IMG/VR virus record: IMGVR_UViG_3300044816_000217
Location: 1-46,546 of that record
Reading direction: 5' to 3' (one strand)
DNA: 46,546 bases
DNA from: a virus
Below are positions 1 to 46,546 of this stretch, one piece after another (within the stretch, counting starts at the first letter, position 1; each line of letters begins with the position of its first letter). The notes beneath the pieces are model-generated. The model was not told where the DNA came from and made no database searches. It saw nothing but the letters and a program-made list of their open reading frames with translations. Made by a program: the position numbers and the translations under genes.

Positions 1-1116
1 GTGCCAAACGTCCGCTTCACTGATTTGTCGGTTCGCTCCCTAAAGCCGGGCCTCTACTTTGATGAGGTCACGCCAGCCTTCGGGCTGCGCGTCGGGGCGC
101 ATCGGCGCACGTGGCTGGTGGTCAAAGGGGACCGCGCACATCGCAGCAAAGTGCGCTTGGGCCACTATCCAGCCCTCACTCTCTCAGACGCCCGCAAGAA
201 GGCGTTGGTGGCGCTTGGGAGCCCCTATGCTCCGAAGGCCAAGGCCCCGACTTATGGGGAGGCCGTCCCTGCCTTTCTTGAGGACCATTACGACGGCAAG
301 TCCGCTCGTTCGAGGCACGAAGCAACTCGCCTTCTGGGCCGCATCAATTTCCATGCGAAGCAATTGTCTGACATTGGCGACGAGGACTTGGAACGAGAAC
401 TCAGCCGTCTCGCGCATATCCCGAGCGAGCAGCTTCACGCGTTCCGCGCTCTCCGGGTTTTCTTCAAATGGTGTACGCGCCCACCGCGCCGGTTCATCAG
501 GCACTCTCCGCTAGAGGGGTTCGAGCCGCCCAGCCAGGACAAAAAAGGAACCCGAACCCTCACCGATAAAGAGCTGGTCAAAATCTGGCACGCCTGCGAC
601 CGCCCGTACGGGGGCATGGTGCGGTTGCTCATCCTTTGGGGCACGCGCAATGGTGAAACGGGCCGGCTTCGTCGCGAATGGATGGATCGCAAAGCGATCG
701 TCATCCCCGGAGAGGTTACAAAGAACAAGCGCGCCCACACGATCCCACTTCATCCGCTCGCCCGCTCAGTGCTCGCCGATCAGAAGTCCAACGGCTCATA
801 CTTTTTCCCCGGCAAGCGTATGGACGACTCCTTCTTCAAGGATGGATCGTGGGGCAAGCTTAAAAAGGAAATCGAGAAAGCGTCTGGCGTCACCGGCTGG
901 CAGCTTCGCGACATCCGCAGGACGTTCCGTTCGAACATGGCGAAGCTCAAAGTCCCGCGTGAGATATGCGAAATTCTGCTCAACCATGTGACGGGCGCGA
1001 ACAAGAACGACCTCGATGAAATTTACAATCGGTACGATTATTTTGACGAGAAGCGCGAAGCACTCGGGAAATGGGAAAAGCGTCTATCGTTGCTACTGGG
1101 AGTTCCGGGTAAGTGA
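1..1116 (+). CDS. int: Tyrosine-type site-specific integrase
   Basis: 371 aa phage integrase that would recombine the phage attP with the 3' half of a host tRNA-Gly gene. The N-terminus (about 1-75) has the SLKPGLYFDE...GLRVG pattern of the DUF4102 arm-binding domain. A core-binding domain follows, then the catalytic domain. Visible catalytic residues are R216 in GTRNGE, the basic TKNKRAHTIPL strand, R306 in RDIRRT, H329 in LLNHV and the probable nucleophile Y342 in EIYNRYDY. The box usually written HxxR begins with R303 here. The GTG start is the first base of the window, so an upstream start cannot be excluded. It is the leftmost prophage gene, matching attR at the far end. Confidence 0.95.
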   Translation: MPNVRFTDLSVRSLKPGLYFDEVTPAFGLRVGAHRRTWLVVKGDRAHRSKVRLGHYPALTLSDARKKALVALGSPYAPKAKAPTYGEAVPAFLEDHYDGKSARSRHEATRLLGRINFHAKQLSDIGDEDLERELSRLAHIPSEQLHAFRALRVFFKWCTRPPRRFIRHSPLEGFEPPSQDKKGTRTLTDKELVKIWHACDRPYGGMVRLLILWGTRNGETGRLRREWMDRKAIVIPGEVTKNKRAHTIPLHPLARSVLADQKSNGSYFFPGKRMDDSFFKDGSWGKLKKEIEKASGVTGWQLRDIRRTFRSNMAKLKVPREICEILLNHVTGANKNDLDEIYNRYDYFDEKREALGKWEKRLSLLLGVPGK

Positions 1117-1166
1117 GTAGGATTGAGCATTTGATTTTGCGCCTCAAACCGGCGTAGTCTTCCTCT

Positions 1167-1192
1167 CAGACACGGCCCGTCAACCGTGTCTG
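1167..1192 (+). terminator. Stem-loop after the integrase
   Basis: Perfect 9-bp inverted repeat, CAGACACGG (1167-1175) and CCGTGTCTG (1184-1192), with an 8-nt loop between integrase and the AlpA-like gene. No U-run follows, so it may be a Rho-type or mRNA-processing hairpin rather than an intrinsic terminator. Confidence 0.45.
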
Positions 1193-1228
1193 CATCGCGA
1201 TGCTTCCTGACTAACAGGAGGAATCGAG

Positions 1229-1429
1229 ATGCGCTTTTTAACGAAGCGAAACGTGTGCGAAAAAATCGCCGTGAGCCGCGCCACTCTGGACAGGCTCAAA
1301 GCCGATCCGAAGTTCCCGAAGAGGGTGCAACGGGGAGGTCGCGTGTACTGGCCGGAGGACGAAATTCACGCGTGGATGCTTGAGCGCATGGCCGCACGTC
1401 AGAAGCACTCAGACACTCTCTCCATGTGA
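1229..1429 (+). CDS. AlpA/MerR-like DNA-binding regulator, probable excisionase
   Basis: 66 aa. The sequence RFLTKRNVCEKIAVSRATLD...FPKRVQRGGRVYWPEDEIHAWM is the winged-helix layout of the AlpA/HTH_17 family: a helix-turn-helix at about 5-24, then a wing with RVYW and the DEIHAWM helix. Such proteins serve as excisionases or as regulators of the neighbouring integrase. A strong AGGAGG at 1216-1221 fixes the ATG. A terminator follows immediately, so int and this gene form a self-contained unit. Confidence 0.85.
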   Translation: MRFLTKRNVCEKIAVSRATLDRLKADPKFPKRVQRGGRVYWPEDEIHAWMLERMAARQKHSDTLSM

Positions 1430-1438
1430 GGGAGCGAA

Positions 1439-1466
1439 GGGCGGGGGTCCAACCCCGCCCTTTTTC
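1439..1466 (+). terminator. Intrinsic terminator
   Basis: GGGCGGGG (1439-1446) pairs perfectly with CCCCGCCC (1453-1460) over a 6-nt loop and is followed by TTTTTC. It ends the int/AlpA unit. Confidence 0.9.
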
Positions 1467-1519
1467 TTGACTCCGGCCGTCGTGCAGCCACAATCGATAG
1501 AAGAGCGGTCGGGGGAACC

Positions 1520-1951
1520 ATGCACATTACGATCGAGCACAACACCTTAAGTAATCCAGTCTCTCGCGAAAAAAGCGTTTTCAATTTCATAAAGCCTCCG
1601 CAAGCGACCGAAACGATATTTCAGGTAATTCTCTCCGTGCGGCTGAGCGAAGAAGAGCGCGCGATCTGCGCCACATACAAGTTGTTCGACTTGATCCTGT
1701 TCAGCACTACATTCCATGTGAGCCCTGAACAGCTTAGAGAGAGGCCCGACTGGCGCATCCTCATTGACGACATCGACCATACGATAGGCGACATCACGAC
1801 TGGAAAAGAACTAGGTTTCGAATTCGGCTCCCTTCCTGAAGCTCAAGCTTTCGAGCAACAGCTTAAGACCGTTCACCTCCCCAAGCTGAAACAGCATATA
1901 ACGTCCACTGACAAGCTTGCGGCAAACCCCAAAACCACTTTCGAACTCTGA
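1520..1951 (+). CDS. Hypothetical protein upstream of the ATPase
   Basis: 143 aa, not recognised. It has a mostly alpha/beta composition with acidic stretches (RILIDDIDHTIGDI near 75-90). The start is preceded by a purine-rich GGGGGAA. Its TGA shares its final A with the ATG of the ATPase gene at 1951, so the two are probably translationally coupled and the product may act with the ATPase. No signal peptide or membrane segment is evident. Confidence 0.7.
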   Translation: MHITIEHNTLSNPVSREKSVFNFIKPPQATETIFQVILSVRLSEEERAICATYKLFDLILFSTTFHVSPEQLRERPDWRILIDDIDHTIGDITTGKELGFEFGSLPEAQAFEQQLKTVHLPKLKQHITSTDKLAANPKTTFEL

Positions 1952-4176
1952 TGGCCGCAGAAGACCCCGATCAGCCGACCGTGTGGACCGTATTGGGCGA
2001 CATCGGCGCGACCATTTCCAACGAAATTTCGATAGCACTCATTCAACGGAGGCTCGCTCGATACGACCGCGACCACCAAGAAGAAAACCGAAGACGGTCA
2101 CAGGGCCTCGATAGTCACCAAGTCTACGAGACCGCCAAACGCGCTGTCGAAGAAGCGGGAGCACTCACCCCGCCCGAATTCCTTCAACTCTTTCACGAAG
2201 AGTACAAGGAACGCATTGAGGCCGAAAACGGGCCGATGATGCCGAATCCCGATCTGTACCGGGAGATCTTGCTCGTTGCCGGTACGATTTACTCTGAAGA
2301 AGGCTTTGGCGATCCGATACCACCACCGCCTCAAGGTCTCGGCGCCATCGAAGAAGCCCGATATCGGGACCGACTGCTTGCGAAGTCCGCAAAATTGTCT
2401 GATCCGACCACCCTTAGTCGGGTCTACCTCTCTATCATCAACAGCCTTGAGTACTTCACCGTCTTCGTTCCGTTTCTTGGATCGAAAGAGGCGTCGCGCC
2501 TACTCCCGGAGAACAGCCTCACGATTTCGCTACTCGACCTCATGGAAGACGTGGGGGAAGCGATCGACAACATCATCCTTCCATTCTATGCGCCCGCCGT
2601 CATCGAAGCCGGCTTGTTTAATTCGCTCCGCAACCAGCTCGATGCCAATATCGAACGCGTCTTCAAAGCACCCGACGGCGGAATGCCGTCTAAGAGCGAT
2701 CTGCAAGGCGAAGCTCTCGTGAAGGCTTTTCTGGGCGGCACGCCTTTGGAGCGCCTATTCTACGCTAGGGTTCCCTTCTATATTTCAGATTCTTCCATGC
2801 TTGAGCACTGCATGGTCTGCGCCGGAAGTGGATGGGGCAAAACTCAGCTACTTGAACGCATCATCCTTGATTTCCTGTCTCGCAACAATCCGCCAGCTCT
2901 AGTGATCATCGATTCACAGGGCGATATGTTGAAGCGCATCCGCCAGCTCGCCGTGTTCGATCCCGATACAGGTAAGCATAAAGACAACCTCGTCATCATC
3001 GACCCGGAGATCGATTCCCCCGCCTTGAACATGTTCGACACCTCGATGCTCGGCCGACATCAGGATGCCACGACACGAGAGCAGATAGAGGCAGAGATCG
3101 TCACCCTCTTTACTTACGTATTCTCCGCTATCGAAGGCGACCTGAGCAGGCGAATGGGCACGGCGTTCTCTTATGCCGTTCGTCTCATGCTCTCTCTACC
3201 TGGCTCGAATATTCATACACTCCGCAAGCTTCTCGACGACGACGCAAAATCGCTCGATACGAGTCCATTCAGAGATGCCATCCTTGCGCTTGATCCTACG
3301 GCGCAAGACTTTTTTCGCGGACATTTTTTCCTGCCCGGCTTTCTGGGGACGCGCAAGGCGCTCGCGGATCGTATCCTTGGCGTCCTTCAGATACCCGCAT
3401 TCGACCGAATGTTTTCAACGGTCAACAAGCTCGACATGTATAGCGCCCTTCAGTCCGGCAAGATCGTGCTCGTAAACACCACCAAGAACATGCTGAAGGA
3501 GAAGGGCTCTGCTCTCTTCGGCCGTTTTATCATCGCCCGTGTGCTCTCAGCTGCATTCGAGCGCGTAGCATTGCCGGAAGAAGAGCGACAGTCTGCTTTC
3601 CTGCTGATCGACGAAGCCAGCGAGTACCTAGACGAGACTACCGACAGCATTTTGAAGCAAGCGCGGAAGTACAAGCTCGGCCTTTTAATCGCTTTTCAGT
3701 ACATGGAGCAGATGCCCCAAGCGCTTCGCTCCTCCGTCTTTGCGAACACAACGGTCAAGTATGCAGGCGGCGTCTCCCATGCCGATGCGACTGCCCTTCA
3801 CAAAAACATGGGGCTTCCCAACGATCACCTTATAAAATCACTTCGGAAGCGCTCTGGCGGTACGCAGTTCGCCTGCTACGTTCGTAACACGACCGATCGG
3901 GCCGTTACTCTCAACGTCCCATTTGGTGCTCTCACCAACGAGCCGAAGATGTCTTCCGCAGCGATGGAGCGCGTGTTGACGCGAAACCGGGAGCGCGTGG
4001 CCTACACGCCGCCGCCGCTTGTTGTTCCACTGCCGGAGCCACCAATGCAGCCGGCTATAGCCCTTCCGGCTTCGCCCTCAACTGTTACTGCTCCCCCACC
4101 ACAGCCGTTGCAACGGAAGCCAGAACCGAAGCCCAGCAATCCCCAGCTACCGCGTGAAGATACCGGCCGCTTCTAG
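1951..4176 (+). CDS. TraD/VirD4/VirB4-like P-loop DNA-transfer ATPase
   Basis: 741 aa. About 290 residues precede the motor domain. Walker A is GSGWGKT (292-298), a first hydrophobic strand with acidic end is LVIIDSQGD (D321), and Walker B is LLIDEASEYLDE (D554, E555). It is followed by a polar strand LLIAFQYMEQMP that resembles the sensor strand of conjugative coupling ATPases. The tail after about residue 690 is proline-rich and probably disordered. This fits the T4CP/TraD/HerA superfamily of hexameric DNA pumps rather than a terminase, and the phage has its own TerL. No membrane segment is obvious at the N-terminus, unlike classic VirD4. It is coupled to the upstream gene and followed by a replication-relaxation protein, suggesting a DNA-mobilisation or replication module (inference). 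Confidence 0.8.
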   Translation: MAAEDPDQPTVWTVLGDIGATISNEISIALIQRRLARYDRDHQEENRRRSQGLDSHQVYETAKRAVEEAGALTPPEFLQLFHEEYKERIEAENGPMMPNPDLYREILLVAGTIYSEEGFGDPIPPPPQGLGAIEEARYRDRLLAKSAKLSDPTTLSRVYLSIINSLEYFTVFVPFLGSKEASRLLPENSLTISLLDLMEDVGEAIDNIILPFYAPAVIEAGLFNSLRNQLDANIERVFKAPDGGMPSKSDLQGEALVKAFLGGTPLERLFYARVPFYISDSSMLEHCMVCAGSGWGKTQLLERIILDFLSRNNPPALVIIDSQGDMLKRIRQLAVFDPDTGKHKDNLVIIDPEIDSPALNMFDTSMLGRHQDATTREQIEAEIVTLFTYVFSAIEGDLSRRMGTAFSYAVRLMLSLPGSNIHTLRKLLDDDAKSLDTSPFRDAILALDPTAQDFFRGHFFLPGFLGTRKALADRILGVLQIPAFDRMFSTVNKLDMYSALQSGKIVLVNTTKNMLKEKGSALFGRFIIARVLSAAFERVALPEEERQSAFLLIDEASEYLDETTDSILKQARKYKLGLLIAFQYMEQMPQALRSSVFANTTVKYAGGVSHADATALHKNMGLPNDHLIKSLRKRSGGTQFACYVRNTTDRAVTLNVPFGALTNEPKMSSAAMERVLTRNRERVAYTPPPLVVPLPEPPMQPAIALPASPSTVTAPPPQPLQRKPEPKPSNPQLPREDTGRF

Positions 4177-4182
4177 TAAAAT
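4177..4182 (+). promoter_or_regulatory. -10-like hexamer ahead of the 32-aa ORF
   Basis: TAAAAT lies directly after the ATPase stop codon and 6 nt before ATG 4189. This is the spacing expected if transcription starts at the start codon. Confidence 0.35.
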
Positions 4183-4188
4183 TATTTT

Positions 4189-4287
4189 ATGTACTCACAC
4201 CGCCCCGAACCGCGGCAATCCAGTCCAAGCCTCCTCAATCCGAGTCTTGCTCGCCGAATTTATGCGTTTATTAGAAAGGACGCATGA
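4189..4287 (+). CDS. Small leader ORF (32 aa)
   Basis: A 32-codon ORF beginning ATG-TAC-TCA, with a basic C-terminus (RRIYAFIRKDA). It has no Shine-Dalgarno site and has T before the ATG. Its stop overlaps the ATG of the replication-relaxation gene as ATGA, so it may mainly serve to deliver ribosomes to that start. Function is unknown, and it could be non-functional. Confidence 0.4.
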   Translation: MYSHRPEPRQSSPSLLNPSLARRIYAFIRKDA

Positions 4288-5222
4288 ATGCGCCGCTCAC
4301 AAAGACACGATGGGGCACGGAGCCGGTTCTTAGGAACGGGCAACCCATAGTCATTCTGCCGAGACAAGTGAAGGATTACCTTCACTACCTCACCCCGTTT
4401 GCCCGACACCGCTTCCTCAACAACGACCAGCTTACGAAGCTGTCCGGCCGCTCCTTCGATACGACGGAGCGCGCCATTCACGTCCTGAAGAGCGAGCCGA
4501 ACTTCCTCCTAAAGCTCTGCGACGAGCAAAACCGTAACCGCCGCTTCTATCAGAACTCGAAGGCTTACTACGAACTCTCTCCGAAAGGAGAGAAGGAGCT
4601 GAGGGATCGGGGCGTTCCCATCATCGCGCAGAACAGCTCCCGCAGCTTTGACCACGAAGTGATGACGAATGAAATCAGTTCGTCATTCGACATCGGCGCG
4701 AGAGAGACCGGCACGGAAATATGGTGGTGGAACGATCTCACTGACAAGTTGAACCCTGGCGCTACGGCGAGTGTTCCGCTCGACGTGCCCAGTTCGAGAG
4801 ATGCAAAGAAGGTCAAGCCGACCTACTTCCACCCGGACTACCCGCCGCTTGTCATTAATCGGAAATTCTTTTTGCACGGCTTTCAAACCGACTGCGATTC
4901 CGAGGATCTCGACCCGAAAACACAAAAGGGCTCGTCGATTCGCCACCACTTCGAGCGATCGATCGACATCATGCGGCGGGGCATCTTCCGCACGCACTTC
5001 GGCACTGAGACCTTCTATGTGCCATTTGTCACCACCTTTGAAGGTCGCATGCGCAACATGATCGCGCTTCTTCAGTCCATAGACGCGAAGGACTGCGAGC
5101 GCTTCTTTCTCTTCAAATGGATGCCGACATTCAAGCTCGGCACACCTGCTCCCGTCACGGGACACATGCTCACCGAACCGTGGCTGCGAGGCGACGGACG
5201 ACAGTTTTCATTTCTCAAATAG
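4284..5222 (+). CDS. Replication-relaxation family protein (Replic_Relax-like)
   Basis: 312 aa. The N-terminal 100 residues form a winged-helix region (FARHRFLNNDQLTKLSGRS...YELSPKGEKELRDRG) typical of Replic_Relax proteins, which are linked to plasmid replication or DNA relaxation in mobile elements. The remainder contains EIWWWNDL, RKFFLHGFQTDCD and a C-terminal FLFKWMPTF region expected of the family. AAAGGA lies 3 nt before the ATG, and the start overlaps the upstream mini-ORF by 4 nt. Its pairing with the TraD-like ATPase is the main argument for a DNA-mobilisation module. No relaxase tyrosine can be assigned by eye. Confidence 0.7.
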   Translation: MNAPLTKTRWGTEPVLRNGQPIVILPRQVKDYLHYLTPFARHRFLNNDQLTKLSGRSFDTTERAIHVLKSEPNFLLKLCDEQNRNRRFYQNSKAYYELSPKGEKELRDRGVPIIAQNSSRSFDHEVMTNEISSSFDIGARETGTEIWWWNDLTDKLNPGATASVPLDVPSSRDAKKVKPTYFHPDYPPLVINRKFFLHGFQTDCDSEDLDPKTQKGSSIRHHFERSIDIMRRGIFRTHFGTETFYVPFVTTFEGRMRNMIALLQSIDAKDCERFFLFKWMPTFKLGTPAPVTGHMLTEPWLRGDGRQFSFLK

Positions 5223-5231
5223 GAGGTTGAA

Positions 5232-5408
5232 GTGCTGGACCACAAGAAGCTCTCACGCATCAAGGAATTGATTGAGCAGAAGGAAGCCGTCGAAGGCGAG
5301 CTTTCTCAGCTCTTAGGCGATGCTGCGGCTGCGCCGAAACGCGGCAGACCGGCAAAAGAAAAAGGCGGAGCCGAAGCCCCGCCCATTCCGCCTGCCGGCG
5401 ATCACTGA
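5232..5408 (+). CDS. Small coiled-coil protein with AT-hook-like motif
   Basis: 58 aa with GTG start. AGGAGG is at 5221-5226, partly inside the previous stop codon. Residues about 3-30 (HKKLSRIKELIEQKEAVEGELSQLL) form an amphipathic helix, followed by APKRGRPAKEKG, an AT-hook core (RGRP) in a basic context, then a proline-rich end. It probably binds DNA and belongs to the same operon as the ATPase and replication-relaxation protein, perhaps as an accessory factor (inference). Confidence 0.7.
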   Translation: MLDHKKLSRIKELIEQKEAVEGELSQLLGDAAAAPKRGRPAKEKGGAEAPPIPPAGDH

Positions 5409-5656
5409 TCGGTCGGTTCGTCAGGCAGATCGTTGGTGTTGTCGTTCGGGACGAACAGCGAGAAGCGCCCGTCCCAGTTCAGCGGAATGGTCGTGATTTG
5501 AATGCTCAGACCGTCTTCACCGGAGCGAAGTGTCCATGCAGCACCCAAGCGTTGCCATCCGTTGCCGACCTTTGCCATTGCCACGTACTTCGGCGTGCGC
5601 CGTTCGCGCTGCCGTGTTTGGCGTGCGTCAGCCGCACGCTGAGCGAAACCAGCCAT
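5402..5656 (-). CDS. Small conserved-looking hypothetical protein
   Basis: 84 aa. The C-terminal half reads KYVAMAKVGNGWQRLGAAW...GLSIQITTIPLNWDGRFSLFVPND. This beta-rich pattern is often seen in small plasmid and phage single-domain proteins, but I cannot name it. The ATG at 5656 is preceded on the minus strand by GGGAGAAAGAGAG. It is convergent with the AT-hook gene and overlaps its end by 7 nt. An overlapping frame (5506-5880 minus) is also open, so the start and frame are moderately certain. Confidence 0.55.
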   Translation of the reverse strand: MAGFAQRAADARQTRQRERRTPKYVAMAKVGNGWQRLGAAWTLRSGEDGLSIQITTIPLNWDGRFSLFVPNDNTNDLPDEPTDQ

Positions 5657-5845
5657 TGGTACTCTCTTTCTCCCGACATCATGTTCGGGAGCGGGGCTTC
5701 GAAGCACACGCTCTTTCGAGCCGCAAAGTGCTGGCTTTGAACCAGCTCCGAAGCGCCGCTCCCGTACACGATCACTGTCCCCATCATACCAAGTGCCTGC
5801 TGCCCCGCATGAGAAGATGTGGAGAGCAGAAAGGAGGGTGCGAAC

Positions 5846-6649
5846 ATGAACAGCACCAATGATCTTATCCAGTCGGTCAAAGAGAACGTTACGATCCACC
5901 AGTGCGTTCAACTGCTCGGCATTCAGATGAACGTCGTGAAGGATCAGCTACGTGCGGCTTGCCCTACCTGCCGGACAGGTGGGCCGCGTGCCCTTTGCGT
6001 CACGCCGGGGCACAAACGCAACGACGGGTCGCTCGGCTCGTTCTACTGCCACGGCGGCAAGGTTGGGGGAGATAAGATTGGCCTCGTCGCCCACATTCGA
6101 AACCTGTCTCAGTCGGATGCGGCGAAGCTGATCCAGGAACATTACGGGTCAGGTCCGCAGAAGCGGGCAGTACCCGGCAATTCCCCCAGCCCACCTCAGA
6201 AAGAAAGGGCAGGCTTCGACATCGAGGCCTATGCGAAGCGGCTCGACCCGGAACACGACGCCCTGGCACCTCTCGGCATCTCCGCCGAAACGCTCAGGGA
6301 GTTCAAGGCTGGGTATGCCGTCAACGGCGTCCACAAGCTGCGGCTGGCGTTGCCGGTGTCGGACCAAACCGGAGCCATCCAGTTCTACGTCGGCCTTGCT
6401 CTCGGAGATGAGCAGCCAGCGATCAAGGTGCCGGAGGGCCACGATCCCACGCGTTACCTTTTCAACGCACACCAAGTGGAGCCCGGCGACGTGCTGTACG
6501 TCTGCCGGTCCCCGATCGATCTCTTGAAAGCGTGGGAGAACGGCGTGCGGAACATCGTTTCGTTCGTCGGCCCGATGGACTCGGACGCGCTTACACTTCT
6601 CGCCCACTTCATGGACCAGAACCAGATTCCGGCCATGGAGCCTATGTGA
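5846..6649 (+). CDS. DnaG-type primase-like protein (zinc-binding domain plus degenerate TOPRIM-like region)
   Basis: 267 aa. The start is set by AAGGAGGG at 5831-5838. Residues about 10-95 (CVQLLGIQ...RAACPTCR...CVTPGHKRNDGSLGSFYCHGGKVGGDKIGLVAHI) resemble the CHC2 zinc-ribbon primase domain with candidate ligands CPTC and YCH. The C-terminus (LYVCRSPIDLLKAWENGVRNIVSFVGPMDSDA) has the TOPRIM fold order, but where DnaG has the catalytic glutamate (EG) this protein has CRSP, so it is probably not a full primase. It may recognise origins or prime in partnership with host enzymes (inference). A hairpin follows the stop. Confidence 0.75.
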   Translation: MNSTNDLIQSVKENVTIHQCVQLLGIQMNVVKDQLRAACPTCRTGGPRALCVTPGHKRNDGSLGSFYCHGGKVGGDKIGLVAHIRNLSQSDAAKLIQEHYGSGPQKRAVPGNSPSPPQKERAGFDIEAYAKRLDPEHDALAPLGISAETLREFKAGYAVNGVHKLRLALPVSDQTGAIQFYVGLALGDEQPAIKVPEGHDPTRYLFNAHQVEPGDVLYVCRSPIDLLKAWENGVRNIVSFVGPMDSDALTLLAHFMDQNQIPAMEPM

Positions 6650-6656
6650 CTGAACC

Positions 6657-6686
6657 GCCCCGCACGCGAATGTGCGGGGCATTCTT
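6657..6686 (+). terminator. Stem-loop, probable terminator
   Basis: GCCCCGCAC (6657-6665) pairs perfectly with GTGCGGGGC (6672-6680) over a 6-nt loop, followed by ATTCTT. It sits between the primase-like gene and a small secreted protein. Confidence 0.65.
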
Positions 6687-6699
6687 ATGGAGAACTACC

Positions 6700-6984
6700 A
6701 TGACTAAATTTGTGCTCGCTCTTCTCTGCGTCGTCGCCTTGACCAGCTCATCGTCTGCACAGCAGAAGCCCGGCTACGACAACTACACCTACTCAGGAGG
6801 CTTGACCTACGAGAACTACAGCTACGGAGACAAGCCGCAGTATGATGACGCAATTCACGGCGGCCGCTTCGAATATCTCGGTGGTGACTACTTCAAGCCT
6901 CCGAAGATTTCCGATCGGTACTTTGCCCCCATCCCTGCGGAACCTCCTACGAGTGGCTGCAAAAAGCCGGAATGCATCAAGTAA
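6700..6984 (+). CDS. Small secreted tyrosine-rich protein
   Basis: 94 aa. Residues 1-20 (MTKFVLALLCVVALTSSSSA) are a clear Sec signal peptide with likely cleavage after SSA-Q. The mature part is rich in Tyr, Gly and Pro (YDNYTYSGGLTYENYSYGDK), with two cysteines near the end. TATGGAGA precedes the ATG. It has no known family that I recognise. An exported product on a prophage suggests a lysogenic-conversion or envelope role (inference). Confidence 0.75.
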   Translation: MTKFVLALLCVVALTSSSSAQQKPGYDNYTYSGGLTYENYSYGDKPQYDDAIHGGRFEYLGGDYFKPPKISDRYFAPIPAEPPTSGCKKPECIK

Positions 6985-7202
6985 TGCCATTCGCACGCTG
7001 GTTCAGCGATCCGAAGCCATACATGCTCACCTTCGTCTGCGAAGAGGAAGGTGGCTGCGGATGGATCGTGCTCATGGAAGCCATGCTCTATGACCCCGGA
7101 GAGCCGGTGTGGAATCCGATCAGCTGTCCTGAGTGCGACAAGTGCATGGTCGCAGTGACCGTGCGGGAAATGCCGATCATGAACCAATTCAGCGATGAGT
7201 GA
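6984..7202 (+). CDS. Small cysteine-rich hypothetical protein
   Basis: 72 aa if started at the ATG that overlaps the previous stop (TAATG); an in-frame ATG at 6972 would add four residues. CEEEGGCGW and SCPECDKC give two paired-cysteine knuckles about 40 residues apart, consistent with a small zinc-ribbon. Its function is unknown. It is translationally coupled to the secreted protein gene. Confidence 0.65.
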   Translation: MPFARWFSDPKPYMLTFVCEEEGGCGWIVLMEAMLYDPGEPVWNPISCPECDKCMVAVTVREMPIMNQFSDE

Positions 7203-7274
7203 TTTTCGGCATGTTACGATTTAGTACGGCACGAGTGCCCACTAAATATCAAAGCACCAACAGCACTGAAAAGG

Positions 7275-7299
7275 CCGCTCCCCGCAAAGGAGCGGTTTT
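7275..7299 (+). terminator. Intrinsic terminator
   Basis: CCGCTCC (7275-7281) pairs perfectly with GGAGCGG (7289-7295), followed by TTTT. Confidence 0.85.
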
Positions 7300-7349
7300 C
7301 ATTTGGTACGATTAGGAGCGGACATCCTGTCCTTTGAAAGGAGTTCGCT

Positions 7350-8066
7350 ATGTCTCTCATGCTTCATGCGGGAGCACAGGCGGTTACCTACGACGGCCTC
7401 CGCACCGTGCCAATGCCCGCAGCGACCGATACGCACGTTCCGGTCCCTCACCATGAAATCGTGGAGCTGGTTCGCTACACGCTCGGCTTCTACGGCCACG
7501 AAATCATGGACGAACACCACGGCGTCACCGAAGATGGCATGCGCTATTTCGGCCTCTTGTCCCTGCGGTCACCCTACGGCGACTACACTGATACCGTGGG
7601 CCTGCGCAACTCACACGACAAGAGCTTCCCGATCGGGATTGCGTTCGGAAGCCGCGTCTTCGTCTGCGACAACCTCGCCTTCATCGGCGAGCACGTCATC
7701 CGGCGCAAGCACACGGTCAAGGCCAAGCGTGAACTGCCGGGGCTTGTGACGGAGATCGTTGCTCCCCTGCGGGATCAGCGCATCGCCCAGAACCACAAGC
7801 TGCTGGCCTATCAAGGAACGCCGCTTAACGACGCGGCGGCCGACCACGCCATCATGACGATGTACAGGAATGACATCATCGGCGTGCAGCGAATCCCCGA
7901 CGTGCTGGATCAATGGGAGAGGCCCACCCACGACTGGGGGGACAAAACGGCCTGGCGGTTATTCAACGCCGCGACCTTCGCCCTTGCTGGGAAGGTGGCA
8001 GAGAGGCCGGACCTCACCAAGCGTCTGCATCAGGTTATCGACGGAACGTGCGAGGTGAAACATTGA
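7350..8066 (+). CDS. DUF932-like phage/plasmid protein
   Basis: 238 aa. The segments MRYFGLLSLR, VGLRNSHDKSFPIGIAFGSRVFVCDNLAFIGE and RRKHT match the central signature (RNSHD...G.RVFVCDNLAF) of DUF932 proteins common on phages and plasmids. Their biochemical role is unresolved. AAAGGAG precedes the ATG. It stands alone after a terminator, with a 68-aa gene following 3 nt later. Confidence 0.75.
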   Translation: MSLMLHAGAQAVTYDGLRTVPMPAATDTHVPVPHHEIVELVRYTLGFYGHEIMDEHHGVTEDGMRYFGLLSLRSPYGDYTDTVGLRNSHDKSFPIGIAFGSRVFVCDNLAFIGEHVIRRKHTVKAKRELPGLVTEIVAPLRDQRIAQNHKLLAYQGTPLNDAAADHAIMTMYRNDIIGVQRIPDVLDQWERPTHDWGDKTAWRLFNAATFALAGKVAERPDLTKRLHQVIDGTCEVKH

Positions 8067-8069
8067 GCC

Positions 8070-8276
8070 ATGCTCACCAACGTAAAACGCACCTACATGC
8101 TCGCCAACTACACGGTCGAGCTTCGCCCAAAAGGCTGGTTCTACTGGAAAAGTTATGGCGACAAGTCCGACGTAAAGGGACCGTACAGCTCCATTGCGTC
8201 CGTCACACTCATGATCGCCCGCCAACTAAAGCGGGAGATCACAAAGCGGGACGCGGTTCACGCCCTGCCTGAATGA
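8070..8276 (+). CDS. Small hypothetical protein
   Basis: 68 aa basic protein (NVKRTYMLANYTVELRPKGWFYWKSYG) that starts 3 nt after the DUF932-like gene and is probably in its operon. The beta-hairpin followed by a helix resembles many small phage proteins, but I recognise no family. Confidence 0.6.
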   Translation: MLTNVKRTYMLANYTVELRPKGWFYWKSYGDKSDVKGPYSSIASVTLMIARQLKREITKRDAVHALPE

Positions 8277-8444
8277 AGCCGAAAGGCCAAGAGGAGAGCC
8301 ACAGTTCGATAGGCTGTCCATCCGCGCCCACCTAGGCGTTGCAGATCAATCTCCAGCAGGTACGAGAGCTGCACGGGGCACGTCGGTATATCCTGTCGGG
8401 CGGCATGATGTCGTCACGTCCTACCATGCGGAGCAAACTACACA

Positions 8445-8473
8445 CCCCGTCTTCTACAGGCGGGGTCTTTTTT
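8445..8473 (+). terminator. Intrinsic terminator
   Basis: CCCCG (8445-8449) and CGGGG (8461-8465) form a short GC stem with an 11-nt loop, followed by TCTTTTTT. The 170 bp upstream (8277-8444) contains no gene that I can support. Confidence 0.75.
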
Positions 8474-8475
8474 GG

Positions 8476-8484
8476 TGATAAAAT
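8476..8484 (+). promoter_or_regulatory. Extended -10 motif (TGATAAAAT)
   Basis: TG-A-TAAAAT follows the terminator directly, and the hexamer ends 6 nt before the GTG start at 8491. It would yield a leaderless or near-leaderless mRNA. No clear -35 is visible because the U-run occupies that position. Confidence 0.45.
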
Positions 8485-8490
8485 TGATGG

Positions 8491-8802
8491 GTGAAAGAGA
8501 CTCCTATTCAGTCAGCGATCTGCGACTACCTTGCACTCAAGCGGTACTTCTTTTGGCGGCAGAACACGGCGCCCACATTCGACAAGGCAGGCGGCTTCTA
8601 CCGTGCCATGCCTAAGCATTCGAAGAAGGGCGTGCCTGACATCATCGTCATCAAAGCCGGCCAGTTCATCGGCATTGAAGTGAAAACCGAGAAGGGGAAG
8701 CTCTCGCCCGAGCAAGTCGAGTTCGGCTCAGACTGCATCCTCAATGGCGGAATGTATCTGGTGGCGCGTAGTATTGACGACGTGCAGGCGGCGGGGCTGT
8801 GA
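8491..8802 (+). CDS. VRR-NUC domain nuclease
   Basis: 103 aa, the whole length of a minimal VRR-NUC domain. The catalytic PD-(D/E)xK core reads GVPDIIVIKAGQFIGIEVKTEKGKLSPEQ: D in PDI, then E and K in GIEVKTEKG. The N-terminal QSAICDYLAL...FWRQNTA is also typical. Stand-alone VRR-NUC proteins in phages are thought to resolve branched DNA during replication or packaging. The GTG start has no Shine-Dalgarno site but lies 6 nt after an extended -10. Confidence 0.9.
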   Translation: MKETPIQSAICDYLALKRYFFWRQNTAPTFDKAGGFYRAMPKHSKKGVPDIIVIKAGQFIGIEVKTEKGKLSPEQVEFGSDCILNGGMYLVARSIDDVQAAGL

Positions 8803-8806
8803 CCAT

Positions 8807-9283
8807 TCAGTTTATTGCCCCGATCGTCCCAACAGTTTGCAAAATAAATCCAAGTATTACGAGGAAGATGCCAAAGCGCATGGGCGGCCTCCATCGACTG
8901 TGTAAAGCAAGAGCCTTTTGGTCAATGGCCTCTCCTACTTCCTTCTCCCATCTAGCCACCAAATGCGGGATAAGGTCCGTCGGTTCGCGCGGGTCCATCG
9001 GCTTGAGCCCTACCTTCCGCCGTAGTGACTGAAGAGAGGAGATGTATTTCATTTCGACGGACAGAGCGACGAGTGGCTCATCGGTTCTGTTCCGATATGC
9101 CCAAAGACTAGAGATTAAATACGTCGTCGGCTTGTGCAGCACCGAATTTAACGACCGCCATCGATAGATGCGATATTCGGGCAACAGGTCCCAAGCCAAG
9201 ACTGCGAAACCGACTATATCCGAAACAAGACCAGCGACCGTTACCCAACCGAAGCTGATTTGTGTCCATGCAATGTTGAGCAA
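8807..9283 (-). CDS. Two-TM membrane protein
   Basis: 158 aa from a TTG at 9283 that follows AAGGGGGG at the right spacing; the frame is open back to another TTG at 9304. There is a hydrophobic segment near the N-terminus (GLVSDIVGFAVLAWDLL) and a second near the C-terminus (FGIFLVILGFILQTVGTIGAI), with a charged middle region. It is convergent with the VRR-NUC gene and opposite to its neighbours, like a moron. Function is not recognised. Confidence 0.7.
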   Translation of the reverse strand: MLNIAWTQISFGWVTVAGLVSDIVGFAVLAWDLLPEYRIYRWRSLNSVLHKPTTYLISSLWAYRNRTDEPLVALSVEMKYISSLQSLRRKVGLKPMDPREPTDLIPHLVARWEKEVGEAIDQKALALHSRWRPPMRFGIFLVILGFILQTVGTIGAIN

Positions 9284-9363
9284 GTCATCCCCCCTTGTTA
9301 TCAATCATCATAAATGACTGCAATTTAAACGCAAAGTTGGGGAAGGCATTTTGGGCCACTCTA

Positions 9364-9372
9364 TGCTACAAT
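9364..9372 (+). promoter_or_regulatory. Extended -10 promoter motif (TGCTACAAT)
   Basis: TGC-TACAAT lies 73 nt upstream of the coiled-coil secreted protein. No good -35 is seen at 16-18 nt. It would start the late region transcript. Confidence 0.4.
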
Positions 9373-9445
9373 TCCCAGATATAAGCTTGTCCGTTTGAGT
9401 GTGTGCCTCACTGACAAGCGGGGCACGCGTTCAAGCGCAAAGAAT

Positions 9446-9856
9446 ATGAGAATTAGGACAGTCATCGTTTCAGCAGCAGTACTTTGTTTAATCGCCCCAT
9501 CCTTCACAGCAGCGGCATTCGTGGACGCATCGGCCGCCGCAAAGGCTCAGGTATCCGGCCTCTCGCAGCAGCAGCTCGACAGCTTGAATACGAAGGTGTT
9601 CAGTGACGCCCATCTAACAGCGAAGATTATCGGCTTCGACCGTAGCGAGATCGATCAGATCAAGGCGGAGCTTCAAGCATTGCGGAGCGAGAACGCCCAG
9701 CTCAGAGCCCAAGCCAGCTGGCAATCCGTAGGAGCGCCGCCAGCATCATCACTTGAGGCACGTGTGAGCGCGTTGGAGGGTAGCTTCAGCGCATTGCAGG
9801 GAACGCTCGTGACCGTTGTTCAAATGCTTACGAGCCTGCTTGCTAAGCTACAGTAG
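9446..9856 (+). CDS. Secreted or periplasmic coiled-coil protein
   Basis: 136 aa. Residues 1-24 (RIRTVIVSAAVLCLIAPSFTAAA) form a signal peptide. Residues about 65-85 (IDQIKAELQALRSENAQLRAQ) are a heptad coiled coil, and a second helix (LEARVSALEGSFSALQGTLVTVVQML) is also heptad-patterned. The oligomeric periplasmic product might be a spanin-like or envelope factor, but this is only inference. The frame is open upstream, but the ATG at 9446 gives the complete signal peptide. Confidence 0.7.
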   Translation: MRIRTVIVSAAVLCLIAPSFTAAAFVDASAAAKAQVSGLSQQQLDSLNTKVFSDAHLTAKIIGFDRSEIDQIKAELQALRSENAQLRAQASWQSVGAPPASSLEARVSALEGSFSALQGTLVTVVQMLTSLLAKLQ

Positions 9857-9860
9857 GCGT

Positions 9861-9968
9861 ATGAAGGAACGCATCTACAAGATTCTGACGTTGGTCGGAT
9901 ATATCGCGCTCATTGTCCTGATCGCCTACAATTTCAGTATTCTGTTTCATCACGCATCAATCGTATGA
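9861..9968 (+). CDS. Tiny single-TM protein (35 aa)
   Basis: 35 aa: a basic N-terminus (MKERIYK), one transmembrane helix (ILTLVGYIALIVLIAYNFSIL), and a short C-tail. TACAGT ends 6 nt upstream of the ATG and there is no Shine-Dalgarno site. The stop overlaps the next gene as ATGA. Function is unknown. Confidence 0.6.
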   Translation: MKERIYKILTLVGYIALIVLIAYNFSILFHHASIV

Positions 9969-10252
9969 GCCTCGACTATGCACTAGCGAAGGAGTTGAAG
10001 GACGCGGGGTTTCCCCTCAAGCAAGTTCCTGACGTTGTGATGGGTGGGCCGTTCAACAAAATTGATAATAAATTCTTTTATGACCCAACCCTCTCCGAAC
10101 TCATAGAGGCGGGTGGGGACATGTTTGGCCTAGTGCAAAGGAAGTCAAACTGGATTGCGATGTCCGCAGATGCGATTTTCTATCGCGCAGGCTCCACCCC
10201 TGAAGAAGCCGTAGCCCGCCTGTGGCTCGCCCTGCATCAAAGCAGTGCGTGA
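9965..10252 (+). CDS. Hypothetical phage protein
   Basis: 95 aa. The pattern LAKELKDAGFP...PTLSELIEAGGDMFGLV...TPEEAVARLWLALHQ is a common stand-alone phage protein type placed just before terminase genes. I cannot assign a function. It is coupled to the 35-aa membrane ORF by a 4-nt overlap. Confidence 0.75.
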   Translation: MSLDYALAKELKDAGFPLKQVPDVVMGGPFNKIDNKFFYDPTLSELIEAGGDMFGLVQRKSNWIAMSADAIFYRAGSTPEEAVARLWLALHQSSA

Positions 10253-10258
10253 TACAAT
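10250..10258 (+). promoter_or_regulatory. Extended -10 motif (TGATACAAT)
   Basis: TG-A-TACAAT, whose TGA is the stop codon of the preceding gene, ends 8 nt before ATG 10267 of the small terminase. No Shine-Dalgarno site lies between. Confidence 0.45.
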
Positions 10259-10266
10259 TGCCTGAT

Positions 10267-10866
10267 ATGGGCGCTCGCAAGAAGGACAAAGAGCCGAAGC
10301 CAGAACCACCGCTCAATCCCAAGCAGGAGCTGTTCTGCCGGTACTACGCTCAGAGCGGTGATTTCTTTGGTAACGCTACGCTGTCGTATGCGGAGGCCTA
10401 TGACTACGAACTGGAAACGTTATCCGATGAACCTGAGTACGCCCTTGATGCAGAGGGGAAGAGCTTCAGCATCCCGAATGAGTATGACCGTGCCTACAAG
10501 GTGTGCTCTGTCGAGGCCAATAGGCTCCTAGGAAATCCTAGAGTTCAGGCCCGCATCACGATTCTATTGAACGAGCTTTTAAAGGACACCGTCGTAGACA
10601 GTCAGCTTGCGAAGTTGATCATGCAGGATGGCGACAACACGAATAAGATCGCCGGCATCCGCGAATACAATAAGCTCCGTGGCCGCATCATCGACAAGTC
10701 ACAGGACGTGAGCCGCCTCCCATTTGGAGAGAGCGACCTATCCGCCGTGATCGCAACGCTCCCGCAGGAGCGCCAAGACTTTTTCTATGGAATCATCAAC
10801 CAGCTCATCGACGAAGCCGAGCTTCTCAGAAGCACTGGCGCGTCTGAAATCGGCTTCGCTCGGTAG
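10267..10866 (+). CDS. terS: Terminase small subunit
   Basis: 199 aa. LNPKQELFCRYYAQSGDFFGNATLSYAEAYDYE is the N-terminal helix-turn-helix signature of small terminase subunits (NPKQE.F...Y...G....A..AY..AY), followed by VEANRLLGNPRVQARI, also typical. It would bind pac/cos DNA and load the large subunit. A 40-residue acidic insertion interrupts the usual domain. The ATG at 10267 is preferred because it follows a -10-like motif. It overlaps terL by 80 nt in another frame. Confidence 0.85.
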   Translation: MGARKKDKEPKPEPPLNPKQELFCRYYAQSGDFFGNATLSYAEAYDYELETLSDEPEYALDAEGKSFSIPNEYDRAYKVCSVEANRLLGNPRVQARITILLNELLKDTVVDSQLAKLIMQDGDNTNKIAGIREYNKLRGRIIDKSQDVSRLPFGESDLSAVIATLPQERQDFFYGIINQLIDEAELLRSTGASEIGFAR

Positions 10867-12424
10867 CCCGACGGACATACGCCGCAGGTACGGGTCGAAA
10901 CCGATCAAGCTGCTTCGGTACATCGATCCGTCCATGCGCTTCCCCAAGAAGCTGCGTTTGATATTCGCCCTCATATGGCTTCGGCAGGACCAGCAGGGAC
11001 GGCTCGCTACCCGTTTTATCATCAAGGGACCGCGTGGAGGCGGCAAGTCGAAGATCCTCGGCGCCCTGGGCTTCGTGAATTGGTTCCTGCAACTCCGCAG
11101 CATCGTGGACATGGGCGGGTCGCTCCTACAGGCCCAAGGCGTCTACAATTACTTCGTCAGTCACATCTACGCGCAGCCGACCATCGTTGGTGCTCTTCCG
11201 AGCGAACCCACGATCAACAAGACCGAGAGCGACAAGGGCAATTACTTCAAGGCCGTTGCAGCGTCTCCGAAGGCGGTCCGCGGCCCTCACCCCGATCACC
11301 TCTACATCGACGAGGCGTGCGAGACGAAGGACCAGCTCATCCTCGACGCCATGCCGATGGTGAACACATCTCCGTTCTCACTCGTTGTCATGACCTCGAC
11401 CTTCCACAAAATCTTCGGCTACTTCCAAGAGACGTGGGACCGGGCGGAGGAGTTGGGCTGGGTCCGGCTGTCATGGGACAGCTTCGATGTGTGCCAGCAA
11501 TTCGATCCGGCCATCTGGGATGACCCACAGCTCCGTCGAGAGATACCCGACATCGACAAGCTAAAGGAACGCGCCGCCGGCAGGACCGGCGATCCCGAGG
11601 GCTGGATACCCGTTTCGAACATCATCCAGGCATGGCGCGAAAAAACGACCGTCGACTATTTCGACGTGGAGTACATGGGCTCTCGCCCCTCAGCAGAAGG
11701 CATGGTCAACGACCCTGAAGACGTGGACGCATGCGTGATCGACGAGTTCGGCGAGTATGCCTATCGGACAGGGTCAGATACGGCAGGCGGTCTCGACTGG
11801 GGCTTCGCGGGCATGACCTCATGGACACCGTTGATGGCCCACAAGGACAACATCAAGGTGGAGTTGGGCGGGCGCACATGGAGCCAGGTCCGAAGTGGCG
11901 TCATCATTGCGGACATTGTGTCCGATGTCCTTAAGTACCGCATGTCCGTTATCCATGCGGATGCTTCACACCCTTTCGAAAATGCCGATCTCCGGGCAGC
12001 CATTAAGACCGCGATAGCTGCGCTCCCCCAGCGGGAGCAATTCAGGTGTGCGGTTGTAGAGGTGCCGTTCGGCCGTCCGGTTCAGGTCGCAGCCAATGAG
12101 AAGAGCGATAAGAAGCGGGAGCTATCCAAGAACCTTGGCACTGAGAAGGAAGTGATGCTCGGCAACTACCGCGCCTACTTCTCGCGCCGGCTCATGCGCA
12201 TCCTGCGGGAATGCAAGACCGCTATCTGGCAACACAAGCGATACCGATATCAGAAGGGCAGCGACAAGCCCGTGAAAGAGGACGACCACATTCCCGATTC
12301 CACGATGCTTGCGCTTCGCAAATGGATGCTCGGGAAACAGACAGCATCATTGCCCGATGAAAAGAAGTCGACGAAGCGCGCGGAGTCCACAGTCACAGGC
12401 GGCTTGATGGAAGAACAGTTCTGA
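10787..12424 (+). CDS. terL: Terminase large subunit
   Basis: 545 aa DNA-packaging motor. Walker A is KGPRGGGKS (80-88) and Walker B is LYIDE (172-176), with coupling motif VVMTST after it. The nuclease domain shows GGLDWGFAGMT (metal-binding D), VIHADASH and DDHIPDSTMLAL near the C-terminus. It is slightly longer than usual because of the N-terminal extension overlapping terS; an internal start at MRFPKKL is possible. The start has no Shine-Dalgarno site and has T at -1 (CTATG). Confidence 0.92.
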   Translation: MESSTSSSTKPSFSEALARLKSASLGSPTDIRRRYGSKPIKLLRYIDPSMRFPKKLRLIFALIWLRQDQQGRLATRFIIKGPRGGGKSKILGALGFVNWFLQLRSIVDMGGSLLQAQGVYNYFVSHIYAQPTIVGALPSEPTINKTESDKGNYFKAVAASPKAVRGPHPDHLYIDEACETKDQLILDAMPMVNTSPFSLVVMTSTFHKIFGYFQETWDRAEELGWVRLSWDSFDVCQQFDPAIWDDPQLRREIPDIDKLKERAAGRTGDPEGWIPVSNIIQAWREKTTVDYFDVEYMGSRPSAEGMVNDPEDVDACVIDEFGEYAYRTGSDTAGGLDWGFAGMTSWTPLMAHKDNIKVELGGRTWSQVRSGVIIADIVSDVLKYRMSVIHADASHPFENADLRAAIKTAIAALPQREQFRCAVVEVPFGRPVQVAANEKSDKKRELSKNLGTEKEVMLGNYRAYFSRRLMRILRECKTAIWQHKRYRYQKGSDKPVKEDDHIPDSTMLALRKWMLGKQTASLPDEKKSTKRAESTVTGGLMEEQF

Positions 12425-12432
12425 GCGTGGTG

Positions 12433-12438
12433 TATGAT
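12433..12438 (+). promoter_or_regulatory. -10-like hexamer before the portal gene
   Basis: TATGAT, with TG immediately upstream, ends exactly 6 nt before ATG 12445, and no Shine-Dalgarno sequence is present. Confidence 0.4.
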
Positions 12439-12444
12439 TAGCGC

Positions 12445-14634
12445 ATGAATTTCTTTGGCGTGGAGATCGGTTTCACGCGAAACGCAGCCGAACCTAACTC
12501 GGTCACCACTTCGAAGTTGAAGAAGGGTCTTGAGATCGGCGACAGCGGCACACGTATTCTCAACGGTGTCATCAGCGAAGAATACAATCCGAAGCTCACC
12601 GACATTAAAGGCATCGCGATCTACGACGAGATGCGGAAGTCGGATGGTACGGTCAAGGCCGCCGTTCTCGCCGTCACGCTTCCGATCCGCTCAGCAGAAT
12701 GGTTCATCAAACCGGCCAGCGAGGACGCGGAGGACCAGAAGATCGCCGACTTTGTGACGGCGTCTCTGTTCGAACACGACGACATCAGCTTCGCTGACTT
12801 CCTGAGGGAAGCGCTTCTCTCACTCATATTCGGCGTGATGGTATTCGAGAAGGTCTTCGCTACTCGCGAAATGGAGGGCGGCACCAAGATTGTATGGAGC
12901 AGGCTCGCAACGCGTCTTCCTCGATCGATCCAGAAATGGGCCATCGCGGACGGCAAGCCCGGCATCACTCAGAATAAAGCAGACGGCGCACCCGTCGAAA
13001 TTCCGATGGAGAAGCTGATCGTCATTGTCCATGAGAAGGAAGGTGACAACTGGTGGGGCACATCCATCCTGCGGGCCGCCTACAAGCATTGGTTCATCAA
13101 GAACACTTTTTACAAGATCGACGCCATCGCCTTTGAGCGACAGGGCCTCGGCGTTCCGAAGGGCAAGCTTCCCGAAGGCTACACCGAGAACGATCGCTCC
13201 AAGATGGAGACGATCCTCAAGAACATGCGGGCCAACTCGCAGGCCTACATCATTCAGCCTGAAGGCTTCGAGGTTGATTTCATGGACATGATGGCGCGCA
13301 CCACGCGCGATCCGAATGCGTCCATCGCCCACCATAATCGCGAAATCATGAAATCGGTCCTGGCTCAGTTTCTTGAGCTGGGGTCAACCGATGCGGGCGG
13401 CACGGGCGGCTCACGCGCCCTGTCCGAAGATCACTCAGACCTTTTCCTACAGTCCATCGAGGCAATCGCCCGATCATTTGCGACCGCATTCAACAAGCAG
13501 GCCATCAAGCAGCTCGTCGATCTCAATTTCGATAATGTAAAAAAGTACCCCGAGCTAGACTTCGAAGGCATCACCTCCGCAGACGTGGCGGCTCTGGCAG
13601 AGGCATATGAGAAGCTGGTCCGCAGCAACGGATTGACCGCTCAGGAAGCCGACGAGGACTACTTCCGAGAACTCCTTGCCATGCCGGAGTACGACGAGAC
13701 CGGGAAGCGCGAGAAGCCGCAGCCGACGCCTCAGCCAGGTCTCGACCCGGACAAGATGAGCGAGCACCGGTACACACCTCTAAAAAAAAACTTCGCAGAA
13801 GGATTTAAGGCGTTCCGTAAACTGACGTTCGCCGAAGGAAAGGTCAATTTCGACAGTCTCAACGACAAAATGGACGAGCTGGAGGGCCAGTTCGACAGTG
13901 AGACCAAGGCACTCCTACAAGAAGCACGGCAGACGTATATGGCCACCTTCACGAAGGCTGCCCATGCCGGCGACACGAAGGCCATCAAGGACGCCACCTT
14001 GAAGGTTCAGGATGCATACGCGCGCATCATCAAGAACTCTCTGAAAAGCGCGTTTGAATTCGGTAAGAACAATGCCGCTAAGGAGATCGGAGCGAACGCC
14101 CCGGCAAATCCGGCCGAGGTGCTACGCCGTATCGACATCCAATCTGCGGCCATTGCCGATGCCCAAATCGCCGAGATCGTAACGGACAGCAAGAACGCCT
14201 ACGTGGAGGCCCTATCGAAGGGCAACTCCGTCACCGCTGCGCTCGCAGCCGCCGATGCAGCCGCCGATGCTGCGATTACTACCCTAACCAGAGACGCATC
14301 AAGCATCCTCACCGCTGGTTATATAAACCATGGCCGGGACACCGTCTTCGACCGGAATGCCGATGACATTTATGCCTTGCAGCGTTCCGAACTTTTAGAT
14401 GCTCGCACCTGCCCCTACTGCGAATCGATCGATGGCCGGATCGTCGAGAAGGACGATGATTTCGGACGCAATACGATCTTCCACTCCGGGTGCCGTGGTA
14501 TTTGGGTTGCCATTCTGAAGGACGAGGAGGAGCTGCCACGCATCGACGGCATTCCGCAGACGTTAAGAGACAGATTCGGCGACGCGGTCAACGATCTCAT
14601 TCAGCCGAAGAAACCAACGCGGAAACGCCACTGA
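12445..14634 (+). CDS. Portal protein fused to MuF-type head morphogenesis domain
   Basis: 729 aa. Residues about 1-430 are a DUF935/Mu gp29-type portal (IYDEMRKSDGTVKAAVLAVTLPIRSAEWFI; AYIIQPEGFEVDFMD; LELGSTDAGGTGGSRALS). After a proline-rich linker (EKPQPTPQPGLDPDK) and a helical middle, residues about 640-700 carry the SPP1 gp7/Mu gpF signature: ELLDARTCPYCESIDGRIV...IFHSGCRGIW, with a CPYC...C pattern. In most phages these are two adjacent genes. The fusion makes the minor head protein part of the portal ring. Confidence 0.9.
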   Translation: MNFFGVEIGFTRNAAEPNSVTTSKLKKGLEIGDSGTRILNGVISEEYNPKLTDIKGIAIYDEMRKSDGTVKAAVLAVTLPIRSAEWFIKPASEDAEDQKIADFVTASLFEHDDISFADFLREALLSLIFGVMVFEKVFATREMEGGTKIVWSRLATRLPRSIQKWAIADGKPGITQNKADGAPVEIPMEKLIVIVHEKEGDNWWGTSILRAAYKHWFIKNTFYKIDAIAFERQGLGVPKGKLPEGYTENDRSKMETILKNMRANSQAYIIQPEGFEVDFMDMMARTTRDPNASIAHHNREIMKSVLAQFLELGSTDAGGTGGSRALSEDHSDLFLQSIEAIARSFATAFNKQAIKQLVDLNFDNVKKYPELDFEGITSADVAALAEAYEKLVRSNGLTAQEADEDYFRELLAMPEYDETGKREKPQPTPQPGLDPDKMSEHRYTPLKKNFAEGFKAFRKLTFAEGKVNFDSLNDKMDELEGQFDSETKALLQEARQTYMATFTKAAHAGDTKAIKDATLKVQDAYARIIKNSLKSAFEFGKNNAAKEIGANAPANPAEVLRRIDIQSAAIADAQIAEIVTDSKNAYVEALSKGNSVTAALAAADAAADAAITTLTRDASSILTAGYINHGRDTVFDRNADDIYALQRSELLDARTCPYCESIDGRIVEKDDDFGRNTIFHSGCRGIWVAILKDEEELPRIDGIPQTLRDRFGDAVNDLIQPKKPTRKRH

Positions 14635-15484
14635 ACATGACTCTGGCGTAAATGCCATTCACCAGCGCATTCGCTATTTCGGACGCACCTGTTACGTATT
14701 CCTTGCTGAAGACTTCTAACTTGACCCCATCCTTATCGAAGCCATTTCGATGGACACAGTCGTGGCGGTACTCGACTGCCTTGAATAAATCGTTTTTTCT
14801 CTCGCCTAGAACTTCGAAAACGTCCACACCCAAAACGTTCTTGTACATCACATGCACTTTAGCGATGTTGTGGTATAGAACCGAGCGTAAATAGCTCCGG
14901 ATTTCCTTATTCACCAGATCAGGGTCGGCATTGACCTCCGAGAGTCCGAACCGCCGTCCGGCAAGCTCGGTGTCAAATTGCAACAGCTTCTTTTTCTTTT
15001 CTTCGTCTTTCATCACGGCATTGATGAACGTATCTCCTAAGAACGCTTCGAGCGCCCCGATCAAGTGAGCGAAAACCATCCTGTTGATGAGATGCGTGCC
15101 GTCCCCGCCCGATGAATTCAATAACTCTATCGCTTGGTCGTGAGACGCCGTGAATATCCAATACGGATTGTCCGGCGGCTCGTAGTCTGCATCCCAGCCC
15201 TCGTCATCCTCATCAGAAGGCTCGTAATAGGCGAGTTCCGTCTCAATCGTTGTGTCAGGATAATCGTCCAACGTTATTTCACACGAGCTAGCGCTGTTGG
15301 AGCAGAAGGCCGGAAAGCCCGCCTTGCATTTCGGACATTGGACATCTGTTTGGTCTTCCGACCCCGCGTCCGACGCCCGTTCGGCGGACCAGTTGGGCTC
15401 TGGTACATCCACCTCAGTTGAAACCTGCGCCTTGCAGGCGGGGCAGGTGAACCGTACCCGGCACATAAACCTTTGCAATGACAT
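14597..15484 (-). CDS. Zinc-ribbon plus HEPN-type putative ribonuclease (antisense moron)
   Basis: 295 aa on the opposite strand between portal and protease genes. The N-terminus has CPAC and CPKC knuckles (zinc ribbon), then an acidic linker (DEDDEGWDADYEPPDN). The helical C-terminal region (about 125-295) contains EYRHDCVHRNG. R240-x4-H245 matches the catalytic RxxxxH motif of HEPN toxin and defence nucleases, and the helix HLIGALEAFLGDTF before it is HEPN-like. HEPN RNases often abort infection by cleaving tRNA or mRNA. A role against superinfecting phages is inference. The gene overlaps the 3' end of the portal gene by 38 nt. Confidence 0.7.
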   Translation of the reverse strand: MSLQRFMCRVRFTCPACKAQVSTEVDVPEPNWSAERASDAGSEDQTDVQCPKCKAGFPAFCSNSASSCEITLDDYPDTTIETELAYYEPSDEDDEGWDADYEPPDNPYWIFTASHDQAIELLNSSGGDGTHLINRMVFAHLIGALEAFLGDTFINAVMKDEEKKKKLLQFDTELAGRRFGLSEVNADPDLVNKEIRSYLRSVLYHNIAKVHVMYKNVLGVDVFEVLGERKNDLFKAVEYRHDCVHRNGFDKDGVKLEVFSKEYVTGASEIANALVNGIYARVMFSGVSALVSSAE

Positions 15485-15541
15485 AACCGTTTATCCCCAA
15501 ACCTGAAGCGCCATTGCCGGAGCGGCCCTTCGTACATGCTG

Positions 15542-15547
15542 TATCAT
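15542..15547 (+). promoter_or_regulatory. -10-like hexamer before the protease/scaffold gene
   Basis: TATCAT, preceded by TG, ends exactly 6 nt before ATG 15554. It restarts late transcription downstream of the antisense HEPN gene. Confidence 0.4.
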
Positions 15548-15553
15548 TGCAGC

Positions 15554-16774
15554 ATGAAGCAAGGAGCACGTGATAGCCATCAGCGAATCGCGTTTGTCCA
15601 ACTCTTCGGAGAAGGCGCTTCCTTTGCGGAACAGACGGAGATCCAAGTCGTCCCCACGGGCGAATGGAGTCATCCGGTGTACGGCGAGATGGAAATCACG
15701 CCCGACCACATCGCGGAGTTCGTTCAGAACTTCAAAGATAAGGTTAGGCTCGATATCCCGATCACCGCGGGGCACGATAACGGCGGGGGCGGCGGAGAGT
15801 TGCGCGCTATCGGTTGGTTCAGGGAACTGATCGACAGAGGCGTCAAAGGTCTCTCTGCGTTCGTGGAATGGACAGACGAGGGCAAGCAACTCATTGCGAG
15901 CGGCGCCTTCAAGTACTTCTCTCCCGAGTTTTATGAGGAGTACTCAGACCCACAGACCGGCGAGAAACGCGGTCACGTGCTGGTAGGCGGGGCGCTTACG
16001 AACAAGCCCTACTTCAAGGAATTGAAGCCAGTGGCGGCGTTCAGCGAGCCCGACATTATGAGACAATTTACAGACGATATGAATTTGAAAGACATTCTTT
16101 CCAAAAAGCCTGCCGATCTCTCCGCTGAGGAGAAGGCGTTCGTGCAGGAGCACAAATCGGAACTTGATGCCTCTCAGACAGAGGATTTCAAGAGTGTTCT
16201 CGAAGAACCGACGGATGAGACCAAGGACGCACCAAAAGACGAACCGAAGGACGCTCCGAAGGATGAGCCTGCGCCGAAGGACGATAAAGTCGACGCGAGC
16301 GAAAAGGGCAAGTTTATCCAGATGTCCGAAGCGGAAGCGACGGCACTTCGCACAGCGGCCAATCAGGGCGCGAAGGCGTTTGCCGAAGTCGAGAGGATGA
16401 AGATCAACGACGAGGTGAAGAAGCTTGTCTTCTCAGCAGGAAATGCGGAGAGCCGCATCCTGCCGAAGCAACAGGACGCGACAGTCGCTCTTATGCTCTC
16501 CATGTCGGAGGCGCAGCGCAAGGACTTCCGCACTTTCCTCACGGGCCTTCCTAAGCTCGATCAGAAGCTCTTCTCCGAAATCGGCGATGACGGCAAGGAC
16601 CGTGACGGATCAGTCGAAAGCATCTTCAGCGAGATCAAATCTCTCGCAGATGCCAAAATCGTTGCCTCAGCAGGCAAGCTCGACTTCGCTCGGGCACTCG
16701 TCCAGGTCTACTCGGAAAAGCCGGAGCTTAAGACCGCTTACGAGAACGCGCTCGCTCAGAACGTAGCAGCTTAG
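15554..16774 (+). CDS. Phage I-like prohead protease/scaffold protein
   Basis: 406 aa. Residues about 10-170 (IQVVPTGEWSHPVYGEMEITPDHIAEFVQNF; IPITAGHDNGGGGGELRAIGWFREL; FSPEFYEEY) are the Mu gpI-like protease domain that matures the prohead. The middle (about 205-245) is a charged low-complexity linker built of repeated DAPKDEP units. The C-terminal third is helical and probably acts as scaffold. The ATG at 15554 is chosen over an upstream in-frame start because of its -10 spacing. It precedes decoration and capsid genes as expected. Confidence 0.85.
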   Translation: MKQGARDSHQRIAFVQLFGEGASFAEQTEIQVVPTGEWSHPVYGEMEITPDHIAEFVQNFKDKVRLDIPITAGHDNGGGGGELRAIGWFRELIDRGVKGLSAFVEWTDEGKQLIASGAFKYFSPEFYEEYSDPQTGEKRGHVLVGGALTNKPYFKELKPVAAFSEPDIMRQFTDDMNLKDILSKKPADLSAEEKAFVQEHKSELDASQTEDFKSVLEEPTDETKDAPKDEPKDAPKDEPAPKDDKVDASEKGKFIQMSEAEATALRTAANQGAKAFAEVERMKINDEVKKLVFSAGNAESRILPKQQDATVALMLSMSEAQRKDFRTFLTGLPKLDQKLFSEIGDDGKDRDGSVESIFSEIKSLADAKIVASAGKLDFARALVQVYSEKPELKTAYENALAQNVAA

Positions 16775-16793
16775 TCACTAATCACTTCCATTT

Positions 16794-17171
16794 ATGGCAT
16801 CAGAAAATATCGGCTTCGTCGCCTCACGTGAGGCGGGCGAGGCAATGACAGACAAACAGCATTACATCGTTCAGCTTGACGCAACCGGAAAAATCGAGGT
16901 TGCGGAAAGCGCTACCGACCTAATCGTCGGCGTTCTTCAGAACACTCCGGGTGCGGGAGAACAGGCCGTCTATGCTTTCGGCGGAACCGCCAAGGTGAAG
17001 GCAGGTGGCGCAGTTGGCGTCGGCGCATACGTAACCTCGGACGGAAGCGGCAAAGGTGTTGCCACTACGACTGACAAGGACGTCGTGATCGGCCGCCACA
17101 TTGGTACGTCAGCCGCCGCAGACGGGGACCTCATGGAGGTCCAGCTCGGCATCCACAAGATCTCCATTTAG
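16794..17171 (+). CDS. Capsid decoration protein (DUF2190-like)
   Basis: 125 aa. ASREAGEAMTDKQHYIVQLDATGKIEVAESATDLIVGVLQNTPGAGEQAVYAFGG... is the small beta-barrel repeat of DUF2190/gpD-like head decoration proteins (G.VG..VTSDG). It sits directly ahead of the major capsid gene. It has no Shine-Dalgarno site and T at -1. Confidence 0.8.
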   Translation: MASENIGFVASREAGEAMTDKQHYIVQLDATGKIEVAESATDLIVGVLQNTPGAGEQAVYAFGGTAKVKAGGAVGVGAYVTSDGSGKGVATTTDKDVVIGRHIGTSAAADGDLMEVQLGIHKISI

Positions 17172-17196
17172 TCACCTACTCATTCAGCTAATTCTT

Positions 17197-18126
17197 ATGA
17201 CCAATAGATATCAGGGAGTTGACCCGATCCTGTCGCAAGTCTCGATTGGGTACCAGAACTCCGCATACATCGCCGACCTGCTCTTCCCGACAATCGGCGT
17301 TAAGAAGCAGTCCGGGAAGCACTTCATTTACGACAAGGGAGCATTCCGATCCGAAGACACCGGACGCGGGCCAGGTGCTCGTTCGAAGGAGGTCACTCAC
17401 AACCTCACTACAGGTCTTCCATACTTCGCGGAAGATCACGCGTTGAAGGAATTCGTCGCGGACGAAGACGTTGATAACGCAGCAGAAGGCGTAGACCCAT
17501 ACGTCGATGCAACACAGAACGTTACAGAGAAGCTCTTCGTAGGAAAGGAAATCGAACTCGCAACAGCTCTTACCGACACTGCGATTATGACTCAGAACGA
17601 CACTCTTTCGGGAACGGATCAGTGGTCGGATTACGACAACTCAGACCCCGTAACCGATATTCGAGCAGCTAAGCAAACAATTCATCAGAACATCCATGTC
17701 GATGCGAACACACTCGTGCTAGGAAAACAGGTCGTCGACAAACTTGTTGACCATCCGGCGATTATCGAGCGCGTGAAGTACTCACAGCTCGGCATCCTCA
17801 ATACAGACCTGCTTGCTCGCTTCTTTGACGTTGAACGCGTCATCGTTGGCGCAGCCGGTAAGAACACTGGAAAGGAGGGTCAGGCCGACGCAATGTCCTA
17901 CATTTGGGGTAAACACGCGATCCTCGCGTACATCAACCCTCGTATGGGGCAGAAGTCCATTACTCTCGGAACCACGTACCGCTGGAAAACCCGCGTTACG
18001 GAACGCCTCAACGGTACCGACGAGCGCGACCGCCGAGGCCAGTTCATCCGTGTGGGTGATGACTACTACGATCAGAAACTGGTCGCAGCAGAGGCCGGCT
18101 ACTTGCTCAAGAACGTCGTCGCTTAA
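17197..18126 (+). CDS. Major capsid protein
   Basis: 309 aa, HK97-fold type by position and sequence: FPTIGVKKQSGKHFIYDKGAFRSEDTGRGPGA, a large middle domain (KEIELATALTDTAIM...DPVTDIRAAKQTIH), NTLVLGKQVVDKLVDHPAI and IWGKHAILAYINP near the end. This is the pattern of major capsid proteins in Mu-like and siphoviral clusters. It follows protease and decoration genes. The ATG at 17197 is used; the longer open frame upstream is the wrong frame of the decoration gene. A strong hairpin follows the stop. Confidence 0.88.
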   Translation: MTNRYQGVDPILSQVSIGYQNSAYIADLLFPTIGVKKQSGKHFIYDKGAFRSEDTGRGPGARSKEVTHNLTTGLPYFAEDHALKEFVADEDVDNAAEGVDPYVDATQNVTEKLFVGKEIELATALTDTAIMTQNDTLSGTDQWSDYDNSDPVTDIRAAKQTIHQNIHVDANTLVLGKQVVDKLVDHPAIIERVKYSQLGILNTDLLARFFDVERVIVGAAGKNTGKEGQADAMSYIWGKHAILAYINPRMGQKSITLGTTYRWKTRVTERLNGTDERDRRGQFIRVGDDYYDQKLVAAEAGYLLKNVVA

Positions 18127-18132
18127 TCGATC

Positions 18133-18166
18133 GCAGGCAGCCCGGCAGCAATGCCGGGCCACCTGC
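18133..18166 (+). terminator. Strong hairpin after the major capsid gene
   Basis: GCAGG (18133-18137) pairs with CCTGC (18162-18166), and inside it CCCGGCA (18141-18147) pairs with TGCCGGG (18152-18158) over a GCAA loop. There is no U-run, so it more likely protects the abundant capsid mRNA from 3' decay or partly terminates transcription. Confidence 0.6.
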
Positions 18167-18180
18167 ACAACCCAATATCT

Positions 18181-18717
18181 ATGGTTACAACAATCAAACG
18201 AGGCAGGATCGTTGCGAATGACTACGGCATCAGAAACGGCAATGCGATCACGCGCACAAAACGAACAGGCACCGTCGTCACAGAGATGGCAGTCGCAGTG
18301 TTCGATCCTTCCGCAAACACGGCCCAGCGCCCAGTCGGCGCATACGGCCTTGGTGTTTACCTTCCAGCAAAGGCGATCATCAAGCGCATATTCGTGGACG
18401 TGGTCACAACCTTCACATCTGCTGGAGCTGACGCCGGCACCATTGCCATTCACGCTCAGGCAGCGGACGACATCATTGCGGCTATCGCAATCTCGGACGC
18501 TTCGAACGTCTGGGACGCTGGTATTCACGGATCAAAGGTAGGCTTCCCGAACCTGGGCGCCGACGCCGCACATGACAGCGCCCTTGAGGTAGCTGCCCTG
18601 TTCGCTGCTACGGCCGTCAAGACAACAGCGATCCGAGAGATCACCGCAACCGTAGCGGTTCAGGCTCTTACCGCAGGCAAGGCCAACATCTTCGTGGAGT
18701 ACGTTATCAGCGACTAA
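18181..18717 (+). CDS. Virion structural protein (head region)
   Basis: 178 aa, mostly beta-strand prediction, alanine-rich. It has AVFDPSANTAQRPVGAYGLGVYLPAKAIIKRIFVDVVTTFTSAGADAGTIAIHAQ, a pattern typical of small phage structural proteins encoded after the capsid gene. The specific role is unknown. It has no Shine-Dalgarno site; the start ATG follows TCT. Confidence 0.65.
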   Translation: MVTTIKRGRIVANDYGIRNGNAITRTKRTGTVVTEMAVAVFDPSANTAQRPVGAYGLGVYLPAKAIIKRIFVDVVTTFTSAGADAGTIAIHAQAADDIIAAIAISDASNVWDAGIHGSKVGFPNLGADAAHDSALEVAALFAATAVKTTAIREITATVAVQALTAGKANIFVEYVISD

Positions 18718-18727
18718 CACGCTCTCT

Positions 18728-19153
18728 ATGTCTCAATATTTCGTAAAAGCAAATCTCAGACACAACGGCCGCCGATACAATGTCGGCGACACCATTGAAC
18801 TCTCGGAAGCGCAGGCCCGACCACTCGCACACGCGATTCAGGACGAGCCCGTAAGCGCGCCGGAAGCACCGGCAGAAGTCCAAACACCGACGACCCCGGT
18901 TGCTGAAGTGTCAGTAGGAGGCGAGCGCTCAGATACAGGAGAACCGTCCATCGACGGCACCTCTGACGCAATTCGCTCCGAAGCGGAGGATGTGACGCCT
19001 ATCGTCAGCGCGCCGGAAGCACCGGCAGAAGAGACAAAGCCGGAGGCAACGGCAAAACGCGGCCAGTCGAGCCGTGGAAAGCAGACCAAGACGGAGGAAA
19101 CAGCACCGGTTACTGATGCCACTCCGGCCGTTGATCCGTCAGCCAACCTCTAG
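18728..19153 (+). CDS. Head-associated protein with long disordered tail
   Basis: 141 aa. The first 35 residues (YFVKANLRHNGRRYNVGDTIELSEAQARPLAHAI) match the small folded domain found after capsid genes in many siphophages. The rest is Ala/Pro/Glu/Thr-rich and disordered, and contains the segment SAPEAPAE twice. The function is unknown. Confidence 0.65.
   Translation: MSQYFVKANLRHNGRRYNVGDTIELSEAQARPLAHAIQDEPVSAPEAPAEVQTPTTPVAEVSVGGERSDTGEPSIDGTSDAIRSEAEDVTPIVSAPEAPAEETKPEATAKRGQSSRGKQTKTEETAPVTDATPAVDPSANL
18854..19031 (+). repeat. 25-bp in-frame direct repeat pair
   Basis: Identical 25-bp segments at 18854-18878 and 19007-19031, each encoding SAPEAPAE. The 153-nt offset is a multiple of three, so recombination between them would shorten or lengthen the disordered tail by 51 residues without a frameshift. 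Confidence 0.85.
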
Positions 19154-19156
19154 CGT

Positions 19157-19450
19157 ATGTTCTCCCTCAAAGTAGGACAGGCAGAACAGTACCTCGACAT
19201 CGCGGAGAACGAGACGCGCATTCGCGTCCCGTTTCAGATCAATGACGACGAAGGCAATACCGTTGCACAGCGTATCGAGAGCTTCCCTCTTCTCGCCACG
19301 GAAGAAGAGATACGCGACACCCTGCAGCGTCACCTCGCTCTCTTCATAGCTGAAGAATCACAGGCAGAAGCCAGCAAGGCCCGTCAAGAGGCGCACGATG
19401 AAGCGCAGGCGGTCGCAGACAGCATTAGTAGCATCACAATCGAACTATGA
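19157..19450 (+). CDS. Small phage structural or accessory protein
   Basis: 97 aa acidic protein. The N-terminal half looks beta-rich (FSLKVGQAEQYLDIAENETRIRVPFQIND), and the C-terminal half is a long alanine/glutamate helix (ALFIAEESQAEASKARQEAHDEAQAVA). The last 4 nt overlap the next gene (ATGA). Family is not recognised. Confidence 0.6.
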   Translation: MFSLKVGQAEQYLDIAENETRIRVPFQINDDEGNTVAQRIESFPLLATEEEIRDTLQRHLALFIAEESQAEASKARQEAHDEAQAVADSISSITIEL

Positions 19451-20049
19451 AATCACCAACAGCTAGTCCGATGGCTCAGGCCGTGGGCTACGAGAACGTC
19501 GAGTACGTTCTTCGGGATTTCCAAGGGAACATCAAGCCGATGTTTCAGGAGTACCGGCTCACTCAATGGCTCATCAAGCACGGCTATCTTAGCCCGCTCT
19601 GGATAAACACTGGGTACGCGCGGCTCATCAGTCCATTGCTGGGCTATTGGGCAACTTCTAAACGTGTCCGCAACGGCATCCCGACAGTCGGTAAGGCATT
19701 GATCGCCGGCCGATTGAACGCGTCAGGCGCTCCGGCCGCGGCTGACTACATCGCGGTAGGCACCGGCACGAACGCATTTGCGGCAGGCGACACGACGCTG
19801 CAAACCGAGACAGCGGCGTCCGGCCTCTCACGCGCACAGGGCACGGTTTCGCTCGTGACGACAACGACCACCAACGACACGGCCCAGGTCACCAAGACCT
19901 TTACCGTGAGTGGAACCGTTGCAGTCACGGAGTCCGGCCTCTTGAACGCTTCATCGTCCGGCACGCTCGCAGCACGTCAGACATTCACGGTCATCAACGT
20001 TGTAAGCGGCGACAGCCTCGCGATCACGTGGAAAATCGTAATCTCATAA
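19447..20049 (+). CDS. Virion protein, fibre/tail-adaptor-like
   Basis: 200 aa. The C-terminal part (YIAVGTGTNAFAAGDTTLQTE...SGLSRAQGTVS...TKTFTVSGTVAVTESGLLNASSSGTLAARQTF...DSLAITWKI) is the IgG-like beta-sandwich motif frequent in phage proteins that link fibres to particles. It is followed by the long fibre-like repeat protein, consistent with an adaptor. It is coupled to the previous gene by ATGA. Confidence 0.65.
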   Translation: MKSPTASPMAQAVGYENVEYVLRDFQGNIKPMFQEYRLTQWLIKHGYLSPLWINTGYARLISPLLGYWATSKRVRNGIPTVGKALIAGRLNASGAPAAADYIAVGTGTNAFAAGDTTLQTETAASGLSRAQGTVSLVTTTTTNDTAQVTKTFTVSGTVAVTESGLLNASSSGTLAARQTFTVINVVSGDSLAITWKIVIS

Positions 20050-20100
20050 GGTCTTGCTTCGGCTTCTCTCTCTGAGAGCGGCCGGGCCGATCACCTTATG
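20045..20100 (+). promoter_or_regulatory. 8-bp inverted repeat sequestering a start codon
   Basis: CATAAGGT (20045-20052, containing the stop of the adaptor gene) is perfectly complementary to ACCTTATG (20093-20100), whose last three bases are the ATG of the fibre gene. An inner CTCTC/GAGAG pair extends the fold. In the polycistronic RNA the start codon would be paired. Confidence 0.5.
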
Positions 20101-22227
20101 CATCACAACGACCAGATTGATTTCTATGACGCAGCATACGCAGCCGAGCGTGCTCCCTCAATCATTGTTCGAAGTATCCCAGCCCCGCTCAGCATCAAAG
20201 ACGGCGTTGAGCATATCAACCCGCACGTCTCTCGCTTCGAATTGAAAGGCGGTCAGACCATGGACGTGTTCCATGTGAAGCCCATCTACTACCTGCATCA
20301 GAACGGCGGATGGCGTCCCATGGGGGAAATCGCGCATGCATTCGGAAACAAATGGATCGATCTAAAGGAAGACTGGGCGCAGAGCTTGGATTTGCGATAC
20401 CTCGCGTGGCTGATGAAACGCATGGAATTGATCCAAGGCGCTGTGCGAATACCTTCGCCATTTCGTGTTGGAGAATACGTTGCGCTGGATTCTCAACGCA
20501 TCCATTTCACCGTTACCACATTCTTTCCTGACCCTAACCCCGAGACAACCACCGTTGATGGATACGTTGGCCGCATCTCCTCGACTGTTACGTGGGCGAC
20601 AATTATTGCAGGGGCCGGCACAACAAAAAATGATTCAGACGCCGACAGTGAATGTATGATGATGGAAAAAATAGCATCCGGAGACTCGTATGATGCCCTC
20701 TTTCGTTCGATTTTCCTTTTCGATACTTCGGCGATTCCCGACACTGACACTATCAGCGGCGCGATACTTTCTTTGAAAGGGACAACGAAGGGGGACAATA
20801 TCGGCTGTACACCTGACATCAATATATATGGCTCAACCCCTGCCTCAAATACGGCTCTCGTAAACGCAGATTTCACGCAGGTAGGGTCTACTGCATACGC
20901 TACAGCAATTTCTTACGCCTCATACAGCACCAGCGCCTACAACGACTTCACATTCAACGGCACTGGTATCGCCGCAATCTCGAAGACAGGCGTATCAAAG
21001 TTTGGGGCGCGTAATGCAAACTACGACGTTGCCGCAGTAACACCTTCCACATCTGGCGTGATAGCCAGTTCGTGGATGAACTGCAATATGGCTGACGTTG
21101 CGCTGACAACCTCAGACCCAAAGCTCGCTGTCACATACACCAGCAGCACAGCGTACACGAAGACACTTACCGAAACTCCCACAGCCACAGCTTCCCTTAT
21201 TAAAGGACCTGTACGAACACTGGCCGAGACGGTCACAAGCACAGCCACGATAATAAAAACAACAACACGAACCCTTACTCAGACGGTTACGAGCACCGCA
21301 ACGTTCACTCGCGTCTGGACCATCGGACGCACTCTCACTGAGGGCGTGACTAGCACCGCAACCTATTTTGCGGCCACGTCGCGCACCCTTTCGGAAACCA
21401 TCACCGCCACAGACACCTTCAGCCGCGTAGTCACGTTTGGCAGAAACTTGACCGAAGCAATTTCCGCGAGCGCGAGCGTAATCAAGGCCACGAGTAGAAC
21501 GTTGGCAGACAGTGCAGCCGCCGCCGACACGATCATCCGAACAGCAACACGCCTGCTCACCGAGAGCGCAACAGCTTCAGCATCATTCATGCAAACTGTG
21601 TCTCGCACCCTTGCCGAAAGCATCACAGCGAGTGACGTGTTTGCCTACGTGCAAGAGAAAACTGCGATCCTCACGGAGGCGGTTGAGGCGGTAGACACAT
21701 TTCTCCGATCGATCGGCCGGACGCTAGAGGAAGCAATAATTGCCCTTGAAGCCTTGGTTTCGTCCAGGGAAACAGCAGCTACACTGTCCGAAACGATCAC
21801 GGCATCCGATACCGTACTTAAGACAGCCTCGCGCACGCTCTCGGACGTTCTAACGGTCACGGACACCGTCATTCGAACGGTGCAGAGGACGCTCGAAGAA
21901 GCCCTTGCAGCAGTCGACACAATCCTGAGGGGCTTCGCAACGACGCTCACGGACAATGTGACGGCGACCAGCACCAATGTCCGAGATACCGCACGCACCC
22001 TCTATGAGACCACGTCCGCAACAGGGTCCGTTATCCGAACCGTGGCGCGCACGCTTTTCGAGAGCCTCACAGCCACTGACACCTTCATCCATCGGTTCAT
22101 CGCCTCGCCCGCGCGCAAGGGCTTGCTGATCCTCAGAACGGCTGGCAACCGCGCCGCCACTCTGCTCGGCACAAGCCGCACGAAGATCGTGCTAAAATCG
22201 AAGAACGACCCAACCACATACTTATGA
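20098..22227 (+). CDS. Long repeat-containing fibre-like structural protein
   Basis: 709 aa. An N-terminal adaptor region (1-150; INPHVSRFELKGGQTMDVFHVKPIYYLHQNGGWRPM) is followed by a beta-sandwich that resembles DNRLRE/CBM96 carbohydrate-binding modules (about 190-350; FRSIFLFDTSAIPDTDTISGAILSL). From K355 to about 670 there are roughly 17 tandem copies of an 18-residue unit with consensus RTLTEtiTaTDTfiR. The C-terminus is basic (RKGLLILRTAGNR). The regular Thr-rich repeats suggest an extended beta or helical stalk. It may be a head or tail fibre (inference). The copy number may vary between relatives. Confidence 0.75.
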   Translation: MHHNDQIDFYDAAYAAERAPSIIVRSIPAPLSIKDGVEHINPHVSRFELKGGQTMDVFHVKPIYYLHQNGGWRPMGEIAHAFGNKWIDLKEDWAQSLDLRYLAWLMKRMELIQGAVRIPSPFRVGEYVALDSQRIHFTVTTFFPDPNPETTTVDGYVGRISSTVTWATIIAGAGTTKNDSDADSECMMMEKIASGDSYDALFRSIFLFDTSAIPDTDTISGAILSLKGTTKGDNIGCTPDINIYGSTPASNTALVNADFTQVGSTAYATAISYASYSTSAYNDFTFNGTGIAAISKTGVSKFGARNANYDVAAVTPSTSGVIASSWMNCNMADVALTTSDPKLAVTYTSSTAYTKTLTETPTATASLIKGPVRTLAETVTSTATIIKTTTRTLTQTVTSTATFTRVWTIGRTLTEGVTSTATYFAATSRTLSETITATDTFSRVVTFGRNLTEAISASASVIKATSRTLADSAAAADTIIRTATRLLTESATASASFMQTVSRTLAESITASDVFAYVQEKTAILTEAVEAVDTFLRSIGRTLEEAIIALEALVSSRETAATLSETITASDTVLKTASRTLSDVLTVTDTVIRTVQRTLEEALAAVDTILRGFATTLTDNVTATSTNVRDTARTLYETTSATGSVIRTVARTLFESLTATDTFIHRFIASPARKGLLILRTAGNRAATLLGTSRTKIVLKSKNDPTTYL
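21160..22104 (+). repeat. About 17 tandem ~54-nt coding repeats
   Basis: Each unit encodes about 18 residues beginning RTL(T/S/A)E and containing T-x-T-x-T and a hydrophobic pair followed by R or K. Copies are diverged at DNA level. Two units (starting TAILTEAVEAV and RTLEEAIIALEAL) are 19 residues. Confidence 0.85.
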
Positions 22228-23126
22228 GATTTCTCGCTGCACCAACTGAAGACTTCATCAAGTTCGAAAGGACCGTGCTCAGCGCTGACGTAACTGCCGG
22301 CACGAGTGTCGCTCTCCCGGTACAGAATAGCGACGGTCTTAGCGTAGATGACTTCATTGTCATTGGGCACGAGGGGAGCGAACTCGCAGAGCTACAACAG
22401 ATCAACCAGGCCGTCTCGGCTGCTGGCAGCGTGCGCGTGGCAACACTGAAATTCAATCATACCAAGGGCGAGCCAGTCGTTCGTTATCGATACAATCAGC
22501 GGAAATTCTACGGCGCGACGACCGCAGGCGGTACGTACACGGAGCTGACCAGCGACGGATCGCCGAAGGGCATCCAGGTCGACGACCCGCAAGGAACCGT
22601 CCTCGAATATTCCGCCGACACGTACAGCTACTTCAAAGCCACCTACTACAACAGCACTCTGCTTGAGGAGACCGACGAGGCCGATTCAGAGGCCGTGCAG
22701 GCGGATGAAAGCCTACGCTACACATCACTTTGGGCGATCCGCAAGCACGCGGGACTGGCCGGAAATCCTTTCTACTCAGACCTTCGCTTGGAAACGAAGC
22801 GCAAGCAGGCTGAGAACGAGATCAATAGCGTGCTGTCGGCACGGTATGTTTTACCGCTTGCCGAAACCCCCGCCCTGCTCGGGCAAATTTGTGAACTGTT
22901 AGCAGCCGGATACATCGACTACGAGGAATTTGGCTCAGAGGGCCAGGGAGCTAAATGGCTTGGCGAGGCACGTGCCCTTCTAAAAGCGCTCAGGAACGGC
23001 ACCCAGCTCCTTATCGGCGTGGACGGGACCGAACTCACACGGCATTCCAAGACAGACACCCTCGACGGCTACCCGAACGCAGCGGACATCGACGACGCCC
23101 AGTTCACGATGGCCGACCGCTACTGA
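22224..23126 (+). CDS. Head-tail connector (gp36/DUF1320-like) with N-terminal domain
   Basis: 300 aa. The C-terminal part (SLWAIRKHAGLAGNPFYSDLRLETKRKQAENEINSVLSARYVLPLAETPALLGQICELLAAGYIDYEEFG) is the helical adaptor fold of DUF1320-like connectors. The N-terminal 130 residues form an added beta-rich domain, a larger layout than the usual 140 aa. It starts with a 4-nt overlap on the fibre gene and lies ahead of tail completion genes, as a neck protein would. Confidence 0.8.
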   Translation: MRFLAAPTEDFIKFERTVLSADVTAGTSVALPVQNSDGLSVDDFIVIGHEGSELAELQQINQAVSAAGSVRVATLKFNHTKGEPVVRYRYNQRKFYGATTAGGTYTELTSDGSPKGIQVDDPQGTVLEYSADTYSYFKATYYNSTLLEETDEADSEAVQADESLRYTSLWAIRKHAGLAGNPFYSDLRLETKRKQAENEINSVLSARYVLPLAETPALLGQICELLAAGYIDYEEFGSEGQGAKWLGEARALLKALRNGTQLLIGVDGTELTRHSKTDTLDGYPNAADIDDAQFTMADRY

Positions 23127-23132
23127 TACAAT
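23124..23132 (+). promoter_or_regulatory. Extended -10 motif (TGATACAAT)
   Basis: TG-A-TACAAT overlaps the stop codon of the connector gene. The hexamer ends 7 nt before ATG 23140. A TTCACG 18 nt upstream of the hexamer could be a weak -35. Confidence 0.45.
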
Positions 23133-23139
23133 GATTGCT

Positions 23140-23226
23140 ATGATCAATCTGCTCGCATTCCTCCTCTCCTTGGCTCTATCCGTCGGACTGGTCGTATTTG
23201 TTAAGCGCCGCTATCTTGACGACTAG
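23140..23226 (+). CDS. Tiny membrane protein (28 aa)
   Basis: 28 aa: MINLLAFLLSLALSVGLVVFVKRRYLDD, a single transmembrane helix with a positive cytoplasmic flank. An in-frame ATG at 23131 would add MIA. It lies between neck and tail completion genes. The function is unknown. Confidence 0.55.
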   Translation: MINLLAFLLSLALSVGLVVFVKRRYLDD

Positions 23227-23232
23227 CTATGT

Positions 23233-23691
23233 ATGGCATTCCAACTTCAGTGGAGCATCGAAGGGGACACACAGCTCTCGCGTCGACTGATCGGATTGGA
23301 AGGGGCGCTGAGCGACTATCGCCGTCCATTCGGCGATGCAGCGAATTACCTCAAGACCACGTTTTCCCGCGACGTGTTCGATACGCAAGGCGGGGCGATT
23401 GGGGAGCGATGGACCCGGTTGTCGCCGTACACGGTCGCCCAGAAGGCGCGAAAGGGCTACCCGAGCACGCCGCTTATCGGAACGGGATCGATGCGGAACA
23501 GCTTTCAGACCATTGTGTCATCCGACCAAGCCGTGGTCTACAACACGGCCGCATACTTCAAATTCCATCAATCGAAAGCACCGCGCAAGAACTTGCCGCG
23601 ACGTGTAATGATGAAGCTTGCCGACCGGCAAAAGGAAACCATCGTCCGGTTCTTTCAGGAGCACATACAAGCATCACTCCATAGACCATGA
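23233..23691 (+). CDS. Phage virion morphogenesis (tail completion) protein
   Basis: 152 aa. LSRRLIGLEGALSDYRRPFGDAANYLKTTFSRDVFDTQGGAIGERWTRLSPYTVAQKARKGYPSTPLIGTGSMRNSF is the PF05069 signature (Mu gpG / P2 gpS type), which finishes the head-tail joint. The C-terminus (FFQEHIQASLHRP) overlaps the next start by 4 nt. Confidence 0.85.
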   Translation: MAFQLQWSIEGDTQLSRRLIGLEGALSDYRRPFGDAANYLKTTFSRDVFDTQGGAIGERWTRLSPYTVAQKARKGYPSTPLIGTGSMRNSFQTIVSSDQAVVYNTAAYFKFHQSKAPRKNLPRRVMMKLADRQKETIVRFFQEHIQASLHRP

Positions 23692-24188
23692 ACTACACAG
23701 ACCCCGTAATCAGCGTGTACATCGATCTCATCAAGGCGCACACTGGCGCCATCAAAACGTTTTACCAAGGCGAGCCGATCCGCATTCCGGCATCGAACTT
23801 CCCGTGTGCCATAATTTCGAAGCGTCAGACACGAGTGGGCGTTCACACGAACGCCGAGGACGAGCACGGGATGGCGCTCTCGATCACTGTCATTACCGAT
23901 GTTCGCAAAGACCTCACCAGCGACGAGAACGTGAGCGCAGCCGTTGCCGGGGTTGCGACGCTCTATGATTTGGTAGAGGGCCGTAACGCCGACCTGACTT
24001 TGAAGGAAGATTCGCTCCTCGGCATCTTGCGCGGCAATATTCTGGTAGACGCTGACCGTGGGCTGCGCACAGATCTCGGCGCTCAGACGATTGTCGACTA
24101 CGGCCTCACTTTGCGCGATCGAGCGCCGGAAGCGTGGTCGATTGAAGCACGTGTGGATATCGTCGCGTCTTTCACACAAGTGCGGTAG
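23688..24188 (+). CDS. Tail terminator-like protein
   Basis: 166 aa. By position (after tail completion, before tail tube), size and the alpha/beta pattern IPASNFPCAIISKRQTRVGVHTNAEDEHGMALSITVITDVRKDL...ATLYDLVEGRN, it fits minor tail/terminator proteins of lambda U type. Sequence support is indirect. Confidence 0.6.
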   Translation: MNYTDPVISVYIDLIKAHTGAIKTFYQGEPIRIPASNFPCAIISKRQTRVGVHTNAEDEHGMALSITVITDVRKDLTSDENVSAAVAGVATLYDLVEGRNADLTLKEDSLLGILRGNILVDADRGLRTDLGAQTIVDYGLTLRDRAPEAWSIEARVDIVASFTQVR

Positions 24189-24199
24189 AATGCATGCAT

Positions 24200-24364
24200 A
24201 TGACATTCGTCACGTCGCGCAAGTCCGTTGATTTCCCAAAGCTGAATTGGGGCATCACCGCAGGAGAGACGCGCGAACTCCCCGAAGATAAAAAAGCGCA
24301 GGCGGTCATCCTCGCCCATCCCGCCATTTCAAAATCGAAGGAGAAGAAGCCGCTTACTAACTAG
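24200..24364 (+). CDS. Small phage tail-region protein (54 aa)
   Basis: 54 aa. MTFVTSRKSVDFPKLNWGITAGETRELPEDKKAQAVILAHPAI resembles the short folded domain that often precedes the tail tube gene. TAGAAT ends 8 nt before the ATG, and there is no Shine-Dalgarno site. Function is unknown. Confidence 0.6.
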   Translation: MTFVTSRKSVDFPKLNWGITAGETRELPEDKKAQAVILAHPAISKSKEKKPLTN

Positions 24365-24374
24365 CCAATAATTT

Positions 24375-25355
24375 ATGGCAAAGACATCAGGCACACAGAC
24401 CAACGTCGGCATCGGTATCGAGACCACCCCAGGCACCGCAGTAGCGGCAACCCATTTCCCGAAATGGACTGAGCTTTCACTTCAAGGCGTCTCTGAAAAG
24501 GAAATGCTCACGTCGCAGCGCGGCGTGCGGAACATGAGTTCCGATAGCATGATCAAGCGCAAGTTCTCGCGCGGATCACTCGGCGTCGTTCCAAACGGCG
24601 ATATCGCAGCCCCTCTCTTTTACCTTACGCTTGGCTCTAAATCGAGCGGGAGTGTCACGGACGGCACCTACACCCACACCTTCACCGTCCAGAACGCTAA
24701 CGCATCCATGAAGACCGCGACTGTCCTCGTTGAAGACGGAGGGATCGTAACGGAGAGATACGCAAACTGTGTAGTGAACACCCTCGATCTTTCCGTGGCG
24801 GACAGTTATGCGCGCATGACCGCACAGATGCTCGGGGGTTATCCTGACACAGGCAGCGTGACCGAATCATTCGCCCAGGAGAATGAGTACGCCTATCATC
24901 AGATGACCGTGAAGTTTGGGACATCTCTTTCGAACGCAGCCGGCAACAGCGCAACCCCGCTCAAATCTTTCAATCTCACCATCAACAACAACGTGCTTCT
25001 TGACGAGGCGTTTCTCTCGGGAAGCAATCAGCCGGCAGCAGGAGGCTTTGTTGCTGGACGCTTCCAGGCGACCGGCTCCTACTCGTTGCACTTCGAAAGC
25101 ACGGCAGAACTCGACAAGTACAAGGCCAACACCAAGAACGCCTGCATCGTGACCTTCACGGGCGCTGTCACGGGTGGCGGCACCACACCTGAGACAATCA
25201 CGATCAAGTTAGGCCGTCTGGTGCTCACGGGCGAGCCGAAGCAGTACAATCTCGACGGCATCACCATCCTCACGCAGGAATTCGAAGTCGAATACGAAGC
25301 GACAGACAAGGAGGTACAGGTTGTCGTCGTAAACGACACCGTCAGCTACGCTTAA
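24375..25355 (+). CDS. Major tail tube protein
   Basis: 326 aa. TNVGIGIETTPGTAVAATHFPKWTELSLQGVSEKEMLTSQRG...FSRGSLGVVPNGDIAAPLFYLTLGS is the N-terminal pattern of siphophage tail tube proteins, and the C-terminus (QEFEVEYEATDKEVQVVVVNDTVSYA) is beta-rich. It is directly followed by the frameshifted chaperone genes, the canonical siphovirus order. Confidence 0.85.
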   Translation: MAKTSGTQTNVGIGIETTPGTAVAATHFPKWTELSLQGVSEKEMLTSQRGVRNMSSDSMIKRKFSRGSLGVVPNGDIAAPLFYLTLGSKSSGSVTDGTYTHTFTVQNANASMKTATVLVEDGGIVTERYANCVVNTLDLSVADSYARMTAQMLGGYPDTGSVTESFAQENEYAYHQMTVKFGTSLSNAAGNSATPLKSFNLTINNNVLLDEAFLSGSNQPAAGGFVAGRFQATGSYSLHFESTAELDKYKANTKNACIVTFTGAVTGGGTTPETITIKLGRLVLTGEPKQYNLDGITILTQEFEVEYEATDKEVQVVVVNDTVSYA

Positions 25356-25356
25356 T

Positions 25357-25704
25357 ATGCGACCTACCCACGAATTTAAGACCAGCGGCGGGCATACCAT
25401 CGTCCTCAACGACTACATCACCGGAGCTGAGAACTGGGCCATTCGCCAAATTTACATTGATGGACTGAAGAAGGACGAGACCTCTACCGCCTTGGAAGCA
25501 GAGAAGAAGGCATTCGAAATCGTCATCGTTTCAATCGACGACATCACTGACAATATTGCTGAGGCCGTGCTCGCGCTTCCACTTGCCGAATACAACGAGA
25601 TCGCAGCCGAAGTGACGCCCATCGTGGAGGGTAAAAAAAAATCAGAGAACTCCTCGCAACGTACATCACCGACGGACGGCTCACTGGCGAACTCATCATC
25701 CTAG
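25357..25704 (+). CDS. Tail assembly chaperone, G-like (zero-frame product)
   Basis: 115 aa. It begins RPTHEFKTSGGHTIVLNDYITGAENWAIRQIYI, the usual N-terminal beta-hairpin and helix of G-type chaperones. After the A9 run at 25633-25641 the zero-frame product continues for a 20-residue Ser/Thr-rich tail and stops at 25704. The abundant short product coats the tape measure before tube polymerisation. Confidence 0.8.
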   Translation: MRPTHEFKTSGGHTIVLNDYITGAENWAIRQIYIDGLKKDETSTALEAEKKAFEIVIVSIDDITDNIAEAVLALPLAEYNEIAAEVTPIVEGKKKSENSSQRTSPTDGSLANSSS

Positions 25705-25832
25705 AAATTTGCCGCCTCTACGGATGGACGTATCACGAGTACATGTCCCAGCCGCATTGGTTCACTGAGCTGGCGATTGAGAAGCTGATTGTCGACAACA
25801 AAAAGGCGAAGCCGACTGGCGGTGTACAATAA
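25357..25832 (+). CDS. Tail assembly chaperone GT-like fusion by -1 frameshift
   Basis: Predicted 158 aa: 95 zero-frame residues up to EGKKK, then a -1 slip on the A9 run (heptamer A-AAA-AAA) and 63 residues from 25641 to 25832 beginning IRELLATYITDGRL. The -1 segment reads LTGELIILEICRLYGWTYHEYMSQPHWFTELAIEKLIVDN, a good T-domain with no start codon of its own, located exactly between the G-like gene and the tape measure. This is the lambda gpG/gpGT arrangement. Confidence 0.85.
25633..25641 (+). other. Slippery A9 run for programmed -1 frameshift
   Basis: Nine adenines at 25633-25641 are read AAA AAA AAA in the zero frame and contain the canonical A-AAA-AAA heptamer. Transcriptional slippage is an alternative route to the same fusion. 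No strong downstream pseudoknot was identified by eye. Confidence 0.75.
25823..25830 (+). promoter_or_regulatory. -10-like motif (TGTACAAT) before the tape measure gene
   Basis: TACAAT (25825-25830) with TG directly upstream overlaps the GT stop codon and ends 8 nt before ATG 25839. Confidence 0.35.
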
Positions 25833-25838
25833 CCGTAT

Positions 25839-27479
25839 ATGGCTCTCTTTGGAGGCAACGACCAAGAACTTCGCGTAACGATCAAGGCGAAGGACGAAGC
25901 AAGTAAAGATATTGCCAAGGTTCAGACATCGATCGGTCGCTTGGCCGGAGGCGTCGCCGTCGGCACCATCGCCGTAGACGCGCTCCGCACGGGTTTTCGG
26001 TTCCTGTCAGGTGTAGTAACCGACTCCATTCGCGAATTCGAGCAGCAGAATCTAGCAGTTGCTCAGATGAACGCGACTTTGCGTTCCACCGGTTTCGCCG
26101 CCGGGCTGACTGCGCGCCAGCTAGTCGACCTAGCGGAAAAGCTCTCGGCAACGTCCCTGTATACGGATGACGCCGTTCTGTCGGCCCAGAACCTCCTCCT
26201 GACCTTCACGAACATCACCGGGGACACTTTCCCGCGCGCGACTGAAGCCGTCCTGAACATGAGCACGGCTCTCGGCCAGGACTTATCATCGAGCGCGATC
26301 CAACTCGGCAAGGCTCTCAACAATCCGATTGAGGGCGTATCAGCCCTTCAACGCGTTGGCGTTAATTTCAATAATTCCCAGCAAGAGATGATCGAGAAGA
26401 TGGTCAAGACCGGCCGGACCATCGACGCTCAAACCTTTATTCTGCAAGAGCTGGAGCGTGAGTTCGGGAACAGCGCCAAGAGTGCCTACGAGGCCGCCAG
26501 CTCGATCACACGGCTGCAAAAGAACGTCGGCGAACTGAAGGAGGATATCGGCTCCGGCCTCACTCCCGCGATCAATAACCTGTTCGGCGCGTTCGAAGCG
26601 GTCACGCGCGGAATGGGGCGAAACGTTGATGTTGGAAAGGTCACGTTCAGGACATTCGCCACCATCGGAGAGTTTGCGGCGAACACCGCCGCAGGCGTGC
26701 GCTTCCTAGCCGGCGAGATCGTTAAGCTCGGATCGTACGTCGTCCAAGTCGCAAGCGTGGTGGGAGTATTTGGCAAGGGCGCGCGACAGGGCTTCGCCAA
26801 CTTCCGGGAGGGAGTGCAGGAGGGAACCGACACGTTTGTAGATTTCGCGCTCACCCTTAAACAAAAGAACGAATCCGTTTTGAACACGTGGGGCGACCTA
26901 ACCAGTGAAGCGCGCGTCTTTGGCGCAGTAGGTCCAGCCGCGTATCAAGCAACTGGAAAGGAAGCAGAGGCCGCGGCTAAGAAGATGAACCAGACAAAAC
27001 AAGCCGTCGCTGAGACACGCCGGGAGATCGATAATTTCCGCAAGTCGCTGCAAGACGACACCACGACGCTTGCCACCGCCTTCGTAGAGCAGGAGCAGAA
27101 AGTCGAGGACATCCGAAAGCAACTTGCCGAGGAAGAAGCGAAGCCGCTTGCCGACCGCGACCGGAGGCGCGTTCTTGAGTTGCGCTCATCCCTTAATAGA
27201 GAGCACGAGGCCCTACAGCAAGCCCGCACCATCGAGGACCAGCTACCAACCCAGACTGTCGAGGCGCGCAGGCGTGCAGGGCTCACGGACTTCTCGCGCG
27301 AGGTCGAGGACATCATGGATCGGAGCATCGCAAAGCGCGATGACTTCCGTCAGCAGATCGTGCTCAACGTGAATTTCCATGACGCTGTAGCAGGCGACGA
27401 CGGTATTCGTCGTATCATCAATCAGGCAATGGCAGAGCTTAATAGACAGGCAACGCTCACGAGCGCCGCTGGCCGCTGA
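25839..27479 (+). CDS. Tail tape measure protein
   Basis: 546 aa, short for this class, predicting a tail of roughly 80 nm by the usual residue-to-length rule. The N-terminal ELRVTIKAKDEASKDIAKVQTSIGRLAGGVAVG, the TMP core SATSLYTDDAVLSAQNLLLTFTNITGDTFPRATEAVLNMSTALGQDLSSSAIQLGKALNNPIEGVSALQRVGV and the closing AGSSITRLQ-like helices are diagnostic. A long coiled coil (about 370-470) follows hydrophobic segments near 275-310 that may insert into the host membrane during DNA injection. Confidence 0.92.
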   Translation: MALFGGNDQELRVTIKAKDEASKDIAKVQTSIGRLAGGVAVGTIAVDALRTGFRFLSGVVTDSIREFEQQNLAVAQMNATLRSTGFAAGLTARQLVDLAEKLSATSLYTDDAVLSAQNLLLTFTNITGDTFPRATEAVLNMSTALGQDLSSSAIQLGKALNNPIEGVSALQRVGVNFNNSQQEMIEKMVKTGRTIDAQTFILQELEREFGNSAKSAYEAASSITRLQKNVGELKEDIGSGLTPAINNLFGAFEAVTRGMGRNVDVGKVTFRTFATIGEFAANTAAGVRFLAGEIVKLGSYVVQVASVVGVFGKGARQGFANFREGVQEGTDTFVDFALTLKQKNESVLNTWGDLTSEARVFGAVGPAAYQATGKEAEAAAKKMNQTKQAVAETRREIDNFRKSLQDDTTTLATAFVEQEQKVEDIRKQLAEEEAKPLADRDRRRVLELRSSLNREHEALQQARTIEDQLPTQTVEARRRAGLTDFSREVEDIMDRSIAKRDDFRQQIVLNVNFHDAVAGDDGIRRIINQAMAELNRQATLTSAAGR

Positions 27480-27485
27480 TATACT
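27477..27485 (+). promoter_or_regulatory. Extended -10 motif (TGATATACT)
   Basis: TG-A-TATACT overlaps the tape measure stop codon, and the hexamer ends exactly 6 nt before ATG 27492, with no Shine-Dalgarno site. Confidence 0.45.
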
Positions 27486-27491
27486 TCTCTT

Positions 27492-28796
27492 ATGACCGTC
27501 ATTTACGATGGAACGGAGCTGATCTCAGCAACGTATATGACACGCTTTGTAAAGCACGAAAGTGTTGCTGATCGAAGCCTCGTCACTCTGCCCCTTGCAC
27601 GCGACGATGGAGAAGTTCTTGTTGCGGAGCGCTATGGGCGCAAGCTGATCCGACTACAGGGGGTTATTCGCGGCGCATCGCAGTCGGCTCTCGAAACCGC
27701 TATCGACGCGTTCACAGAACTCTTTTCGAGGCCGGAAAAAAATCTCGATATAGATTGGGCTGGCGGCACCCGGCGCTTTGTCGCGACCTGTATCCGTCAC
27801 GATTTTGATCGGGATCACTACCACCTCAGTGTCGTCCCTTGGGCCGCTGACTTCGTCGTGCTCACAGGCGAAGGCACCGACACAACGACGACAAGCCCCG
27901 CCGAGGCGAACGGCGATCTCATTTCATTTAACGGAATCACCACGTTCGGCGAAACCTCATTTCCTCTTTTAGGAAGTAAGCCCCCCCGACCCATCATCTC
28001 GCTCGGCGGACTTTTTGGCCCGGCCGTGAAGGGCGTCGAATACAAGAACACTGACAATGACCAGCGGATCATTTCGACCTACCCCGGAGACTGGGGAATC
28101 GGCCGCACGGTGACTATCGACTGCCTGGCTAAGACCGTTCAGGGTGATGTCATCGACGGCGTCATTAAAGACATGCCCTTCTATGGCATCTTCCCGAGCT
28201 TCAAAATCGGCACCAACAACGTACAGATCACCCTTGGAGGCATCGTCAATCAGAAAAGCCATGACCAAAGCCTCACCGAACTGACACAGGAAGACAGTCT
28301 CTCGGCCTCGACGGCGTACCTCGCGCAGAGCTTCCAAGTGCCATATGCCGATTCGACGTTCCAAGGAGTGACAGTCGCCCTCCGAAAGATTGGAACCCCC
28401 GGCTCACTCACATGGCGGATTGAAACCGACAACGGGGGCAAGCCTTCAGGAACGCTCGTCAGCGCAGATGCCACCGCCACCGTAGCTGCCGCCTTGGTCA
28501 GCACCTCCCTCTCGTACAAAACGATGTATTCGACGAACGCCTGGGCGCTCGATTCGAATGCTACCTACTGGTTGGTCCTCAAAGCCGCCTCTGGTGACGG
28601 TTCGAACCGCTACGCGTGTGGATTTGTTACGCCCGGCCTCTACCCCCGAGGCCACGCGCGGAATTCCAGCGATTCTGGATCGACGTGGTCGGACTACACT
28701 CCCAAGACAGACCTCATGTTCCGCATCCTGTACGGCGGAATCCCCGCAAGCACGTCAATCGCTCACACCGTCTCTTACTACAAGACCTACCTGTAA
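27492..28796 (+). CDS. Distal tail (Dit-like) protein with C-terminal jelly-roll domain
   Basis: 434 aa. The N-terminal 250 residues (ISATYMTRFVKHESVADRSLVTLPLARDDGEVLVAERYGRKLIRLQGVI) match siphovirus distal tail proteins that form the baseplate ring. Residues about 265-425 (YLAQSFQVPYADSTFQGVTVALRKIGTPGSLTWRIETDNGGKPSGTLV...ATYWLVLKAASGD) are a beta-jelly-roll of the kind found in carbohydrate-binding modules and probably touch the host surface. It follows the tape measure gene as expected. Confidence 0.82.
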   Translation: MTVIYDGTELISATYMTRFVKHESVADRSLVTLPLARDDGEVLVAERYGRKLIRLQGVIRGASQSALETAIDAFTELFSRPEKNLDIDWAGGTRRFVATCIRHDFDRDHYHLSVVPWAADFVVLTGEGTDTTTTSPAEANGDLISFNGITTFGETSFPLLGSKPPRPIISLGGLFGPAVKGVEYKNTDNDQRIISTYPGDWGIGRTVTIDCLAKTVQGDVIDGVIKDMPFYGIFPSFKIGTNNVQITLGGIVNQKSHDQSLTELTQEDSLSASTAYLAQSFQVPYADSTFQGVTVALRKIGTPGSLTWRIETDNGGKPSGTLVSADATATVAAALVSTSLSYKTMYSTNAWALDSNATYWLVLKAASGDGSNRYACGFVTPGLYPRGHARNSSDSGSTWSDYTPKTDLMFRILYGGIPASTSIAHTVSYYKTYL

Positions 28797-28799
28797 TGT

Positions 28800-30002
28800 A
28801 TGGCGGTCACAAAGAAGCGCGTCTTCGCCCGTGTCAGTAGCACCCAAGGCGATCCAATCACGATCTGGTATCAAATCCAATTCCACGGCTTTTCGAAGCA
28901 GCTCAATGCCGGTCCTGGCGAGTGCGTCTTATCGTTGCCTCTGTCATTCGACTACGACGGACTGGACCTTAAAACTGGAAATGACGTCGAGATAAATGTT
29001 ATCGACGCGGACTCATCTACCCATGAATTCGACGGAGCCGGCACCCGCTTGATCTACAAGGGGTACATTTCTCTTGTAGAGCGTTCGGTCACAGGCCCAA
29101 AAGAGACAGTGCAGGTTCACCTTCTCGGCTACTACACCCAGCTTGCTCTTGATATCCTAAAATCCGGGTCTCAGACCACGCTTTACTCCCACGCAACCAC
29201 GGGACTGACCACCTCATCAGGCTCCCAAGCTGCGGCCGACATCGGCCTGTTGTTCCGCACCATCATCGATCGATACCGTGCCGAGACCGTTTCACCGAAG
29301 CTGTACTACAACGGCCAGAGCGATATCCCGAACACCGGAACGTCCGTCACCTACACTTTTCAGCGAAAGACATATCGCCAATCGCTCGACACGCTGAAGG
29401 CGCTCGCTCCTGAAGGCGTCTACTGGTACGCTGACGAACATGGCCGGATCACCTTTCAGGAAAAACCATCATCGCCGACCCACACCTTCGTCTTCGGCAA
29501 GCATTTCACTGCCGTTCGAATCGAACAGAGCATAGAGAAGCTCCGCAACGTCCTGCTGCTGTGGGACGGCGCCTCTCTCCACAAGCAATATAAAGATGAC
29601 CTATCGATCGCTACCTACGGCCGGCGCGCGGAAGCTCTGAACGACTACGGCATCGCCGACAGCGACGCCGCCGACGAGATGGGCGCGAAGTTCCTTGCGG
29701 AAAACAAGGAGCCCGAGACGAAGGTCATTTGTACGATCCTCGACAATGCCGATGGCGTGAAGGGCTATGACATCGAGAACATCCAGCCGGGCGACACGTG
29801 CTCCTTCGTTGGATTCAGCTCGACCCTGACCGACATGTTCCGCGACAACATGCTCATCACGCGTGTCGCCTATAAACTCGATGCAGTAGAGATCGAAGTC
29901 GAACTCGGAAAGAGCGGATTGTTCGACGTGCAGGCGCGACAGAGCCGCGAGATCAGCGACATTGGAAACGGTGGATTGGGAGTACCTGCAACGTATTCGT
30001 AG
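28800..30002 (+). CDS. Baseplate hub / tail-associated protein
   Basis: 400 aa. The order Dit then this gene, plus GYISLVERSVTGPKETVQVHLLGYYTQLALDIL, KTYRQSLDTLKALAPEGVYWYADEHGRITFQ and the C-terminal IENIQPGDTCSFVGFSS...ITRVAYKLDAVEIEVELG, indicate a gp27-like hub fold of siphovirus Tal proteins. It lacks the C-terminal peptidase extension seen in some relatives. Its start is ATG 28800, overlapping an upstream TAATG pattern. Confidence 0.75.
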   Translation: MAVTKKRVFARVSSTQGDPITIWYQIQFHGFSKQLNAGPGECVLSLPLSFDYDGLDLKTGNDVEINVIDADSSTHEFDGAGTRLIYKGYISLVERSVTGPKETVQVHLLGYYTQLALDILKSGSQTTLYSHATTGLTTSSGSQAAADIGLLFRTIIDRYRAETVSPKLYYNGQSDIPNTGTSVTYTFQRKTYRQSLDTLKALAPEGVYWYADEHGRITFQEKPSSPTHTFVFGKHFTAVRIEQSIEKLRNVLLLWDGASLHKQYKDDLSIATYGRRAEALNDYGIADSDAADEMGAKFLAENKEPETKVICTILDNADGVKGYDIENIQPGDTCSFVGFSSTLTDMFRDNMLITRVAYKLDAVEIEVELGKSGLFDVQARQSREISDIGNGGLGVPATYS

Positions 30003-30020
30003 GTTATTATTGAGCGACAT

Positions 30021-30284
30021 ATGGCCGAACGATATTCGAACCGAGAGATTGATGCGCTCGCCACAAAACTCGGCGACAAGATCGATAACTTCAAAAATGT
30101 CCTTGAGTTGAAGATGAGTGATAACCACAAAGCGGCGGCCGATTCACTGTCTCGCATTGAAATGCAAGTCGGCTACACGAACGGCAAGGTGAAAAAGATC
30201 ACGCTCGCCCTCGTTTTATTGGGCGGCGTTTGCATCGGCCTCGGCTTTCAACAGGTCAGCCCATTTTTGGGCTTAATCTTATAA
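30021..30284 (+). CDS. XhlA-like membrane protein, holin accessory
   Basis: 87 aa. An amphipathic coiled coil (about 8-55; EIDALATKLGDKIDNFKNVLELKMSDNHKAAADSLSRIE) is followed by one transmembrane helix (ITLALVLLGGVCIGLGFQQV). This is the architecture of haemolysin XhlA-type phage lysis proteins. It lies directly ahead of the endolysin. Confidence 0.65.
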   Translation: MAERYSNREIDALATKLGDKIDNFKNVLELKMSDNHKAAADSLSRIEMQVGYTNGKVKKITLALVLLGGVCIGLGFQQVSPFLGLIL

Positions 30285-30308
30285 GCCGGGTGCTAGACTG
30301 AAAGGCGT

Positions 30309-30989
30309 ATGAACCACCTGCCGGTTAAGACCTACAAGCACGCCCTCTACCCAAACGGCAGCGTTACGCAGTGGTTCGGCGTGAATGCAGCGCTTTACGG
30401 TAAGGCTGTCTGCTACCCGGACGCATCCATGCCTACAAAGAAATACTGCCTCTCCGGCCACAACGGCATCGACATCGTGGCTCCTTGGGGAACGCCAATG
30501 TACGCCGTGGAGGACGGCATTATCACCGACGTGTCGCACTCGACCACTGGATACGGTAAATCCCTGAAGATCATGTCGGACGCTGGGGAGGTCGTGAACG
30601 AGTGGGTCTTCGGCCACTGCTCTGAGATTTTTGTAAAGAACGGCCAGACCGTCACAGCGGGGCAGCTCGTCGCGAATATGGGCAACACGGGATTCGTCGT
30701 ATCCGGGGCTACACCGTACTGGAAATACAATCCCTATGCCGGAACCCACCTCCACCTCGGAAAGCGCGTGTGGCGCAAGGTAGACACCAATTACACGATG
30801 GTGCTGAAGGGCCAGCCTCTCGCCATGGTCGACTACTACAACGGCTTCTACGGGTACGTCGACTTCTCGGCCGAGCTGGGCGCGCTCGTTGGCCTTGTCG
30901 ACACAATGGACGTAGCCGCCAAACGGCTCACCCTCAACTCTCTCTACAATCAGCTCGCGGCCGTCATCAAGCAGCAGCGTTCCTCCTGA
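30309..30989 (+). CDS. M23-type metallopeptidase endolysin
   Basis: 226 aa. The LytM/M23 zinc site is visible: H51 and D55 in SGHNGIDIVAPWGTP, H103 in WVFGHC and H147-L-H149 in GTHLHLG. WGTPMYAVEDGIITDVSHSTTGYGKSLKIMSDAG is the diagnostic strand-turn region. There is no signal peptide, so holin-dependent release is expected. The C-terminal 55 residues are helical and may bind the wall. GAAAGG precedes the ATG weakly. Confidence 0.88.
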   Translation: MNHLPVKTYKHALYPNGSVTQWFGVNAALYGKAVCYPDASMPTKKYCLSGHNGIDIVAPWGTPMYAVEDGIITDVSHSTTGYGKSLKIMSDAGEVVNEWVFGHCSEIFVKNGQTVTAGQLVANMGNTGFVVSGATPYWKYNPYAGTHLHLGKRVWRKVDTNYTMVLKGQPLAMVDYYNGFYGYVDFSAELGALVGLVDTMDVAAKRLTLNSLYNQLAAVIKQQRSS

Positions 30990-31040
30990 CGCCCTCCCTC
31001 GCAGCCCTCTCGACCGGGGCTTTCGACACGAGCGAGGGCG
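30990..31040 (+). other. Long stem-loop between endolysin and holin
   Basis: CGCCCTCCCTCG (30990-31001) pairs with CGAGCGAGGGCG (31029-31040) at 11 of 12 positions, and AGCCC/GGGCT nest inside. With no U-run, it may separate endolysin and holin expression. Confidence 0.55.
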
Positions 31041-31076
31041 GCGGGCAGAACCGCTTTATCAACTAACAACCTTTCT

Positions 31077-31304
31077 ATGGAATGGATACTTGGAGTAATC
31101 GTTTCGCTGTTCGTCGAATGGGCGAAGCGCACGTTCGGGACCGACGTCTTCGGCACCTACATCGTGGTTCTCGTCTTGTCGTTCGTAGCAGCGGTAACCT
31201 ACGTGTACCTGAAAGACACCGCGCTCTGGCCCGTGCTCGTGCAAATCGTGACTGTGGCAGGATCGTTCTATGCGTTCGTCCTTGCCCGTTTTAAAGACGA
31301 ATAA
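31077..31304 (+). CDS. Probable holin
   Basis: 75 aa. Two or three membrane segments (EWILGVIVSLFVEWA; TYIVVLVLSFVAAVTYVYL; PVLVQIVTVAGSFYAFVL), with a charged C-terminus RFKDE. Size, topology and position after the endolysin match small phage holins. It has no Shine-Dalgarno site; the start follows TTTCT. A terminator follows the gene. Confidence 0.75.
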   Translation: MEWILGVIVSLFVEWAKRTFGTDVFGTYIVVLVLSFVAAVTYVYLKDTALWPVLVQIVTVAGSFYAFVLARFKDE

Positions 31305-31326
31305 ACCGCCGCTCATAACGACATCT

Positions 31327-31357
31327 AAGAGCCCCCTCCAGTGGGGCTCTTGTTGTG
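31327..31357 (+). terminator. Late-operon terminator
   Basis: AAGAGCCCC (31327-31335) pairs perfectly with GGGGCTCTT (31343-31351), followed by GTTGT. It closes the morphogenesis-lysis operon. Confidence 0.8.
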
Positions 31358-31383
31358 GTAGATAGCCCGAGGAGGAGAAGCCG

Positions 31384-31962
31384 ATGTCAGACGAAGAGAA
31401 ACTTCCGTTCAAGATCAAGTTTGTTAAACCGGGCGACAAATTGAAGCGTCAGCCCCCAAGGAACACGGGCACGTTTCAGCACGACATGAGCCAATTCTAT
31501 GTTCTGAAGTCCCTGTTCGAGGACATTTTTGACCACACCGTTTACATGGACTTGAAAGAAAACTCGACCATTTCCGACTGGCGCAAGCACACAAAGCGGC
31601 TCCTGGACGCCATAGCAGTCTCGATAAAAAGCACCGTGAAGATCGCCGACCAAAATTGGCGCGATCAGATGGCTGAGATCATCGCAGAAGGAAAGGAACG
31701 AATCGGAGAGACCCAAACGCCGGAGGATATGTTCGCTTGCCTCTCAGCCACGCTTACTCGCATTGTCTTCCTTCAAATCGGCTTCATACCAACGCGCGGA
31801 CGTAAAAATAAGCCGACGCCGCTCGCTTCCTATTATTGGACCCTCAATAGCTTCAGAAGCGTCCAATACGTTCAGGACGATGAGCAGCGAGCCAAACTCG
31901 ACGAATATCTTGCCGTCCTTGCGTCCCGGCGCCGACCGCTTGAAAACGAAAACCCCGCATGA
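31384..31962 (+). CDS. Hypothetical accessory protein
   Basis: 192 aa, helical and charged (DEEKLPFKIKFVKPGDKLKRQ at the start; FQIGFIPTRGRKNKPTP in the middle). GAGGAGGAG at 31370-31378 gives a strong Shine-Dalgarno site, unlike the lysis genes just before it. It stands alone between terminators, so it is probably a moron. Family is not recognised. Confidence 0.65.
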   Translation: MSDEEKLPFKIKFVKPGDKLKRQPPRNTGTFQHDMSQFYVLKSLFEDIFDHTVYMDLKENSTISDWRKHTKRLLDAIAVSIKSTVKIADQNWRDQMAEIIAEGKERIGETQTPEDMFACLSATLTRIVFLQIGFIPTRGRKNKPTPLASYYWTLNSFRSVQYVQDDEQRAKLDEYLAVLASRRRPLENENPA

Positions 31963-31976
31963 AGCGGGGTTTCGTT
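31947..31976 (+). terminator. Intrinsic terminator overlapping a stop codon
   Basis: AACCCCGC (31951-31958) pairs with GCGGGGTT (31964-31971), flanked by CGAA/TTCG and followed by TTCGTTT. The stop of the preceding gene is in the loop. Confidence 0.85.
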
Positions 31977-32072
31977 TGAGCCAGGCATTGCGCGGACCCT
32001 GTTGGAGACGTTCCTGATGCAATCTTCGTAAAAAATATGGGAAGCGTATCCGCGTAGGAGCGTCGGTGGGGC

Positions 32073-32102
32073 TTGCCCTTGCCGGTCCTGACCTACTACA
32101 AT
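32073..32102 (+). promoter_or_regulatory. Sigma70-type promoter
   Basis: TTGCCC (32073-32078) and TACAAT (32097-32102) are separated by 18 nt. The predicted mRNA has a normal leader of about 18 nt before ATG 32128, with GGAGAGG as ribosome-binding site. It contrasts with the leaderless-looking starts in the phage core. Confidence 0.55.
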
Positions 32103-32127
32103 TTTAGCACCAATTTGGAGAGGCAAA

Positions 32128-32541
32128 ATGGCGGACATAAACCCTGAGATCACCGAGGGACTTAAACGGCCTGACGGCGTGGACTGGTTCTTTGAGCAGT
32201 TCATGGTCAGGGCGGGAGCGCTCGAAGACCTCAAGGGTGAGAACGGCGCTCGGACATTCTTTGAAGTCTTGCGGATAGCGAAAGACCACGACGCACCAGA
32301 CCTCAGCGCCATCAAACGCCGCCTCATCCCCTTCCTCTCACCCGAGCAAAAGACGATAGCCGTCAAGCAAGACCTCGCAGGATATTTCGAGAGCGATCAA
32401 TTTCAGAAGGACATGAGCGCCCCCGCTCCATACGTTCAAAAGCCGGGAGAACCCTTCAACGCTTTCAGATACTTCGCTAGCTCATCAACTGAACTTCCCC
32501 CTAAACCCGAACCTGAGAAGCCGTGGTGGAAGATATGGTAG
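32128..32541 (+). CDS. Hypothetical accessory protein
   Basis: 137 aa. A helical N-terminal part (DWFFEQFMVRAGALEDLKGENGARTFFEVLRIAKDHDAPDLSAIKRRL) is followed by a proline-rich tail ending WWKIW. Strong GGAGAGG before the ATG. It overlaps the next gene, so the two are probably a functional pair. No family is recognised, and there is no basis for calling a toxin-antitoxin system. Confidence 0.6.
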   Translation: MADINPEITEGLKRPDGVDWFFEQFMVRAGALEDLKGENGARTFFEVLRIAKDHDAPDLSAIKRRLIPFLSPEQKTIAVKQDLAGYFESDQFQKDMSAPAPYVQKPGEPFNAFRYFASSSTELPPKPEPEKPWWKIW

Positions 32542-32918
32542 CCCGCCTCCGCACCGTTCCTGCCGTCTCCGAACAGCTCATCGTCGATACAGCGCAGCTC
32601 CACGCCGCAAATCCCGGACAGGACATGACCGTCCTCATGGTCACAAGGCTATCCGGCAAGTACGAGCCGGACGATATCCTGCACGCCAACTTCCGAATGA
32701 TCGCCCTTGCAAACTTTCTTTCTAAGAACAAGGGCGAACCGTGGATGTTTAAGCCACCCGGAGAGAGCTACACAATGGTCAACGAAGCGCTTTACCGAGC
32801 CGCCGCCGCTACACCACTCTCCTATGCTCCCGACACCAAAATGGCCAACATCCATTTCGATGAGAAAAAGCTAATGGAAGCCGCGCTCTCTAAATCTGAC
32901 ATGGATGGAAATGCATGA
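32535..32918 (+). CDS. Hypothetical accessory protein, second gene of pair
   Basis: 127 aa from the ATG at 32535, which overlaps the previous stop by 7 nt; GTGs at 32523 and 32526 are alternatives. Helical (QLIVDTAQLHAANPGQDMTVLMVTRLSGKYEPDDILHANFRMIALANFLSKN). The family is not recognised. It is co-transcribed with the 137-aa protein. Confidence 0.6.
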   Translation: MVARLRTVPAVSEQLIVDTAQLHAANPGQDMTVLMVTRLSGKYEPDDILHANFRMIALANFLSKNKGEPWMFKPPGESYTMVNEALYRAAAATPLSYAPDTKMANIHFDEKKLMEAALSKSDMDGNA

Positions 32919-33228
32919 CGGGCAACCCTTAGATCGGCAGGGGTGAAGGTCAACTATGTGGACAGAGTGTTGGTGAAGCCGGGCCGACCCCTTTGAAAAT
33001 CGGCTGTGAGTGCTTCTTGAAACACACAGAGACCTAGATCAGAGGGCTGGGAGAGGCCCGTGCTCTTTTTCCCAGCTTTCGCATCTATACCCCTGTGTGC
33101 CTTGTGATGATTGATTTTGCGGCGGGTGCGGTTTCGTTGGCCAAGCTAACGCTCGAGAATTTTGTCCGACGAGCGGAGCCTTGTTTCTCGGTTAAGACCG
33201 TTGTTACCCCGATGACTGAATCGCACAT
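32919..33228 (+). other. Gene-free structured stretch
   Basis: No convincing gene. Competing short stems are visible: AGGGGT/ACCCCT and GCCGA/TCGGC share bases near 32990, and GCTGGGA (33046-33052) pairs with TCCCAGC around a short CTCTTTTT loop. A small RNA or 3' UTR is possible. A -10-like TATG start (33229) exists but the ORF behind it is unconvincing. Confidence 0.35.
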
Positions 33229-33353
33229 ATGTCCCGGGCCTTAAACCCACCACACAACCAACCATCTCTTTTAGGAGAGGCATTGTTTTACGCGTACGCC
33301 CCTGACAACCGCTTTTTCTCTGTCGAAGATCAATGCATGCAAAAACGAAAACA

Positions 33354-33379
33354 GCCGCCTCAATTAAGAGACGGCCTTT
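33354..33379 (+). terminator. Terminator-like hairpin
   Basis: GCCG-CTC (33354-33361) pairs with GAG-CGGC (33368-33375) with one mismatch, loop AATTAA, followed by CTTTCC. It could end transcription from either side. Confidence 0.45.
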
Positions 33380-33384
33380 CCGGC

Positions 33385-33473
33385 AGAGTGAATGCTTGGT
33401 ACGCGCGCTCTTCAGTTTTTACTGAACGGGGATTGCTCCCACGCACGCACACTAAGCATTCTACATTCACTCT
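33385..33473 (+). repeat. Imperfect long inverted repeat, possible structured RNA
   Basis: AGAGTGAATG (33385-33394) pairs with CATTCACTCT (33464-33473), while AATGCTT (33391-33397) can pair with AAGCATT (33454-33460). A TTCAGT/ACTGAA hairpin lies inside. The 33229-33530 stretch otherwise contains no supported gene. Confidence 0.5.
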
Positions 33474-33530
33474 TTGCATACGCACAATGTACCACGTCCC
33501 ATGAGGCGCGGATGAAGATGGTGGGGATAT

Positions 33531-34037
33531 CTACCGGGCAAAGCCGCGGCCAACCCATAAAAGCGCGTAGCCGATGAGGAATAATGCAGCCGGAGGCAAC
33601 ACAGTCCATGCGAGCCATGTACCTGCGGTGCCGCCCCAGCGCCACCAGCGCTGCGTCCAGAATTGTCCGGCCATGTACGTCTGATCTTCGTTCGTCCATG
33701 CCGACGCCAAATAAAGCGTGCTGGAATCGGGAAATTTGATAGCGATCATACTGCCGTCCGTTAGCGACTTATTCCAAGCATCCACGTACTGCGCTTCCAA
33801 TTCCGGGAATGATGGGGTCAATTTTTCCTTAGCAGGCGACCGCCATGTCTCGTAGTGGCCGGAAGGTTTTTCCCGAGTCGCGAAAATGTCGACACCTGGA
33901 AGTGCCTCGTAGGAATACTGGTAGTTCTTATTCTTGAATTGATCCGGTCCCCAGACGACGGCCGCTGTAGCTACGCTCCCGACCCACAGAGCCGTGATCA
34001 ATGCCCAAGCCCGGAACAGACCTCTACCGACATTCAT
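33531..34037 (-). CDS. Two-TM membrane protein (moron)
   Basis: 168 aa. The N-terminal helix (FRAWALITALWVGSVATAAVVWG) and C-terminal helix (GTWLAWTVLPPAALFLIGYALLWV) flank a roughly 100-residue soluble loop, probably periplasmic. TAGGGGCG lies upstream of the ATG. Such small inner-membrane proteins with opposite orientation are typical lysogenic-conversion genes; no family is recognised. Confidence 0.7.
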   Translation of the reverse strand: MNVGRGLFRAWALITALWVGSVATAAVVWGPDQFKNKNYQYSYEALPGVDIFATREKPSGHYETWRSPAKEKLTPSFPELEAQYVDAWNKSLTDGSMIAIKFPDSSTLYLASAWTNEDQTYMAGQFWTQRWWRWGGTAGTWLAWTVLPPAALFLIGYALLWVGRGFAR

Positions 34038-34068
34038 TACTGTCGCCCCTACCAGTGCCCCAGTGTAG

Positions 34069-34409
34069 CCGCCTAGCGGCGGATCGCTAGCCGTTCCGTA
34101 CCGACCCCCCGTGCCGATGCCATGTAGCGATCCCGTGTCGCTATTGGTGTCAGTACGCTATAGCGCGCAACGCGCTGACACTACACCTTTTCCCCCATCA
34201 CATGCCCGCGCTTATCAGCGCGACCCAATTCTTCCTGTGGTCTTATATCTATCTCTTATACGTGCATCCGCATGGGAGGCTACCGCCTCTCAACTCCACC
34301 CACTCGCTGCACGGACAAGTCCGATCGCTTACGGGCTATCGGAACACTCGCTTCGCTCGCGTCCGATAGTCCGCGCGCCGGCCTCGTCCGTGACACGTCC
34401 TATTGGACG
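34069..34409. other. Hairpin-dense intergenic region
   Basis: At least seven perfect short inverted repeats in about 340 bp: CCGC/GCGG near 34070-34080; GTGTCAG (34147-34153)/CTGACAC (34175-34181); CGCGCT (34207-34212)/AGCGCG; GAGGC (34276-34280)/GCCTC; CGGAC (34312-34316)/GTCCG; CTATCGGA (34336-34343)/TCCGATAG (34362-34369); CGTCC (34396-34400)/GGACG. There is no supported gene here. This density suits a replication origin, transfer origin or structured RNA (inference). Confidence 0.55.
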
Positions 34410-34546
34410 GTCGCTCGCTACCGGAATAATTGGGTCGCGCTGACGCGCAGACGGGCAGTGAATGGGGGGCAGTTGCAATAACATTTCGCTCCGCTTCGCC
34501 AGTCCACAATTCAGGAACCATGTACAGGGGCAGTGCGGGCTTGGCA

Positions 34547-34555
34547 TGGTACAAT
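34547..34555 (+). promoter_or_regulatory. Extended -10 promoter motif (TGGTACAAT)
   Basis: TG-G-TACAAT, with no clear -35. It would drive the early operon with a leader of about 65 nt that contains the candidate pseudoknot. Confidence 0.45.
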
Positions 34556-34568
34556 TCACTCCATAGCA

Positions 34569-34608
34569 GCTAGAGCGTTCTGTTTCGCCCCTGTCTCTAG
34601 CGGGGGCG
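34569..34608 (+). promoter_or_regulatory. Candidate H-type RNA pseudoknot in early leader
   Basis: Stem 1 is GCTAGAG (34569-34575)/CTCTAGC (34595-34601). Stem 2 is CGCCCC (34586-34591)/GGGGCG (34603-34608). The 5' strand of stem 2 lies in the loop of stem 1 and its 3' strand follows one base after stem 1, the topology of an H-type pseudoknot. ATG 34627 is 18 nt further on. Confidence 0.45.
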
Positions 34609-34626
34609 ATGTAGAGCGAAGACAAT

Positions 34627-35049
34627 ATGGAAAAGGAGAATGCGGGGCGCGTTATTAAGTTCAGGGCGTGGAATAGCGAGGATGGAATGTTCATTCCGAT
34701 GGCCGTTAAGAACGACATCCAAACGCATGAGCCCGAAGAAGGAAGCGATGCAATTATGCAGTTTACCGGCCTGCACGACGTGAACGGAAAGGAGATTTAC
34801 GAGGGGGACATTCTTCATTGCGAATCTGGAAGGGCAAGCGGAAATGTAATTGTCCAATGGCTCGCACCAGAACCATCGAAAGCTGGACTAGTAGACGGTA
34901 TCTTCGGAGAGAAAATCGACCTTGACGGGTACATGTCCGACTTGGGCCGCTTCTGCACGAAAAAAATAGGCACAAACCACCCCGCCGTATACGCGGGACG
35001 TATCGAAATCATCGGCAACATTTACGAGAACCCGGCGCTGCTAAAATAG
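34627..35049 (+). CDS. YopX family protein
   Basis: 140 aa. VIKFRAWNSEDGMF...IMQFTGLHDVNGKEIYEGDILHCESG...RIEIIGNIYENPALL has the full YopX motif set (KFRAW; QFTGL.D.NGKEIYEGDI; IGNIYENP). These small phage proteins have no established function. It is the first gene of the early operon and a paralogue of the gene at 39009. Confidence 0.9.
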   Translation: MEKENAGRVIKFRAWNSEDGMFIPMAVKNDIQTHEPEEGSDAIMQFTGLHDVNGKEIYEGDILHCESGRASGNVIVQWLAPEPSKAGLVDGIFGEKIDLDGYMSDLGRFCTKKIGTNHPAVYAGRIEIIGNIYENPALLK

Positions 35050-35050
35050 T

Positions 35051-35428
35051 ATGAAGCTCGAACAACAGGTATGCAGCCGTGACCTTGCAAAGAGGCTCAA
35101 GGAATTGGGAGTGAAGCAAGAGGGTCACTTCTGGTGGCTCGACCACAAGGACGAAGAACCGTCTCTATCGCAGGAGGGGCATTTCCATGGTTGGAACAAT
35201 GACAACAAGTGTCGCGCCTTCACCGTGGCAGAGCTTGGAGAGGTACTATGGCTAAAAGCTTCACCCGATCAGATTTTGGAGGCATACGGACAGGTGTTCA
35301 ATGTTCCTGAGACACCCACCATCACGCCTGAAGGACTAGCGCAATGTATGGAAAACGCGAGCATCGTCGCCAAAATGCTCATCTACCTACTGGAAAATAA
35401 CCTGATCGACCGTGCCACCCTGCGCTAA
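35051..35428 (+). CDS. KLEQQVCS-type phage protein, copy 1
   Basis: 125 aa. It starts KLEQQVCSRDLAKRLKELGVKQ and ends AKMLIYLLENNLID, like the gene at 42496; the middle is different. This kind of short phage protein is recurrent, but I know no function. The start follows the previous stop by 1 nt and lacks a Shine-Dalgarno site. Confidence 0.75.
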   Translation: MKLEQQVCSRDLAKRLKELGVKQEGHFWWLDHKDEEPSLSQEGHFHGWNNDNKCRAFTVAELGEVLWLKASPDQILEAYGQVFNVPETPTITPEGLAQCMENASIVAKMLIYLLENNLIDRATLR

Positions 35429-35573
35429 TTGCGACCACGCCGGCCGCGACCACGAATGGAAAGTGCAGCGGCTACGCGGCAGATGCAAATCCTGCAAATG
35501 CCCCAAGTACACGCCGCTCACGAACAGGAAGCGCCCGGAAAATAAGTTGATTGGACGGCTCCGCAAGCGGTAG
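35412..35573 (+). CDS. Small zinc-ribbon protein (53 aa)
   Basis: 53 aa with GTG start, overlapping the previous gene by 17 nt. PPCANCDHAGRDHEWKVQ...GRCKSCKCPKYTP gives CxxC, about 25 residues, CxxC plus flanking cysteines, then a basic C-terminus (NRKRPENKLIGRLRKR). It is likely a nucleic-acid-binding zinc ribbon. Confidence 0.65.
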   Translation: MPPCANCDHAGRDHEWKVQRLRGRCKSCKCPKYTPLTNRKRPENKLIGRLRKR

Positions 35574-35603
35574 GCATAGAACCTCAAACCGGAGAGGCAT
35601 CCA

Positions 35604-36275
35604 GTGGCCGAAACCCTTGACGAAAAGCTCGCAACAATTGAACGCAACGAGAAGCAAATGCTTGACTTATTCGCCGCGTTCATCAAGCCGAAAGCTGATT
35701 TTTATGTCGGCGATATGGTTCTATACGGCGTTGCCAAGCGTGCCCTGGCATTGTCGTCCGGCTTCCGCACCTTGATCAAGGAGCGAAATTTCACGTCTGC
35801 GGCAGCACTGCTACGGATGCAGCTCGATACCGCGTTGCGCCTTTACGCTGCCCGGCTGGTCAGCGACCCGGCCCACTACGCCAACACGATTTATGAAGGC
35901 AAGCCCGTCAACAAGTACCGAGATCGGCAGGGAAGACTACTGACCGACAGCTACATGGCACGGCGCATGGCCCAAGAATACAAATGGGTTCAGGGCGTCT
36001 ACCGCGAAACTTCTGAATTTGTGCATTTCACGAACCGCCACATCTTCTCGGCTATCGGACCCGGCCAAGAGGAAGGCGGCGTTGACCTTCAGATATCGGC
36101 GCGCGACCGCGAGCGGCCGGAATCAGATTATTTCGAGGTTGTTGACGCGTTCCAGCATACGACTTGGCTCATAGCGAAGTTCGCCGCAGAGTGGCACTCC
36201 GCTATCCATCCTGACCGACCAATCACGGTCATAACAGATGCGGACGCTGCCCCAACAGCGCTGCCCCCTGCGTAG
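35604..36275 (+). CDS. Hypothetical helical accessory protein
   Basis: 223 aa with GTG start after GGAGAGG. The stretch ADFYVGDMVLYGVAKRALALSSGFRTLIKERNFTSAAALLRMQLDTALRLYAARL resembles DUF5677-like helical domains (A..LLR...D...RLYA), and VYRETSEFVHFTNRH could be a second helical element. There is no catalytic motif I can defend. It uses a strong Shine-Dalgarno site, like the other accessory genes. Confidence 0.65.
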   Translation: MAETLDEKLATIERNEKQMLDLFAAFIKPKADFYVGDMVLYGVAKRALALSSGFRTLIKERNFTSAAALLRMQLDTALRLYAARLVSDPAHYANTIYEGKPVNKYRDRQGRLLTDSYMARRMAQEYKWVQGVYRETSEFVHFTNRHIFSAIGPGQEEGGVDLQISARDRERPESDYFEVVDAFQHTTWLIAKFAAEWHSAIHPDRPITVITDADAAPTALPPA

Positions 36276-36277
36276 GC

Positions 36278-37011
36278 TCACGCGATCGCTGCCCCCACGT
36301 AGTCATTAAACCCGTTCGTGCCTGGGGCCAGGCGCTCATATTTCGCCAGCGTCTCCGCATCTTCAACGGTCGTACCGCTCGCCACCTTGTCCTTTATCAA
36401 AAGGACACCTTGCCGGAGCTTAGGCGCCAGCTCCCCGAGCACGTTCACGCCAGCGATCAGCCTGCCTTCCCGTATCAGCCTCATGTGGCATTCCCGGCCG
36501 TAGAAGCCGAAGTCAGGGACGATCACTTGTCCGTCAAAATGCGCCATGAGTAGCAGCCCGATAATCAGCGCGTCGAAGTCTCCCAGCTCCTTCCTGTTTA
36601 TCCGCGCAAGGATGACAGAGCGCGGATTGAATGAGAAATTGGTCGGATTGCACAGCATCCGGCTCAGCACGGGAGACGCCAGCAGGTCGCCGACCATGCC
36701 CTGCACCTCATCTTCGTCCTTTCCATACTCGATACGGTCAAGGCGTTCTGCGTCCAAGAGCTTCTGAAGGAGCGCCCGTTTTCCGTTCCTCACGGTAAGC
36801 GTGGCTTCGCCCTGGGGGGATGCCGTGTAGAGCGCGTCCGCTAACTCTCGCGCCTTTTTGTAATCAATATATTCTTTAGCGGATTGAGGCAGTGCTTGAG
36901 CGGGTCAAATACACGACCCCTCGGGATCTCCGTCACCTCATCATCAATCAAAAGGTAGCCGCTCTTCGGCAGCTCAATATTCTTTGTAAAACCGACATGG
37001 AGCGTATTCAT
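36278..37011 (-). pseudogene. Frameshifted hypothetical gene (2-nt AT duplication)
   Basis: The ORF from ATG 37011 reads MNTLHVGFTKNIELPKSGYLLIDDEVTEIPRGRVFDPLKHCLNPLKN and then stops at 36841. A -1 shift near 36866-36873 gives IDYKKARELADALYTASPQGEATLTVRNGKRALLQ, running into the remaining 171-codon frame to 36278. The sequence AATATATTGAT there becomes AATATTGAT, restoring one frame, if one AT is removed, so an AT dinucleotide was probably duplicated. The product's function is unknown; it contains an acidic-ended strand GQVIVPDFGFYG. Programmed frameshifting is less likely because no canonical heptamer is visible. Confidence 0.65.
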
Positions 37012-37016
37012 ACATT

Positions 37017-37081
37017 GGCGAGTGATTCAGGCGCGTATTGACCCCGGCCGTTGGCAGGATTTGCTCACGCGATCACTCGCC
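37017..37081 (-). promoter_or_regulatory. 10-bp inverted repeat just ahead of a start codon
   Basis: GGCGAGTGAT (37017-37026) and ATCACTCGCC (37072-37081) are perfectly complementary. On the minus strand the stem ends 5 nt before ATG 37011 of the frameshifted gene, so it could limit ribosome access or act as an operator. Confidence 0.5.
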
Positions 37082-37147
37082 TTAAACAAAGACCCTCCCG
37101 CTTTAATTCTATCGCATCGTTAGCCTGTAGGGGCTGGGGGAATTGAA

Positions 37148-37906
37148 TTACGGAGACACTGGTCGCTTGTCCTTTGGACATATATCGAAAAAAAAGCACG
37201 CCATAGAACGAGACCTCTCTCGCTGTGGCTTGCTCACTTCGTCGATTTGCTCCCACCGTCGAAATTCAATTCGATTAGCGACTGGATTCCGCACGAGCTG
37301 TCCTTTATCAAAACTGCGCAGTGGTATTCTTAGCTCACTCTCTGCTCGTCCTTTGAAGCGATAAATGTATGCATTATCGGTCCGGGCCAAGTCGGTCTCC
37401 GCACTGACCCAACCCCAGACGAAAACTCCAAACATTGCGGGCGGGCCAAGTCGAACCAGCGTCCTTGCGACACCGTTAAACGGCTCAGGAAGACCAGTAG
37501 GGGCGTACTTTCTCCACGTCCTAGACCAGAAAAATACCATAACGCCGATGATCGTATAGATAGACCACAGACTGGGCGGCCATGACATTGTAAAAATTAT
37601 AAGAGAAACACCGATGAAACACATCGCTGGCCAGACCCATTCTCCCCAATCTCTTTCTCGCCATCGCTTTTGTATCTCCGGAGGCTCGTCCTTGAATTTC
37701 CACCAATCGATCCACGTGTAAGCAAAATACAGTGCGAACGGCAACCAGAAGATCGCATTCATTAGGTAATCGGTCGTCGTGAGAAGCGCCTGAAATTCGT
37801 ATCCGACGAGCCAAAAATATCCCAGCTCATGACAGACCGCCAAGACCAACATGCTGATCGTAGCAGCGGCTAAAATCGATGCGAAGTTCTCTAAAAACTC
37901 TTTCAT
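37148..37906 (-). CDS. Multi-pass membrane protein (moron)
   Basis: 252 aa from ATG 37906. Membrane segments: FASILAAATISMLVLAVCHELGYFWL, TDYLMNAIFWLPFALYFAYTW, PAMCFIGVSLIIFTMSWP, LWSIYTIIGVMVFFW and GPPAMFGVFVWGWVSAE. A basic cytoplasmic C-terminus (RFKGRAESELRIPLRSFDKGQLVRNPVANRIEFRRWEQI) follows. The longer upstream frame has no supporting ribosome site. No family is recognised; a superinfection-exclusion role is only a possibility. Confidence 0.7.
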   Translation of the reverse strand: MKEFLENFASILAAATISMLVLAVCHELGYFWLVGYEFQALLTTTDYLMNAIFWLPFALYFAYTWIDWWKFKDEPPEIQKRWRERDWGEWVWPAMCFIGVSLIIFTMSWPPSLWSIYTIIGVMVFFWSRTWRKYAPTGLPEPFNGVARTLVRLGPPAMFGVFVWGWVSAETDLARTDNAYIYRFKGRAESELRIPLRSFDKGQLVRNPVANRIEFRRWEQIDEVSKPQRERSRSMACFFFDICPKDKRPVSP

Positions 37907-37951
37907 GACAGCCCCAATCCACAGCCCCGAATCGTGCGACCGCTCGACACA

Positions 37952-37960
37952 TGCTACACT
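37952..37960 (+). promoter_or_regulatory. Extended -10 motif (TGCTACACT)
   Basis: TG-C-TACACT ends 7 nt before ATG 37968. No Shine-Dalgarno site is present. Confidence 0.4.
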
Positions 37961-37967
37961 AGCTGCA

Positions 37968-38123
37968 ATGAAGAATCCCGCAGCAGTTGCCTTAGGTCGC
38001 AAGCGAGCCGCTAAACTGAAAAAGCGAATAGGAAAAGAAGGGGTGAGTGACTATATGCGATCACTGGCGCTGAAGCGGCACACGCGAATTGACAATCCGC
38101 CAATCCCCAATCCTGATAATTGA
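37968..38123 (+). CDS. Small basic protein (51 aa)
   Basis: 51 aa: KNPAAVALGRKRAAKLKKRIGKEGVSDYMRSLALKRHTRIDNPP. The GRKRAAKL...SDYMRSLA pattern recalls small bacterial proteins with an alanine/lysine-rich helix. It may bind nucleic acid. It diverges from the membrane protein gene. Confidence 0.55.
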   Translation: MKNPAAVALGRKRAAKLKKRIGKEGVSDYMRSLALKRHTRIDNPPIPNPDN

Positions 38124-38446
38124 CAAGCTTGCGTGCGACCGCTCGCATGAGACAATGAGCAAAGGAAGATGAGTTTGGAGGGGGAGAGTGAAATTGCCGA
38201 GGACTCGGGCCGATACGTCGAAACGGAATAACGGCGTATCTAATGTGGTCGCGGCTCCGAACAACACTTCTCCCTCCCAGCTCGCCTTCAAAGTTCTCTG
38301 ACATCATCATTGGTTCACGGGGGCACGGCCTTCAGGACGAGTAAGAAATTACGGTTAGTTGGGCGGCTCAAGCCCATCGTTCCCCGCGAGCCAATGACAC
38401 ATAACCGACACGCTGCTGCCGAATGGCGATGAAGTGATTGTCGGAC
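38124..38446. other. Gene-poor stretch
   Basis: No gene of good quality. An isolated 20-codon ORF (ATG 38169, MSLEGESEIAEDSGRYVETE) follows AAAGGAAG but has no other support. Frames open on the minus strand lack domain-like sequence. Confidence 0.3.
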
Positions 38447-38566
38447 GTGGTGAGTGGACTGCTGGGCAGCGGACGGCGACAAGCCGTATCCTCATATAGC
38501 GCGTGAAGTGCCCACGAGGAACGCGCCTTAGTGGACTGGGACTACGCCCAGCAGTCCACTCATCAC
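38447..38566. repeat. 120-nt element bounded by 21-bp inverted repeats
   Basis: 38447-38467 and 38546-38566 pair over 21 positions with one G-T wobble; the inner 17 bp are perfect. The 78-nt interior contains GCGCGT/ACGCGC. It may be a structured RNA or a MITE-like insertion; no target duplication was recognised. Confidence 0.6.
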
Positions 38567-38587
38567 ACATTACAAAGCAAATGCCTT

Positions 38588-38627
38588 CCGACACCTGATG
38601 TTCGTCATTTGCGGCATCGGGTGTCAG
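38588..38627 (+). promoter_or_regulatory. Stem-loop upstream of the small membrane gene
   Basis: CCGACACCTGATG (38588-38600) pairs with CATCGGGTGTCAG (38615-38627) at 11 Watson-Crick positions plus a wobble, with one mismatch. It lies 24 nt before ATG 38652. Confidence 0.45.
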
Positions 38628-38651
38628 AGGGAAACTAACAACAATCACATT

Positions 38652-38813
38652 ATGTCCATATCGCAAAAGCTTTCCGCTCTTTTCAACGCCGCAATCTTTG
38701 GGCTAGGGGTCGGGTTGGTCGAGCAGTCCTTCGTAACCGCCGTCTTCGGATTTGTCGTCTTTCTCAATTTCCTTCTCACTGCATGGATTATTAATAACAC
38801 CCAGGAACTATGA
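38652..38813 (+). CDS. Small membrane protein (53 aa)
   Basis: 53 aa: SISQKLSALFNAAIFGLGVGLVEQSFVTAVFGFVVFLNFLLTAWIINNTQEL, with two hydrophobic segments. The ATG follows CACATT with no Shine-Dalgarno site. The stop overlaps the next gene as ATGA. This begins the distal half of the early operon. Confidence 0.6.
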   Translation: MSISQKLSALFNAAIFGLGVGLVEQSFVTAVFGFVVFLNFLLTAWIINNTQEL

Positions 38814-39016
38814 CCCCGTTCATCAAATCCCGCAGCATCGCCTTCAACGGCTGCTCACTGTTCTACATCGACCACAAGACAGACAGACGCCGGAAGAACA
38901 TCGCAGCAATCAAACGATCACTCGGCCGCATCTTCTCTCGCCTCACACTGGCGAATAGCGGAACGTCGATCATGCTTGCAGCAGCTTTACCAACATTAAC
39001 GGTTCTATATGCGTGA
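38810..39016 (+). CDS. Small basic hypothetical protein
   Basis: 68 aa, Arg/Lys-rich (DHKTDRRRKNIAAIKRSLGRIFSRL). Coupled to the previous gene (ATGA) and overlaps the YopX gene by 8 nt. Tight packing supports it as real. The function is unknown. Confidence 0.55.
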   Translation: MTPFIKSRSIAFNGCSLFYIDHKTDRRRKNIAAIKRSLGRIFSRLTLANSGTSIMLAAALPTLTVLYA

Positions 39017-39386
39017 GATCAAATTCAGGGCTTGGGACAATGAGCGGCAAGTGATGGCCCCTGTGGTTGAGATGCTCTTCGACCAATACGGCGGCATAGA
39101 CGTTCGGCCCTCGCATCGCATGGGCATTAACGAACCGGCCCTTGGTCCTATCCTCCTCATGCAATTCACCGGCCTCAAAGACAAGAACGGCAAGGAGATA
39201 TATGAGGGGGATATTGTGAAGGTGATCGAACAGTTGCATCCGACCACCGTACAGTTCGAAGATGGGCAGTTCTGTGTTGAGGTGACGAGCCGTCGTAAAG
39301 CAAAGGTCGCTTTGTGGGGCGAAGCTTCTACCTGTGAAGTCATCGGCAACCGCTTCGAGCATCCAGAACTTATCAAATCAAACTAA
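39009..39386 (+). CDS. YopX family protein, second copy
   Basis: 125 aa. REIKFRAWDNERQVM...ILLMQFTGLKDKNGKEIYEGDIVKVIEQL...CEVIGNRFEHPELI carries the complete YopX signature. It is a paralogue of the gene at 34627 but shares only the motif core. Role unknown. Confidence 0.9.
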   Translation: MREIKFRAWDNERQVMAPVVEMLFDQYGGIDVRPSHRMGINEPALGPILLMQFTGLKDKNGKEIYEGDIVKVIEQLHPTTVQFEDGQFCVEVTSRRKAKVALWGEASTCEVIGNRFEHPELIKSN

Positions 39387-39390
39387 TCCT

Positions 39391-39480
39391 ATGGAAAACG
39401 AAACACTCGACACCGCCCGAGACATGCAAGGCGGCGAACTGTGGAGGGAATTACAAGCACCTAAAAACCACGATATATGA
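39391..39480 (+). CDS. Tiny ORF (29 aa) coupled to bet
   Basis: 29 aa: MENETLDTARDMQGGELWRE followed by a short LQAPKNHDI tail. Its stop overlaps the ATG of the Bet gene (ATGA), and its own start has T at -1. Acidic; function unknown. The operon-like packing is the only evidence. Confidence 0.5.
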   Translation: MENETLDTARDMQGGELWRELQAPKNHDI

Positions 39481-40352
39481 ACGATCAAATTCAGGTCTCG
39501 ACCAAAGAGACCGGCCTCACCGCAGGCATGAGCCGCGATCAGATTGACCTTATCAAGGCAACAGTCGCACGAGGAGCGACAGACGACGAGCTTAAACTCT
39601 TCCTCTATACCGCGAACCGCACGCAGCTTGATCCACTTACCAAGCAAATCCACTTCATCAAACGTCGTGTTTGGAATGCTAGAACCCAGCAGCACGATGA
39701 AGTAGGGACCATTCAGACCGGCATCGATGGCTACCGCGTGGTCGCCTCTCGGAACGGTCTCGCTGGCATTGAAGACGCCGTTTTCGACGACGAGACTGCC
39801 TCCCATCCAAGCAAGGCAACTGTGACCGTCTATCGCATGGTCGCGGGAACGCGCGTTCCGTTCACAGCCTCGGCTCGCTGGTCCGAATACGCCCAGATTA
39901 AAGACGGCCAGCCAATCGCAATGTGGAAGAAGATGCCGTACCTCATGCTGGCGAAGGTGGCTGAGGCACTGGCACTCCGCAAGGCGTTCCCGAACGACCT
40001 CTCAGGCGTCTACACGAACGAAGAGATGGCCCAGGCCGACACCGTAGAGGTAGAGCAGCCCGCTCCCGCTCCCACGCCCGTCCGCTACGAGGTGAAACGG
40101 AACGTCCCCGGATCGGAGGACGAAGCGGGGGGCAGCGCCGTCCGCCAGGAGGAGGTTCACGAGGAGATCGCCGAAGCGAACAAGCAGCAGATCAAAGAGC
40201 TGTTGAAGACGCTCGGCAAGCCCGCTCAGAAGGCAGTCATCAAGGAGCTTACAGGCTTCGAGATGGTGCCAGAAAATTACGAAGCAATTATCAAAGATCT
40301 GCACGAGGCCGTCGAAAAGACAGACCCGCTCGCGCAGGCAATCGCCGCATAA
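39477..40352 (+). CDS. bet: Single-strand annealing recombinase (Bet/RecT family)
   Basis: 291 aa. DELKLFLYTANRTQLDPLTKQIHFIKRRVWNARTQQHDEVGTIQTGIDGYRVVASRNGLAG...ARWSEYAQIKDGQPIAMWKKMPYLMLAKVAEALALRKAFPNDLSGVYTNEEM is diagnostic of phage Bet proteins, which anneal complementary single strands. The acidic C-terminal third carries a helical domain (AEANKQQIKELLKTLG) as in many Bet homologues. No 5'-3' exonuclease partner was recognised nearby. Confidence 0.92.
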   Translation: MNDQIQVSTKETGLTAGMSRDQIDLIKATVARGATDDELKLFLYTANRTQLDPLTKQIHFIKRRVWNARTQQHDEVGTIQTGIDGYRVVASRNGLAGIEDAVFDDETASHPSKATVTVYRMVAGTRVPFTASARWSEYAQIKDGQPIAMWKKMPYLMLAKVAEALALRKAFPNDLSGVYTNEEMAQADTVEVEQPAPAPTPVRYEVKRNVPGSEDEAGGSAVRQEEVHEEIAEANKQQIKELLKTLGKPAQKAVIKELTGFEMVPENYEAIIKDLHEAVEKTDPLAQAIAA

Positions 40353-40353
40353 T

Positions 40354-40863
40354 ATGGAAAACACAGAAACAGCAGTCGCAGAGTACAAATCGTCCGCCAG
40401 CTCTATAGCTGAGATGGCGAACAACATCACCGTGCGCACGTTCGAGCAGGCAATGGACGCGGCTGACCTTCTCTTAGATGTGAAGCAGCTTGGCGAACGC
40501 ATCACCGCTCGGAAGGAAGAGATTACTAAGCCGCTCAACGACGGCTTGAAATCAGCACGGAAACTGTTCAAGCCTCTAGAGGAGCAGTGTGCAGTGGCCG
40601 AGGCCGCGGTGAAGGAAGCCGTGCTGACCTTCCATGAGCGCCACTGGAAGCGCGGCAAGGATACCGACAACACCATCAACGGGCTTCGTGGGAAGGTTAC
40701 ACTGGTCGCCCGCGAGCAGGTCAACATCACCGACCCGTCGCTCATCCCGCCGCAGTTCTGTTCACCTGACCCGTCCAAGATTGAACACGCGCTCAAGGCA
40801 GGCATAGATGTGCCCGGAGCAGAACTCATTAAAACGTACGGCATCGCTGCCGGTAAAAACTAA
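40354..40863 (+). CDS. Coiled-coil phage protein
   Basis: 169 aa. ITVRTFEQAMDAADLLLDVKQLGERITARKEEITKPLNDGLKSARKLFKPLEEQCAVAEAAVKEAVLTFHERHW forms a long helical coiled coil with a pattern common to phage proteins next to annealing recombinases. Its role may be in recombination or nuclease inhibition (inference). Starts 1 nt after bet. Confidence 0.7.
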   Translation: MENTETAVAEYKSSASSIAEMANNITVRTFEQAMDAADLLLDVKQLGERITARKEEITKPLNDGLKSARKLFKPLEEQCAVAEAAVKEAVLTFHERHWKRGKDTDNTINGLRGKVTLVAREQVNITDPSLIPPQFCSPDPSKIEHALKAGIDVPGAELIKTYGIAAGKN

Positions 40864-40867
40864 ATCT

Positions 40868-41086
40868 ATGAAACGATACAACGTATCAGTCCCACATCCT
40901 TATGAGAAAGACGGAGAGAAGAAGACAGCCTGGAAGGGTGTCGGCACACTTGTTCGTTTCGACGCCACGCAGGACAAGCCAGAGGGCTTCATCCTCGAAC
41001 TGAATATGTTCCCCGGAGTGAAATTCGGGGTGTTCGAGCAGCGCGACCGCGACGACAAGTCGAAGGGCGACGGCGACGACTTCTAG
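40868..41086 (+). CDS. Small hypothetical early protein
   Basis: 72 aa. YNVSVPHPYEKDGEKKTAWKGVGTLVRFDATQDKPEGFILELNMFPGVKFGVFEQRDRDD: a small beta-sheet domain with an acidic tail. It resembles short phage proteins of unknown function linked to recombination genes. Confidence 0.65.
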   Translation: MKRYNVSVPHPYEKDGEKKTAWKGVGTLVRFDATQDKPEGFILELNMFPGVKFGVFEQRDRDDKSKGDGDDF

Positions 41087-41089
41087 CTT

Positions 41090-41347
41090 ATGGGTCGTTG
41101 CCTCGACTGCCGCAAGGACACCTACAAGATGGGAGAATACTACATGGTCATAGATGCCGTGTGGGCCGAAGCGAATCCAAATAAAAAAGGCATGTTGTGC
41201 ATCGGATGCTTGGAGAAACGATTGGGCCGTGCTCTCACGATACGCGACTTTCTGTGGTGCCCGCTCAATGTCATGAACGTCTTTGACGGAACGACCAGTA
41301 AGCGTCTGAAGAACCGCCTTGGCTGCGTATTTCTCGCTCCGAAATGA
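41090..41347 (+). CDS. Zinc-ribbon-like early protein
   Basis: 85 aa. CLDCRKDTYKMGEYYMVIDAVW...GMLCIGCLEKRLGRALTIRDFL has two CxxC knuckles about 35 residues apart and a W-containing strand between, typical of phage zinc-binding domains. It is likely nucleic-acid binding. Confidence 0.75.
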   Translation: MGRCLDCRKDTYKMGEYYMVIDAVWAEANPNKKGMLCIGCLEKRLGRALTIRDFLWCPLNVMNVFDGTTSKRLKNRLGCVFLAPK

Positions 41348-41349
41348 GT

Positions 41350-41844
41350 ATGGAATTCCACTGCACCGGCACGCCAGAAGGCATGATGCAATTCAGCCCC
41401 TACACGCGTGCCCAGTTCAAAGAATTCCTTCGAACCAACGGACCCGTTCGCCTCACGATCACGCCCGAGCTGCCAGAGAGCGCTAAGCTGCGCCGCTGGT
41501 ACGAGGGCGCGGTCGTCCCCCTCATCACCTTCTATCAGTCGGGCATGGACCACAGGAACGGCGAGGACCGCCGCAGGGTGCGCGAATGGATGAAGGAGGA
41601 ATTCAACGGGGAGATGGTCGAAATTGGTGGCAAGATCCACACCGTCGCCAAGACCACCAAAGGGCGCGAAACTCTCAATCCGTTTGTGGAGCGCGTCGTC
41701 GGCTGGCTGAATGACAACTATGCGCCACCAGCCGAAGCGCTCGACCCGGATAAATACAAGCACTGGCGCAACGTGATCTTCCCGCACGGCGGCCCTGAGA
41801 CTTACATCGACTACTTATTAGAATTAAACATCCTCACTGTATGA
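41350..41844 (+). CDS. Hypothetical early protein
   Basis: 164 aa from ATG 41350, chosen because of T at -1; an ATG at 41344 overlaps the previous stop. Pattern: MQFSPYTRAQFKEFLRTNGPVRLTITPELPESAKLRRWYEGAVVPLITFYQSG...REWMKEEFNGEMVEIGGKIHTVAKTTKGRETLNPFVERVVGWLND. The order LTI..., then a long helix and STKG-like turn, is reminiscent of NinB-type phage recombination proteins, but I would not assign it. The last 4 nt overlap the HTH gene. Confidence 0.65.
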   Translation: MEFHCTGTPEGMMQFSPYTRAQFKEFLRTNGPVRLTITPELPESAKLRRWYEGAVVPLITFYQSGMDHRNGEDRRRVREWMKEEFNGEMVEIGGKIHTVAKTTKGRETLNPFVERVVGWLNDNYAPPAEALDPDKYKHWRNVIFPHGGPETYIDYLLELNILTV

Positions 41845-42104
41845 CCGTCATCGACGAAGTGAAACTCATAACTCGAACTGCAAAGCAGTGCCACGCGATT
41901 GCCCGCTACCTAGAAGAACGGGGCGAGGTAGACAACGTAACCGCCATCATGGGCGGCATACCCGACGCGGGGCGCGTGTTGCGTCTCGGAGCGCGCATTC
42001 ATGACTTGCGGCACACATACGGCTACGAGATCGCGACGCGCATCGGGCCGGACAACAACACGAGTTACAAGCTCATAAGGAAGCCGGCTGCGAAGCAGCT
42101 CTGA
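41841..42104 (+). CDS. Helix-turn-helix phage protein
   Basis: 87 aa. TAKQCHAIARYLEERGEVDNVTAIMGGIPDAGRVLRLGARIHDLRHTYGYEIATRI matches the small winged-helix fold used by many phage HTH proteins (Q...I..YL...G.....A.......RLGARI.DLR..G..I.T). Probable DNA-binding regulator of early genes. Confidence 0.75.
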   Translation: MTVIDEVKLITRTAKQCHAIARYLEERGEVDNVTAIMGGIPDAGRVLRLGARIHDLRHTYGYEIATRIGPDNNTSYKLIRKPAAKQL

Positions 42105-42109
42105 CTTGT

Positions 42110-42499
42110 ATGAAAATTCCTGAAGAAGCAATCGCAAAGGCGATAGAAGGAGGGTGGATACCCAAAGGGGTTGAGGCACATAAGATCACTGGCTGGACGT
42201 TAGACGATGGAGTGCTGAAAATCCTCGGCACTTATAACAAGACAAAATCAGTCACCGATTACATCCTTGTCGAACAGATCGCCCTGGACCCCTCATTCTG
42301 GCAGAGCTTAGGGAAGGCGTTGGGGTGGGGCATCAGAAAAACAATGTTCCACACCGAAATCCAAGATGATGAATGGTATCGCAACATTGAGAACAAGAAA
42401 CATGCCGTTTATCAGGGGACAGAGTTCGCTAACCTCATCCTCACAGGCGGCGACACAGACGCTTACTGGAAAGGATTATTAGATAAAACGAGCGTATGA
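42110..42499 (+). CDS. Hypothetical early phage protein
   Basis: 129 aa. KIPEEAIAKAIEGGW...EQIALDPSFWQSLGKALGW: the ALDPSFWQSLGKALGW motif recurs in short phage proteins of unknown function. It is in the early operon and coupled to the next gene by ATGA. Confidence 0.7.
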   Translation: MKIPEEAIAKAIEGGWIPKGVEAHKITGWTLDDGVLKILGTYNKTKSVTDYILVEQIALDPSFWQSLGKALGWGIRKTMFHTEIQDDEWYRNIENKKHAVYQGTEFANLILTGGDTDAYWKGLLDKTSV

Positions 42500-42876
42500 A
42501 ACTCGAACAACAAGTATGCAGCCTCGACCTCGCAAAGAGGCTCAAGGAATTGGGGGTGAAGCAAAGCAGCTTCCTGTATTGGTTCAAATACACAGAAGAC
42601 CGTGACTGCTTCTTGAACGTAGGCTTGCCGACCGGAGCATATAACGGGAGCGTTCATGATCACCACGCCGAAAACTGGCGTGATGGCGAAATCTGGTCAG
42701 CCTTCACCGTCGCAGAGCTTGGGGAGATGCTGTCGCCGACGATGGTAGAGGGAAAGAGATTTTGGTTCAGCGACACAAGGGAGGCGAGAAGCAACGCGAC
42801 ATTTATGATCAACGAAGCAAACTCCCGCGCCGAAATGCTCATCTACCTACTGGAAAATAAGCTCATCGCTTCGTGA
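42496..42876 (+). CDS. KLEQQVCS-type phage protein, copy 2
   Basis: 126 aa. N-terminus KLEQQVCSLDLAKRLKELGVKQ and C-terminus AEMLIYLLENKLIAS nearly match the gene at 35051; the middle differs. The DNA ends are far more similar than the middle, implying recombination or gene conversion. It is the last gene of the early operon, convergent with the repressor. Confidence 0.75.
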   Translation: MKLEQQVCSLDLAKRLKELGVKQSSFLYWFKYTEDRDCFLNVGLPTGAYNGSVHDHHAENWRDGEIWSAFTVAELGEMLSPTMVEGKRFWFSDTREARSNATFMINEANSRAEMLIYLLENKLIAS

Positions 42877-42893
42877 CGCGTCTCTCGACTGGT

Positions 42894-43256
42894 CTACTCA
42901 GAATTCGACAGGCCGACGACCAGCGCGACAACCGAATTGCGGACACGCTGCTCAGTGATCTTCTCGAAGGCTTCCGCCAGCTTGAAAGCATCTCGCTTGC
43001 TCAGAAACTCGATAGGCGCTCGACCTTTTCCCGCTCCCTTCACCCCGTCAAAAAAAGACTTCACGGGCACATCAAGAACCCCTGCAATGGCAAGCAGCCG
43101 TCCAGCGCCTACGCGGTTCGTTCCCTTCTCGTACTTCTGTATCTGCTGGAAGGTTACGCCGATCTGCGTTCCTAAGTCAGTCTGGGACATCTTCGCGGCC
43201 AGCCGATAAACCCGTAAATTATTTCCGACCAGCACATCGTTGGGATGGGGAGCCAT
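42894..43256 (-). CDS. XRE-family repressor
   Basis: 120 aa. The HTH_3 domain at about 12-66 (NNLRVYRLAAKMSQTDLGTQIGVTFQQIQKYEKGTNRVGAGRLLAIAGVLDVPVKSFF) is the Cro/C1 fold; a short helical C-terminus (SKRDAFKLAEAFEKI) probably dimerises it. No cleavable LexA-like domain, so induction would not use RecA-driven self-cleavage. Candidate lysogeny repressor, divergent from the serine recombinase, with an operator-like dyad 83 bp upstream. Confidence 0.85.
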   Translation of the reverse strand: MAPHPNDVLVGNNLRVYRLAAKMSQTDLGTQIGVTFQQIQKYEKGTNRVGAGRLLAIAGVLDVPVKSFFDGVKGAGKGRAPIEFLSKRDAFKLAEAFEKITEQRVRNSVVALVVGLSNSE

Positions 43257-43293
43257 GATTTACAACCTCTGTGGAGTCCGCATAAAAGCAGAA

Positions 43294-43456
43294 ATCTTGA
43301 ATTCTGCCGGACCTGTAAAGTGCTGAAATCGCTAAGTATTTGGTAAACTACCTAAGTGAGTTCCCAAACCACGGCACAACCCGTTTTATTGCGTAAACGC
43401 TCGATATTCTCGCAATCCGAGCATGCGACACACTCTCCGCTTGCAGAATTCAAGAT
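43294..43456. promoter_or_regulatory. Inverted 14-bp sites flanking the repressor/recombinase intergenic region
   Basis: ATCTTGAATTCTGC (43294-43307) recurs as its exact reverse complement GCAGAATTCAAGAT (43443-43456). Flanking bases also agree partly (GCA at the outer arm in both). Each copy is itself part of an imperfect dyad (GCAGAA...TTCTGC in the left copy). The 135 bp between holds the operator-like dyad. Candidate crossover or binding sites for the adjacent serine recombinase; one site ends 12 nt before its ATG. Confidence 0.55.
43339..43355. promoter_or_regulatory. Operator-like dyad
   Basis: TTTGGTA-AAC-TACCTAA is a 17-bp dyad (TTnGGTA/TACCnAA) in the divergent control region, a good size for an XRE dimer. 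CTAAGT occurs as a direct repeat on both sides of it. Confidence 0.45.
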
Positions 43457-43468
43457 ATTTGCCGGGCT

Positions 43469-44020
43469 ATGAACCTCTACGGCTACGCCCGCGTAAGCAC
43501 CAACGGACAGGCACTCGACGCTCAAGTGTTGCAGCTTGAAGCGGCTGGCTGCGCTCGCGTTTTTCGCGAGAAGGTCAGCGGCGCGAAGACCGATCGCCCT
43601 GAATTGAAGAAGATGCTCAAGCTTCTCGGGCCGGGCGGAATGGTTCTCGTGACCAGACTAGACCGCCTCGCCCGTTCCACCCGAGATCTTCTCAACATCC
43701 TCGCGCTAATAAGCGAAAAGAGCGCTGCCTTTAGATCGCTCGGGGACATCTGGGCCGACACCACGACCGCGCACGGCCGCTTGATGCTCACCGTCTTGGG
43801 AGGATTAGCGGAATTCGAGAGGGAGTTGATACGCACCAGGACGGCTGAGGGTCGCGCTCGAGCGGTGGCGATGGGTGTGCGACTTGGTCGCCGTCCAAAG
43901 CTCGATCAGGAGCAACGCCGGCAAGCCTGCGCTCGCAAGGCTGCTGGCGAGGACGTGCGGTTGATTGCCAAAGACTTCAACGTATCGGATTCGACGATCT
44001 CACGGCTGCAATGCGAATGA
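43469..44020 (+). CDS. Serine recombinase (resolvase/invertase family)
   Basis: 183 aa. YGYARVSTNGQALDAQVLQLEAAGCARVF contains the catalytic Ser10, then EKVSGAKTDRPELKKML, LVTRLDRLARSTRDLLNIL and AEFERELIRTRTAEGRARA (E-helix). The C-terminal HTH (EDVRLIAKDFNVSDSTISRLQ) binds DNA. This size and layout equals Tn3-type resolvases and Gin/Hin invertases. Together with flanking inverted sites it may run a DNA switch or resolve multimers. It is a second recombinase in addition to the tyrosine integrase. Confidence 0.93.
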   Translation: MNLYGYARVSTNGQALDAQVLQLEAAGCARVFREKVSGAKTDRPELKKMLKLLGPGGMVLVTRLDRLARSTRDLLNILALISEKSAAFRSLGDIWADTTTAHGRLMLTVLGGLAEFERELIRTRTAEGRARAVAMGVRLGRRPKLDQEQRRQACARKAAGEDVRLIAKDFNVSDSTISRLQCE

Positions 44021-44028
44021 TTTTCGGA

Positions 44029-44283
44029 TCACCGAGCGACCGAATGCCTCAACCGCTCGGCCGTTCTCCCGCTGCGCCCCCGAAAGTATGCCAATACGAA
44101 TACACGGATTGCCGAAGACAAGTTGCCATCACTCCGGCCACCGTCGATTTCTTCTACCACTTTTGTCACCGGCTGGTCTCGCTCCTTAGCGATCTCCTTG
44201 AGCGCGTCCCAGAACGGCCCCTCGACATAAATGCCGGTTTTACGCCCATTTATTGAAATCGATCGCTTATTGAATATGCCCAC
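44029..44283 (-). CDS. Ribbon-helix-helix protein (RHH_4-like)
   Basis: 84 aa. KRSISINGRKTGIYVEGPFWDALKEIAKERDQPVTKVVEEIDGGRSDGNLSSAIRVFVLAYFR is the RHH_4 signature found in alphaproteobacteria. It is divergent from the restriction endonuclease gene (76 nt apart) and convergent with the serine recombinase, so it could control either. The start codon is GTG. Confidence 0.85.
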   Translation of the reverse strand: MGIFNKRSISINGRKTGIYVEGPFWDALKEIAKERDQPVTKVVEEIDGGRSDGNLSSAIRVFVLAYFRGRSGRTAERLRHSVAR

Positions 44284-44359
44284 TTGACCGTCCGATTCGA
44301 CTCTCGCCCCGAATCATCTTTAAAAGTCCTGCTGCACATTCCGTGCCCAGGGCAACCTA

Positions 44360-45016
44360 GTGGCGAAACAAGCAGCCAAGCTCACAAGCGGACGCGACAT
44401 CGTTCGAGCGCTGTTCCTTGCCAACTTGGGCAAGATTGTCACCAAGGAGCAGATTATCAAAGCCATCTGTACCGGGCTAGGTGTGGATGATTACGAAAAT
44501 TGGCACCAGCGGCTTTCTGAACTCCGTACCGACGAAGGTTTTACAATCCTCTCCGGGAGGGACCGCAAGGACCTCAAGCCGGGCCAGTACCTTCTCCTCT
44601 CGACCGAACGACGCGAGATCGCCAGCAAACGCACGAGGCCAACTCCTGAAACTTGGAGAGCCGTTCTGAAGCGTGCTGGCAACTGCTGTGAATGGAAAGA
44701 AGGCGGTATTGCCTGCGGTCTACACAACGGTGCCATCGACCCGGTTGGAGGCGGAACCGTCAAACTGACTCCCGACCATATGACGCCGCACTCAATCGAC
44801 CCCAAGTCAGATCCCGACAAGCCTGACCAGTGGCAGGCACTGTGTGGCCGCCATCAGGTCACCAAACGGAACTACTGGGATAGCACGACCGGGAAACTCA
44901 ACGCGGTCGCCATCGTACAGGCAGCAGCCGAAAAAGAGAAAGATGTGATCTTCGGCATGCTTCTCGAATATTACGGATTCACAAGGGACGCTGACGGCAA
45001 TATAAGAAAGGCATGA
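44360..45016 (+). CDS. HNH-type restriction endonuclease
   Basis: 218 aa, GTG start. The N-terminal ~90 residues are helical (GRDIVRALFLANLGKIVTKEQIIKAICTGLG: winged-helix like). The C-terminal domain has CCEWKEGGIACGL, then LTPDH (D139-H140), and LCGRHQVTKRNYWD (C162, H165, N-containing), an HNH/beta-beta-alpha-metal nuclease pattern. It is followed by a DNA methyltransferase overlapping by 4 nt (ATGA), so it is most likely a type II restriction enzyme. Its specificity cannot be read from the sequence. Confidence 0.85.
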   Translation: MAKQAAKLTSGRDIVRALFLANLGKIVTKEQIIKAICTGLGVDDYENWHQRLSELRTDEGFTILSGRDRKDLKPGQYLLLSTERREIASKRTRPTPETWRAVLKRAGNCCEWKEGGIACGLHNGAIDPVGGGTVKLTPDHMTPHSIDPKSDPDKPDQWQALCGRHQVTKRNYWDSTTGKLNAVAIVQAAAEKEKDVIFGMLLEYYGFTRDADGNIRKA

Positions 45017-45870
45017 ACAAGCCTCTCAAACGCCCTCAGCCCGAAACCGCTCCCGCCGAGCGCATCAGCTTCCTTCCTGCCCAAGATGTCTTCGATGCAT
45101 TCGACACGATCGAGCGCATGGACATCCGGCCCAAGTGCACGATGCTCGACCCTTGGTACAACAAGGGTGTTGGCGGCGTTATCGACAATTACGACCAGTT
45201 CATTGAACGTCTGCTTGACCGCGCATGCGCTATTAGCGAGCACGTCTATCTTTGGGGCTTCCCCGAGATCATTGGTCCGTATGTTCGCTCGGTGCCGAAA
45301 TCACACGAACTCGTCGCTTGGCTCACTTGGTATTACAAGAACAATCCCTCGGTCATTCGCGGCTGGCGCAGCAGCCAAATGGCATGCCTCCACATAGCGA
45401 CACCCGACGCGAAGATGTACCCGCAGAACTTCCTAAATACCGTCCAGAAGGAACGTCTCGCCAACAAGAAGCTACGATACATTCCCGGTCCAACCAGCGT
45501 TATCGAAAGTGCTCTCTTGATCGGGTTCGTCGGCAAAAAAGAACAGACCGGCCACCCCGCCCAAAAGCCGATGCCCGTTTACGACAAGCTTGTTCGCATG
45601 GTCACAGAGGAAGACGACCTCATCTTTGATCCCATGTGCGGTTCGGGGACGACCGGCGCGGTAGCACTTGTTCGCAACCGTCGCGCCATCCTCTGCGACA
45701 TGGAAGAAGAGTATCTCGACATCTCTCGCAACCGCCTCACCGACGACCAAACCGGCTTCGCTGCAAAGCTGGACCTTGCAGGCAACAACCCCGACATTAT
45801 CAAGCGTCCCAAGCGACCGGCTGTCATCATGGAGAGCGAGCTACCTTTCGAGTTCGACAGTACTTCTTAG
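45013..45870 (+). CDS. DNA methyltransferase (amino-group, beta-like)
   Basis: 285 aa. Catalytic motif IV is TMLDPWYNKG (D46-P-W-Y49; a variant of DPPY) and precedes motif I DPMCGSGTTGAVALVRNRRAILCDMEEEYLDISRNRL (about 206-240), the beta-class order. LIGFVGKKEQTGHPAQKPMPVYDKLVRMVTEEDDLIFDPMCGSG is the typical motif X/I link. It would methylate adenine N6 or cytosine N4 and protect the lysogen from the HNH nuclease. Last prophage gene before attR. Confidence 0.9.
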   Translation: MNKPLKRPQPETAPAERISFLPAQDVFDAFDTIERMDIRPKCTMLDPWYNKGVGGVIDNYDQFIERLLDRACAISEHVYLWGFPEIIGPYVRSVPKSHELVAWLTWYYKNNPSVIRGWRSSQMACLHIATPDAKMYPQNFLNTVQKERLANKKLRYIPGPTSVIESALLIGFVGKKEQTGHPAQKPMPVYDKLVRMVTEEDDLIFDPMCGSGTTGAVALVRNRRAILCDMEEEYLDISRNRLTDDQTGFAAKLDLAGNNPDIIKRPKRPAVIMESELPFEFDSTS

Positions 45871-45881
45871 CGAAGTCATAG

Positions 45882-45899
45882 GAGTGCCGGAAGAGTGCC
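45882..45899 (+). repeat. Direct repeats, possible integrase arm sites
   Basis: GAGTGCC at 45882-45888 and again at 45893-45899 (11 bp apart, about one helical turn), 42 bp left of the attR core, a usual position for Int arm-type sites. Confidence 0.4.
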
Positions 45900-45940
45900 A
45901 AATATTCTGTAACTTGTTGAAATTACTTGGTGGGAGTAAT

Positions 45941-45986
45941 GCTTCCCAAGCTGCATACGAGGGTTCGATTCCCTTCGCCCGCTCCA
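45941..45986 (+). other. attR: 3' half of tRNA-Gly(CCC)
   Basis: From GCTTCCCAAGC (anticodon stem-loop with CCC) through the T-arm GAGGG-TTCGATT-CCCTT to the acceptor strand CGCCCGC, discriminator T and CCA at 45986. The 5' half of the tRNA is absent: the sequence before 45941 cannot form the D-arm or a GCGGGCG acceptor strand. GC content rises to the right. Confidence 0.9.
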
Positions 45987-46036
45987 TCTCCTCCGGCCGA
46001 AGCCGCGGCGCGCTGCCCAAGATCGCCGCCGCCGGA

Positions 46037-46546
46037 GTGCTTACCGGCATCCTGACGCCGCTGTTTCAGCCGCTGATTGACAGGATTGCGGGCACCCACG
46101 GCGATTTCCGGATCGCGCTGCTGGCGCTGCCGTTCGCGATCCTTGTTGCGGTTCTGGTGCGCCGGCTGAGCGCTGGTCCTTGGTGGGCCGCAGTCTCCGC
46201 GGCTGTCGTCACGATGATCGCATTCGTGTGCGCCGTAAACGCTGCGATCTGGATCGACGGGCAGGTCGGGGATGTCGCCAAGGCGGTGAGAAATACTTGT
46301 GCCGGCCTCGGCGGAGGATTTGTCGGCGCTGGCGTCATGGCGCTCGGGATAGGCCTGCTGCCGGCCGGTCCGCGCGATCCGGCGGCGTGGCTGCCGATGC
46401 TGCTCATCGGCACTGTCGCCGGTGCGCTGCTGGCGCTGGACAATGCGATCGAGCTCGATCTTGCCTCGGTGCTCTATCCGGTCTGGCAGGCCGGCGTCGC
46501 GGTCGGGCTGGCAATAGCCTTGCAACGGATTACGACGCGATTGTAA
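46037..46546 (+). CDS. Host multi-pass membrane protein
   Basis: 169 aa from GTG 46037. Hydrophobic segments: LTGILTPLFQPLIDRI, FRIALLALPFAILVAVLVRR, WWAAVSAAVVTMIAFVCAVNAAIWI, GLGGGFVGAGVMALGIGLLP, WLPMLLIGTVAGALLALDNAI and LYPVWQAGVAVGLAIALQ. Its GC-rich codons differ from the prophage. The window ends at its stop. The true start is uncertain; no ATG is present near the frame's beginning, and the upstream frame is read through attR, so part of an N-terminus may be missing. No family is recognised. Confidence 0.55.
   Translation: MLTGILTPLFQPLIDRIAGTHGDFRIALLALPFAILVAVLVRRLSAGPWWAAVSAAVVTMIAFVCAVNAAIWIDGQVGDVAKAVRNTCAGLGGGFVGAGVMALGIGLLPAGPRDPAAWLPMLLIGTVAGALLALDNAIELDLASVLYPVWQAGVAVGLAIALQRITTRL

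Follow-up and report, generated by a model that had tools for sequence, protein, structure and literature searches.

Between a phage promoter and a YopX gene, two short inverted repeats interlock in such a way that the RNA could fold into a pseudoknot. Which structure does this leader form, and what would it do for the gene that follows? The locus belongs to a 46.5-kb virus, and the window analyzed here is the whole stretch of 46,546 nucleotides. From its sequence, the phage was judged to be temperate because it has an integrase-like ORF (1-1116) and, close to its right end, 46 bp that match a tRNA-Gly gene; this segment (45941-45986, 96%), which also matches several Pseudomonas phages, is likely the attachment-site core. 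A first-pass annotation of the locus had proposed a candidate H-type pseudoknot that could control translation or read-through of the early operon, or act as a ligand sensor.

Architecture of the leader upstream of the YopX gene

The two perfect interlocked stems of 7 and 6 bp proposed at 34569-34608 are present letter for letter, in the order GCTAGAG (34569-34575), CGTTCTGTTT, CGCCCC (34586-34591), TGT, CTCTAGC (34595-34601), G and GGGGCG (34603-34608), and the extended -10 element (TGGTACAAT) and the ATG of the YopX gene also lie where they had been placed (Table 1). Both stems of that description stand, but it is incomplete. The second stem extends to 7 bp (stem C), and beyond two weak positions there is a further, overlooked 7-bp outer stem, CGTTCTG/TAGAGCG (stem B). 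Stems C and B together make up a 16-position hairpin, BC (34576-34618), which is the minimum-energy fold of the leader alone (z -4.0 and -3.4). It is nested and, as predicted, excludes the first stem of the earlier description (stem A). Judging from the promoter spacing, stem A would start some 5 nt from where the transcript is expected to begin, and AAGACAAT follows the BC hairpin.

As a bare pattern, interlocked stems of 7 and 6 bp have four starts on the plus strand of the window, compared with a mean of 2.7 in dinucleotide shuffles. The pattern itself is thus close to chance level, and it is conservation that lifts the feature above chance. No intrinsic terminator or attenuator (a G+C-rich hairpin with a U tract) was detected in 33900-34800; a terminator or attenuator reading was rejected on these grounds, and the suggested control of read-through by termination finds no U tract or terminator-like site downstream.

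Table 1. Positions of the leader copies and associated features in the window
Feature	Position	Strand	Remarks
Extended -10 element TGCTACAAT of second leader copy	9364-9372	+	
Second leader copy	9385-9437	+	A 9385-9391, BC 9392-9407, A' 9413-9419, BC' 9422-9437
Small ORF, 136 aa, signal-peptide-like start	9446-9856	+	after second copy, upstream of terminase genes
Extended -10 promoter element TGGTACAAT	34547-34555	+	identical in nearest relative, G003
Stem A, 5' arm GCTAGAG	34569-34575	+	
Hairpin BC, 5' arm	34576-34591	+	B 34576-34582, weak 34583-34584, C 34585-34591
Loop TGT	34592-34594	+	
Stem A, 3' arm CTCTAGC	34595-34601	+	within BC hairpin loop
Linker G, 1 nt	34602	+	
Hairpin BC, 3' arm	34603-34618	+	C' 34603-34609, B' 34612-34618
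YopX gene after first leader copy	34627-35049	+	start codon 8 nt past hairpin
Probable third copy, looser class	38577-38631	+	A 38577-38583, BC 38584-38599, A' 38606-38612, BC' 38616-38631

Comparison with the nearest relative

For the 34569 leader, a single close relative turned up, in G003 (IMGVR_UViG_3300002461_001232), a phage whose terminase is 92% identical to that of the window phage. The two leaders have the promoter stretch GGCATGGTACAATTCAC exactly in common and differ in their stem letters, and it was this comparison that revealed stem B. Stem A changes from GCTAGAG/CTCTAGC in the window to GCTTGCA/TGCAAGC in G003 (three double changes) and stem C from TCGCCCC/GGGGCGA to CCGTCCC/GGGACGG (two double changes), while in stem B, which changes from CGTTCTG/TAGAGCG to CGCCGTG/TACGTCG, six of the seven pairs are kept, with two double changes and one mismatch. 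Since the changes in one arm are mirrored in the partner arm, stems A, B and C look selected for pairing. The first-pass annotation had named loss of its two stems in homologous leaders as the observation that would speak against them; both are kept there, and they covary.

A leader family ahead of different genes

The same architecture was identified in 10 copies in six phage records, with two copies in the window, three in G003, two in G013, and one each in G006, G010 and G014. The window and G003 copies were obtained with a descriptor of the architecture, those of G006 and G010 with a covariance model built from five sequences and then kept by structure, and one copy each of G013 and G014 by pattern scans filtered by structure; the second G013 copy, which has an 18-bp helix, came from a nine-sequence covariance model. 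Copies also had to show sequence, promoter or start-codon context, because bare counting of interlocked stems fails to separate real from chance occurrences.

The order of parts is an extended -10 element, 12-13 nt, A (7 nt), BC (16 nt), 3-5 nt, A', one or two G, BC' (16 nt), 7-9 nt and ATG. The family is 50-55 nt in length and occupies most of the untranslated region from the extended -10 promoter to the start codon. Seven copies have a clear extended -10 element at 12-13 nt; the other three (G010, G014 and the second copy of G013) have no clear promoter element at the usual spacing. In all ten, the start codon follows 7-9 nt past the hairpin, ahead of different genes, which fits the translational role that had been suggested.

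The genes headed by these copies are HNH endonuclease genes in four cases (G003, G010, G013 and G014), small ORFs in three, YopX genes in two and, in one, a methyltransferase-like gene, named by eye without a search, that resembles phage DNA N6-adenine methyltransferases. The three G003 copies stand ahead of YopX, a homolog of the ORF at 9446 and an HNH endonuclease gene; the ORF at 9446-9856 itself has no Pfam or PHROG match. Several copies precede single HNH genes, and the two window copies precede long gene blocks, namely the early region and the terminase region. A device special to the early operon is therefore not supported, since the leader precedes many unrelated genes and recurs within the window at 9385. 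Within the window phage, the second of the two YopX genes (34627-35049 and 39009-39386) has no detected leader copy, and neither has the second of the two paralogs starting with MKLEQQVCS (35051-35428 and 42496-42876). Moreover, when a covariance model was run against 50 records that carry YopX relatives, no leader copy turned up, although the same model found targets elsewhere, indicating that the leader is not bound to YopX.

A looser second class comprises three leaders of the same topology with other letters and a CATTAnAA stretch in front, located at 38577-38631 of the window, in G003 (L109), and in G001 ahead of another YopX gene. The window member is followed by a start codon at 38652 that opens a small membrane-like ORF. 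These leaders are graded as probable rather than certain because the scan gives about 1.5 matches per shuffled set of equal size.

Searches for further copies covered several resources. Exact hairpin and promoter patterns in IMG/VR returned only G003 and chance matches, among them a promoter match in a T7-like phage (L114). When 84,980 prokaryote species genomes were scanned with a strict pattern, 99 stretches were returned, with no convincing structured copy among the loci examined; the sole examined locus that passed the structure filter (L202) does so at a site that bears no relation to the pattern and lacks leader context, and was judged a chance hit. A terminase search of genome contigs revealed no relative. 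When the whole window was compared with Rfam release 15, there was no match at the gathering threshold, and both leader copies gave chance-level scores only (E 0.3-10).

Other elements near the leader and its relatives

The intergenic DNA upstream of the promoter, at 34185-34475, is filled by a long-range hairpin of very high stability (z -10.8 on the plus and -9.95 on the minus strand). Long hairpins of comparable kind lie upstream of YopX in G003 and G006, with other stem letters and the pairing kept, so that a structured element of about 230-290 nt seems to be conserved. The window (34332-34373), G003, G006 and G013 have the hairpin GGGCTATCG...CGATAGTCC in common; besides the window, its loci are L263 (minus strand, near 1703), L100 (minus, near 1491) and L094 (minus, near 1641), and in G013 it lies upstream of a leader copy. 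In addition, G003 carries an extra gene of HNH-like appearance (L109, 5354-5944), placed after the long hairpin and before the YopX promoter. The first codons of this gene (ATGTACAGATGCA) are similar to a stretch that immediately precedes the YopX promoter in both phages, as if a remnant of an insertion or loss.

Covariation of the stems

In an alignment of five copies, 97.4% of cells are paired, and the covariation score was reached by none of 500 shuffles. With nine copies, which include orthologs and close kin and thus represent fewer than nine independent lineages, 97.1% of cells are standard pairs and double changes occur at 17 of the 23 pairs. In stem A, 100% of the cells are paired and three pairs show double changes; in BC, the paired share is 95.8%, and 14 of the 16 pairs show such changes. 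The score of the nine-copy alignment is 0.85, compared with a mean of 0.19 in shuffles and at most 0.23 in slid registers; one linker G was omitted from two of its sequences for register, and the unaltered five-sequence alignment agrees. In all ten copies stem A is fully complementary, with varying letters. Thus A and C, two helices that interlock as in an H-type pseudoknot, have both been kept in evolution, and the structure of the leader is strongly supported by comparison of its sequences.

G-U pairs are present at both middle positions of BC in most copies, pointing to an RNA of the plus strand rather than a DNA cruciform. The repeats could in principle be DNA sites, such as a cruciform or an operator built from inverted half-sites, in view of the promoter close by and of the letters that A and B' have in common in the window copy. 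These common letters are not retained in G003, however. Covariation of the arms can be followed through the individual pairs and involves many letter types, and the same positions repeatedly hold G-U pairs, which would be mismatched in DNA, so that we regard DNA sites as very improbable.

Two folds and a proposed switch

When the RNA was folded up to the end of A', the minimum-energy structure held stem A (6-7 pairs) in all nine copies; for the full leader, it was BC with no A pair in all nine, as computed by a program that cannot score pseudoknots. As argued from A-form geometry and linker lengths, stem A and the full BC hairpin can hardly coexist, because A abuts B without a spare nucleotide and its partner lies about 45 Angstrom away, at the far end of a 16-bp helix, with linkers of only 3-5 and 1-2 nt. 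By the same reasoning, A and C together are possible, with B then serving as a 9-nt connector; this is not a canonical H-type arrangement, and its third loop has 1-2 nt over 7 bp. A standing H-type pseudoknot is accordingly not what the predictions favor: the stable fold is the nested BC hairpin, the third loop of 1 nt over a 7-bp stem is non-canonical, and the pseudoknot could exist only while stem B is open.

Since BC is several kcal/mol more stable than A, stem A may be only transient. The main argument for another relevant state is that A has been kept by selection although it is absent from the predicted final fold. Stem A might lack a role of its own and only steer the folding of BC, which would then be a passive insulator before the start codon, in line with a predicted final fold that lacks A in every copy; its complementarity in ten of ten copies despite letter changes demands a selected reason for the pairing, and this makes the insulator scarcely credible.

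Because the same fold stands ahead of quite different genes in several phages, the leader is most likely a movable switch for translation of whichever gene follows; we infer both this function and the direction of the effect from sequence. The switch would have two exclusive states that share the inner stem C, namely an A + C pseudoknot and the B + C hairpin of 16 bp. During transcription, the A/C pseudoknot would form first, leaving arm B' by the start codon free and the start region accessible. The RNA would then relax into the BC hairpin, which ends 7-9 nt before the start codon and would limit ribosome access, and the leader would thereby time or damp translation of the next gene. The choice between the two states might fall to a protein or to ribosomal protein S1. 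Promoter, leader RNA and gene would travel together as a mobile cassette. To this reading as a whole, a mobile promoter-leader cassette whose RNA switches from pseudoknot to hairpin and in this way times or restricts translation of the gene behind it, we give an even chance. A more specific version, in which the leader is a phage RNA timer whose nascent pseudoknot opens a brief translation window that collapse into the 16-bp hairpin closes, carried on a transferable cassette for genes needed in small or early amounts, is conceivable and on the whole doubtful. Most of these leaders have weak Shine-Dalgarno matches, as do most predicted genes of the window phage (median duplex energy -1.8 kcal/mol, with 7 of 38 at -5 or better).

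Alternative roles of the leader

Placement next to a promoter raises the prospect of an RNA that acts on RNA polymerase like HK022 putRNA, with the nascent fold binding the elongation complex and suppressing downstream pausing or termination. The distance from the promoter, fixed in seven of the ten copies, agrees with this, as do the long early and terminase gene blocks behind both window copies and the occurrence of multiple copies within a genome, which put shows as well. The architecture is unlike that of putRNA with its two stem-loops, however, several copies stand ahead of single HNH genes, and the start-codon distance, which a polymerase-only RNA would not need, is held in ten of ten copies and thus better than the promoter distance; we consider such a role unlikely. 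One leader ahead of several genes would also permit common control by an RNA-binding protein of phage or host origin, acting as a repressor or activator of translation, with stem A, the loop and CAAGCGGG as the recognised shape. Well-conserved letters in stem A (GCUUG/CAAGC) and adjoining it (CCU, GGG), amid variable stems, are what such a site might display, but they may reflect pairing constraints only, and no candidate protein was identified, so that a protein site has a small chance in our estimate. Stem A, starting so near the expected 5' end, could furthermore bear on mRNA half-life, an improbable explanation that leaves both the fixed start-codon distance and the competition of B with A unexplained.

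Relation to known systems

In the timP, tisB and rpsO leaders, a 5'-UTR pseudoknot that competes with other folds governs access of the 30S subunit, and in timP one form folds during transcription and is followed by a slow switch to the pseudoknot (PMC11295053). The phage leader would resemble them in setting a leader pseudoknot against competing folds at translation initiation. It differs in that the predicted order is reversed compared with timP, with A first and the hairpin last, and in having no known antitoxin RNA and one leader ahead of many unrelated phage genes. In the MS2 maturation-gene leader and aapA3, a metastable fold of the nascent RNA permits or prevents translation for a limited time, until a stabler fold forms (PMC6733600). 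The transient-then-stable timing would be alike, whereas the structures differ, and those are single-gene devices in contrast to a repeated cassette.

T4 homing-endonuclease leaders (I-TevI, mobE and segB, as well as seg43 of Aeromonas phage 25) have a stable hairpin directly before the start region, which in seg43 lies just upstream of the ribosome site (PMC2988022). A hairpin at the start of endonuclease genes is also found here, where four of ten copies, not those of the window, head HNH genes; in contrast to the present family, no second competing stem has been described there, and our leaders also precede YopX, methyltransferase-like and small genes, with the promoter upstream of the whole structure. 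HK022 putRNA, of about 70 nt, consists of two stem-loops with a triplex and acts on RNA polymerase (PMC9378689). It is similar in its promoter-proximal placement and in occurring more than once per phage genome, but a single hairpin of 16-18 bp plus stem A takes the place of the two stem-loops here. A further mark of putRNA is antitermination through contact with the zinc domain of the polymerase beta' subunit. In the part of the literature covered, no description of such a phage leader was found. We describe the leader as a new RNA family of a known kind of device, with an architecture matched by none of these four groups.

If the proposed switch is true, the leader would be a compact natural bistable element with two mutually exclusive, covarying helices that works beside many different genes. 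Whether co-transcriptional folding determines when translation takes place could be tested cleanly with it, and in temperate phages it may mark mobile gene cassettes that are transcribed separately.

Follow-up and report, generated by a model that had tools for sequence, protein, structure and literature searches.

The stretch of viral DNA that we analysed (46,546 nucleotides, hereafter the window) has ends of the prophage type: a tyrosine integrase gene occupies the left end and a sequence resembling the 3' end of a tRNA lies near the right end, which together argue that the window is a prophage. It encodes a small serine recombinase, whose two domains were recognised in a profile search (PF00239, E 8e-42; HTH_7, PF02796, E 2e-5). 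A 212-bp intergenic region separates this gene from that of a divergent XRE-type regulator. The coordinates of these and the other features are collected in Table 1.

Table 1. Positions in the window of the genes, sites and candidate elements described in the text.
Feature	Position	Strand	Remarks
Tyrosine integrase	1-1116		left end
Protein of related pair, first	35051-35428		
Protein of related pair, second	42496-42876		
XRE/HTH_3 regulator	42894-43256	-	divergent; neighbour of the cassette, not an obligatory part
Site A	43285-43310	.	26-bp dyad, centre TT at 43297/43298
Extended left arm	43288-43307		20 bp
14-bp repeat, left copy	43294-43307		ATCTTGAATTCTGC
Candidate extended -10 of recombinase promoter	43341-43349	+	TGGTAAACT; consensus TGNTARACT
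GGTA/TACC dyad	43342-43352		
Candidate leaderless ORF	43356-43472	+	38 codons; stop overlaps recombinase start (ATGA)
Site B	43440-43465	.	26-bp dyad, centre AA at 43452/43453; immediately 5' of recombinase start codon
14-bp repeat, right copy	43443-43456		GCAGAATTCAAGAT
Extended right arm	43443-43462		20 bp
Serine recombinase	43469-44020	+	183 aa; resolvase N-terminal domain plus HTH; catalytic residues intact
Protein with weak HNH match	44360-45016		
N6/N4 DNA methylase	45013-45870		beside attachment end
tRNA-like sequence, 3' end	45963-45986		right end

The initial annotation had noticed a perfect 14-bp inverted repeat with one copy at each end of the divergent intergenic region between the XRE and recombinase genes, and we could confirm it: the two copies, ATCTTGAATTCTGC and its exact reverse complement GCAGAATTCAAGAT, are separated by 135 bp. 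Its estimate that such a repeat would rarely arise by chance also held, as a non-overlapping exact inverted repeat of at least 14 bp appeared in 3 of 20,000 Markov shuffles of the 212-bp region. The arms extend to 20 bp each with 90% complementarity. The imperfect dyad described in each copy proved to be 26 bp long, with the 14-bp repeat as its core, and is built as two half-sites of 12 bp separated by a dinucleotide (12-2-12). We refer to the two dyads as sites A and B. The outer half of A overlaps a candidate -10 element of the leftward gene.

Both sites were present, in inverted orientation, in all 16 phage loci with a related recombinase, that is the window, 13 further loci whose recombinase is 81-86% identical and two at 75% and 67%. 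The spacing from A to B was 155 bp in 14 of them, 154 bp in one and 156 bp in one. The 6-bp cores of the two sites were invariant, and every locus had TT at the centre of A and AA at that of B, giving a matched 2-bp overlap. Conservation per column reached 91% in both A (13 of 20 core columns invariant) and B (12 of 20), versus 52% outside A. The 14 records that could be searched whole held two copies each, with no third copy elsewhere. Relative to the start codon, site B lies 2 bases further off in one of the loci L049 and L145 and 2 bases closer in the other, and in both A is displaced along with it.

The surroundings of the sites were far less constant. Among the 13 other records searched, a single one has a relative of the window's terminase (some records are fragments), and the left neighbour is an XRE gene in ten loci and an unrelated gene in six. 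Because most records are without a relative of the terminase and the left genes differ, site A, the middle segment, site B and the recombinase gene are, on sequence comparison, one co-inherited portable cassette, of which we found no description in the open-access literature. The XRE gene, replaced in six loci, is thus no fixed partner. Other small genes stand left of A in L040, L045, L046, L048 and L049, one type carrying a zinc-finger-like CDEC-KPL motif; in these loci A seems to differ in its outer half according to the left gene, which could reflect exchange at the site.

Between the sites, the initial annotation had placed an operator dyad, GGTA/TACC. The dyad is present in the window but is not conserved as such: nine of the 16 loci have A or C at the second position of GGTA, while TGNTARACTACCT is kept, and the operator was therefore ruled out. 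The conserved block fits an extended -10 element of a recombinase promoter, matching the TGNTARACT pattern in all 16 loci; a scan for the sigma-70 promoter consensus found no site. An ATG or GTG follows the TGNTARACTACCT block by 6-7 bases, and in the window it opens the candidate leaderless reading frame, whose last codons contain site B. A leader frame of 37 or 38 codons with its stop overlapping the recombinase start was found in 14 loci; four of these have an overlapping upstream GTG, and there the second start was taken as that of the frame. The exceptions are L044, where the frame stops two codons early, and L145, where it continues into the recombinase. A conserved leader peptide was ruled out, as pN/pS was equal in all three frames. 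With no selection acting on the peptide, the only function of the frame may be translational coupling to the recombinase; it also constrains the distance from promoter to B, which may account for part of the rigid spacing. Site B itself is conserved as DNA, because L049 reads it in another frame yet keeps its sequence. The recombinase is under strong purifying selection (pN 0.10, pS 0.65) and its catalytic residues are invariant, which argues that strand exchange matters somewhere.

The nearest relatives of the recombinase outside the phage group are encoded by alphaproteobacterial plasmids (57-68% identity), including one of Neorhizobium sp. SOG26, and several of them adjoin ParA and ribbon-helix-helix genes. 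The phage sequences formed a clade with full support (100/100), nested inside the plasmid group with moderate support (92/89). The plasmid recombinases have no XRE gene alongside, and carry upstream a single dyad of the same type, GCAnAAATC-AA-GATTTnTGC, together with half-sites in head-to-tail order that, in almost all plasmids, lie at 47 bp from the centre of the dyad; three of the 11 plasmid dyads depart from AA at the centre. In plasmids L150-L160 a Sin-like site is common to the recombinases, and the head-to-tail half-sites, which begin at those 47 bp, lie 13 bp apart. Because the two sites accompany the gene through unrelated phages and the same dyad stands upstream of the plasmid relatives, in the layout of a Sin resolvase site, A and B are almost certainly the binding and crossover sites of the adjacent recombinase, and the suggestion that the repeats are recombinase sites was thus well placed. 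The position of the dyads, at both ends of the divergent region and one by each start codon, would also suit operators of the XRE repressor with no role in recombination. This is highly improbable: the sites persist in the six phages with a non-XRE left gene, and beside plasmid recombinases that lack an XRE gene altogether, and we ruled the reading out.

The Sin resolvase site comprises an inverted site I and a head-to-tail site II within 86 bp (PMC2428073, PMC2764113). The window's recombinase resembles Sin of the Staphylococcus plasmids (Sin/resH) in being a small serine recombinase with an inverted pair of half-sites as crossover site I, and its plasmid relatives share with Sin a site II of half-sites in head-to-tail order and an overall length of about 86 bp. 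The phage cassette differs: a head-to-tail site II was looked for in the window and in the phage relatives and was not found, and a second inverted site lies instead 155 bp off in the opposite orientation. The recombinase is also of low similarity to the solved chain of bin3/Sin type (E 1.6e-17).

Another reading is that the cassette is a plain res-like site with no loop for regulation, in which crossover takes place at one of the two sites (A or B) and the other is accessory; its recombinase would resolve tandem prophages or dimeric phage genomes. Resolution by an integrative element has a precedent in SGI1, whose resolvase removes SGI1 multimers, although its site is a 107-bp Tn3-type site with three subsites, unlike the layout seen here (PMC12217951). 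A single-copy prophage would moreover display no rearrangement, as observed, and the nearest relatives with their Sin-like 86-bp layout lie, in several cases, near partition or replication genes. We nevertheless consider this reading improbable: site II is missing in the phages, the plasmid relatives have about 60 bp from centre to centre, far less than the 155 bp between A and B, and neither site looks like an accessory one, each appearing competent for crossover. Two other roles were ruled out. Integration of the phage by the serine recombinase is at odds with the tyrosine integrase at one end of the window and the tRNA-end sequence at the other (a tyrosine integrase was found in 10 of 14 records), and partition of a plasmid-prophage with the finding of ParA (PF13614) in none of the 14 records.

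The initial annotation had proposed that the recombinase inverts the segment between the repeats. On paper the sites are indeed competent for this. The cassette resembles the Hin, Gin and Cin invertases in having two 26-bp sites, the length of hix sites (PMC3798978), in inverted order and with a non-palindromic central dinucleotide; like Hin it has a candidate promoter between the sites, and like the Hin/Gin type its recombinase is a small protein with an N-terminal resolvase domain and a C-terminal HTH. With matched AA/TT overlaps in 16 of 16 loci, conserved spacing and intact catalytic residues, inversion is chemically possible as judged from the sites, and the overlap rule would permit only inversion between A and B. 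Exchange of A with B would flip the 155-bp segment and turn the promoter from the recombinase to the leftward gene, a conditional, self-silencing event.

The orientation of the segment argues otherwise. The conserved middle element points one way in all 16 loci and in one truncated copy besides, and when 2.9 million viral contigs (IMG/VR) were scanned with a pattern able to match either orientation, the 13 true copies recovered were all forward; two further pattern matches (L171 and L174) were discarded as chance matches in coding sequence. Sixteen identical orientations would be very unlikely if both states were equally common, and it is possible that the flipped state is rare, conditional or disfavoured. 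In addition, A and B show consistent differences in the sequence beyond their inner half-sites, and the tree groups the recombinase with plasmid resolvases and splits it from one Gin-like and one Fin sequence (100/99), outside the invertase branch. Finally, the segment is short compared to those of the invertases (about 1 kb or more). Inversion of the 155-bp segment is thus less likely, on present evidence, than exchange between genome copies, and we regard such a flip as unlikely, if a serious contender. Slightly more doubtful is the fuller proposal of a portable cassette, evolved from a plasmid resolvase, whose recombinase flips its promoter segment, silences itself and re-aims the promoter at the opposite gene. 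Since the repressor gene is exchangeable, being replaced by unrelated genes as described above, and the orientation is constant, the claim of a lysis-lysogeny switch linked to the repressor is not supported. A wrong lead is thereby removed; the window's XRE protein is itself only a putative lysogeny repressor.

The reading that we tentatively favour, and hold to be nearly an even bet, is that A and B form a matched site pair bridged by the recombinase, which would loop and autoregulate its own promoter, in a cassette whose ancestor was a plasmid resolvase of the Sin type. Dimers of the recombinase, one per site, would bridge A with B across the 155 bp, probably assisted by a host DNA-bending protein. 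Bridging would loop out the recombinase promoter, with A at about -58 and B at about +97 from the inferred start, so that the recombinase would limit its own expression; its occupancy of A would cover the leftward gene's promoter too. Strand exchange would still be selected, its likeliest partners being two cassette copies in tandem or dimeric phage genomes, while the 155-bp segment itself would be kept in one orientation. The conservation, pairing and spacing of the sites, their linkage to the recombinase family, the fixed orientation and the purifying selection are established by the sequence comparison; the binding, the looping, the repression and the reaction catalysed are inferred.

Synapsis of A with B is suggested by a spacing that is kept where other distances shift and by centres that are matched in every locus; the matched centres in the phages, as opposed to the three departures among the plasmid dyads, would follow from a need to keep two sites matched. 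These observations do no more than suggest synapsis, as the loci share ancestry and insertions are also limited by the leader frame. Two further points count against the loop: two equivalent, inverted, overlap-matched sites resemble an invertase pair more than a resolvase site, and the head-to-tail site II seen in the plasmid relatives is missing from the phages, so that standard resolution is at most putative. The initial annotation had itself offered a res-like or autoregulatory site as an alternative, and this fares better than its switch. In the gal operon, GalR and HU form a loop in which two operators flank the promoter at fixed helical phase. The cassette is similar in having two sites that flank a candidate promoter at fixed phase; it differs in that the presumed bridging protein is the recombinase, and its loop is only proposed.

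All together, one recombinase family appears in two layouts: its plasmid members have a Sin-like site, and those of temperate phages have two crossover-type sites, inverted and at a fixed spacing of 155 bp. Comparing the two layouts offers a natural test of how a resolvase may become an invertase or a looping regulator, and the site map of the window makes that test direct.

Two observations concern other genes of the window. The protein with a weak HNH match and the DNA methylase, whose genes overlap, are a possible restriction-modification pair. Two related proteins of 125-126 residues, encoded about 7 kb apart, both start with MKLEQQVCS-DLAKRLKELGVKQ, and the second matches phrog_31971.
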